Below the pieces are notes generated by a model that saw only the letters and a list, made by a program, of their open reading frames with translations, searched no databases and had not been told where the DNA came from. Positions 1 to 37,858 of a stretch of 37,858 bases of DNA are shown piece by piece. Both the position numbers and the translations under genes were made by a program. This DNA is from Candidatus Rokuibacteriota bacterium (GTDB lineage Bacteria > Methylomirabilota > Methylomirabilia > Rokubacteriales > CSP1-6): contig QHRU01000134.1 of NCBI GenBank assembly GCA_003220225.1, positions 1 to 37,858 of the forward strand, in the 5' to 3' direction. How positions within the stretch are numbered: the first letter of the stretch is position 1; each line of letters starts with the position of its first letter.

Positions 1-153
1 CTTGCGGGCGTCCTCGAAGGCGTGCTCGCCCATGGTCTCGAAGGTCACGGCCTTCAGAAAGCGCGCCGGGATGATGCGGTCGGTGTCGATGTCGTTGCCG
101 GGGACGGGGATGCCGCGGCCCGTAATCTGGCGGCGCCTGAAGTCGGTGGTCAT
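1..153 (-). CDS. leuD: 3-isopropylmalate dehydratase small subunit (partial, N-terminal 51 residues)
   Basis: Only the first 51 codons are in the window; the gene runs off the left edge. The reverse strand reads [20 protein letters not shown] and continues through [14 protein letters not shown], the N-terminal swivel-domain sequence typical of LeuD and aconitase small subunits. LeuD pairs with LeuC to isomerise 2-isopropylmalate to 3-isopropylmalate in cytoplasmic leucine synthesis. Its ATG (153-151) overlaps the TGA of leuC (152-150) as ATGA, so translation is probably coupled. The strong D-I-D-T-D-R-I-I-P match and the leuC neighbour make this call secure despite truncation. Confidence 0.93.
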
Positions 154-1553
154 CGAAGGATCTCCCTCACGTCGGCGACGGCGCCGTTGATGGCGGCGGC
201 GGCGACCATGGCCGGGCTCATCAATAGAGTGCGGCCGGTGGGGCTGCCCTGGCGGCCGATGAAGTTGCGATTGCTGGAGGACGCGCTCATCTCGCGGCCC
301 TGGAGCTTGTCGTCGTTCATGCCGAGGCACATGGAGCAGCCGGCCTTGCGCCACTGGAAGCCGGCGGCCTGGAAGATCTCGTGCAGGCCCTCGGCCTCGG
401 CGGCCTTGGCGACCTGCTGGGAGCCGGGGACGATGAGCGCGCGCACGTGCTTGGCGACCTTGCCCTTCTTGGCGACCTCAGCGGCCACCCTCAAATCGGA
501 CAGCCGGCCGTTGGTACACGAGCCGACGAAGGCGACGTCGATCCGTGCGCCCTTGATCGGCTGGCCGGCCGCGAAGCCCATGTGGGCGAGGGCCTCGCGG
601 AAGGTCGGGCGCTCGGGCTCGGGCTGCGCATCGGGGGAAGGGATGCGCTGGCTGACGCCCACGGACATCTCGGGGTTGATGCCCCACGTGACGACGGGCT
701 CGATGGACGCGCCGTCGATCTTCTTGACGTCGTCGAACGAGGCGCCGGGCTCGGTCGCGATCGACTTCCACCACGTCGTCGCGCGGTCGAAGGCTTCACG
801 AGCGGGCGCGTACGGCTTGCCGCGCAGGTAGTCGATCGTCGTCTGATCGGGATTGACGTAGCCGCACCGCGCGCCGCCCTCGATGGACATGTTGCAGACG
901 GTGAGCCGCTCCTCCATCGTCATGCGCTCGATGACGGGCCCCGCGTACTCGTATGCGTAGCCGACGCCGCCCTTGACGCCGAGGCGATTGATGATCGTCA
1001 GGATCACGTCCTTGGCGTAGACGCCTCTGGCCAGCGCGCCCTCGACGCGCACCTGGCGCAGCTTCGGCTTGGCCATGGCGAGGCACTGCGTGGCGAGAAC
1101 GTCGCGCACCTGGGTCGTCCCGATGCCGAACGCGATGGCGCCGACGGCGCCGTGTGTCGACGTATGGCTGTCGCCGCACGCGATGGTCATGCCGGGCTGC
1201 GTGAGGCCCAGCTCCGGCCCGATGACGTGGACGATGCCCTGCTTGCCCGTCGACATGTCGAAGAGCTGCAGATTGAAGTCCTTCATGTTGCGGTACATGT
1301 GCGCGGCCATCTCCTCCGCCTCGGGGTCGGCGTAGGGACGGGTCTGGTCGGCCGTCGGGATGATGTGATCGAGCGTGCCGAACGTGCGCTCCGGCATGCG
1401 CACCTTGAGCTTCAGCTCCTTGAGCATCTGGAAGGCCTGCGGCGTCGTGACCTCGTGGATGAGGTGCAGGCCGATCAGGAGCTGCGTCTGGCCGGAGGGC
1501 AGCGTGCGGACCGTGTGGGCTTCCCAGACCTTGTCGAGCAGCGTGCGTGCCAT
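150..1553 (-). CDS. leuC: 3-isopropylmalate dehydratase large subunit
   Basis: The 467-residue product has normal LeuC length. It carries the aconitase-family [4Fe-4S] ligands at about Cys346 (VGSCTNGR), Cys406 and Cys409 (GCSMCLGMN), close to the positions in the E. coli enzyme. The substrate-binding stretches [17 protein letters not shown] (about 127-143) and [11 protein letters not shown] (about 426-436) are also present. With LeuD it dehydrates and rehydrates isopropylmalate in leucine biosynthesis. The ATG at 1553 is chosen over an in-frame start 20 codons upstream because [13 protein letters not shown] is the usual family start and AGGAG lies just ahead of it. It is first in a minus-strand operon that continues into leuD. 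Confidence 0.96.
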
Positions 1554-1720
1554 GGGACTCCTCTTCCTTATATATGTGCGCGGCCGGGCCCGCCGGCCGC
1601 CGCGGAGTGTCATTGTAGCCTGTCCGGCGCCCCGACGTTACCGGCCGGCCAGCGCTTTCGGCTCCGGTGTATCCATCCGGACACGTTGACCGGCCGCAGC
1701 GCGGCCGATAGCATGCGCGC
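1554..1720. promoter_or_regulatory. Divergent leuC / Uma2 intergenic region with a -10-like box for leuC
   Basis: This 167-base gap separates minus-strand leuC from the plus-strand Uma2 gene. On the minus strand TACAAT (1617-1612) matches the sigma70 -10 box in five of six positions and would start transcription about 50 bases before leuC. No convincing -35 hexamer is visible at the right distance. No leucine-rich leader peptide or T-box fold was recognised. The rest is very GC-rich, with short self-complementary runs such as GGCCGG. Confidence 0.35.
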
Positions 1721-2302
1721 ATGAAGCACGCGGAGCGGCCCGCGCTGCGTCGCTGGACCCGCCGGGAGTACGAGCGGTTGATCGACCGTGGCTTCCTCGA
1801 CGAGGACGAGCCGATCGAGCTGCTCGACGGGCTCTTGCTCGTGAAAGAGCCGCAGTCGAGCCCGCACAGGACGGCGGTGCTGCTCGTGGCGAAGACGCTC
1901 GAGCGCGCGTTCGGAGACGGGTGGTTCGTTCAGGTGCAGAGTCCGATCGGCCTCGATGACCTGTCGGAGCCGGAGCCGGACGTCTGCGTTGTCCAGGGCT
2001 CGCCGCGCGACTACGTCCGTGCGCATCCGACGCGCCCGGCGCTGATCGTCGAGGTCGCGCTCTCGGGCCTGCGCATGGCGCGGGGACGCAAGGCCGCCGC
2101 CTATGCGCGCGCGGGGATCGCGGACTACTGGATCGTCAACCTCGTCGATCGCGTGCTCGAAGTACACCACGAGCCGGCCAGACCGGGCCCGGCGCGCCGG
2201 CGCTGGGGCTACGCGGCGGTCGAGACGCTCGGCGCCGAGGCCACCGTCGCACCGATCGCGGCGCCGTCCGCGCGCGTCTACGTCGCCGATCTCCTGCCGT
2301 AG
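1721..2302 (+). CDS. Uma2-family (DUF820) PD-(D/E)XK nuclease-fold protein
   Basis: This 193-residue protein has the Uma2 layout: an N-terminal helix (WTRREYERLIDRGFL), ELLDGLLLVKEP, then EPDVCVVQ (about residues 88-95), LIVEVALS (about 109-116) and the closing helix RKAAAYARAGIADYWIVNL. These acidic strand motifs and the lysine-bearing helix form the restriction-endonuclease-like core of the family. Members are abundant in cyanobacteria and other uncultured bacteria, and their biological role is unsettled. The gene stands alone between divergent leuC and a convergent TPR gene. The position usually reading DRxxK is ARGRK here, so the catalytic region is slightly diverged. Confidence 0.85.
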   Translation: MKHAERPALRRWTRREYERLIDRGFLDEDEPIELLDGLLLVKEPQSSPHRTAVLLVAKTLERAFGDGWFVQVQSPIGLDDLSEPEPDVCVVQGSPRDYVRAHPTRPALIVEVALSGLRMARGRKAAAYARAGIADYWIVNLVDRVLEVHHEPARPGPARRRWGYAAVETLGAEATVAPIAAPSARVYVADLLP

Positions 2303-2325
2303 CGACGGCGATCAGCGCCGCGCGT

Positions 2326-3915
2326 TCACGGATTCGCCGCCAGGAACGCGCGTGCCTGCGCGAGCTCTGGGCGTGCGGCGCCCTGACCGGCCAGCTCGAC
2401 CAGCCGCGTGAAGTAGCGCTTCGCCTTTGCCGTGTCGCCGCTCTGCGCGGCGGCCTCGCCGGCGCCGTAGTAGCCGCGGAAGCGCTCGGGCTCGCGCACG
2501 TGCGAGGCCTCGAACTCCTTCAGCGCCTCGGCGGGGCGCTTGAGGGCCAGCAGCATCTCGCCGAGCAGCTCGCGCGCGGGCGCGATCCGCGCCGGGGTCA
2601 CGATGTGCTTCTCGCTCTTGTCCTCGATGTCCGCCGCGCTGCGCATGAGGCCGAGTGCCTCCTCCTCGTTGCCGAGCGCCAGCGCCGTCCAGGCTGCGAC
2701 GCCGAGCCGGCTCACCTCGACCTCGGTGGCCCAGTACTCGTTCTTCGCGGTCTTCAGCGCGTAGTGCAGCTGGGCGAGCTGCTGCACCTCCGTGTCCGCC
2801 GCCGCGGCGTCGCCGCTGCGGGCCGCGCCGAGGCCGCGCGCGAAGTGGGTGAGCGCGACGGTGAACGGGAACTGGCTGGGACGCGGGTCCAGCGTCATCG
2901 CCTGCTTCCAGTCGCCGCGCTCGATCGCGTAGCGTGCAGGCATCGCCGCCTGGGCGTAGGGCCCGGCGAACCGCAGCGTGGTGAAGCCGGTCACCGTCGC
3001 GCCTTCGTCCATCACACGACGCGCCTCGGCATCACGGGCCAGCTGCAGGTTGGCGTAGACCATGTAGTCCATCGCGTGAAGCTGCTCGTCGAAGTCCTTG
3101 TCCTGCTTCGAGGCCACCGCGGAGCGCTCGTTGGTTGCGATCGACTCGGTCCACGAGCCCACGCGGGTGAAGATGTGCGACGGCATGTGCAGCGCGTGCG
3201 GCGCCGCCGGCGCGATGCTTGCGTAGCGTCGCGCCGCCGGGAGGCCTTTCGACGCGATAGGCGGCGCGTCGTACGAGTGGATCAGATAATGCGCGACACC
3301 CGGATGGTCCGGATGCTTCGCGAACTGCTTCTCGAGCGTCTCGGCCGCCTTCAGGTAGGCCTGGTAGCTCTGATCCGCGAGCGACTGCGTCGCGGCGATG
3401 TACAGCGCGCTGAAGATCTTCGCCTCGTCGTCGTTCGGATAACGCGCGGCCAGCGCCTCGAACGCGCGCGCGCGGTTCGCCTGGCGCGTGCGCTCGGGCT
3501 GGTTGGCCCAGTCCTTGTAGTAGGTCCCGACCGCGTCGATGTAGTCGCGCTCGCGCGACGTCTTCGCGCCGATCTTTCGCCCCTGCTCGAGGGCCGCCTT
3601 CGCGCGCTCGGCCCACTGCGGCGACGGGCCGATGCCGGCGAGAGGGTTCGACATCAGGATGGCGGCGATGCCCCACGTCGCGATGGCGCAGGACGGGTCG
3701 TGCGCCAGCACCTCACCGAATGCCTTCTCCGTCTCTGCGTACCGGAACGAGTGCAGCATCGCGACGGCCCGCTGGAAGCGCTCCTGCACCGCGGGGCTGC
3801 ACGAGTTCTGGAAGTCGACCTTGCCGAGCTGGTCCTTGGATTGCGCCTGGATGAGCGCGGGGACGACCAGCATCAGGGCAACGAGCGATATCGCGAGGGA
3901 GCGATGCGTATTCAT
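2326..3915 (-). CDS. Exported tetratricopeptide-repeat protein
   Basis: The 529-residue product starts with a Sec-type signal peptide (MNTHRSLAISLVALMLVVPA, cleavage probably after AQA/IQA near residue 24). TPR-like helical hairpins follow: AVAMLHSFRYAETEKAFGEV near the start, and LLALKRPAEALKEFEASHVR plus AAAQSGDTAKAKRYFTRLVE near the end. The middle holds a His-rich stretch (HYLIHSYD ... HALHMPSHIFTRVG, about 210-250). It is likely a periplasmic scaffold; no enzymatic domain is recognised. A near-perfect AGGAGG precedes the ATG by six bases. It lies 33 bases downstream of an amidohydrolase gene on the same strand, so co-transcription is likely. Exact function unknown. Confidence 0.8.
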   Translation of the reverse strand: MNTHRSLAISLVALMLVVPALIQAQSKDQLGKVDFQNSCSPAVQERFQRAVAMLHSFRYAETEKAFGEVLAHDPSCAIATWGIAAILMSNPLAGIGPSPQWAERAKAALEQGRKIGAKTSRERDYIDAVGTYYKDWANQPERTRQANRARAFEALAARYPNDDEAKIFSALYIAATQSLADQSYQAYLKAAETLEKQFAKHPDHPGVAHYLIHSYDAPPIASKGLPAARRYASIAPAAPHALHMPSHIFTRVGSWTESIATNERSAVASKQDKDFDEQLHAMDYMVYANLQLARDAEARRVMDEGATVTGFTTLRFAGPYAQAAMPARYAIERGDWKQAMTLDPRPSQFPFTVALTHFARGLGAARSGDAAAADTEVQQLAQLHYALKTAKNEYWATEVEVSRLGVAAWTALALGNEEEALGLMRSAADIEDKSEKHIVTPARIAPARELLGEMLLALKRPAEALKEFEASHVREPERFRGYYGAGEAAAQSGDTAKAKRYFTRLVELAGQGAARPELAQARAFLAANP

Positions 3916-3948
3916 TCTGCCTCCTGTCCAGTTCGACCGGGCGAGCCC

Positions 3949-5400
3949 TCAGCGGGGCCGGGCGAGCACCTCCGCCGCCTGCTTCTCGACCACCGTGCCC
4001 TTGAAGAAGTCCGGGTTCACCTCGCCCCAGAAGCGCACGGCGTTCGTGAACATGAAATCGCGGAAGTCGCCGTCGGTGAGCAGCTCGTGCTCGACCAGCT
4101 CGTAGGCCTCGGGCAAGACCCTGGTCATGTCGGGGACGTCCATGTGACCGATGTCCGAGCTGAAGAGCGCGTTGAGGCGCGCGTTCATCGGGTTCGCCTT
4201 GCGGTTGAAGGCCCACGCGTTGATCGGGTCGTCGGCCTCGCAGCCGAAGTAGAAGCGCGGGACGAACAGCTCGCGGATGTCGTCCTTGCGCGTGATCCTG
4301 CACCGGGCGTAGTCGTCGAGGTCCTCGACGCCGCCGGTGCCGTTGCCGTTGTCGTCGAGCCCCTCGCCGCGGCGCACCGCCTCCACCACCGCGGGCTTGC
4401 CGTACTTCTCGACCAGCGCGAGGATGCCCGCCTGATCGAGCCGTGCGGGGTTGGTGTTCTCGAGCGCCTGGCTATTTCGCTTCTCCCAGTGGCCGACGAG
4501 ATCGGCGTAGAGCGAGCAGGCCCAGCCCACGCCGCCTTCCAGGAAGGCGAAGTTCAGCTCCGGGAAGCGCCGCGTGACGCCGCCGAAGAAGAGAGCCTTG
4601 GCCATGGCCTCGCCGGCGGAGGCGAAGTGGCCGATGTGGTTGTAGCAGAAGTTCGACGGCGAGTTGCGGAGGAGGATCGAGCGCGCGCCGTTGTGGAAAC
4701 TCGGCGCGATGCGCAGCTCGCGGCACTTCTCCCACACCGGATCGTAGTCGTGCTCGCTGTCGATGCCGATCACGTCGTACCACTCGACGAACTTCGAGGC
4801 CTCGGGGTGCTCCTCGGCGAGGGCCGGGATGGGGCGGCGGATGAGGCCGCCCATCATGACGACCCGGTAACCGAGCTGTTTCGAGGCGAACTCCAGCTCT
4901 TCGATCGCCTCCTCCGGTGAGTACATCGGGATGATCGCGGCGGGGATGATGCGATCGTTGAACGGCCTGAACTGCTCGGCCGTGAACACGTTGTAGGCGC
5001 GGCAGAGCGCGCGCCGCAGCCGCTCCTGCGGCAGGCGGTAGTATCCCAGCCCCGCCGTCGGGTAGACCACGCAGAAGTCGAGGCCGAGGTCGTCGAGACG
5101 CTCGTACAGCAGGCGCGGCATCATGGCGGTCGCCCGGTCCAGCGTGTTCCTGGTCGGCAGGAACCAGAACGCCTCCTGGCCGATCCGCCGGCGCCGCCGC
5201 TCGGCCACGGACATGCTGAGCGAGTTGGGGATGCGTGCGCTGGCCATGGCCAGCGCCTCCACCGCCGCGTCCCCCCCGATGCGGCGGAACTCCTCGCGCA
5301 TGTGCGGGGCGAACTCGGCCCAGTGCCCGTCCGCGTCGATGATCGGGTGGCTCAAGCGCGAGCGAAGCTTCCGCGCCTCGGTCTGACCTTTGCTCAGCAT
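3949..5400 (-). CDS. Amidohydrolase-2 family (PF04909) metal-dependent hydrolase/decarboxylase
   Basis: This 483-residue cytoplasmic protein has the amidohydrolase-2 TIM-barrel pattern. It starts with HPIIDADGHWAEF (about 18-30), which gives Asp-x-His instead of His-x-His. A mid-barrel His lies in APSFHNGAR, followed by FLEGGVGWACSLYADLV and a C-terminal SSDIGHMDVPDM that supplies the metal Asp. Relatives include ACMSD- and LigW-type decarboxylases and various hydrolases; the substrate cannot be read from sequence. It is longer than the usual 300-400 residues because of an insert (about 340-390) rich in Asn, Gly and Asp. GGAGG precedes the ATG at good spacing. It heads a probable two-gene unit with the TPR gene. 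Confidence 0.82.
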   Translation of the reverse strand: MLSKGQTEARKLRSRLSHPIIDADGHWAEFAPHMREEFRRIGGDAAVEALAMASARIPNSLSMSVAERRRRRIGQEAFWFLPTRNTLDRATAMMPRLLYERLDDLGLDFCVVYPTAGLGYYRLPQERLRRALCRAYNVFTAEQFRPFNDRIIPAAIIPMYSPEEAIEELEFASKQLGYRVVMMGGLIRRPIPALAEEHPEASKFVEWYDVIGIDSEHDYDPVWEKCRELRIAPSFHNGARSILLRNSPSNFCYNHIGHFASAGEAMAKALFFGGVTRRFPELNFAFLEGGVGWACSLYADLVGHWEKRNSQALENTNPARLDQAGILALVEKYGKPAVVEAVRRGEGLDDNGNGTGGVEDLDDYARCRITRKDDIRELFVPRFYFGCEADDPINAWAFNRKANPMNARLNALFSSDIGHMDVPDMTRVLPEAYELVEHELLTDGDFRDFMFTNAVRFWGEVNPDFFKGTVVEKQAAEVLARPR

Positions 5401-5456
5401 GGCCGCGCCTCCGTCGCAAACATTGACCGGTGGAAGTGGATGATACCGCGTGTGAT

Positions 5457-5478
5457 GACCGGAGGCGCGCCTCCGGTC
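5457..5478. promoter_or_regulatory. 22-bp perfect palindrome, candidate operator
   Basis: The half-site GACCGGAGGCG is followed directly by its exact reverse complement CGCCTCCGGTC with no spacer. It lies about 30 bases upstream of the -35 box of the plus-strand promoter, between two divergent amidohydrolase genes. A symmetric site there fits a dimeric repressor or activator controlling both genes. No regulator gene is adjacent. It could also be a chance palindrome in GC-rich DNA, although 22 bp without mismatch makes that less likely. Confidence 0.45.
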
Positions 5479-5509
5479 CGGGGACCGCGCCTCGGGAAGG
5501 AACTTTCAG

Positions 5510-5539
5510 TTGACACGATTCGATCCGGCGCCGTAGCAT
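5510..5539 (+). promoter_or_regulatory. Sigma70-like promoter for the Tat-signal amidohydrolase
   Basis: TTGACA (5510-5515) is a perfect -35 hexamer. After an 18-base spacer comes TAGCAT (5534-5539), which matches four of six -10 positions. Transcription would start near 5546 and leave a 5' leader of about 140 bases before the ATG at 5689. It is the clearest promoter seen in the window. Confidence 0.5.
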
Positions 5540-5688
5540 CGCACGGTCGATCGCTCCTCTGTCCGGAGGTGTCAATTCCCGTGGGATCCGCACGCGCTCC
5601 ACCGCCCGGCGCTCCGTCGCGCACTCTTGCGGCAGTGTCTGCTCCATACCTTTCGGAGCCGCGGAGGCCCAGAAACGGAGTGCAAAGC

Positions 5689-7482
5689 ATGTCGCATGAT
5701 GATGATCTCAGGAGCGAAACCTGGCTGAGTGACGCGCAGCTGGCGAAGTGCACCAGAGCCGACCTCGATCCCTCCCCGTCACCCATTCCCACTCAGATCG
5801 TGTCGAACGGCGAGTGGATGCCCATGCCGCAGACCGAGCAACAGCAGCGCATCGAGGCGCGCACGAACGAGCTCGCCGACGGCGCCGCCAAGAAGCTCGG
5901 CATGAGCCGCCGGAAGTTCATGGCGACGACCGGAGGCATGGCCGCGACGTTCCTGGCGATGAACGAGGTCTTCGGGCGCTTCTTCAACGTGAGCCGCGAA
6001 TCGCTGTTCGAGTCCGAGGCGTTTGCGGCCGACGGTCCTCCCGCGGACACGTTCATCTTCGACGACCAGCTCCACATGATCCGTCAGAGCAACACGACGA
6101 CCAATCGGGCGCTGCGGGCGCTCGCGCAGGGATACCCGGGCGCGGCCGAGTTCCACTCGAATCCGTTCAACCCGCCGCTGAATTCGGGCCTATCCCACCC
6201 CGTGCTCGACGAGCTCGCATTACACGGCGATTTCGACGTCTCGGGAGGGCTGTGGAGAAACTGGAACCCGGCGCTGAAGGGCGATCCGATGGGACCGGAT
6301 ATCTTCCACTTCGCGGCCTTCGTCAAGTCGCTGTACTTCGACAGCCCGATGACCGTCGGCATGCTGAGCAACATCACGGGATTTCTCCCCGTGTTCGTTA
6401 CGGGCCCAGAGCCGAGAAACGTGAACGAGGCCCGTAGCATCGAAGTCCTGACGGCCGACCAGACTGTTGGCGTGAGAAATTTCGTCAACAATCTGGCAGG
6501 CTCCCAGCGTCTCTATGCTCACGGCCTGATCTATCCGGGCACGGCGAACCTGTTCGAGATCCAGCGACAGATCGACCACAACAAGCCGGATGCGTGGAAG
6601 GGCTACTGCGTGTCCCTGGCCGCCAAACAGCTCACGGATCCAGCCGGCGCACCCATGAAGCAGTGGCGGCTCGATGACGAGCAGGTCGTCTACCCGACGT
6701 TCGAGCTCATCAGGAAGAACCAGGTCCTGCTGCGGGACGAGCGACCTGCGTTCGGCAACATCTGCGTGCACAAAGGCTTCGCGCCCACGGTGGACGACAC
6801 GCCGCAGAACGGGAACCCCGAAGACCTGCCGAAGGCCGCCCGCGACTGGCCGACCTTCAACTTCATCATCTACCACTCGTGCATCGCCCCGGTGTTGTTC
6901 TACAACCCGGAGCCCCTGAGCAACCTTCTGAGCGCGCACCCGGTCCTGCGCGAGGGCGTACCGGATATCCGCTGGACGACACGGTTCGGCCAGCTCTCAC
7001 GCAACCTCAACAACGTCTATGCCGAAGTCGGCTCGACGTTCGCGTCGACGGTGATCACGTTCCCCACCGTGTGGGCTCACATCGTCGGCCAGCTCCTGCA
7101 GAACATGGGATCGCACCGGATCGTCTTCGGCTCCGATTCGCTCTGGTATGGCTCGCCGAAGTGGCAGTACGAGGCCTTCTGGCGGTTCCAGATACCCGAA
7201 TCGCTGCAGGACAGGTGGGGCTACCCCGAGATCACGGAGGCCGACAGGCGGAACATCATCGGACTGAACTCCGCGCGGCTGTACCACGTCTCCTCGACGA
7301 TCCCCAAGAAGTTCGGAGCGATACCGGCCGACTTCGAGAGCAGGATGCCGGCTAGCCTGAAGTCGCTGCTCGAATTCCCCGGCTTCGCCTCGGACAACAT
7401 CTCCAAGATGAAGCAACGGTATCTCGCCGAGGGGTCGGTTCCCGACCACTCGCGGTTGGGCTGGATCCGCACTCGCGTCTAG
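5689..7482 (+). CDS. Tat-exported amidohydrolase-family protein
   Basis: The 597-residue product has a twin-arginine motif MSRRKFMATTGG at about residues 72-83. A hydrophobic stretch follows, and cleavage is likely near SEAFAADG (about 104), so it should cross the membrane folded, presumably with metal bound. The long n-region (about 72 residues before the motif) is unusual. The mature part begins FIFDDQLHM (Gln-x-His in place of His-x-His), continues with ICVHKGFAP and ends with FGSDSLWYGS, an amidohydrolase-2-like set of metal ligands. The ATG at 5689 is preceded by GGAG at eight bases; a much longer in-frame extension upstream crosses the promoter and is unlikely. A start nearer the Tat motif is possible. 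Substrate unknown. Confidence 0.8.
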   Translation: MSHDDDLRSETWLSDAQLAKCTRADLDPSPSPIPTQIVSNGEWMPMPQTEQQQRIEARTNELADGAAKKLGMSRRKFMATTGGMAATFLAMNEVFGRFFNVSRESLFESEAFAADGPPADTFIFDDQLHMIRQSNTTTNRALRALAQGYPGAAEFHSNPFNPPLNSGLSHPVLDELALHGDFDVSGGLWRNWNPALKGDPMGPDIFHFAAFVKSLYFDSPMTVGMLSNITGFLPVFVTGPEPRNVNEARSIEVLTADQTVGVRNFVNNLAGSQRLYAHGLIYPGTANLFEIQRQIDHNKPDAWKGYCVSLAAKQLTDPAGAPMKQWRLDDEQVVYPTFELIRKNQVLLRDERPAFGNICVHKGFAPTVDDTPQNGNPEDLPKAARDWPTFNFIIYHSCIAPVLFYNPEPLSNLLSAHPVLREGVPDIRWTTRFGQLSRNLNNVYAEVGSTFASTVITFPTVWAHIVGQLLQNMGSHRIVFGSDSLWYGSPKWQYEAFWRFQIPESLQDRWGYPEITEADRRNIIGLNSARLYHVSSTIPKKFGAIPADFESRMPASLKSLLEFPGFASDNISKMKQRYLAEGSVPDHSRLGWIRTRV

Positions 7483-7489
7483 TCCAGCC

Positions 7490-7527
7490 AGACGGCGCGG
7501 TCTTCCGTCGGGGAGGCCGCGCCGTCT
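7490..7527 (+). terminator. GC-rich inverted repeat downstream of the Tat amidohydrolase
   Basis: AGACGGCGCGG (7490-7500) pairs with CCGCGCCGTCT (7517-7527), an 11-bp perfect stem around a 16-base loop, starting eight bases after the stop codon. No T-tract follows, so it is not a classical rho-independent terminator. It may instead protect the 3' end of the transcript or assist factor-dependent termination. Confidence 0.5.
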
Positions 7528-7627
7528 CGAACCAGCTTCGCGTGCAAGTTCGACGGGGGAAGATGCGCCGCGCGGCCTGACCGGCGTCCCTTGACGATGC
7601 CCGGTGGCTGGAGGACGATCGCTGCCC

Positions 7628-9226
7628 ATGGCCACCGGGCTGACCGACCTCTCGACCGCCGAGCTTTCGAGCCTGATCGCCGCGCGCACGCTGTCGCCCG
7701 TCGAGCTGGTCGAGGCGCTCATCCGGCGCGTCGAGGACTACGACGCGCAGACGCACGCCTTCATCACGCCCACCTTCGACCTCGCTCGCCAACAGGCGAG
7801 GGCAGCCGAGGCCGAGATCGCGGCCGGCAAACACCGGGGGACCCTGCACGGGATCCCGTTCGCGCTCAAGGACATCTACGACACGCGGGGGATCCTCACC
7901 TCGGGCCACTCCCGCGTCTTCATCGACCGGATTCCCGCCGAGGACGCCACCGTGACGAGGCGGCTCTACGACGCCGGCGCCGTGCTGCTCGGCAAGCTCG
8001 CCACCCACGAGATGGCGCACGCGGGTCCCTCGTTCGATCTGCCGTGGCCGCCGGCGCGCAATCCGTGGAACCTGGCCCACTTCACGGGTGGCTCCTCGTC
8101 GGGCTCGGGCGCCGCGGTCGCCGCCGGCATGGTGCCGGTGGCGCTCGGCTCGGACACCGGGGGATCGATCCGCGGCCCGGCATCGCTCTGCGGCGTCGTC
8201 GGACTCATGCCCACGTTCGGCCTCGTGAGTCGCGCGGGCGTCATCACCAACTCGTACACGTTCGATCACTGCGGGCCGCTGGCGCGGACGGTCGAGGACT
8301 GCGCGCTGGTGCTGCAGGCGCTCGCCGGCTATGACCCGAACGACGCGGGGAGCGTGAGGCGCGACATCCCGTCGTATCGCGAGGCGCTGCGCGACGATCT
8401 CCGCGGCCTCAGGATCGGCGTGTTGCGGCACCACTGGGAGCAGGACATCCCGGCGACCGAGGACGTTCGTAACGCCATGGACGCCGCGCTCGACGTCTTA
8501 CGCCGGCTGGGCGCCACCCTCGAGGAATGCAGCGTGCGGCCGCTGGCCGCCTACTTCGACGTCAAGATCGTCATCGCCGAGAGCGAGATCTTCAGCGTCC
8601 ACCAGGCGAATCTCCAGACCCGCGCGAAGGACTTCGGCGCCGACTTCCGCTCACGCGTGCTGCCGTCCGTGCTGTTCACCGCCCACGATTACGTCCAGGC
8701 CACGCGCGAGCATCGCCGGATGATGGTGGAGATGGAGCCGCTCTACGGCCGATTCGACGCCTTCGTCACGGCCGGCATGGGCGAGGCGGCGCGGCTGAGC
8801 GATTACCGCAGCGTCTCGTTCTGGCAGAAGCCGAGCGTGTTGACCGCGTGGAACGTGACGGGCCAGCCCGTGCTGGCGCTGCCCAACGGCTTCGGCAGGA
8901 ACGGGCTGCCGCTCGGCATGCAGATCGTCGGCCGGCCCTTCGGCGAGACGACGATCTTGAGGGTCGGCCACGCCTACGAACGCGCCACGGCGTGGCACAC
9001 GCGGCGCCCCCAGCTCGCGCGCGGCGCGGCCGCGCCGGACGTCGTCCCTCCGCCGGTGCTGTCGAGCGGCGCCGATCAGGTCGACGCCGAGACGCGCGAC
9101 CTGTGTGTGAAGAGCGCGCGGCGGGCGGGAGTCCAGCTCGACGATCTGATGCTGGCGCAGCTGCTGGAGGGAGCGCCGTACGCGCTCGCCATGGTGGAGC
9201 GCCTGCGCCGCTTCCGGCTCGGGTGA
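7628..9226 (+). CDS. Amidase (amidase-signature family)
   Basis: This 532-residue enzyme carries the full Ser-cisSer-Lys triad of the amidase-signature family: Lys near residue 81 (PFALKDIYDT), the cis-Ser in FTGGSSSGSGAA (about 153-164) and the nucleophile Ser near 180 (GSDTGGSIRGPAS). Family members hydrolyse linear amides or act as GatA-like amidotransferases. With no gatB or gatC nearby, a catabolic amidase is favoured. A tail of about 60 residues after the core resembles a small helical C-terminal add-on. The ATG at 7628 is preferred over a GTG 24 bases upstream, because GGAGG lies between them, although its spacing of 13 bases is long. It converges on the kinase-fold gene. Confidence 0.9.
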   Translation: MATGLTDLSTAELSSLIAARTLSPVELVEALIRRVEDYDAQTHAFITPTFDLARQQARAAEAEIAAGKHRGTLHGIPFALKDIYDTRGILTSGHSRVFIDRIPAEDATVTRRLYDAGAVLLGKLATHEMAHAGPSFDLPWPPARNPWNLAHFTGGSSSGSGAAVAAGMVPVALGSDTGGSIRGPASLCGVVGLMPTFGLVSRAGVITNSYTFDHCGPLARTVEDCALVLQALAGYDPNDAGSVRRDIPSYREALRDDLRGLRIGVLRHHWEQDIPATEDVRNAMDAALDVLRRLGATLEECSVRPLAAYFDVKIVIAESEIFSVHQANLQTRAKDFGADFRSRVLPSVLFTAHDYVQATREHRRMMVEMEPLYGRFDAFVTAGMGEAARLSDYRSVSFWQKPSVLTAWNVTGQPVLALPNGFGRNGLPLGMQIVGRPFGETTILRVGHAYERATAWHTRRPQLARGAAAPDVVPPPVLSSGADQVDAETRDLCVKSARRAGVQLDDLMLAQLLEGAPYALAMVERLRRFRLG

Positions 9227-9230
9227 CCGT

Positions 9231-10289
9231 TCAGTCCAGCAGCTCGAGACAACCGAGGTCGTGGACGGCGCTCATGATGCGCTCGAGATGGTTCCACCAG
9301 ATCCAGGGACCGAGCCCGTGATTCGCCTGCCACATCGGGGTGGTGATCTGCCAGAGCACGGACTGCCGGTAGTCGTCCCACAGCGCGTCGAACGAGTAGC
9401 CGCGCACCCCGGCGGCCACCAGCGCGTCGTGATAGCGCCGGAGGCTCTCCCGCTCGTACCGGCGCCGCCAGTCCGGATACCACTGCACGGCGATCATGTA
9501 GGCGAGGTCGTCGGTGGCGGTGTCCACGCGCCACGCGTCCCAGTCGATCAGCCGCACGTCGTCGGAACCGGGATCGCGCGGGAGCAGCGCGTTCCAGACG
9601 TGGGCGTCGCCGTGAACGATCGTCAGGTCCCGGTGCGAGCGGTACCGCCCGAGCAGGCGCGGCGCAGCGGCGATCAGACCCTCGTACACGCGCCGGCGTT
9701 CGGCGGAGAGACGGTCGCCCAGGCGATCGGCGAAGACGGCCAGATCCTTCGGGAATGCCGCGAGATGGCGGTCGAGCGCACCGGAATCGTCCGCGAACGC
9801 GCCCACCGAGACGCCCAGACGCTCGTGGTCCCACCAGAGCGCGTGGAACCTGGCATGGGCCGCGACGACCGCGTGCCACCGCTCCATGGGAGGCGGCAGC
9901 GGCCACTCGCCGAGCGGCTCGTGAGAGGCGGTCAGGTCCTCGAGCATCACGTGCCAGCGCCCCGCCGGTTCCGCGGCCGCCTCGTAGCAGCGGGGCAGGA
10001 GACCCGGCGGCGTGGCGACCGCGACCACGTCGTAGAAGGTCACCTCCTTGCGTCCGAGCTCGCGCAGGGCCTCCGCGGCGTCCTCGCGCGACGTCTTGAA
10101 GAACACGTGCGACGGGCCGGCGTCGTCGCCCTGAGCGTACGTGAGGCGCAGCCGCGCGATGCGGGAGATCAGCGTGTCGCGCGACGTTTCGACCGCGACG
10201 TCGACCACCTCGCCGCGGGTGAGGACACCGGCGCGGCGCAGGACGGCGGTCAGACGTTCGGGAGTCGCTTCCGCTGGCACACCGCTCAT
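9231..10289 (-). CDS. Aminoglycoside-phosphotransferase-fold (APH/ChoK-like) kinase
   Basis: This 352-residue protein has the phosphotransferase signature IVHGDAHVWNALL (Brenner-type catalytic loop with Asp and Asn, about 213-225) and the metal-binding VRLIDWDAWRVD about 20 residues later, followed by DLAYMIA. An N-lobe strand (HVFFKTSRED) supplies the ATP-contacting Lys. Family members phosphorylate small hydroxyl compounds such as aminoglycosides, choline, ecdysteroids or sugars. Nothing here shows the substrate, and resistance should not be assumed. It converges on the amidase (stops four bases apart) and is divergent from the aldolase gene with about 60 bases between starts. Confidence 0.85.
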   Translation of the reverse strand: MSGVPAEATPERLTAVLRRAGVLTRGEVVDVAVETSRDTLISRIARLRLTYAQGDDAGPSHVFFKTSREDAAEALRELGRKEVTFYDVVAVATPPGLLPRCYEAAAEPAGRWHVMLEDLTASHEPLGEWPLPPPMERWHAVVAAHARFHALWWDHERLGVSVGAFADDSGALDRHLAAFPKDLAVFADRLGDRLSAERRRVYEGLIAAAPRLLGRYRSHRDLTIVHGDAHVWNALLPRDPGSDDVRLIDWDAWRVDTATDDLAYMIAVQWYPDWRRRYERESLRRYHDALVAAGVRGYSFDALWDDYRQSVLWQITTPMWQANHGLGPWIWWNHLERIMSAVHDLGCLELLD

Positions 10290-10351
10290 CCCGGGCCATG
10301 GTACGGTACGCCGTCAAGATCACGACCCTCACCACCCGCGAGGAGACACAC

Positions 10352-11110
10352 GTGAAGATCCGACCCAATCGCCTGAGACAGACGCTCGCCGCCGGCCGAG
10401 TCGCGACGATCATCGGCGGCACCAACGACCCGGACCTGATCGATCAGCTCGGCACGCTCGACGTGGATGGCATCTGGCTGGAGGGCGAGCACGGCGGGGT
10501 CGACTACGCCGACCTCGGCAACCTGACGCGGGCCTGCGACCTCTGGGGCAAGACCTCGGTCGTCCGGGTGATGGACAACGACTACGCCACGATCTATCGC
10601 ACGCTCGATCGGGGCGCGCAGGCCATCGTGGTGCCGCACGTCAACACGCGCGCCGAGGCGCAGGCGGTCGTCGAGGCCGGCAAGTTCGCGCCGCTCGGCA
10701 AGCGCGGCATGTTCACCAGCCGCCAGGGCTTCGGCGTGGACGACTACTTCAAGACCGCCAACGACCAGAGCCTGCTGATGGTGTTGATCGAGGACATCGC
10801 GGCCATCCCCAAGCTCGACGAGATCGTCAGGGTCGACCACATCGACGTGTTCTTCGTGGCGCCGAGCGACCTGGCGACCTCGATGGGCCACATCGGCGAC
10901 GTGGGGCACCCGGACGTCCAGAAGACGATCGACGGCGCGTTGACGAAGATCGTGCAGGCCGGCCGCGTGGCCGGCACCCTGGTCAACGCCGGCAACGTCG
11001 AGCATTACACGCGGATGGGCGTGCGCGTGGTGTTCACCAGCTTCTTCCCGTGGATCCAGGCCGGCGCCAAGGAGCTCGTCGAGCGGGCTGCGGCGGGCGC
11101 CCGCGGCTGA
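10352..11110 (+). CDS. HpcH/HpaI-family aldolase
   Basis: The 252-residue product matches class II (metal-dependent) pyruvate-aldolase members such as HpaI and GarL. It shows GIWLEGEHGGVDYADL near the N-terminus, VVRVMDNDY, a glycine-rich core AIVVPHVNTRAEAQ, VLIEDIAAI (metal Glu) and DVFFVAPSDLATSMG (metal Asp). It should cleave or form a 2-keto-3-hydroxy acid using pyruvate or a related enolate. The GTG at 10352 is chosen because AGGAG lies six bases ahead; an ATG at 10298 would add 18 residues that do not look like the family. The next gene begins five bases after its stop, so it heads an operon with a dehydrogenase and a lactonase-like gene. Confidence 0.88.
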   Translation: MKIRPNRLRQTLAAGRVATIIGGTNDPDLIDQLGTLDVDGIWLEGEHGGVDYADLGNLTRACDLWGKTSVVRVMDNDYATIYRTLDRGAQAIVVPHVNTRAEAQAVVEAGKFAPLGKRGMFTSRQGFGVDDYFKTANDQSLLMVLIEDIAAIPKLDEIVRVDHIDVFFVAPSDLATSMGHIGDVGHPDVQKTIDGALTKIVQAGRVAGTLVNAGNVEHYTRMGVRVVFTSFFPWIQAGAKELVERAAAGARG

Positions 11111-11115
11111 CGCGC

Positions 11116-12180
11116 GTGGACCGCGTCCGTCTTGCCATCGTCGGCTGCGGCAACATCTGCCAGCTCAACGCCCCCGGGTATCTCGAGCACCCGCGCTGCG
11201 ACGTCGTCGCCCTCTGCGACACCGAGTGGGCGCGTGCCGAGCTGCGGGCCCGGCAGTGGGGGATCACGCCGCGGATCTACAAGGACTATGCCGAGCTGCT
11301 CGACGACTCGACGGTCGATGCCGTCGAGCTCCTGACGCCCACCTATCTCCACGCCGAGCAGATCATCGCCGCTCTCGCCGCCGGCAAGCACGTCTCCTGT
11401 CAGAAGCCGATCGCCATCAGCGTGGCCGAGGCCGATCGGATCGCCGAGGCGGTGTCGAAAGCGCGAACGACGTTCCGGGTGACCGAGAACTTCCTCTATT
11501 ACCCGCCCATCGTGAAAGCCAAGGAGCTGCTCGAGGCCGGCGCCATCGGCGAGCCGTCGCTCGTGCGCATCCACACGACCCGCGCCAGGGAAAGCGTCGG
11601 CGCCACCCTGACCCTCGATCCCGAGGCGCTGATCTGGCGTCGCGATCCCGGTCGGAACCCCGGCGGTGTCCTCTACGACGACGGCGTGCACAAGTACGCC
11701 ACCGCCATGTACTGGATCGGCGAGATCGGCGAGATCTCGGCCATCGTCGGCCGCGGCGAGGACTTCATCCAGGAGACGCCGAGCGTCGCCCACTTCCGCT
11801 TCAAGAATCGCGACTGCCTCGGCATCATCGACTACACCTACGCTCCCGAGATGCGCATCCGGAGCCGCTACTATCGCGCGGACGAGTTCTTCGAGATCCA
11901 CGGCTCACGCGGCATCCTGTGGGTCACCCGCTGCACCGGCGAGATGCTCGACCTGCCGCCGGTGATGCTGATCCAGGGGACCGAGACGACGAGCTACCAG
12001 GTGCCCATGGACTGGCGCACCGGCTTCGATGGAGCGGCGCGCGATTTCGTCGACGGAGTGCTGGAGGGCCGGCAACCCGCCCAGGACGTCGTCACCGCGA
12101 CGAAGGTCCTCCAGGTGCCGCTGGCGATCTACGAGGCCTCGCGATCCCGCCGCCCCGTGGCGCCGGAGTCGATGCGATGA
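11116..12180 (+). CDS. Gfo/Idh/MocA-family NAD(P)-dependent oxidoreductase
   Basis: The 354-residue enzyme begins VDRVRLAIVGCGNICQ, a Rossmann GxGxxx NAD(P) motif at about 7-15. It continues with TYLHAEQIIAALAAGKHVSCQKPIA, which contains the family Lys (the usual E-K-P is Q-K-P here). The C-terminal domain includes GGVLYDDGVHKYATAMYW, with the substrate-binding His. Family members oxidise sugars, inositols or similar alcohols. The GTG at 11116 starts five bases after the aldolase stop, and its TGA overlaps the ATG of the phosphotriesterase-like gene. An alcohol dehydrogenase, a lactonase-type hydrolase and an aldolase together suggest an oxidative sugar or sugar-acid route; that is inference. 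Confidence 0.88.
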   Translation: MDRVRLAIVGCGNICQLNAPGYLEHPRCDVVALCDTEWARAELRARQWGITPRIYKDYAELLDDSTVDAVELLTPTYLHAEQIIAALAAGKHVSCQKPIAISVAEADRIAEAVSKARTTFRVTENFLYYPPIVKAKELLEAGAIGEPSLVRIHTTRARESVGATLTLDPEALIWRRDPGRNPGGVLYDDGVHKYATAMYWIGEIGEISAIVGRGEDFIQETPSVAHFRFKNRDCLGIIDYTYAPEMRIRSRYYRADEFFEIHGSRGILWVTRCTGEMLDLPPVMLIQGTETTSYQVPMDWRTGFDGAARDFVDGVLEGRQPAQDVVTATKVLQVPLAIYEASRSRRPVAPESMR

Positions 12181-12901
12181 CGACCGTGGAGACCGCGCTC
12201 GGTCCGGTGGCCACCGGCGAGCTCGGTCCGACGCTGATGCACGAGCACGTCGTCACGCGCTCGCCCGGCGTGCAGGAGAACTGGCCACATCTCTGGGACC
12301 GAAACGCCATCCTCGCCATCGCCGAGCGGAAGATGGCCGACCTCTACCGCCGCAACATCCGCGCGATCGTCGACCTGACCACCGTCGATCTGGGCCGGGA
12401 CATCGGCCTGATCGTCGACGTGGCGCGCCGTTCGCGCGTCCACGTGATCGTCGCCACCGGTGTCTGGTGGATGCCGCAGCGGTACTTCAGCGCCCACGGC
12501 GTCGATGCGGTGGCCGAGCTGTTCATTCGCGACAGACCGGCGTGCCGATCTCGACCCACACGTGGGCCGCGGGCCGCTCCGGCGAGGCTCAGCAGGCGAT
12601 CTTCGCGCAGGAGGGCGTCGATCTGAGCCGCGTGGTCATCGGCCACAGCGGCGACAGCGAGGACCTGGAATATCTGCGCGGCCTGATGGAGCGGGGGAGC
12701 ACGATCGGGATGGACCGCTTCGGCCTCGAGCACTTCCTGCCCACCGCGAAACGGGTCGAGGTGCTCGCACGGCTCTGTGCCGAAGGCTACGCCGGCAAGA
12801 TGGTCCTCTCGCACGACGCCAACTGCTGGACCGACATGCTCTCCGAGGACGACAAGCGCCGGACCCGGCGATCGTCCACGGGCACTGCGCTTGATCGATG
12901 A
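12177..12901 (+). pseudogene. Phosphotriesterase-family (lactonase-like) gene, internally deleted, frameshifted and 3'-truncated
   Basis: The first part (12177 to about 12532) reads MTTVETALGPVATGELGPTL, then MHEHVVTR with the family HxH metal site, and runs to AELFIRD. The reading then continues only in another frame from about 12530: RQTGVPISTHTW, VVIGHSGDSED (metal His) and KMVLSHDANCWTDM (metal Asp). The family normally has some 35-40 residues between these parts, including the carboxylated Lys that bridges the two metals, so that segment is missing. The C-terminal 40-50 residues are also replaced by an unrelated tail after DDKRR. It would have been a phosphotriesterase-like lactonase coupled to the dehydrogenase by an ATGA overlap. 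As read, it cannot give an active enzyme. Confidence 0.85.
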
Positions 12902-13377
12902 CCGACACGCGGACAGCTTCACGCTTGTGGCAACGGATGACCGCGGCGCAGCGGCTTTGCGCCGCGTACGCGCTCTGGCGCGATGATGAAGCGACCTCCG
13001 ATCAGCGGCAGGCCGCGCTGCTCATCGCCCAGCAGAGGAAGTTCCGGCCCAAGACGGTGATCGGCCTCGACGAAGATCGTAAGGCGCATCACCTCGCCAG
13101 CCTGTCGACTCTGCCCGAGGCGCTCGCCGCTCGAATGCTCGTCCTATATCACCTGGCCGAACAGCGGCCGATGATGGGCGCGTTTCTCGACGCGATCGGT
13201 ATCGCGCACGACAACGGCGTGATTCAGGACGACGCGGCCACGCCGGATCCGACGAAGATCACCGCGGCCGCCGCGGCGATCGCCAAGGACTACCCGGCGC
13301 ACGACGTCTCGCTCTATCTCAGCACGCTCCTGTGGCAGGATCCGGCGACGTGGGGAGCACTGCACGGAGTGGTCTGA
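12898..13377 (+). CDS. Conserved hypothetical protein
   Basis: This soluble 159-residue protein has no signal peptide or membrane segment. It is largely helical: [20 protein letters not shown], then [42 protein letters not shown] and [19 protein letters not shown]. It has no recognised catalytic motif. I believe similar proteins occur as uncharacterised ORFs in acidobacterial and related genomes, but I cannot name a domain. The ATG overlaps the end of the broken phosphotriesterase frame. It precedes infA by about 120 bases. Codon use and GC-rich third positions match neighbouring genes, so it is probably real. Confidence 0.65.
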
Positions 13378-13495
13378 TGGATCGCAGAAGTGTGATACGG
13401 TGGCGGTGTCGGTTCCCTCCTGTCCGCGCCTGCGGCGTCACGTCGTGAGAGCGTTCACCTCTGCACAAGTTCTGACGAAAGGCGAAACAACAACC

Positions 13496-13714
13496 ATGAC
13501 CAAGGAAGATGCCATCGAGGTCGAGGCCAAGGTGGTCGAGCCCTTACCCAACGCGATGTTCCGGGTGGTGATGGACACCGGCCACAAAATACTCGCCCAC
13601 GTGTCGGGCAAGATGCGGATGCACCGCATCCGGATTCTGCCCGGCGACAGGGTCACGGTTGAGCTGTCCCCTTACGATCTGACGCGAGGTCGGATCACGT
13701 ACCGATTCAGGTAG
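13496..13714 (+). CDS. infA: Translation initiation factor IF-1
   Basis: The 72-residue OB-fold protein matches canonical IF-1 almost throughout: [20 protein letters not shown], then [40 protein letters not shown] and [14 protein letters not shown]-1 binds the 30S A site during initiation. A weak Shine-Dalgarno (AAAGG) lies about 14 bases upstream. The usual ribosomal-protein neighbours (secY, rpmJ, rpsM) are absent. It is a solitary copy among catabolic genes and may be a second infA or simply relocated. An upstream in-frame extension of 32 codons is dismissed because homologues start at MxKED. Confidence 0.95.
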
Positions 13715-13726
13715 GAGCGGAGGCAG

Positions 13727-14716
13727 GTGCTGACGGTGGCTGAGATCCCGATCTCCCTGACGTGCGCCGACTACGCGCGCGTCATGCCCCTCGCGACCGG
13801 TGAGGTGAAGCCGGAGCGGATCGCGCTCACGATGATCCTGGGCAGTCGGGGCTCGTGGCCGGCGCGCGCCGAGATGCTCCGTCGCGCCGTGCAGGACCCG
13901 CACGTGCAGGGCGGCGAGTGGTCGATGGCGCAGTACCTCTACCGCATCGACAAGGGCGATCGCCGCTACGTCGGCCTGCCGGTGTTTCCGCTGCGCAACT
14001 TCACGGCGCGCGACCTGTACGTCCGCCGCGGCGGCCCGATTCGGAAGCCCGCGGATCTGGCCGGCAAGCGCATCGGCATGTACAGCTACACGGCGAGCGG
14101 CTCCATCTGGTACCGGCACTTCCTGCGCTTCGTGGGTGTGGATCCGGCCGCCATCCAGTGGTGGGTCGGGGACATCGACACGCCCTGGTCGGCATCGATG
14201 GACCAGACGCTGCCTCCCGGCGTGAACGCGCCCGCGAAAGGACGGTCACTGTCGACGATGCTGCTCGATGGGGAGCTGGAGGCCATCTACAGCCCGCCGC
14301 GCCCGGAAGCCTATCACCCCGACGCGGGGCCCATCGCGCGCCTGTTCCCGGATTTCCGCCAGGTCGAGCACGAGTACTTTCGCAAGACCGGCGCGTTTCC
14401 TCCTCAGCATCTGATCGTTCTCCGGCGCGAGGCCTGGGAGGCGAACCGGTGGATCGCCAGGAGCCTCACCGAGGCGTTCAGCGCCGCCAACGAGTGCTTC
14501 ACCGCGTCGCAGAAGGGATTCCCGTACGCCACGCCGTGGCTGGAAGCGGAGCTCGAGGCCACGGCGGCGGTGATGGGGGAGGACTTCCACCCGTATGGGG
14601 TCGAGCGGAACCGGGCGCAGATCGAGATGTTCGCCGGCGAGGCGTTCCGGCTGGGCCTGACGAGCCGCCGGATCACGGTCGAAGACTATTTCGCGGACTA
14701 CCTGCACGGAGGCTGA
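13727..14716 (+). CDS. 4,5-dihydroxyphthalate decarboxylase-like / periplasmic-binding-fold protein
   Basis: This 329-residue protein lacks a signal peptide. It resembles the Pht5 (4,5-dihydroxyphthalate decarboxylase) and NMT1-like branch of the type 2 binding-protein fold: ISLTCADYARVMPLATGEVK at the N-terminus, a central NFTARDLYVRRGGPIRKPAD, then LAGKRIGMYSYTASGSIWYR, and PQHLIVLRREAWEAN near the C-terminus. Homologues are commonly annotated as ABC substrate-binding proteins or as this decarboxylase. The cytoplasmic form favours a catabolic role on an aromatic or related acid, but the activity is not proven. The start is uncertain: GTG 13727 has GGAGG only three bases upstream, while GTG 13736 has it 12 bases upstream. 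It ends one base before the convergent amidohydrolase stop. Confidence 0.78.
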   Translation: MLTVAEIPISLTCADYARVMPLATGEVKPERIALTMILGSRGSWPARAEMLRRAVQDPHVQGGEWSMAQYLYRIDKGDRRYVGLPVFPLRNFTARDLYVRRGGPIRKPADLAGKRIGMYSYTASGSIWYRHFLRFVGVDPAAIQWWVGDIDTPWSASMDQTLPPGVNAPAKGRSLSTMLLDGELEAIYSPPRPEAYHPDAGPIARLFPDFRQVEHEYFRKTGAFPPQHLIVLRREAWEANRWIARSLTEAFSAANECFTASQKGFPYATPWLEAELEATAAVMGEDFHPYGVERNRAQIEMFAGEAFRLGLTSRRITVEDYFADYLHGG

Positions 14717-14717
14717 C

Positions 14718-15926
14718 TCAGCCCCACGGCGTCGAGGTCAGACGGAAGAAGCGCGTGGCGTTCTCCCACATGAGCTTCTGTGTCGCCGGCTCGCCGAGCC
14801 GCTTGCGCCAGGCGATCACGGCGTCCGCGTGGTCCGGAAAGATCGTCTCCGGGTGTGGATAGTCCGACTCGAACATGAGCACGTGGTCGCCGACGAGCTC
14901 GATCACCGCGCGCGTGAGCTCGACGCCCTCCGAGAAATCGATGCCGCAGAAGACGCGGCCCATCCGCGCGTACTCGACCGGGGTGTGCTCCACCTTGGGA
15001 GACACCGAGCCGCGCACGTAATCGATCTGCCGCGTCAGGCGGAGCAGCCAGTGTGGCAGCCAGCCGTGGCCGCACTCGAGCGTGCCGACGCGCAAGCGCG
15101 GATAACGGTCGAGCATGCCACCCATCAGCATGAACGAGAGAAAGCGCTGGCCGCCCCATGTCTGGCCCGCGCAGCGCCCCATCGCCGGGTTGTCCCAGAC
15201 GTCGCGATAGCCCGGGAAGTACGGCGTCTCGATCGTGAAGCCGTGGTACATGATCGCGAGGTCGGCGTCGTTGGCGGCGGCCCAGATCGGCTCGAGGTCG
15301 GGATCGTCCACGGGCAGACCTTCCGGGAGCAACGGCCACACGGCGGCCACCCAGTCTTCCTTCGCCAGCTCGGTGATCACCTGCGCGGCCCACGCCGGAT
15401 CGGTCGCCGGTGCGAGCACCATGCTCTTCAGACGCCGCGGGTCGGCCGCGCAGTACTCGGCCATGTAGCGGTGATACGCGCCATACATGCCGCGCGTGAG
15501 ATGAGGCGCGAGCGCGGGCGCGCCGTAGGCCCACGGACCGGGAATGATGAAGTCGATGTCGCGACCCTCGGTGTCCATGTCGGCGAGCCGGCCGCGCGCG
15601 TTGTCCTCGGCGACGCGCGCCGCGATCGGCTTGCGCGTGACCATCTGCGTGCGTCCCGACAGGAACCCGCGATCGCCGCCCGTGTCGGTTGGCGCACTCG
15701 GCTTCTCGCCGGCGACGCGCTGATAGCGGAGCTGCTTGATCGAGAGGATGGTCATCTCCGTCTGATCTTCGGCGTCGCCGCGCCCGGGCTGGACCTTCAC
15801 CTTCCGCATGTACGGCGTGATCTCGTCGAGGTGATCGCGGAGGGGTCTGTCCGCATACCGCAGCAGGACGTCGAGCGACGGATTGACGTGCGTGTCCGAA
15901 TCGATGACGCGGAATCCCTGTCTCAT
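14718..15926 (-). CDS. Amidohydrolase-2 family (PF04909) metal-dependent hydrolase/decarboxylase
   Basis: The 402-residue enzyme starts FRVIDSDTHVNPSLDVLLRY (Asp-x-His metal motif), then shows DIDFIIPGPWAYG, IMYHGFTIETPYFPG (barrel His), TLECGHGWLPHWLLRL and the C-terminal FESDYPHPETIFPDH with the metal Asp, closing with ENATRFFRL. This is the classic ACMSD/LigW-like amidohydrolase-2 pattern. The family contains decarboxylases of aromatic or unsaturated acids as well as hydrolases. Its stop faces that of the Pht5-like gene, and its start is divergent from the alpha/beta-hydrolase operon with 65 bases between. The substrate is not deducible. Confidence 0.85.
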   Translation of the reverse strand: MRQGFRVIDSDTHVNPSLDVLLRYADRPLRDHLDEITPYMRKVKVQPGRGDAEDQTEMTILSIKQLRYQRVAGEKPSAPTDTGGDRGFLSGRTQMVTRKPIAARVAEDNARGRLADMDTEGRDIDFIIPGPWAYGAPALAPHLTRGMYGAYHRYMAEYCAADPRRLKSMVLAPATDPAWAAQVITELAKEDWVAAVWPLLPEGLPVDDPDLEPIWAAANDADLAIMYHGFTIETPYFPGYRDVWDNPAMGRCAGQTWGGQRFLSFMLMGGMLDRYPRLRVGTLECGHGWLPHWLLRLTRQIDYVRGSVSPKVEHTPVEYARMGRVFCGIDFSEGVELTRAVIELVGDHVLMFESDYPHPETIFPDHADAVIAWRKRLGEPATQKLMWENATRFFRLTSTPWG

Positions 15927-15991
15927 CGCTGACCCCCGCCCGGCATGATATAACGCACGCCGACCGCTTCAAGGAGGGCGAGGGGGATCAC

Positions 15992-16756
15992 GTGCCCACG
16001 GTCTCGGTCAATGGTCTTCAGATCGCGTATGCCTCGGCAGGCGCCGGCCCGCCAACGGTGTGCCTGGTGCACGGCACGGGGGGCTCCAGCGATGTCTGGA
16101 TGCGCCAGCTCGAAGACCTGGCCGATCTCGGGCGCATCGTCGCCCTGGACCTGCCCGGGCATGGAGGGTCGGGCGGGACCATCGCGCACCGAATCGAGGA
16201 CGCGGCCGCCGTGGTCGCCGGCTTCCTCGACGCGCTGGGAATCACGCGGGTCGTCATCGGCGGACACTCGATGGGAGGGGCGATTGCCCAGCAATTCGCG
16301 CTGTCCTGTCGGGAGCGCCCGGATGGCCTCATCTTGATCGGTACCGGCGCGCGCCTCCGCGTGCTGCCGCGGTTGCTCGACCTGCTCGCGAACCACTACC
16401 ATGAGGGCGTGAGTCTGTTGATGAGCCTCGCCATCGGCGCCAAGGCGCCCGCCGAGCTGAGGGCGGCGCTGCATCGGGCAACGGCCCAGAATCCGGCCGG
16501 AGTGGTGCTCGGGGATCTCCAGGCGTGTGACGCCTTCGACGTCATGAGCCGGATCTCGACCGTGCAGGCGCCCACGCTCGTGATCTGTGGCGAGGAGGAT
16601 CAGCTCACGCCCCCGAAGTACTCGCGCTTCCTCGGTCAGCGCATCGCCGGCGCCTGCGTCAGCATCGTTCCGGGAGCAGGCCACTATGTCCAGGTGGAGA
16701 AGCCTCGCGAGACGACGGCTGCCATTCGCGAGTTTCTCGTCCGGCTGGGGGAATAA
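15992..16756 (+). CDS. Alpha/beta hydrolase
   Basis: The 254-residue protein has the complete alpha/beta-hydrolase set: oxyanion HGTGG (about 27-31), nucleophile elbow GHSMGG with Ser93, acid Asp203 in CGEEDQLTP, and His231 in PGAGHYVQVEKP. The overall pattern resembles 3-oxoadipate enol-lactonase or meta-cleavage-product hydrolases, but the specificity cannot be assigned. The GTG start at 15992 gives the family-like MPTVSVNGLQIAY. It leads a plus-strand operon with the NHL, NTF2-like, epimerase and amidohydrolase genes, with 17 bases to the next start. Confidence 0.88.
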   Translation: MPTVSVNGLQIAYASAGAGPPTVCLVHGTGGSSDVWMRQLEDLADLGRIVALDLPGHGGSGGTIAHRIEDAAAVVAGFLDALGITRVVIGGHSMGGAIAQQFALSCRERPDGLILIGTGARLRVLPRLLDLLANHYHEGVSLLMSLAIGAKAPAELRAALHRATAQNPAGVVLGDLQACDAFDVMSRISTVQAPTLVICGEEDQLTPPKYSRFLGQRIAGACVSIVPGAGHYVQVEKPRETTAAIREFLVRLGE

Positions 16757-16773
16757 TCTCCAAGGAGGTTGAG

Positions 16774-17736
16774 ATGGCGGTCATCCTGGGCACGGGCGCC
16801 TATCGCTTCGAGGTTCACGACCGGTGGGCGAAGCTGCCGCCGGAGCAGGAGTTCAACGCGGACGTCGCGGCCGTCGGGGTCGACGCTCAGGACCGCGTGT
16901 ACGCGTTCAACCGCGGCGCGCACCCGATGGTCGTGTTCGATCGCGACGGCAATTTTCTGCGGTCCTGGGGCGAAGGCGTGTTTCGCCGCGCGCACGGCGT
17001 TCACATGGCGCCCGACGACACGATCTGGCTGACCGATGACGGCGACCACACCGTCAGGCACTGCACGCTCGAGGGCAAGGTGCTGCTGACGCTCGGCATT
17101 CCCGACAAGCCGAAGCCCTACATGAGCGGCGAGCCGTTTCACCGCTGCACCCACACGGCGCTGTCACCGCAGGGCGATCTCTACGTGTCCGACGGCTATG
17201 GCAACGCGCGCGTCCACAAGTTCGCGCCGAACGGCACGCTGCTCCGCTCGTGGGGCGAGCCCGGCACCGATCCGGGCCAGTTCAACATCGCCCACAACAT
17301 CTGCTGCGACGCCGACGGCTGGGTCTATGTCGCCGACCGCGAGAACCATCGCGTCCAGGTGTTCGACGGCAACGGCAGGTACGAGACGCAGTGGAACAAC
17401 ATGCACCGCCCTTCGGGCCTGTTCCTCGAGCGCGGCGCCGAGCCGCGCTTCTACGTCGGCGAGATCGGCGGCGGCATGGCGGTCAACTACGACATGCCCA
17501 ACGTCGGGCCACGGGTCAGCATCTACACTCCCAAGGGCGAGATGCTGGCGCGGCTCGGCGAGCGTCCGGCCGGCCGCGAGCCGGGCCAGTTCATGTCGCC
17601 GCACGGGCTCGCCGTCGATTCGCGCGGCGACATCTACGTCGGCGAGGTATCGTTCACCAACTGGCGTAATCGCTACAAGGACCAGCCGCTGCCGCCGGGG
17701 CTGCGAAGTCTCCAGAAGCTCGTCAAGGTGCGCTGA
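16774..17736 (+). CDS. NHL-repeat six-bladed beta-propeller protein
   Basis: The 320-residue protein contains repeated NHL-type blades: DRVYAFNRGAHPMVVFDRDG, then GVHMAPDDTIWLTDDGDHTV, GDLYVSDGYGNARVHKFAPN, GWVYVADRENHRVQVFDGNG and SPHGLAVDSRGDIYVGEVSF. The pattern resembles peptidylglycine alpha-amidating lyase and SMP-30-like propellers. No signal peptide is seen, so it is cytoplasmic. It may be a lactonase-like or lyase-type enzyme or a binding propeller. A perfect AAGGAGG sits six bases before the ATG, suggesting strong translation. Its place between a hydrolase and an NTF2-like gene points to a catabolic role. Confidence 0.85.
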   Translation: MAVILGTGAYRFEVHDRWAKLPPEQEFNADVAAVGVDAQDRVYAFNRGAHPMVVFDRDGNFLRSWGEGVFRRAHGVHMAPDDTIWLTDDGDHTVRHCTLEGKVLLTLGIPDKPKPYMSGEPFHRCTHTALSPQGDLYVSDGYGNARVHKFAPNGTLLRSWGEPGTDPGQFNIAHNICCDADGWVYVADRENHRVQVFDGNGRYETQWNNMHRPSGLFLERGAEPRFYVGEIGGGMAVNYDMPNVGPRVSIYTPKGEMLARLGERPAGREPGQFMSPHGLAVDSRGDIYVGEVSFTNWRNRYKDQPLPPGLRSLQKLVKVR

Positions 17737-17750
17737 AGAGAGGAGATGCC

Positions 17751-18122
17751 ATGAGCGAATCCGAAGTCCTCCGGGCCGACGACCGCCGCTTCGAGGCGAT
17801 GCGCAAAGGCGACTGGGCCGCGCTCGACGCGGCGCTCGCCGACGATCTCACCTACGTCCACTCCACCGCGCGACTCGAGTCGAAAAAGGAGCACATGGAC
17901 AATCTCCGCGCCGGCAAGCCGCACTATCGCGGTATCGCGCCGCGTGACCGACGGGCGCGCGTGCACGGCAGCATCGGCGTCGTCAACGGCGTGTCGGAGA
18001 TGCACGTGGAAAACGCCGGCAAGGAGCAGCGCTTCACCATCCGCTACCTCGCGGTCTACGCGAAAGCGGGCGACAACTGGCGGATGATCGCGTGGCAGTC
18101 CACGAGGGTCCCGGATGCGTAG
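17751..18122 (+). CDS. NTF2-like / SnoaL-DUF4440 family protein
   Basis: This 123-residue cone-shaped NTF2-like protein shows the family helix ADDRRFEAMRKGDWAALDAA, then LADDLTYVHSTARLESKKEH, and the strands YLAVYAKAGDNWRMIAWQST. Its length is typical of single-domain members, which act as small isomerases, dehydratases or binding proteins. It begins 14 bases after the propeller gene with GAGGAG upstream, and is followed 12 bases later by the epimerase gene. No specific activity can be named. Confidence 0.85.
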   Translation: MSESEVLRADDRRFEAMRKGDWAALDAALADDLTYVHSTARLESKKEHMDNLRAGKPHYRGIAPRDRRARVHGSIGVVNGVSEMHVENAGKEQRFTIRYLAVYAKAGDNWRMIAWQSTRVPDA

Positions 18123-18134
18123 AGGAGGCTCGGC

Positions 18135-19067
18135 ATGTCGGTGCTGGTGATCGGCGCGACAGGCTTCATCGGGCCACGGCTCATCAGGCGGCTGGTCGCG
18201 CGAGGCGAGTCGGTGGTCGGCATGGACTTGAACCCCGGAGCCGCCACGTTCGGCGACGTGCCGATCGGAGCGCCGGTGATCCGTGGCGACGTCACGCACT
18301 TCGAGGACGTGATGCGGACCGTGCTCGACGTCAAGCCGGACCGGCTCATCAACCTGGCCTACGGGCTCGGCGCCGGCGAGGGCAACCCCCACCAGGTATT
18401 GCGCCTCGACGTCCTGGGGATGGACAATTGCTTCGAAGCCGCGCGCCTGGCCGGCGTCAAGCGCGTCGTGTACGCGAGCTCGATCGCGGTGAGTGGCCAG
18501 CAGAGCCACTTCGGTGACCGGCTCGTGAACGAGGACGATCCGCCGTACGGCACGAGCCAGTACGCGATGCACAAGATCTTCAACGAGTTCCAGGCGCGCA
18601 AGTACATCAAGAACTACGGCATGTCGATCACGGGCGTGCGTCCGGCCAACGTCACCGGTCCCGACAAGGTTCGTGGCTCGGTGGACCACGTGCAGATCAT
18701 GACGGAGGCCGCGCGCGGCAAGGCGGTGCACCTTCCCAAGAAAGGGCTCATGCGTCTCCTGATTCACGTGGAGGACATCGCCGAGGTCTTCGCCCGTGTG
18801 CTGCTGGCCGACGCCCCGCGCCACGCGCTCTACAACTCGGGCGGCATCCCCGTGAGTCTCGGCGAGCTGGCGGACATCGTGCGCGGGTTCCTCCCAGACG
18901 CGCAGATCACGTTCGCCGAGGAGGGTGGCCGCGAGGAGTCCGGCAACTATCTCGTGGACTGGAGCCGCCTGGCCAAGGAGTTCGGGATCGAGTATCCCGG
19001 GTTGCACACGCGGGTGCTCGAGGTCATCAACGAGGTGCGGCAAGAGGAGGGACTCCATGCGCTATAA
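18135..19067 (+). CDS. NAD-dependent epimerase/dehydratase (extended SDR)
   Basis: The 310-residue protein begins MSVLVIGATGFIGPRLIRRL with the SDR glycine motif GATGFIG. It has VVYASSIAVSG with the active Ser region and a catalytic YAMHK (Tyr-xxx-Lys), followed by VRPANVTGP. This is an extended SDR such as a sugar epimerase, 3-beta-hydroxysteroid-type or lactol dehydrogenase. It is preceded by GAGGAGG and overlaps the next gene's start by 11 bases, so it sits within the five-gene operon. The substrate may be the same non-sugar compound handled by the neighbours rather than a nucleotide sugar. Confidence 0.88.
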   Translation: MSVLVIGATGFIGPRLIRRLVARGESVVGMDLNPGAATFGDVPIGAPVIRGDVTHFEDVMRTVLDVKPDRLINLAYGLGAGEGNPHQVLRLDVLGMDNCFEAARLAGVKRVVYASSIAVSGQQSHFGDRLVNEDDPPYGTSQYAMHKIFNEFQARKYIKNYGMSITGVRPANVTGPDKVRGSVDHVQIMTEAARGKAVHLPKKGLMRLLIHVEDIAEVFARVLLADAPRHALYNSGGIPVSLGELADIVRGFLPDAQITFAEEGGREESGNYLVDWSRLAKEFGIEYPGLHTRVLEVINEVRQEEGLHAL

Positions 19068-20199
19068 GCGGATCTCCGCGGACTGTCACCTCGACCTCAT
19101 CTGGCTTCCTCCCGACCTCTTCGTGTCGGAGGCGCCCAGGGACATGAAGGATCGCATGCCCTATGTCGCCGACGGGCCCGAGGGGCGGCGGTGGGTCGCG
19201 AACAACGGCGCGACCTTCGGCCTCGCCGGCGGCGTCGGCGCGTCGGGCACGAAGTACGTCCCGGGCAAGCAGCTGCGCGTCGACAAGATGGCGGAGGCCG
19301 GACTCTACGAGGACGGCAAGAAGGGGATTCGCCGGCCGGGCGACCCGCATCTGCGCGTCAAGGAGATGGACCGCGACGGCGTCGACGCCGAGGTGATCTA
19401 CGGCATCCTCGCGGCGGCGGCGAAGCTGAACGATCGCGAAGCGTCCAACGAGATGCTCCGCATCTACAACACGTGGCTGAACGACTTCTGCAGCCACTAT
19501 CCCGACCGCCACATCGGGCTCGCCTGCCTCCCCTATGGCGACATCGAGGCCGCCGTCGCCGAGGTCCATCGGGTCGCCAAGCTCGGCTTCAAGGGCATCG
19601 AGCTGTCGTGCTCGTGGGAGATGGAGCCGATGTGGCATCCGCAGTGGGAGCCGCTGTGGCAGGCGATCAACGAGGTCGGGATCCCGTTGCACTTCCACAC
19701 GTTCCCGTCGGTGTCGCCGAAGCTCCGCGAGCAGTACAGCGGGCTCACCCAGCGCGCGCTGATGTACAGCGGCCTGTGCCTGTTCCAGATGACGCTGGCG
19801 AACATCCTGACCGCTCTGATGGGCCGGGCCGTGTTCGAGCGCTATCCGAACATCCGCATCGCCTTCGGCGAGAGCGGCATCGGCTGGATCCCGTACGTGC
19901 TCGACCGCATGGATTTCGAGTACGAGGACCAGTACAAGGACCTGCCGCTCAAGCTGAAGCCCAGCGAGTACTGGCGGCGGCAGTGCAAGGCGACGTTCCA
20001 GTACGACCGCGTGGGCACCAAGCTGATCGACGAGATGGGCGTCGAGACCCTGATGTGGGGCTCCGACTATCCGCATCCCGACGGGGTGTGGCCGGAATCG
20101 GAGAAATACATCAACGAGCAGTTCGCGCATCTGCCGTCCGACGTCACGCGGAAGATGACGTGCGAGAACGCCGGCAGGTTCTATGGCCTGATCACATAG
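19057..20199 (+). CDS. Amidohydrolase-2 family (PF04909) metal-dependent hydrolase/decarboxylase
   Basis: The 380-residue enzyme starts YKRISADCHLDLIWLPPDLF (Asp-x-His in place of His-x-His). It then has MDRDGVDAEVIYG, IPLHFHTFPSVSP (barrel His), AFGESGIGWIPYVLDRMD and MWGSDYPHPDGVWPES with the C-terminal metal Asp, ending ENAGRFYGLI. It resembles the decarboxylase/hydrolase branch represented by ACMSD, LigW and gamma-resorcylate decarboxylase. The ATG at 19057 has GAGGAGG seven bases upstream and overlaps the epimerase gene, so it closes the operon that begins at 15992. An in-frame extension upstream is dismissed. Its stop abuts the convergent ferredoxin stop. Confidence 0.88.
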   Translation: MRYKRISADCHLDLIWLPPDLFVSEAPRDMKDRMPYVADGPEGRRWVANNGATFGLAGGVGASGTKYVPGKQLRVDKMAEAGLYEDGKKGIRRPGDPHLRVKEMDRDGVDAEVIYGILAAAAKLNDREASNEMLRIYNTWLNDFCSHYPDRHIGLACLPYGDIEAAVAEVHRVAKLGFKGIELSCSWEMEPMWHPQWEPLWQAINEVGIPLHFHTFPSVSPKLREQYSGLTQRALMYSGLCLFQMTLANILTALMGRAVFERYPNIRIAFGESGIGWIPYVLDRMDFEYEDQYKDLPLKLKPSEYWRRQCKATFQYDRVGTKLIDEMGVETLMWGSDYPHPDGVWPESEKYINEQFAHLPSDVTRKMTCENAGRFYGLIT

Positions 20200-20628
20200 T
20201 CAGGGTGCGCTGACCGCCGGTGGCGCCTGCCACGCGAACGCGCTGAACTGATACGGCGCGAGCGCGGGCGGCGCCGGCAGGCAGCCGCTGGCCTCGAGCA
20301 TCGCCTCGGTGTGATCGTAGAGCGCGAGCACGAGCGCTTCGGAGTCGATCGAGTGGAACCAGAGCGCCTGGCCATCGAGCAGGAGCAGGACGACGTTGGC
20401 GAGCGCGCACGGGCCGAGACACCCGCCGATGGTGAGATGCACGACGTCCCTGAGGCGCCGTCGTTCCCACTCGTGGTGGTAGAGCTCCGTCGGCACCGCG
20501 GCGAAGCCGTCGGCCGTGCGTCCGCAGCAACAGCCCGTCGCGCAGACGAAGAGCTGACCGCGGGGACGGGCGACGTTCACGGGGCGGCCGTCGGAGCGAA
20601 CGACGATGGTACGACGGCCCGCGTGCAT
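20200..20628 (-). CDS. Thioredoxin-like [2Fe-2S] ferredoxin domain protein
   Basis: The 142-residue protein has the cysteine spacing of thioredoxin-like [2Fe-2S] ferredoxins: LFVCATGCCCGR (Cys29 and Cys33-35) followed by IGGCLGPCALAN (Cys70 and Cys74). The C-terminal half resembles the small ferredoxins found beside cobalamin and metal-uptake genes. The run of three adjacent cysteines leaves the exact first-pair ligands ambiguous. Its ATG lies eight bases beyond the MFS stop with no clear ribosome-binding site, so it is probably translated through coupling with the upstream carrier gene. It likely carries electrons or acts in metal or redox handling; the partner is unknown. Confidence 0.8.
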   Translation of the reverse strand: MHAGRRTIVVRSDGRPVNVARPRGQLFVCATGCCCGRTADGFAAVPTELYHHEWERRRLRDVVHLTIGGCLGPCALANVVLLLLDGQALWFHSIDSEALVLALYDHTEAMLEASGCLPAPPALAPYQFSAFAWQAPPAVSAP

Positions 20629-20636
20629 GCGGCGGA

Positions 20637-21842
20637 TTATGCCATCGATGTCGGCTGAGCATCGGCGCGAGCCGCCCGCTCGCGCGGCAGCCCGAGCGCC
20701 ACCAGGAGGCCCAGGGCATTGCCGCCGGCGGCGATCAGGATCGCCACGCCGTAGCCCTGGGTCTGGTCGAACAGGCGGCCGGCCGCGATCGGCAGGAAGA
20801 CGGCGGCGGCGCACCACGCCAGGTAGAGACGGCTGGCCACCCGGCCATACAGGGCGCGCCTCCAATAGACGGCCACCGCGGCCGCCGTCACGCCGGAAAT
20901 CAACCCGTAGCCGAGCCCCACGAGCGCCAGCGAGAGGATCGAGACGCCGGCACCGGGCCACAGCGTCAGCGCCACGTTCCCGGCGAGCGCGACGGCGTGG
21001 GCGCTGGCGGCGACCGTGGGCACGGTGAGCCAGTCGATCATCCACCCGCCTGCCAGGCGTGCGGCGGCGATGGTGCCGGCAACGAACGTCGTGCCGTAGA
21101 CGGCGAGCGAGGTCGCGCCGCCATAGGCCGTGATGATGCCGGCAGCCTGACCGAGCACCATCAACCCGGCAGACGCCGCCAGGAAGAAGACGAGCCACAG
21201 CCGCCAGAACACCGGTCGGCGCCGCTCCTCCTCGCCCGGCGCGGCGGTCGCGGCCGCCGCCGCGAGCGTGACGCGGGACTGCGCGATCAGCCACGCGGCG
21301 ATGACCCCGGCGACGGCCAGGACAGCCGCGAGTCCCCCGAGCGTGGCGCGCACGCCGAGCTCGCGGAGGGACCACCCGAAGAGGGGCGCGGCGATCATGG
21401 CGCCGGCCGGATAGAGCGCGACCAGGTAGCCGTTCATCAGCCCGCGGTGTCGCGTCACCGCCAGGTTCACCGCCTGCTGCATGAGGATGTAGCCCGCGCC
21501 GCCACCGGCGCCGAAGAGCACGCCGTATCCGATGACCAGCTGCGCCAGACCGCCCGCCGTGGCGGCCAGCGCGATGCCCAGCGCGCTCACGGCGCCGCAG
21601 GCCACGACCAGAGTCGGAGGCGACGCGAGGCCGTAGACGTGGGGCGCGAGGTTCATGCCGCCGCCGAATGCCGCAGACGCCACGGCGAAGACGAGCGCGA
21701 GCTCGGCTCGGCTCAGCGCGAGCAGGGTTTCCAGCGGCGTCAAGAGCACGCTGAACGCATAGAGCGAGCCGAGCGGAGCATTGAGCGCGGTGGCGGCCGC
21801 GATCGCGTGCCACGGGCTTGGCCTGAGGTCAGGGTCGCTCAC
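20637..21842 (-). CDS. MFS transporter, OFA (oxalate/formate antiporter)-like
   Basis: The 401-residue protein is almost entirely hydrophobic, with about 12 predicted membrane helices and a charged central loop (APGEEERRRP, about 205-214). MQQAVNLAVTRHRGLMNGYL and the matching LYGRVASRLYLAW in the second half recall OFA-family monocarboxylate carriers, whose members exchange oxalate/formate or take up small acids. The GTG at 21842 is the only plausible start. It is divergent from the VOC gene across 55 bases that contain an AT-rich GTATAC. Co-transcribed with the ferredoxin gene downstream. Confidence 0.82.
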   Translation of the reverse strand: MSDPDLRPSPWHAIAAATALNAPLGSLYAFSVLLTPLETLLALSRAELALVFAVASAAFGGGMNLAPHVYGLASPPTLVVACGAVSALGIALAATAGGLAQLVIGYGVLFGAGGGAGYILMQQAVNLAVTRHRGLMNGYLVALYPAGAMIAAPLFGWSLRELGVRATLGGLAAVLAVAGVIAAWLIAQSRVTLAAAAATAAPGEEERRRPVFWRLWLVFFLAASAGLMVLGQAAGIITAYGGATSLAVYGTTFVAGTIAAARLAGGWMIDWLTVPTVAASAHAVALAGNVALTLWPGAGVSILSLALVGLGYGLISGVTAAAVAVYWRRALYGRVASRLYLAWCAAAVFLPIAAGRLFDQTQGYGVAILIAAGGNALGLLVALGLPRERAARADAQPTSMA

Positions 21843-21897
21843 GATGATCAGCCGGCGATTGCGCGGCGAGAGTATACGCTGCTAGGCTTCGGCCACC

Positions 21898-22824
21898 ATG
21901 CTCCCGGCGCCGGGGTTCCATCACCTGCATCTGAACTCGGTCGATCCCGACGCGGCGATCGATTTCTATGCCCGGCAGTTCCCGACCTCCGCCAGGGCGA
22001 GCTGGGGCGGCCTGCCCGCGCTCGCGTCGCCGAACGACGTCCTCGTCCTGTTCACCAGGGTCGCCACGCCGCCTGCGACATCGCCGCAGACCGCGATCTG
22101 GCACTTCGGCTGGCATGTCACCGACACGCGCGCGCGCCTCGAGTCCTACGAGAGCCGGCCCGACGTCAGGCTCTTGCCGCTGTACACCACGGAGGAAGGC
22201 GGCTCGGTGTTCATCAGCAGCGATACCTGGCCGAGCACCGGCGCGACGCCTGGCCTGACGAAGGCGCAGATCGCCGAGGCCAGGGCAAAGGGCGTGCAGC
22301 CGACCCGCACGGGCGGCTTCGGCTACATGCAAGGTCCCGACAACGCTCTCGTGGAATACGCGGGCAACCATCCGGCCGAGCGCTTCAACCACGTGCACCT
22401 GTACCAGGAGGAGCCGTTCTGTGCCCAGCTCTGGTACCAGACGCATCTGAGCGCGCCGGTGTTCCGTGGACGCGCCAGCGCCACGCCCGTGACCGAGTCT
22501 ACGTGCAAGGTGCCGCGCGGATCCGAGCGCAGCTGGCCGGCGCTCGAGCGGCAAGGGATGTTCCGGTCGCCGACGGCCGCCGTCGTGTTCGGCGACGTCG
22601 CGTTGCCCTGGTACATGCGTCAGGGCGACCGGCCGCTCGTCAGCACGCGCGGGCATCTGTACGACCACATCGCGCTCAGCGTCGCCGATCTCGACGCCTG
22701 GGTCGCCAAGCTGCGAAGCGAGGGCGTCAGGTTCCTCGAAAAGCCCTACGAGCTCGGCGACTCGCGCGCGGTGATGATCGAGGGCCCGAGCCGCGAAGCG
22801 CTGGAGCTGGTCGAGGTCGCGTAA
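21898..22824 (+). CDS. Two-domain VOC (glyoxalase/dioxygenase superfamily) protein
   Basis: The 308-residue protein has two vicinal-oxygen-chelate modules. The first begins FHHLHLNSVDPDAAIDFYAR (metal His) and ends with YMQGPDNALVEYAGNHPAER. The second includes FNHVHLYQEEPFCAQLWY, then GHLYDHIALSVADLDAWVAK and EGPSREALELVEV, which supplies Glu. Such proteins act as ring-cleavage dioxygenases, glyoxalases, isomerases or resistance proteins. In this catabolic operon a dioxygenase or lyase role is plausible but unproven. It starts the plus-strand block that ends at 26246. Confidence 0.82.
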   Translation: MLPAPGFHHLHLNSVDPDAAIDFYARQFPTSARASWGGLPALASPNDVLVLFTRVATPPATSPQTAIWHFGWHVTDTRARLESYESRPDVRLLPLYTTEEGGSVFISSDTWPSTGATPGLTKAQIAEARAKGVQPTRTGGFGYMQGPDNALVEYAGNHPAERFNHVHLYQEEPFCAQLWYQTHLSAPVFRGRASATPVTESTCKVPRGSERSWPALERQGMFRSPTAAVVFGDVALPWYMRQGDRPLVSTRGHLYDHIALSVADLDAWVAKLRSEGVRFLEKPYELGDSRAVMIEGPSREALELVEVA

Positions 22825-22836
22825 GACGGCCGGACG

Positions 22837-23096
22837 ATGATCCACCTGACGCCCAACCTGCCGGAGGTCGTGGCCGAGGTGCGTGAGCTGTTCGAGCGCT
22901 ACGAGCGGGCGCTGATCGACAAGGACGTGAGATCCTCACGCTCGGCCGCGATCTCGCCACCGTCAACCTCGAGTTCAAGGTGCGCGGTCGCGAGCTGATC
23001 AGCCGTCAGAGTCAGACCTGGGTGCGCTTTCCCGACCTCGGCTGGAAGGTGATCGCCGCGCACGTCTCGACCCTGAATGAGGCGCCGCGGCGGTAA
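22837..23096 (+). pseudogene. AtzH/HpxZ-like (DUF3225, NTF2-fold) gene with internal deletion and frameshift
   Basis: The first frame reads MIHLTPNLPEVVAEVRELFE and continues RYERALIDKDV, the opening helix of AtzH-like NTF2-fold proteins, then breaks at about 22927-22930. Another frame resumes EILTLGRDLATVNLEFKV, with SRQSQTWVRFPDLGWKVIAA and HVSTLNE, the family C-terminus. Family members have about 120-130 residues; here roughly 45 residues of the middle, including the first strands, are absent and the frame is lost. AtzH-like proteins often sit beside amidases or hydrolases of cyanuric acid- or purine-type degradation. As read it yields only a 53-residue fragment. Confidence 0.8.
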
Positions 23097-23108
23097 GGGA
23101 GGAACGCG

Positions 23109-23861
23109 ATGCCGGTCTTCAAGCGTGCTGATGCCGAGATTCACTACGAAGTCCGCGGCTCGGGCTATCCCCTGCTCCTCTTCGCGCCGGGTGGCCTGCG
23201 CTCGCAGCTGGCGTTCTGGCGCCACAGCCCGAGCAATCCCGACGCCCCGCCGCCCTGGATGAATCCCATGGTCGATCTGGCCGGCCGGTTCAGCGTGATC
23301 GGCATGGATCAGCGCAACGCGGGCAACTCACGCGGCACGGTGACGGCGACCGACGGCTGGCACACGTACGCCGGCGATCACCTGGCGCTGATGGATCACC
23401 TGGGCCATCGCCGCTTCCACGTCATGGGCGGCTGCATCGGGGCGACCTTCTGCCTGACGCTGTGCGAGATGGCGCCGGAGCGGATCACCGCCGCGGTGCT
23501 GCAGAACCCGATCGGCCTGTACGAGAACCGGGCGACCTGGGACGAGGCGATCAGCGGCTTCGCCAAGACCATGCTGGCGCGCGATCCCACGCTGACCGAA
23601 GACGTCATCCGGACGTTCGGCCGCAATATGTTCGGCGGCGACTTCGTCTTCTCCGTGAGCCGCGAGTTCGTGAGTCGCTGCCGCACGCCGCTCTTGCTGC
23701 AGCCCGGGACCGACACCCCCCATCCCGCCCCGATCAGCGCCGAGATCGCCGGCCTCGCTCCCAACCTCGAAGTGCAGAAGGACTGGCGCGGCCCCGCGCA
23801 TCTCGCCGAGTCGATCCGCCGGGTCACCGACTTCCTGACCCGCCACACGCCGTCGTCATGA
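23109..23861 (+). CDS. Alpha/beta hydrolase with Cys in place of the nucleophile Ser
   Basis: The 250-residue protein follows the alpha/beta-hydrolase order: LLLFAPGGLRSQ oxyanion region, MDQRNAGNSRG, elbow VMGGCIGATF, acid Asp202 in PGTDTPHP and a likely His231 in RGPAHLAES. The elbow nucleophile is Cys109 (G-G-C-I-G) where Ser is usual, as in dienelactone hydrolase. The mature chemistry may be hydrolysis of an activated ester, lactone or thioester. GGAGG lies six bases before the ATG, and its TGA overlaps the dehydrogenase start. The call to the fold is firm; the reaction is unknown. Confidence 0.85.
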   Translation: MPVFKRADAEIHYEVRGSGYPLLLFAPGGLRSQLAFWRHSPSNPDAPPPWMNPMVDLAGRFSVIGMDQRNAGNSRGTVTATDGWHTYAGDHLALMDHLGHRRFHVMGGCIGATFCLTLCEMAPERITAAVLQNPIGLYENRATWDEAISGFAKTMLARDPTLTEDVIRTFGRNMFGGDFVFSVSREFVSRCRTPLLLQPGTDTPHPAPISAEIAGLAPNLEVQKDWRGPAHLAESIRRVTDFLTRHTPSS

Positions 23862-24868
23862 CCGCGCGGCCCTACCACGTCTACGTCATCCAGGCGCGCG
23901 GGGAGCGCGACTTCTCCGACTGCCAGGCCGCGCTGGCCCACGTCCCCGCGCGCATGAGCGCGCTGCCCTTCATCGGCGACGCGGACGAGCTCATGGCCCG
24001 CACCCGCGACGCCGACGCGCTCGTCGTCGCGTTCTCGCCGGTCACGCGCGCCGTGATGAGCGCGCTCGAGGGGCTCAAGACGGTGGTGCGCACCGGCGTG
24101 GGCTACGACGTCGTCGACGTGCCCGCCGCCACCGAGCTGGGCGTGATCGTCGTGAACATCCCCGACATCTGGGTGCGCGAGGTCGCCAACCACGCGCTCG
24201 CCCTGCTGCTGGCGTGGAACCGCAAGATCGTCACGCTCGACCGCCAGGTGCGCGCGGGCGTGTGGAGCGGGGCGGTCCCCGGCGACCGCACCGGCGCGCT
24301 GCACGGCGAGACGGTCGGCATCGTGGGCCTGGGCAACATCGGCAGCGCGTTCGCGCGGCGCGTGGCTGCGCTCGAGACGAAGGTGATCGCGTGCGATCCC
24401 TACGTGGACGACGGGCACTTCGCCGCCCTCGGCGTCGAGCGCGTCTCGCTCGAGACGCTGGCCGAGCGGTCCGACTACGTCTCCGTCCACACGCTGCTGA
24501 ACGCCGAGACGCGCCACCTGATCGGCGAGACGTTCTTCAAGCGCATGAAGCCCACGGCCATTGTGATCAACACCTCGCGCGGTCCCGTGGTCGACGAGCA
24601 GGCGCTGGCCCGCGCGCTCCAGGAGCGGCGGCTGGCGGGCGCCGCGCTCGACGTGTGGGAGCAGGAGCCGGTCGCCGCCGACAACCCGCTGTTGAGGATG
24701 GACAACGTCATCGCCACGCCCCACGCGGCCTATTTTTCGACGGCGGCCGCGGCCGCGGTGCCGCGGAGGTGCGGCGAGGAGGTGGCGCGCGTCCTCACCG
24801 GGCAGCGCCCGCTCAACGTGGTGAACCCCGAGGTCTATGCGCCGCGAGCGGTGCGCCGCGCGCGCTGA
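23858..24868 (+). CDS. D-isomer-specific 2-hydroxyacid dehydrogenase
   Basis: The 336-residue enzyme has the NAD-binding GIVGLGNIGSAFARRV, the substrate Arg in INTSRGPVVDE, the catalytic His in ATPHAAYFS, and VRTGVGYDVVDVPAATELGV near the N-terminus. This matches the phosphoglycerate, hydroxypyruvate and D-lactate dehydrogenase family. No C-terminal ACT domain follows, so it is not a regulatory SerA. ATGA overlap with the preceding alpha/beta hydrolase shows translational coupling. In the operon it probably interconverts a 2-keto acid and a D-2-hydroxy acid derived from the substrate of the lyase and hydrolase. Confidence 0.9.
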   Translation: MTARPYHVYVIQARGERDFSDCQAALAHVPARMSALPFIGDADELMARTRDADALVVAFSPVTRAVMSALEGLKTVVRTGVGYDVVDVPAATELGVIVVNIPDIWVREVANHALALLLAWNRKIVTLDRQVRAGVWSGAVPGDRTGALHGETVGIVGLGNIGSAFARRVAALETKVIACDPYVDDGHFAALGVERVSLETLAERSDYVSVHTLLNAETRHLIGETFFKRMKPTAIVINTSRGPVVDEQALARALQERRLAGAALDVWEQEPVAADNPLLRMDNVIATPHAAYFSTAAAAAVPRRCGEEVARVLTGQRPLNVVNPEVYAPRAVRRAR

Positions 24869-24878
24869 CGAGGAGCCC

Positions 24879-26246
24879 ATGCTGGAGGAGCCGACCTCTC
24901 TGCGGATCGACGACCCGGGCGTGCGGGCGCTGTTCACCGAAGCCGCGCGCTTGCAGTCCTGGCTCGACGTGGAAGCCGCGCTCGCTCAGGCGCAGGCGGA
25001 GCTCGGAATCATCCCGGACGCCGCCGCCCGCGAGATCACGCGCAAGGCGCAGCTGAAGTACCTGGACCTCGCCGCCGTGCGGGCGGGCCTGGCGCGCACC
25101 GGCCATCCACTGGTGCCGCTCGTCTGGGAGCTGGATCGTGCGTGTGAGGGCGACGCCGGGGGCTACGTGCACTGGGGAGCGACGACCCAGAACGTCACGC
25201 AGACCGGTCAGCTCCTGCAGGTGCGCCGGGCCCACGAGATCTTCCTGCGGCAGCTCGCGACGATCTTGATCGCCCTCGCCGACCTCGCCGAGCGCACGAA
25301 GGACGCCCTGCTCCCGGGCCGCACGCATGGGCAACACGCGGTGCCCGCGACCTTCGGCTTCAAGGTGGCGGTGTGGATCGACGAGCTCTGCCGCCACGTG
25401 GAGCGTCTGCGCGGCGCCGAAGGACGGGTGTTCGTGGCCATGCTGGGCGGTGGCGCGGGGACGCTCGCCTCGCTCGGCGAGGCCGGTCTCGCGACCCAGG
25501 AGAGGATGGCGGCCCGTCTCGGAATGCGCGCGATGACCGTGCCCGCGCGCACCCTCGGCGATCACCAGGCGGAGTACGTCCTGCTGCTCGGCATGCTCGC
25601 CGCGACCTGCAGCAAGATCGGCCGCGAGATCTACACGCTCATGAAGCAGGAGTTCGGCGAAGTGGAGGAGCCGGTGCCGCCGGGCACGGTGGGCAGCAGC
25701 ACCATGCCCCAGAAGCGCAATCCGAAGCTCTCGCAGGACATCATCGCCGCCGCCGCGCAGATCCGCGCGCTGGTGCCGCTGGCCCTGGAAGCGATGCAGA
25801 CGGAGCACGAAGCCGACCGGACGACGAGCATCATGATGAGCCGCGCGCTGGTGCAGGCCTGCGAGCTCACCGGCGACATGCTGCAGCGGATGATGACGCT
25901 CCTCGACGGGCTGCAGGTGTTCCCCGATCGCATGCGCGAGAATCTCGAGCTGTCGGGCGGCCTGATCATGGCCGAGGCGCTCATGCTCGAGCTCGGCAAG
26001 GAGATCGGACGTCAACGCGCCCACGACGCCGTCTACGAGGCGGCCCAGGCCTCGGTCACGCAGGCGCGGCCGTTCCGCGAGACCCTGGCCGACGATCCAC
26101 ACGTGAGCGCCGGTCTGACGAAGTCCCAGGTCGACGCCTTGCTCGACCCCGCGCGCTACACCGGCCTCTGTCGCCACTTCGCCGAGCGCGGCGCCGCGCT
26201 GGCCCGCGCGACCGCCGCCGAACTCCAGTCGCGCGCGGCGAGCTAG
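24879..26246 (+). CDS. Fumarase/aspartase-superfamily lyase (adenylosuccinate lyase / PcaB-like)
   Basis: The 455-residue protein carries the superfamily signature GSSTMPQKRNPK with the mobile-loop Ser, plus YVHWGATTQNVTQTG and GRTHGQHAVPATFGFKVAVW with the catalytic His. The C-terminal helical domain is of the adenylosuccinate lyase / 3-carboxy-muconate cycloisomerase type. TTQN replaces the TSQD seen in canonical purine PurB, and no purine genes are near. A catabolic lyase acting on a substituted succinate or muconate is therefore more likely than PurB. The ATG at 24879 follows AGGAG closely. It is last in its operon, and its TAG stop is the first triplet of the tandem-repeat array. Confidence 0.87.
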   Translation: MLEEPTSLRIDDPGVRALFTEAARLQSWLDVEAALAQAQAELGIIPDAAAREITRKAQLKYLDLAAVRAGLARTGHPLVPLVWELDRACEGDAGGYVHWGATTQNVTQTGQLLQVRRAHEIFLRQLATILIALADLAERTKDALLPGRTHGQHAVPATFGFKVAVWIDELCRHVERLRGAEGRVFVAMLGGGAGTLASLGEAGLATQERMAARLGMRAMTVPARTLGDHQAEYVLLLGMLAATCSKIGREIYTLMKQEFGEVEEPVPPGTVGSSTMPQKRNPKLSQDIIAAAAQIRALVPLALEAMQTEHEADRTTSIMMSRALVQACELTGDMLQRMMTLLDGLQVFPDRMRENLELSGGLIMAEALMLELGKEIGRQRAHDAVYEAAQASVTQARPFRETLADDPHVSAGLTKSQVDALLDPARYTGLCRHFAERGAALARATAAELQSRAAS

Positions 26247-26440
26247 AGGAGCGTCAAGGCTCCGCGCCGCCACCCCGCGCGATAGAGGGGCGCCCCGGCT
26301 CCGCCGCCGCCACGCTCGCGAGATAGAGGAGCGCCCCCGCGCCGCCGCCGCCCCCCGCGCGAGTTAGAGGAGCGCCACGGCTCCGCCGCCGCCACGCTCG
26401 CGAGATAGAGGAGCGCCACGGCTTCGCCGGGGCGCTCCGA
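26244..26440 (+). repeat. Tandem array of about 41-bp GC-rich units
   Basis: Four full units start at 26244 (39 bp), 26283, 26324 and 26365 (41 bp each), and a partial fifth starts at 26406. Each begins TAGAGGAGCGCC or a close variant and runs through CGGCTCCGCCGCCGCCACGC to a GCGCGAGA-like end. Units differ at a few positions, so they are degenerate direct repeats without spacers. The first unit contains the stop codon of the lyase gene. There are no unique spacers and no cas genes, so this is not CRISPR. It may be a REP/BIME-like intergenic repeat expanded by slippage. Confidence 0.85.
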
Positions 26441-26455
26441 ACGTCGGGGGGGTTT

Positions 26456-26487
26456 GGGGGGCCATATCGGGGCCCCCCATTTTTATT
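26456..26487 (+). terminator. Rho-independent terminator after the lyase operon
   Basis: GGGGGGCC (26456-26463) pairs with GGCCCCCC (26471-26478) around a seven-base loop, followed by ATTTTTATT. This is a textbook plus-strand intrinsic terminator for the operon ending at 26246. On the minus strand the same stem follows the MalG-type permease stop but lacks a U-tract. The stem is also part of a repeat element with a second copy near 28183-28262. Confidence 0.8.
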
Positions 26488-27316
26488 GTTTCACGGCGCC
26501 GAACGTGAGCCCGGTGACGATGTGCCGCTGCGCGAGCAGCGCGACGAGCAGCACGGGCAGGGTGATGAGCGTGGCGGCGGCCGCGAGGGTGCCCCAGTTG
26601 ATCTCTTCGTACGAGATCATGTTGTACACGGCGATGGGCAGGGTGCGCGTCGTCCGGCCGGCCAGGATCACCGAGAACAGGAAGTTGTTCCAGGAGAACA
26701 CGAAGGACAGGATCCCCGTCGCCACCACGCCGGGCTTCACGAGCGGCAGCGCGATGCGCCAGAAGACGCCCAGGTGCGAGCAGCCGTCGATGAGGGCGGC
26801 GTCCGCCAGATCGGCCGGCACGTCCTCGAAGAACGAGATCATGACCCAGATGATGATGGGCAGCCCCACGATGAGGTGGGTGAGGATCAGCGCGCCGTAG
26901 GTGTCCACCATCCGGAGACTCCGAAAGAAGATGTACCAGGGGATCAGGTAGGCAATGCCCGGAATGATGCGCGCGACCAGGATGATCACGGCCAGCTGTT
27001 GCTGGCGCCAGCGGGCGATGGAGTAGGCGGCGGGCAATCCCACCGCGAGCCCGAGCAGCGTACAGCCCGTCGCCACTACCAGACTGTTCCACGTGTAGAG
27101 GAAGAACGGGTACTTCGTGAAGACCTCGCGATAGCCCGCCAGCGTGACGCTGAAGCGGACGAACGACGGCGGATAGGCCGTCGCCTCGATCTGCGGCTTG
27201 AGCGAGAGCGTGAGCATCCAGTAGAAGACGAACACCGTCGGCAGCATGAAGAGCGCGGCGAGCGCGTAGAACCCGGCCGTGGAGAGCCAGCGGCGCCGCG
27301 CGCTCCCCCTCACCAC
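26483..27316 (-). CDS. ABC sugar-type importer permease (MalG-like)
   Basis: The 277-residue protein has six predicted membrane helices and the binding-protein-dependent EAA loop ADAALIDGCSHLGVFWRIAL followed by PLVKPG, typical of MalG/UgpE-type permeases of the carbohydrate CUT1 family. The GTG at 27316 overlaps the end of the MalF-type gene by seven bases, so the two are translationally coupled. It forms the membrane pore with that protein and would need an MsmX/UgpC-type ATPase, which is not encoded here. Its stop lies in the T-tract of the convergent terminator. Confidence 0.88.
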   Translation of the reverse strand: MVRGSARRRWLSTAGFYALAALFMLPTVFVFYWMLTLSLKPQIEATAYPPSFVRFSVTLAGYREVFTKYPFFLYTWNSLVVATGCTLLGLAVGLPAAYSIARWRQQQLAVIILVARIIPGIAYLIPWYIFFRSLRMVDTYGALILTHLIVGLPIIIWVMISFFEDVPADLADAALIDGCSHLGVFWRIALPLVKPGVVATGILSFVFSWNNFLFSVILAGRTTRTLPIAVYNMISYEEINWGTLAAAATLITLPVLLVALLAQRHIVTGLTFGAVKQ

Positions 27317-28263
27317 GTCGTGCTCCGCCGCACCTTGATCAGGATCAGCGAGGCGCCCATGACGAGGGCGAAGAGCGCGACGGCCATGGACGAGGCGTAG
27401 CCCATGTTGAAGTAGGAGAACGCCTGGTTGAAGAGCAGGAGATTGATGGTCTCGGTCGCGTTGGCGGGCCCGCCCTGGGTCATGACGAAGATGATGTCGA
27501 ACGTCTTCAGCGCGTCGATGGCGCGGAACAGGATCGCCACCACGAGCGCGGGCCGCAGCAGCGGCAGCGTGATGTGCCAGAACGCTTGTCGCGGGGAGGC
27601 GCCGTCGAGATGCGCGGCCTCATAGGGCTCGCGCGGCAGGCTGGCGAGGCCGGCGAGCGTGATGAGCATGATCAGCGGCGTCCACTGCCACACGTCCACC
27701 AGCGCCAGCGCGTAGAGCGCGGTCTGGCTCGAGTACGTCCAGCGGAACGGCGAGAGGCCGACGACCGAGACGAGGTAGTTCGCCACGCCGAGGGTCGGGT
27801 GATACATCATCACGAACACCAGCGCGATGGCGGTCGGCGTCGCCACCATCGGCAGGATGGCCAGCGTGCGCAGCAGGCCCCGCCCCCAGAACTCTCGGTT
27901 GAAGAGCAGGGCCATGGCGACACCGAGCAGCGTCTCCGCCGCGACGGCCACGACGGTGAACCAGATGGTCCGCGCCACGGCCTCCCGGAATCGCGCGTCG
28001 CCCAGGAGGATCTTGCCGTAGTTCGCCAGCCCGATGAAGCGCGGCCGGGTGAGGCTGGAGGCGAACCACTCTTGAAGACTCATCCATCCGGTGTAGGCGA
28101 TCGGATAGACGATGATCACGGCGACGAGCAGCACGGCCGGCGCCGGAAAGAGCCATCGCGCGTGACGGTGGGCCCACTGGCTGGGGGGCCTCGAAGGGCC
28201 CCCCAGACCCCCCGAGCGCTCGGCACGCCCCGGCAAAGCCGTGGCGCGCCTCGTTAGTCGCAC
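27310..28263 (-). CDS. ABC sugar-type importer permease (MalF-like); N-terminus encoded by a repeat element
   Basis: The 317-residue reading has six predicted membrane helices, beginning ARWLFPAPAVLLVAVIIVYP, and the EAA loop EAAHLDGASPRQAFWHITLP of MalF/UgpA-type permeases, then DIIFVMTQGGPANATE. The first 29 residues (MRLTRRATALPGRAERSGGL and onward) are translated from a hairpin repeat element homologous to 26406-26478. No in-frame ATG or GTG exists between that element and the first helix, so the true start is probably GTG 28263 or an in-frame TTG inside the element. It begins seven bases after the binding-protein stop. Confidence 0.83.
   Translation of the reverse strand: MRLTRRATALPGRAERSGGLGGPSRPPSQWAHRHARWLFPAPAVLLVAVIIVYPIAYTGWMSLQEWFASSLTRPRFIGLANYGKILLGDARFREAVARTIWFTVVAVAAETLLGVAMALLFNREFWGRGLLRTLAILPMVATPTAIALVFVMMYHPTLGVANYLVSVVGLSPFRWTYSSQTALYALALVDVWQWTPLIMLITLAGLASLPREPYEAAHLDGASPRQAFWHITLPLLRPALVVAILFRAIDALKTFDIIFVMTQGGPANATETINLLLFNQAFSYFNMGYASSMAVALFALVMGASLILIKVRRSTTW
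28183..28262 (-). repeat. Inverted copy of the hairpin repeat element
   Basis: Read on the minus strand, this segment aligns closely with 26406-26478. Both have CGCCACGGCTTxGCCGGGGCG, a G-rich run, TxTGGGGGGCC and a GGGGGGCC/GGCCCCCC stem (here 28183-28190 with 28197-28204, loop TCGAAG). The two copies lie in opposite orientation about 1.7 kb apart and bracket the two permease genes. No T-tract follows, so the hairpin here is more likely to shape mRNA stability or translation between the binding-protein and permease genes than to terminate fully. Confidence 0.75.
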
Positions 28264-28269
28264 TCCGTG

Positions 28270-29589
28270 CTAGCTCTCGGTCCGATTGAGGAGGTCCTGA
28301 AAGTCTTTCTGCGCCTGCGCGAGGACCTGGGCGGCCGGCGCGCCCTCGATCCCTTTCTGGATGGCGACGCCGATGATGTCGCGGTACTCGGTGACGCCGA
28401 CGATCTCCGGCAGTCCCTGCCGGCCGATCTTGAGCGAGGCCTGATAGGCCTGATACCAGTCGGCCGGCATCTTCGGCTTGGCCTTGACGTCCGGGCTGTC
28501 CCACGTCGAGGCCCGGCCCACGCCGACGCCGGCCATGAGCTCGCGCACCATGTTGGTCTTGTTCGTCGCCCACTGCGCGAACAGGTAGGCGGCTTCGTGG
28601 TTGCGGCTCTGAGCGTTGACCGCCATGCCGGTGATGTAGATCGGCGAGAAGTGGCCGCCGGGACCCGAGGGCAGGACGGCGTAGCCGACCTTGCCGATCA
28701 CCTTGGATTTCGCCGCGTCCTCGAACTGACTCGCGAAGTTCACGCCGTCCATGTAGATGGCGACTTGCCCCTGCATGAAGGCCGCGGAGCACTCGTACCA
28801 GTTGAAGTTCACCACGCCGGGCGGCCCGTATTGCCGGAGCAGCCGCGTGTACATCTCGAGCGCGGCCACCTGCTCCTTGCTGTCGAGCGCGGCCTTGCCG
28901 TCCTTCAGATAGGTGCCGCCCATGGGGAACAGGATGCTCGGATACTGGGTGGCGTTCGCGTTCTTGAGCCCGCGCAGCACGATGCCATACGTGCCGGGCG
29001 GAGCGTGGAGCTTCTTCACGAGCGGCTCGAGGTCGGCGAGCGTTTTGGGCGGCGTCAGGCCCTTCGGGCCGAAGAGATCCTTCCGGTAGAAGACGACGTT
29101 CGCGTCCACGAACGCGGCGAGGGCGGAGACGCTCCCGTCCGGCTGGGTGACCCCGGCCCGGGCGCCTGGCGTGAAGTCGTTCCAGTCGAAGTCGGGGCTG
29201 GTCAGCGTCGGATCGGCGAGGAACTTGTTCAGGGGGTGGTACCAGCCCGCCTTCCAGAAGCGCTTCTTCTCGACGTGGAGCGAGGTGAAGAAGGCGTCGA
29301 TGCCGCCGGAGTTCGCGGTCATCTCCACGGTCATCTTCTGCCGCGCCTGGATCTCGGGCAGCGTCTCCCACTTGACCTTCATCCCGGAGAGCGACTCGAA
29401 CTCGGGGATGTTCTTCTCGAGCACGTCGATGAACGGATGCTTGGTCAGGAGCAGGAACAGCTCCTTGCCCGAAAAGCGCTTCCAGTTGAAGCCTTGCGCC
29501 CGCGCCGGCGTCCAGACGAAGGGCCCGGCGGCGACGCCGGCGGCCACCGACTTCAAGAAATGGCGACGGGTGAATCGGCGAGCGGCCAT
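28270..29589 (-). CDS. ABC importer extracellular solute-binding protein, family 1, Tat-exported
   Basis: The 439-residue protein begins with a twin-arginine signal FTRRHFLKSVAAGVAAGP, with cleavage likely after ARA near residue 31. It has the family-1 sugar-binding layout: VLEKNIPEFESLSGMKVKWE, then TANSGGIDAFFTSLHVEKKR, WYECSAAFMQGQVAIYMDGV and GMAVNAQSRNHEAAYLFAQW. It would deliver a sugar or similar polar solute to the two permeases downstream. Tat export implies folding before export. A good GGAG precedes the ATG. It heads the minus-strand binding-protein and permease operon and is divergent from another Tat-dependent binding protein. Confidence 0.87.
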   Translation of the reverse strand: MAARRFTRRHFLKSVAAGVAAGPFVWTPARAQGFNWKRFSGKELFLLLTKHPFIDVLEKNIPEFESLSGMKVKWETLPEIQARQKMTVEMTANSGGIDAFFTSLHVEKKRFWKAGWYHPLNKFLADPTLTSPDFDWNDFTPGARAGVTQPDGSVSALAAFVDANVVFYRKDLFGPKGLTPPKTLADLEPLVKKLHAPPGTYGIVLRGLKNANATQYPSILFPMGGTYLKDGKAALDSKEQVAALEMYTRLLRQYGPPGVVNFNWYECSAAFMQGQVAIYMDGVNFASQFEDAAKSKVIGKVGYAVLPSGPGGHFSPIYITGMAVNAQSRNHEAAYLFAQWATNKTNMVRELMAGVGVGRASTWDSPDVKAKPKMPADWYQAYQASLKIGRQGLPEIVGVTEYRDIIGVAIQKGIEGAPAAQVLAQAQKDFQDLLNRTES

Positions 29590-29616
29590 GGGGGTCTCCT
29601 CTCATCCAGTCGGCAG

Positions 29617-29645
29617 TTCAGGGCCGGCCGACACCGTAGCATAAT
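29617..29645 (+). promoter_or_regulatory. Weak sigma70-like promoter between two divergent binding-protein genes
   Basis: CATAAT (29640-29645) matches five of six -10 positions. Seventeen bases upstream TTCAGG (29617-29622) matches three of six -35 positions. It would read into the plus-strand family-5 binding protein with a leader of about 65 bases. The 129-base gap shows no other clear motif, and the minus-strand promoter was not identified. Confidence 0.3.
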
Positions 29646-29718
29646 GACGCGCTGTCCGAGGAGGTCCCGGCGCGCCGCGCATTGACCACGCGGCCGGCGC
29701 GGCGTAGGTTCGCCAGCC

Positions 29719-31356
29719 ATGGCGCCGACCGCGCTGACACGTCGTGAGCTCCTGCAGCTCGGCGGGACCGCCCTCGCGGCGACCGTCCTCTTGCCAGGCG
29801 ACCTCGGCGCCGCCGAGACCCCGAGACGGGGCGGCGTCTTCCGGATCCGCGGCGAGGAGGCGACGACCGGCTTCGATCCCCATCTCGTGGCCAACCATCA
29901 TCGGATCGCGACGAACCTGTCGTTCACCCACAGCAGGCTCGTGAAGGTGAAGGCCGGGACGGCCGTGGTCCCGGGCACCCAGCCGCTCGAGCCGGATCTC
30001 GCCGAGTCGTGGTCGCAGCCGAACGACCGCACCTATGTATTCAGGCTCCGTAAGGGCGTGCGCTGGCATCCCAAGCCGCCGGTGAACGGACGCGAGCTGA
30101 CGGCCGACGACGTGAAGTACACCTACGACCGATTTTTACAAGTCAAAGGGAACCCCAATCGCTCGACGCTGGGGCACGTCGAGAAGATCGACGTGCTCGA
30201 TCGCTACACGGTGAAGTTCACGCTCGCGGAGCCGTTCGGATGGTTCCTCGACTATCTCGCGAACACCGTCATGTGGATCGTGCCGCGCGAGGCCGTCGAG
30301 CATTTCGGCGATCTCCGGCGCGCCGAGGCGTGCATCGGGACCGGGCCGTGGATGCTGCAGCGCTACGAGCCGAACACCCGGCTGATGTTCGTGCGGAACA
30401 AGGAGTACTTCGTCTCCGGGCTGCCGTACGCGGATGGCGTCGAGGTCACGGTGGACGAGGATCCGTCATCGCGGCTGGCCAGCTGGCTCTCCGGGCGGTA
30501 CGACTTCGCGCCGGAGTACGGGCAGTGCGTGCGGCGCGTCGATCTCCAGGTGGCGCAGCAACGGAAGCCGGGGCTTCGAACCCAGGACTTCGTGGTGCTC
30601 TTCGGCTCCGTCTCGGCGATGAAGCTCGACCGCGAGCCGTTCCGCGACGTGCGGGTCCGCCGGGCGCTCGGGATGGCGCTCGACTGGAAGCAGATCCTCG
30701 AGACCAACGCGTGGTCCCTGGGACACGGCGTGCCCAATCCAGCCGTCCCGGCCGCGCTTCGTGACTGGTCCATCCCGCTCGATCAGCTGACACCGGCCGG
30801 CCGTCGCCTCTACGAGCGTGACGTCACCGAGGCCAGGCGCCTCCTGACCGAAGCCGGCTTCCCCACCGGCCTCAAGACGCCGGTCGAAGCCACGCTCACA
30901 TGGAGCCCCGATTACGTCGACGAGCTCCAGGTGACGATGCGGAGCTGGAAGGACGCCGGCATCGACGCCGAGCTGAAGGGCAAGGACTTCGGCGCCTACA
31001 TGGCGACCACGGTGTACGGGAAGTTCGACAAGCTCGCGCACGGGCTGCGGGGCGGCAGCCCGATCGCCGACATCTCGCTCTATAACGCCCACGTTCCCGG
31101 CGAGGCGTTCAACGCCTCCGGCGTGGACGACCCGAAGCTCACGGAGATGATCCGGCTGCAGCGGCGGACGCTCGACGTCGCCAGGCGCCGCGAGATCGTC
31201 TACGACATCCAGCGCCATCTCGCCGAGCAGGTCTACTACGCCTACGGCCCCTCGGTGAGCACGGTGGCCGCGTGGGATCCACGGGTGAAGAACTTCGCGC
31301 CGAATATCGGCCACGATTACGGCGGACGCCTCATGGGAGCGTGGCTGAGCGCGTGA
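29719..31356 (+). CDS. ABC importer solute-binding protein, family 5 (peptide/nickel type), Tat-exported
   Basis: The 545-residue protein starts APTALTRRELLQLGGTALAA, a Tat-like twin-arginine signal, then PRRGGVFRIRGEEATTGFDP. Family-5 landmarks are LEPDLAESWSQPNDRTYVFR, LRKGVRWHPKPPVNGRELTA and DDVKYTYDRF (about residues 90-140). Later REPFRDVRVRRALGMALDWK matches the conserved core. It should bind an oligopeptide-, opine- or glycoside-like ligand in the periplasm. No permease gene is adjacent on its strand, so it may be an orphan sharing the DppBC-type system 4 kb downstream. No strong ribosome-binding site precedes the ATG. Confidence 0.86.
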   Translation: MAPTALTRRELLQLGGTALAATVLLPGDLGAAETPRRGGVFRIRGEEATTGFDPHLVANHHRIATNLSFTHSRLVKVKAGTAVVPGTQPLEPDLAESWSQPNDRTYVFRLRKGVRWHPKPPVNGRELTADDVKYTYDRFLQVKGNPNRSTLGHVEKIDVLDRYTVKFTLAEPFGWFLDYLANTVMWIVPREAVEHFGDLRRAEACIGTGPWMLQRYEPNTRLMFVRNKEYFVSGLPYADGVEVTVDEDPSSRLASWLSGRYDFAPEYGQCVRRVDLQVAQQRKPGLRTQDFVVLFGSVSAMKLDREPFRDVRVRRALGMALDWKQILETNAWSLGHGVPNPAVPAALRDWSIPLDQLTPAGRRLYERDVTEARRLLTEAGFPTGLKTPVEATLTWSPDYVDELQVTMRSWKDAGIDAELKGKDFGAYMATTVYGKFDKLAHGLRGGSPIADISLYNAHVPGEAFNASGVDDPKLTEMIRLQRRTLDVARRREIVYDIQRHLAEQVYYAYGPSVSTVAAWDPRVKNFAPNIGHDYGGRLMGAWLSA

Positions 31357-31376
31357 CGGCGTCCACGCGCCTCCGG

Positions 31377-31772
31377 CTACACGTACATCGCCTGGTGCTC
31401 CATCAGCCGAAGCCAGCCGCGCGCGATCCGATAGATGAACCAGAGCCCGACGGCGCCGAGCGTGATCCACGCGATGAAGATGCCGATGCCGAGCGTGGCG
31501 ATGACGAACAGCACGCTCAGCCCGACCCACAGCGCGCCGAACCAGAACGTGCGGATCTGCCAGCGGAAGTGCGACTCGAGCCACGTGCCGCGCACCTCGC
31601 TCCGCTTCGCGTAATTGACGATGACGGCGATGATGGAGGGCCAGCTGAAGAGGAAGGCGCCCACGATGGTGACGGCGGTGACGATGCCGATGAGGAGGCT
31701 GACGGCGTGCAGGCCGTAGATGACGTGCGTCAGCCGGATCAGGGACTCCCGAGGCTGGGCGATGACGGTCAC
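31377..31772 (-). CDS. Small DUF4870-like membrane protein
   Basis: This 131-residue integral membrane protein has three to four hydrophobic segments. LIRLTHVIYGLHAVSLLIGI and IVTAVTIVGAFLFSWPSIIA are followed by VIVNYAKRSEVRGTWLESHF, RWQIRTFWFG and the last helices. The motif RGTWLESHFRWQIRTFWF is typical of the DUF4870-type proteins I recall, whose function is unknown. The GTG at 31772 overlaps the aminotransferase TGA as GTGA, so translation is coupled to that gene. It lies within a longer reading frame on the same strand whose upstream part is only a shadow. Confidence 0.8.
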   Translation of the reverse strand: MTVIAQPRESLIRLTHVIYGLHAVSLLIGIVTAVTIVGAFLFSWPSIIAVIVNYAKRSEVRGTWLESHFRWQIRTFWFGALWVGLSVLFVIATLGIGIFIAWITLGAVGLWFIYRIARGWLRLMEHQAMYV

Positions 31773-32950
31773 CGCACGGTCTCCCCGCGCGCCTTGCGAA
31801 ACGCGCGCTCGAAGCCGGGGAGCGCGCGCACCACGGTCTCGCGCTCCACCGTGAGGGAGATGCGGATGTGGCCGGGCATGCCGAAGCCGGAGCCGGGCAC
31901 GGTGAGCACGCCCTCCTCGGCCAGCAGGCGGACGAAGGCCACGTCGTCGTCGATGGGCGTGCGCGGGAACACGTAGAAGGCGCCCTGCGGCTTCACGCAT
32001 CGGTAGCCGATGCGCGTGAGCCCCTCGTACATCAGGTCGCGCTTCTCGCGATACGGCGCGACGTCGATCACCTGATCGCCCACCTCGGCCACCACCCACT
32101 GCCACAGCGCCGGCGCGTTCACGAAGCCGAGCACGCGGCTGGTGAACGTGCACGCCTCGAACAGCTGGGCGGCCTCCGGCATGCGCGGGGAGAAGGCGAG
32201 ATACCCGATGCGCTCGCCGGGAATCGCCAGCGACTTGGACCAGGACGTCGCCACGATCGAGCGAGTGACCAGCGGCGGCACCTCGGGGACGACCACGTCG
32301 TCGAAGACGAGAGATCGGTAGGGCTCGTCGCTGACGAGCACGATGGGCCGCGCGGCTCGGGACAGCAGCGCCTCGATCTCGACGAACGCCGCCGCGGGAT
32401 AGATGACCCCACTTGGATTGTTCGGCGAGTTGACCAGGATCACGCGCGTCTTCGGCGTGATGGCGGCCTCGAGCCGCGCGATGTCCGGCGTGAGGTCGGC
32501 CCTGGGCGGCACCACGACCAGCCGCCCGCCGTGGTTCTCGGCGTAGAACGTGTACTCCGCGAAGAACGGCGCCACCGTGAGCACCTCGTCCCCCGGATCG
32601 AGCAGCGCCTTCAGCACGGTGTTGAGCGCGGCGCCGGCGCCCACGGTCATGAGGACGTGATTGGCGGTGTAGGGCAGGCCGGTGGCGACGCTCAACCGCC
32701 TGGCCACGGCCTCGCGGACGCGCGGATGGCCGGCGTTGGGCATGTAGGCGTGCAGGTGAGGGTCCTTGCTCTCCAGCACGCGCCGCGCGGCGGCCAGCAC
32801 GGCCGGCGGCGGCTCGATCTCCGGGTTGCCCAGCGTGAAGTCGAAGACCTTGTCGGCGCCGCGCTCGGCCTTGAGGCGCGCCCCCTCCTCGAACATGCGG
32901 CGGATCCACGACGCCTTCTTCAGATTGTCGGCGACGGCTCGGGAGATCAC
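31769..32950 (-). CDS. Pyridoxal-phosphate aminotransferase, class I/II
   Basis: The 393-residue enzyme has the fold-type I markers: FTLGNPEIEPP near residue 38, VGAGAALNTVLKALLDPG, VNSPNNPSGVIYP, SDEPYRSLVF (Asp208 and Tyr211) and the PLP lysine Lys239 in TSWSKSLAIPGERIGY, with the C-terminal Arg in PGHIRISLT. It resembles aspartate-type aminotransferases of the AspB/alanine-aminotransferase branch; the amino donor is not assignable. The start is GTG 32950 with no strong ribosome-binding site. It is coupled to the small membrane-protein gene and divergent from the lipoprotein gene. Confidence 0.9.
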   Translation of the reverse strand: MISRAVADNLKKASWIRRMFEEGARLKAERGADKVFDFTLGNPEIEPPPAVLAAARRVLESKDPHLHAYMPNAGHPRVREAVARRLSVATGLPYTANHVLMTVGAGAALNTVLKALLDPGDEVLTVAPFFAEYTFYAENHGGRLVVVPPRADLTPDIARLEAAITPKTRVILVNSPNNPSGVIYPAAAFVEIEALLSRAARPIVLVSDEPYRSLVFDDVVVPEVPPLVTRSIVATSWSKSLAIPGERIGYLAFSPRMPEAAQLFEACTFTSRVLGFVNAPALWQWVVAEVGDQVIDVAPYREKRDLMYEGLTRIGYRCVKPQGAFYVFPRTPIDDDVAFVRLLAEEGVLTVPGSGFGMPGHIRISLTVERETVVRALPGFERAFRKARGETVR

Positions 32951-33029
32951 GGCCGGAGTATAGCGGCTTGACGACGACTTCGTCCGCGTTGTACCAAGGC
33001 GCGGTGAAGCTCGAGATCGTGGCGCCCTC

Positions 33030-33248
33030 GTGACCCGCCGCCGGCAGCTCGGCCGGGCGCTCGCGGCCGTGCTCCTGCTGCTGCTGACCGGCTGCGGCGA
33101 GGACGCGCCGACGAAGCCGGCCGTCTCCGCGAACCTCTGCGTCTACCTGCCCAACGGGATGGTGCTCGGCCCGTACGACACCCAGAAGGAGTGTGGCACG
33201 GCGCGCGAGAACATGCCGGCGGGCGAGTGCAAGCCGTGTCAAAAGTGA
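33030..33248 (+). CDS. Small cysteine-rich lipoprotein
   Basis: The 72-residue product begins [20 protein letters not shown] with lipobox LLTGC, so Cys22 is the likely lipidated residue. The mature part is about 50 residues with four more cysteines (Cys37, 55, 67, 70), which could form two disulfides in the periplasm. [20 protein letters not shown] is a plausible compact core. It starts at GTG 33030 and ends overlapping or just before the ATPase gene. No named family is recognised; the signal and codon use argue for a real gene. Confidence 0.65.
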
Positions 33249-33259
33249 GCGCCGGCGTC

Positions 33260-33982
33260 ATGGTGCAGGCCCGCGACGTCGAGAAGTACTACGGGGCCTT
33301 CCGCGCGCTGCGCGGCGTGTCGCTCGACGTCCGCGAGGGTGAAGTCGTCGTCATCTGCGGGCCGAGCGGGTCGGGCAAGAGCACGCTGCTGCGAGCCATC
33401 AACGGTCTCGAGCGCATCCAGGGCGGCGACATCGTCGTGGACGGCATGTCGGTCCGCGATCCCCGCACCGACCTCAAGCGCCTGCGCTCGGAGGTCGGCA
33501 TGGTCTTCCAGTCCTTCAACCTCTATCCGCACATGACCGCGCTGCGCAACATCACGCTGGCCCCCATCAAGGTGCGCCGGCTGCGACGCGAGGAGGCCGA
33601 GGCCGTCGCCCACGAGCTGCTGCGCAAGGTCGGCATTCCCGAGAAGGCGGCCAGCTACCCGGCCGAGCTGTCGGGCGGGCAACAGCAGCGCGTCGCCATC
33701 GCGCGCGCGCTGGCCATGCGGCCCAAGGTGATGCTCTTCGACGAGGCCACCAGCGCGCTCGATCCCGAGGTCATCCACGAGGTGCTCAACGTCATGCTCG
33801 ACCTCGCCCGCGAGGGCATGACCATGGTCGTGGTCACCCACGAGATGGGCTTCGCCCGCGAGGTCGCCGACCGCGTCGTCTTCATGGACGAGGGCGTGAT
33901 CGTGGAGACCGGCGACCCGAAGACGTTCTTCGGCAGCCCGCGCGAAGAGCGCACCAGGCGATTTCTCGATAAGATCCTCTGA
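33260..33982 (+). CDS. ABC transporter ATP-binding protein, polar amino-acid (GlnQ) type
   Basis: The 240-residue ATPase has Walker [13 protein letters not shown] (about 31-42), Q-loop [20 protein letters not shown], signature [17 protein letters not shown], Walker [15 protein letters not shown] and switch His in [16 protein letters not shown]. This is the GlnQ/HisP pattern of amino-acid importers, without the extra C-terminal domain of DppD/DppF. It would energise a polar amino-acid importer, yet the next genes are family-5 and DppBC-type. ATG 33260 gives the family start [15 protein letters not shown] 33245, overlapping the lipoprotein stop as GTGA, is an alternative. Seventeen bases separate it from the next gene. 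Confidence 0.9.
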
Positions 33983-33998
33983 CCCTCGGAGGTGTCCC

Positions 33999-35567
33999 AT
34001 GAGCCATCGAAAGACCGCGTGGGCGATCCTCACGCTGACGGTACTTGCGCTCTGCCTCACGGCCTCGGTCCCCGACGCCGCCGCTCAGAAGAAGGGCGGC
34101 GTCCTCAAGGTCGGCAACCTCGGCGAGCCACCCACGCTGGACGCGCACTGGACGACGGCCACCATCACCGAGGTGCTCGCGCAGCACATCTACGAGGGGC
34201 TCTACTCGCTGGACGCCAGGTCGCAGCCGATCCCGATGCTCGCCGAGGGCATGCCGGCGGTGTCGAAGGACGGGCTGACCTACACGTTCAAGCTCCGGCA
34301 GGGGATCAAGTTCCACAACGGCAAGGAGATGACGTCGGCTGACGTCGTGGCCTCGCTCAACCGCTGGGGCGCGCAGTCCACCTATGGCAAGACGCTCTAC
34401 GCCCGGGTGGCCGAGGTGCGGGCGGTCGACAAGTACACGGTCGAGATGAAGCTCAAGGAGAAGACGGCCATTGTCCTCATCTCGCTGGCCATCCCCAATA
34501 ACGCCGCGGCGATCTATCCCAAGGAGATCGTCGACAAGTTCAAGCCGGCCGAGAAGGCCACGGAGTGGGTCGGCACCGGCCCCTTCAAGCTCGTCGAGTG
34601 GAAGCCGGACCGCCACATCAAGATGGCGCGCTTCGACGACTACCAGCCGCGCAAGGAGGCGGCCAGCGGCTACGGCGGCCGCAAAATCGCCTACGTCAAC
34701 GAGCTCCTGTGGATTCCCGTCCCCGACGCCGCCACCCGCGTGGCCCAGATCGAGACCGGCGAGCTGGATTTCGCCGACGACCTGGACCTCAATGCCTACG
34801 AGCGGCTCAAGAACTCGCCCGGCGTGCAGGCCATCGTCGCCAAGCCGTACTACTGGCTCGTCGCCGTGTTCAACAAGAAGGAAGGGCTCATGACGAATCA
34901 GAAGCTCCGCCAGGCGTGGCAGGCGGCGCTCGACATGGAGCCCATCATGAAGAACGTCGCCGGCGGCCACCGCGAGCTGTACCGGATGGACTCGAGCCTG
35001 GCCTTCGTGGAGAACGCGCCCTGGCACACGAAGCTCCAGGGGCTGCCGTGGAACGAGCACGATCGCGACAAGGCCAAGCGCCTCCTGCGGGAGGCCGGCT
35101 ACAAGGGCGAGCCCATCCGGTTCATGACCACCCAGGAGTACAAGTGGATGTACGACTTCGCGCTGCTCAGCAAGCAACAGCTCGAGGATGCAGGCTTCAC
35201 GATCGACCTGCAGGTGGTGGACTGGGCCACGCTGGTCAAGCGACGCAACAACTCCAAGGAGTACGACGTCTTCACCACGGGCATGGGGAACTTCTACGAT
35301 CCCACCCACCACATCTATCTCGGGCCCAACTGGCCGGGGTGGACCGACGACGAGGAGCTCAACCGCCTGCTCGCCGAGCTGGCGCGCGAGGGCGACTACA
35401 AGAAGCGGTTCATGCTGTGGGAGCAGGTGACACGCACGTTCTACGATCGCGTGCCGGTCGCCCGCTACGGCGACCTCTTCGGGCTGCGGGCGATGCGCGG
35501 CTATGTGAAGGGCTTCGACGCGACGCTGATGCGGCCGCGCTTCCACAACGTCTGGCTGGACAAGTAG
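33999..35567 (+). CDS. ABC importer solute-binding protein, family 5 (peptide type)
   Basis: The 522-residue protein has a Sec signal peptide (MSHRKTAWAILTLTVLALCL, cleavage after AAA near residue 30). Family-5 core sequences follow: GGVLKVGNLGEPPTLDAHWT, then LAEGMPAVSKDGLTYTFKLR, GIKFHNGKEMTSADVVASLN and GTGPFKLVEWKPDRHIKM. It delivers a peptide- or opine-like ligand to the two permeases immediately downstream. A clear GGAGG precedes the ATG. A perfect 26-bp palindrome lies 12 bases past its stop, between it and the first permease, which would let the binding protein be made in excess. Confidence 0.9.
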   Translation: MSHRKTAWAILTLTVLALCLTASVPDAAAQKKGGVLKVGNLGEPPTLDAHWTTATITEVLAQHIYEGLYSLDARSQPIPMLAEGMPAVSKDGLTYTFKLRQGIKFHNGKEMTSADVVASLNRWGAQSTYGKTLYARVAEVRAVDKYTVEMKLKEKTAIVLISLAIPNNAAAIYPKEIVDKFKPAEKATEWVGTGPFKLVEWKPDRHIKMARFDDYQPRKEAASGYGGRKIAYVNELLWIPVPDAATRVAQIETGELDFADDLDLNAYERLKNSPGVQAIVAKPYYWLVAVFNKKEGLMTNQKLRQAWQAALDMEPIMKNVAGGHRELYRMDSSLAFVENAPWHTKLQGLPWNEHDRDKAKRLLREAGYKGEPIRFMTTQEYKWMYDFALLSKQQLEDAGFTIDLQVVDWATLVKRRNNSKEYDVFTTGMGNFYDPTHHIYLGPNWPGWTDDEELNRLLAELAREGDYKKRFMLWEQVTRTFYDRVPVARYGDLFGLRAMRGYVKGFDATLMRPRFHNVWLDK

Positions 35568-35578
35568 CCGACGATCTC

Positions 35579-35604
35579 GGGGGTCGTCCGCGCGGACGAC
35601 CCCC
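35579..35604 (+). terminator. Perfect 26-bp palindrome between binding-protein and permease genes
   Basis: GGGGGTCGTCCGC (35579-35591) is followed with no spacer by its exact complement GCGGACGACCCCC (35592-35604). It lies between the family-5 binding-protein stop and the first permease GTG and has no T-tract. Such intercistronic hairpins usually stabilise upstream mRNA or cause partial termination, giving more binding protein than permease. It could alternatively bind a regulator. Confidence 0.6.
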
Positions 35605-35615
35605 GCGCGACCACC

Positions 35616-36560
35616 GTGGCCACTTATCTCTTTCGGCGCCTTCTCGCGCTCCTGCCGGTGATGCTGGTCGTGGTCACCGTCGTCTTCCTCCTCATCCACC
35701 TGATTCCCGGCGATCCGGTCGCGGTGATCCTGGGGCCGGAGGCCAACGCCCAGCAGATCGAGGACGCCCGCCGTGAGCTCGGCCTCGACCGGCCGCTGCA
35801 CGAGCAACTCCTGCGCTTCTACGCGCGCCTGCTCCGCGGCGACCTGGGGCGCTCGTATTTCCTCGACCGTCCCGTGACGCAGGCGTTGTGGGAGCGCGCC
35901 GAGCCCACGCTGGTCCTCATGGCCGCTGCACTGTTCGTGGCCGTGCTGATCGGCGTGCCGTCGGGGATCGTGGCCGGCGCATATCAGGGCTCGTGGTGGG
36001 ACCGAGGACTCATGACGCTGGCGCTGCTCGGCGTGTGCGTGCCGGGCTTCTGGCTGAGCCTCAACTTCATCTATCTCTTCTCGGTGCGGTTGGGCTGGCT
36101 GCCCGTGGCGGGCTACGCGTCGGTCTTCCAGGATCCCGTGGCCGCCGCCCGCTATATGCTGTTGCCGGCCGTCTCCCTGGGCTTCAACCAGTCCGCCCTC
36201 ATCGCCCGCATCGCCCGGTCGTGCATGATCGAGGTCCTCCGGCAGGACTACATCCGCACGGCGCGGGCCAAGGGCCTCGCCGAGCGAAGCGTGATCTTCC
36301 TCCACGCGTTCCGGAACGCCCTGGTGCCGGTTGTGACCGTGATCGGCATCACCACGGCGATTCTCATCGGCGGCGCCGTGGTCACCGAGATCGTCTTCAA
36401 CATCCCCGGGCTCGGGCGGCTCATCATCTCCGCGATCCTCAGGCGGGATTATCCGGTCGTACAGGGGGTCGTGCTGCTCACGGCCGCCGCCTACATGCTG
36501 ATCAATCTCATGGTGGACGTCGTGTACGCCCACATCGATCCGCGCATCCGCTATGCCTGA
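35616..36560 (+). CDS. ABC peptide-type importer permease (DppB-like)
   Basis: The 314-residue protein starts ATYLFRRLLALLPVMLVVVT, then FLLIHLIPGDPVAVILGPEA with the usual periplasmic loop RRELGLDRPLHEQLLRFYAR, and has six predicted helices. The EAA loop is DYIRTARAKGLAERSVIFLH followed by AFRNALVPVVTVIG. Its length and pattern match DppB/OppB. GTG 35616 lies 12 bases past the intercistronic palindrome. Its last codons overlap the DppC-type gene by eight bases, so the two are coupled and form the transmembrane channel. Confidence 0.92.
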   Translation: MATYLFRRLLALLPVMLVVVTVVFLLIHLIPGDPVAVILGPEANAQQIEDARRELGLDRPLHEQLLRFYARLLRGDLGRSYFLDRPVTQALWERAEPTLVLMAAALFVAVLIGVPSGIVAGAYQGSWWDRGLMTLALLGVCVPGFWLSLNFIYLFSVRLGWLPVAGYASVFQDPVAAARYMLLPAVSLGFNQSALIARIARSCMIEVLRQDYIRTARAKGLAERSVIFLHAFRNALVPVVTVIGITTAILIGGAVVTEIVFNIPGLGRLIISAILRRDYPVVQGVVLLTAAAYMLINLMVDVVYAHIDPRIRYA

Positions 36561-37452
36561 CAGCCTTGCGGTGAACGAAAGCGCGATGCTCGCAGGGACA
36601 CCCGTGACCGCGGCCGGCGCCCGGGCGCGGTTGGTGCGCCGAATTCTAAAAAATCGCAACGTCGTCATCGGCGGCAGCGTGTTCCTTTTGCTCGTGCTGG
36701 TCGCGTTGTTCGCCGACGCGCTCTCGCCGTACAATCCCACGCGGCTCTACCCGGGCCAGCGCCTGAAGCCGCCGGGCGCGCAGAACCTCCTCGGCACCGA
36801 CGAATTCGGTCGGGACATTGCGAGCCTGGTGCTCCACGGCAGCCGCGTCTCGCTCCTCGTCGGTGGCGTGACGATGATCCTGACATCGCTCGGCGGCGTC
36901 GCGATCGGGCTCATCGCCGGCTACTACCGTCGCCTGGACCTCGTGATCATGCGGGTCATGGACGGCCTCATGGCGTTCCCGGCCATCCTGCTCGCCATCG
37001 CGCTCATGGCCGTGCGCGGACCGGGCGTCTGGAACGTGATCGTCTCGCTCTCGATCGTCTATCTGCCCCGCACGGCCATGCTGATTCGCAGCACCGCCCT
37101 CAGCGTGCGCGAGCTGGACTACGTCCTGGCCGCGCAGGCGCTCGGGCGCGGCGGGCTGGGCATCGCCTTCCGCCACATCCTGCCCAACTGCATGGGCCCG
37201 CTCCTCGTGCAGGGCACCTTCATCTTCGCCTACGCGGTGCTCGCCGAGGCGATCCTGGGCTTCCTCGGCGTGGGCGTGCCGCCCTACGTGCCTTCCTGGG
37301 GCAACGTGATCGCCAGCGGCAAGAACGTGATCCGCGAGGCGTTCTGGGTGAGCGCGTTCCCGGGCCTCGCCCTGACCCTGGCCGGCCTGTCCCTGAACCT
37401 CCTCGGCGACGGCCTGCGCGACACCCTGGACCCGCGCCTGCGGAGGGAATAG
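36553..37452 (+). CDS. ABC peptide-type importer permease (DppC-like)
   Basis: The 299-residue protein has a cytoplasmic N-tail, a first helix VIGGSVFLLLVLVALFADAL, the typical HLLGTDEFGRDIAS-like stretch (here NLLGTDEFGRDIASLVLHGS) and the EAA loop DYVLAAQALGRGGLGIAFRH followed by ILPNCMGPLLVQGTF. Six helices are predicted. It pairs with the DppB-type protein. No DppD or DppF ATPase gene follows; the next gene is an integrase fragment about 110 bases on. The ATPase may be the GlnQ-type gene upstream or a shared one elsewhere. Confidence 0.92.
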   Translation: MPDSLAVNESAMLAGTPVTAAGARARLVRRILKNRNVVIGGSVFLLLVLVALFADALSPYNPTRLYPGQRLKPPGAQNLLGTDEFGRDIASLVLHGSRVSLLVGGVTMILTSLGGVAIGLIAGYYRRLDLVIMRVMDGLMAFPAILLAIALMAVRGPGVWNVIVSLSIVYLPRTAMLIRSTALSVRELDYVLAAQALGRGGLGIAFRHILPNCMGPLLVQGTFIFAYAVLAEAILGFLGVGVPPYVPSWGNVIASGKNVIREAFWVSAFPGLALTLAGLSLNLLGDGLRDTLDPRLRRE

Positions 37453-37561
37453 CGGCCAGCCCGGTGCCCTTCCGAATCCTGCGCTGGGCGTATCCGAACT
37501 GCTACAGTGCGCGAGGCATAGGCAATCGCTTACTCTGCCGGCGCAGGCGCCGAGCCGGAAC

Positions 37562-37858
37562 ATGATCAGTGTTCGCAGGAAGCCTCCGCTCTCGTATGCG
37601 GTCCTCTCGGAGGACGGTCAACGCGGCTCGGTGCTCGCGGTCCACGAGACCAGTCCCGTCCAGCCACGCCAACCACGACTCCTTGATCGCGTGCGATCTG
37701 CCCTCCGCACTCGCCACTACAGCCGTCGTACCGAGGAAGCCTACGTCGCCCAGAATCAGGCGCTGAGCGGTACATCTTCTTCCACGGCAAGCGCCACCCC
37801 GGGGAGATGGGAGCGCCGGAGCTAACCGGATTTCTGAGTTCGCTCGCGGTCGACGGGC
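37562..37858 (+). pseudogene. Integron-type tyrosine recombinase, N-terminal part, frame-disrupted and cut by the window edge
   Basis: The reading MISVRRKPPLSYAVLSEDGQ runs into RLLDRVRSALRTRHYSRRTE and EAYVA, the N-terminal SAM-like DNA-binding domain of integron-type integrases. At 37751-37770 it reads QNQALSG and then loses the family match. From 37771 another frame gives YIFFHGKRHPGEMGAPELTG and FLSSLAVDG to the edge, the expected continuation. About four residues (family WIRR) are replaced by a 20-base segment, a net shift of eight bases. The catalytic domain lies beyond the window. It indicates a mobile or recombination-prone locus, or an assembly fault near a repeat. Confidence 0.75.

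Follow-up and report, generated by a model that had tools for sequence, protein, structure and literature searches.

Small double-hairpin repeats form a large dispersed family around genes of a Candidatus Rokuibacteriota genome

The stretch of DNA analyzed here (the window; 37,858 nucleotides of contig QHRU01000134.1) carries three open reading frames in succession on its minus strand: a gene that presumably encodes a substrate-binding protein (SBP; 28270-29589, stop codon 28270-28272), a malF-type permease frame downstream of it (27310-28263), and a malG-type permease gene (26483-27316), the permease labels being those of an initial sequence-only reading. On the plus strand, an open reading frame also called by the gene caller (24837-26246) converges on malG and, from its signature, is assumed by us to belong to a lyase superfamily. 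Among these genes lie two copies of one element of ~85 nt with two stem-loops, H1 and H2, whose G-rich strand is termed strand A. Copy 1 (26401-26485, strand A on the plus strand) sits between the convergent lyase-like and malG-type genes and scores 107.7 bits against the covariance model R1 described below. Its H1 (26410-26438), which reads GGAGCGCC-A-CGGC ttc GCCG-G-GGCGCTCC, is followed by a G-rich linker holding a second G run, by H2 (26456-26478), and by a T-rich tail (26479-26485) in which the malG stop codon (26483-26485) is located. Copy 2 (28176-28259, strand A on the minus strand, 81.5 bits) lies directly past the SBP gene, in the 5' part of the malF frame, with H1 at about 28222-28250, H2 at 28183-28204, and no T tail. 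The copies point toward each other, T-tail ends inward, across malG and malF.

An inverted pair of hairpin elements around the permease genes had been proposed from the sequence alone, and the pair is real: segments 26408-26477 and 28183-28252 are 79% complementary over 70 nt, the longest such pair that a repeat search found in the region, and both copies are matched by the covariance model. The motif CGCCACGGCTTxGCCG is found in both, and the GGGGGGCC .. GGCCCCCC stem of H2 was confirmed at each site, while the limits first given for the pair proved slightly too narrow. When each strand of each copy was folded against 200 dinucleotide shuffles, 0, 0, 3, and 1 shuffles were as good (z between -2.5 and -5.4). 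Previously overlooked was a tandem array of degenerate units of the H1 5' half (plus strand, 26238-26429; TRF, period 41, 4.7 copies), which runs into copy 1 and within whose first unit the lyase gene ends, with its TAG stop codon at 26244-26246.

Orthologs of the SBP gene are 87-95% identical in Candidatus Rokuibacteriota MAGs (9/20 loci), which places the host in this group or very close to it. The longest exact word common to copies 1 and 2 is 12 nt, and the order and strand of SBP and MalG are identical in all 14 related loci with a MalG match beside the SBP match (a comparison made without L077, whose contig ends after the SBP and whose sole MalG match, at 36%, lies elsewhere, and without L085-L088, L090, and L091, which have no MalG match). 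Hence, there is no sign of inversion, and the suggestion that the inverted copies allow the 1.7-kb permease segment to flip was rejected. The lyase gene is convergent with and downstream of malG in the window and in G002/L075, and divergent and upstream of the SBP gene in L072. In G002, several hundred bp of other sequence separate lyase from malG, and the lyase gene (stretch L137) terminates in GCGAGATAGATAGAGGAGCG, which resembles a leftover of the 5' lead of the element.

Copy 2 had been described as an intercistronic hairpin, but it actually lies within the malF open reading frame. This frame is open from GTG 28263 right through the copy and is thereby about 25 codons longer than in the L073 ortholog, where a GTG occupies the same place; by sequence inspection, the malF frame of L076 is likewise open through its own copy, from TTG. 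We infer these start codons from the ortholog comparison. A second instance is an acyl-CoA-ligase-like open reading frame of 658 aa (L113:6810-8786, minus strand), in which two element copies are read in frame at residues about 316-364. The G010 ortholog has a short loop instead, and the copies add about 30 residues.

Model R1 was built from 30 copies, among them both window copies, which therefore match it partly by construction. A BLAST search with the plus copy alone returned at least 71 matches in the window's genome, full-length ones included (from the best 40 of 277 candidates), and R1 returned at least 150 copies in the same 6.03-Mb genome (from the best 150 of 9,119 candidates). In an 837,858-base sample, consisting of the window and 40 stretches of 20 kb from six large contigs that were picked for length but were already known to hold matches, 43 R1 matches reached at least 44 bits, or about 51 per Mb; extrapolation from this sample gives ~300 copies per genome. 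Alignments between copies span about 80 nt and take in both the linker and H1, with identities of up to 95%. Double-sided changes occur in 5 of 21 pairs, with a covariation score of 0.094 vs 0.024 for shuffled alignments, and the signal vanishes when pairing partners are slid. Genome-wide dispersal, as the sequence-only reading had supposed, is thus borne out, and two grounds on which it might have failed fall away: (i) further copies exist in the genome, at least 150 by the covariance model, and (ii) the identity exceeds that of mere GC-rich hairpins, as indicated by the shuffles, the double-sided pair changes, and the full-length copies that BLAST found elsewhere.

Beyond this genome, R1 has matches at E ≤ 0.001 in 20 of the 40 relatives scanned, and at E ≤ 1e-5 in 46 of the 60 genomes scanned from the order (Candidatus Rokuibacteriota and relatives). 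It gave none in 13 genomes that belong to the same class but to other families. Copy number is patchy across genera, with at least 10 matches in 29 of the 60 genomes (several of them counted as at least 75 matches) and none in 14. An Rfam covariance search at the gathering score gave no matches in the window, and no earlier reports of such repeats in Rokubacteria or Methylomirabilota were found among the open-access papers searched. The element is a large dispersed family of small double-hairpin repeats across the window's bacterial family.

As read from sequence comparisons, copies come and go between related genomes. The minus copy is missing from the SBP-malF junction of the relative G002; at the same junction, L076 has a degenerate copy, and L072-L075, L077, and L078 have none. 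In L072, a copy lies past malG in an orientation relative to malG opposite to that of the window's plus copy, consistent with independent gains. The G000 copy at L105 13835 is missing in G002 and, from match coordinates, in G001, and the copy at L105 3164 is missing in G001. Conversely, the G002 copy at L138 5572 is missing in G000. Several sites were left out of the clean evidence from G000 vs G002: L123 2421, where one side of the G002 contig shows 100% identity before a switch at the element, so that the contig is probably chimeric; L124 3500 and 8935/9098, where unrelated-looking sequence that has different hairpins stands instead; L124 5400, with an H1 remnant in G002; and L105 264 and L123 8914, with elements in both genomes. 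In the reverse comparison of 11 sites, three were without a paired flank, the stretches at L142 3645 and L141 5932 were too long and were not used, and L138 7779, L134 3953, L139 446, and L143 2528 hold elements in both genomes; at L134 900, G002 has an H2-only copy that G000 lacks. The family also varies in form, with a long form carrying a middle hairpin between H1 and H2, lone H2 copies, H1 arrays, and, in G002, a head-to-tail array of four near-identical units of about 91 bp. Among the 150 copies listed for the window's genome, close neighbors (<300 bp) have the same orientation in eight of eight pairs. A separate observation concerns L138:1-1440 (G002 contig C506), which is 100% identical to the window's genome and switches at an element; it is probably a chimera of metagenome assembly, with the join at the repeat.

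The position of the element relative to genes was assessed in the sample with a simple purpose-made gene caller (92-93% coding). The 43 matches make up 37 sites: 25 convergent, 9 tandem codirectional (one of them within a gene), 2 tandem opposed (one of them hinging on a low-scoring gene call), and 1 divergent. Relative to element-free spacer length, this is an excess of convergent sites (P = 2e-14) and a deficit of divergent ones (P = 1e-5), and the tandem sites are biased toward strand A in the gene direction (9 vs 2, P = 0.03). At 13 of the 25 convergent sites, the stop codon of the opposite gene overlaps the 3' edge of the element, and at 4 the stop of the other gene overlaps the 5' edge. 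Convergent spacers that lack an element have a median length of 10 nt, so such tight packing is expected and is no proof of targeting. In the 8 nt past H2 on strand A, four or more T residues occur in 21 of 54 canonical copies and five or more in 7, against 4.4% and 0.9%, respectively, in a background of random intergenic windows. The tract is weak in most copies (fewer than four T in 33 of 54), and past H1 on the opposite strand, no copy of the 54 attains four.

Proteobacteria are where REP-like repeats have been studied best, and RAYT is a plausible mobilizer of the GTAG REPs. The sequence-only reading had offered REP/BIME-like elements or a small MITE as the type of repeat. The first label applies in size, palindromy, copy number, and position, high copy number with extragenic, 3'-of-gene placement being a REP/BIME trait that the element shows, but not as strict membership, given the head-to-tail neighbors and the results for RAYT and the tags. 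A search for PF01797 (Y1_Tnp/RAYT) gave no matches in the window's genome (97% complete) or two congeners, and was positive in 5 of 14 control genomes. Over the 60 genomes of the order, Y1 was found in 1 of the 29 with at least 10 element matches (G012, a partial match) vs 10 of the 31 that have fewer. Contigs lost from an assembly might conceal a Y1 gene in a single genome, but scarcely in every one of them. No GTAG tag is conserved at either edge (alignment A1) or in the flanks of 54 copies, and no CGTC tag is conserved beside the stem, where the linker reads C, G/A, T/C and is then variable (A1). As far as this genome shows, the family would have spread by a route other than Y1/RAYT.

The MITE label, in its classical sense, was not supported. 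The element has no terminal inverted repeats, its 5' TAGAGG/TCGAGG and 3' CCCCCCAT ends not being mutual inverted copies, and target duplications show no general excess in 54 copies at fixed offset, in 75 copies with flexible limits, or in 49 of these 75 after 26 with another element in the flank were dropped. Flanking repeats of at least 8 nt occur in 2 of the 49 copies vs 0.25 expected, a level reached by 5 of 300 shuffles. Two copies with empty orthologs have duplicated flanks: CGATGAGC is repeated around a long-form copy that G001 lacks, and CGGTGAG around a G002 copy that G000 lacks. Both duplications, of 7-8 nt, are at operon sites and span an overlapping stop/start codon. In addition, the lead TGAGACAY is common to 5 of 75 copies, four of which have NTGAG in the tail. 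As there is no overall excess of flanking repeats in the 49 copies, the junction duplications are a lead and not a rule.

The closest described analogues are the pneumococcal SPRITE and BOX and the Rickettsia RPE. SPRITE is the nearest functional analogue: in the passages of PMC3049150 consulted, it is a terminator-like stem-loop, dispersed and overrepresented in convergent spacers and close to 3' ends, with no clear target duplication and no spreading enzyme identified, all of which resembles the present element. It differs in being AT-rich, with 30 copies, one 18-bp stem, and a long T-rich tract, whereas the present element is GC-rich, with two hairpins, hundreds of copies, and a weak T tract. 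BOX, according to the same partial source, is modular, with end modules and optional or repeated middle ones that recall the H1-H2 and H1-middle-H2 forms, the H1 arrays, and the lone H2 copies, but it has terminal inverted repeats and target duplications (PMC3049150), whereas the present element has neither inverted ends nor duplications as a general feature. As far as the accessible parts of PMC3733652 and PMC8266576 go, REP/BIME elements are short palindromes of high copy number, intergenic with a convergent or codirectional bias and sometimes intragenic, which is like the present family; they differ in being 20-50 nt palindromes with a GTAG/CGTC tag, often in inverted dimers, the GTAG type being tied to RAYT, while the present element has two hairpins, no tag, head-to-tail neighbors, and no Y1 gene. 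The same excerpts report CGTC-type REPs without a dedicated transposase (PMC3733652, PMC8266576). RPE is a palindromic element that is read in frame inside ordinary genes, as here, but is ~150 bp long with frequent in-gene insertion in the excerpts at hand (PMC10969869), and in-gene copies are exceptional in the present element.

We consider it probable, at roughly 60%, that this is a REP-like family of gene-end elements in which H2 and its T-rich tail terminate or protect transcripts on strand A. When strand A is transcribed, H2 with the tail would act as an intrinsic terminator or as a hairpin protecting the 3' end, and H1 and H1 arrays may contribute further stable structure. Copies would persist because they are tolerated, or put to use, at gene ends and in convergent spacers. 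A terminator role had been proposed for one of the two sites, and copy 1 does contain a predicted site of this kind with a T-rich tail (26455-26479), termination itself being a prediction. There, lyase transcripts would stop at the element, which would keep read-through from running antisense into malG; a benefit for the end of malG itself is less clear, because the opposite strand has no T tract. At the minus site, hairpins at the start of malF translation, with no T tail, may keep malFG output below that of the binding protein. A parallel to these hairpins is the E. coli malE-malF REP.

The position bias can also stem from selection against insertions elsewhere, and function is not required. 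The family may accordingly be read as a neutral or selfish non-autonomous mobile repeat, its bias reflecting purifying selection at about 93% coding and its hairpins serving mobility. Copies missing in relatives at several sites, the in-frame copies within genes, the two empty-site comparisons with flanking duplications, and the patchy copy number with 14 matchless genomes all suit such a repeat, but T-tail enrichment on one strand only and the 9 vs 2 tandem orientation bias are unexpected from it, and we regard it as possible though somewhat unlikely. More speculative, and in our view unlikely as it stands, is the idea that the element serves as a portable cassette for gene ends, carried to new sites by a non-Y1 enzyme whose cuts fall at gene junctions. 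In operons, such a cassette would land where stop and start codons overlap (ATGA or GTGA) and duplicate 7-8 nt, so that the upstream gene retains its stop and the downstream gene its start, the two being separated by the terminator-like double hairpin. Where genes converge, it would meet both stop codons, and H1 and H2 would be its left and right ends, recognized as single-stranded hairpins.

The remaining alternatives carry far less weight. A true REP/BIME (or REPIN) mobilized by RAYT would account for the size, palindromy, copy number above 100, and extragenic, convergent location that the available part of PMC3733652 gives for REPs, and the H1 stem retains a mismatch (A1). It is made highly improbable by the missing Y1_Tnp in the window's genome and two congeners, the scarcity of Y1 in element-rich genomes, the absent tags, and the uniform orientation of close neighbors. 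Almost no credence is left for unrelated GC-rich terminators that came to look alike by chance or convergence; the genome is GC-rich and the form terminator-like, but alignments of ~80 nt that include linker and H1, the arrays, and the presence or absence of copies speak against it, and the full-length BLAST copies and at least 150 covariance-model copies refute it. Pairs of a DNA-uptake-type signal that form terminators, as in Neisseria, are just as hard to credit. Uptake sequences are known to form hairpins at the ends of convergent genes (PMC1852404), but none of five counted element 10-mers is abundant outside the element (GAGGAGCGCC has 41 occurrences in 838 kb, of which 23 lie in or near elements), and this candidate was rejected for lack of hundreds of lone core words.

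The family amounts to about one copy per 20 kb in the genome of this soil bacterium from an uncultivated lineage. Because this genome shows no Y1 transposase, it is a clean case for asking what else can spread such repeats. Since gene ends are marked so regularly, the element could help map transcript ends where RNA data are lacking, and it is a repeat able to mislead metagenome assembly. A second, unrelated palindromic repeat family was also seen on contigs of the same genome, intergenic and sometimes tandem, with a unit like GTGCGAGCCGCAGCCGxAGGCGAGGCGAGCCTGTGA (C147:61062-61212, L130; C113:3026-3130 and 13947-13996, L102; C108:90149-90188, L096).
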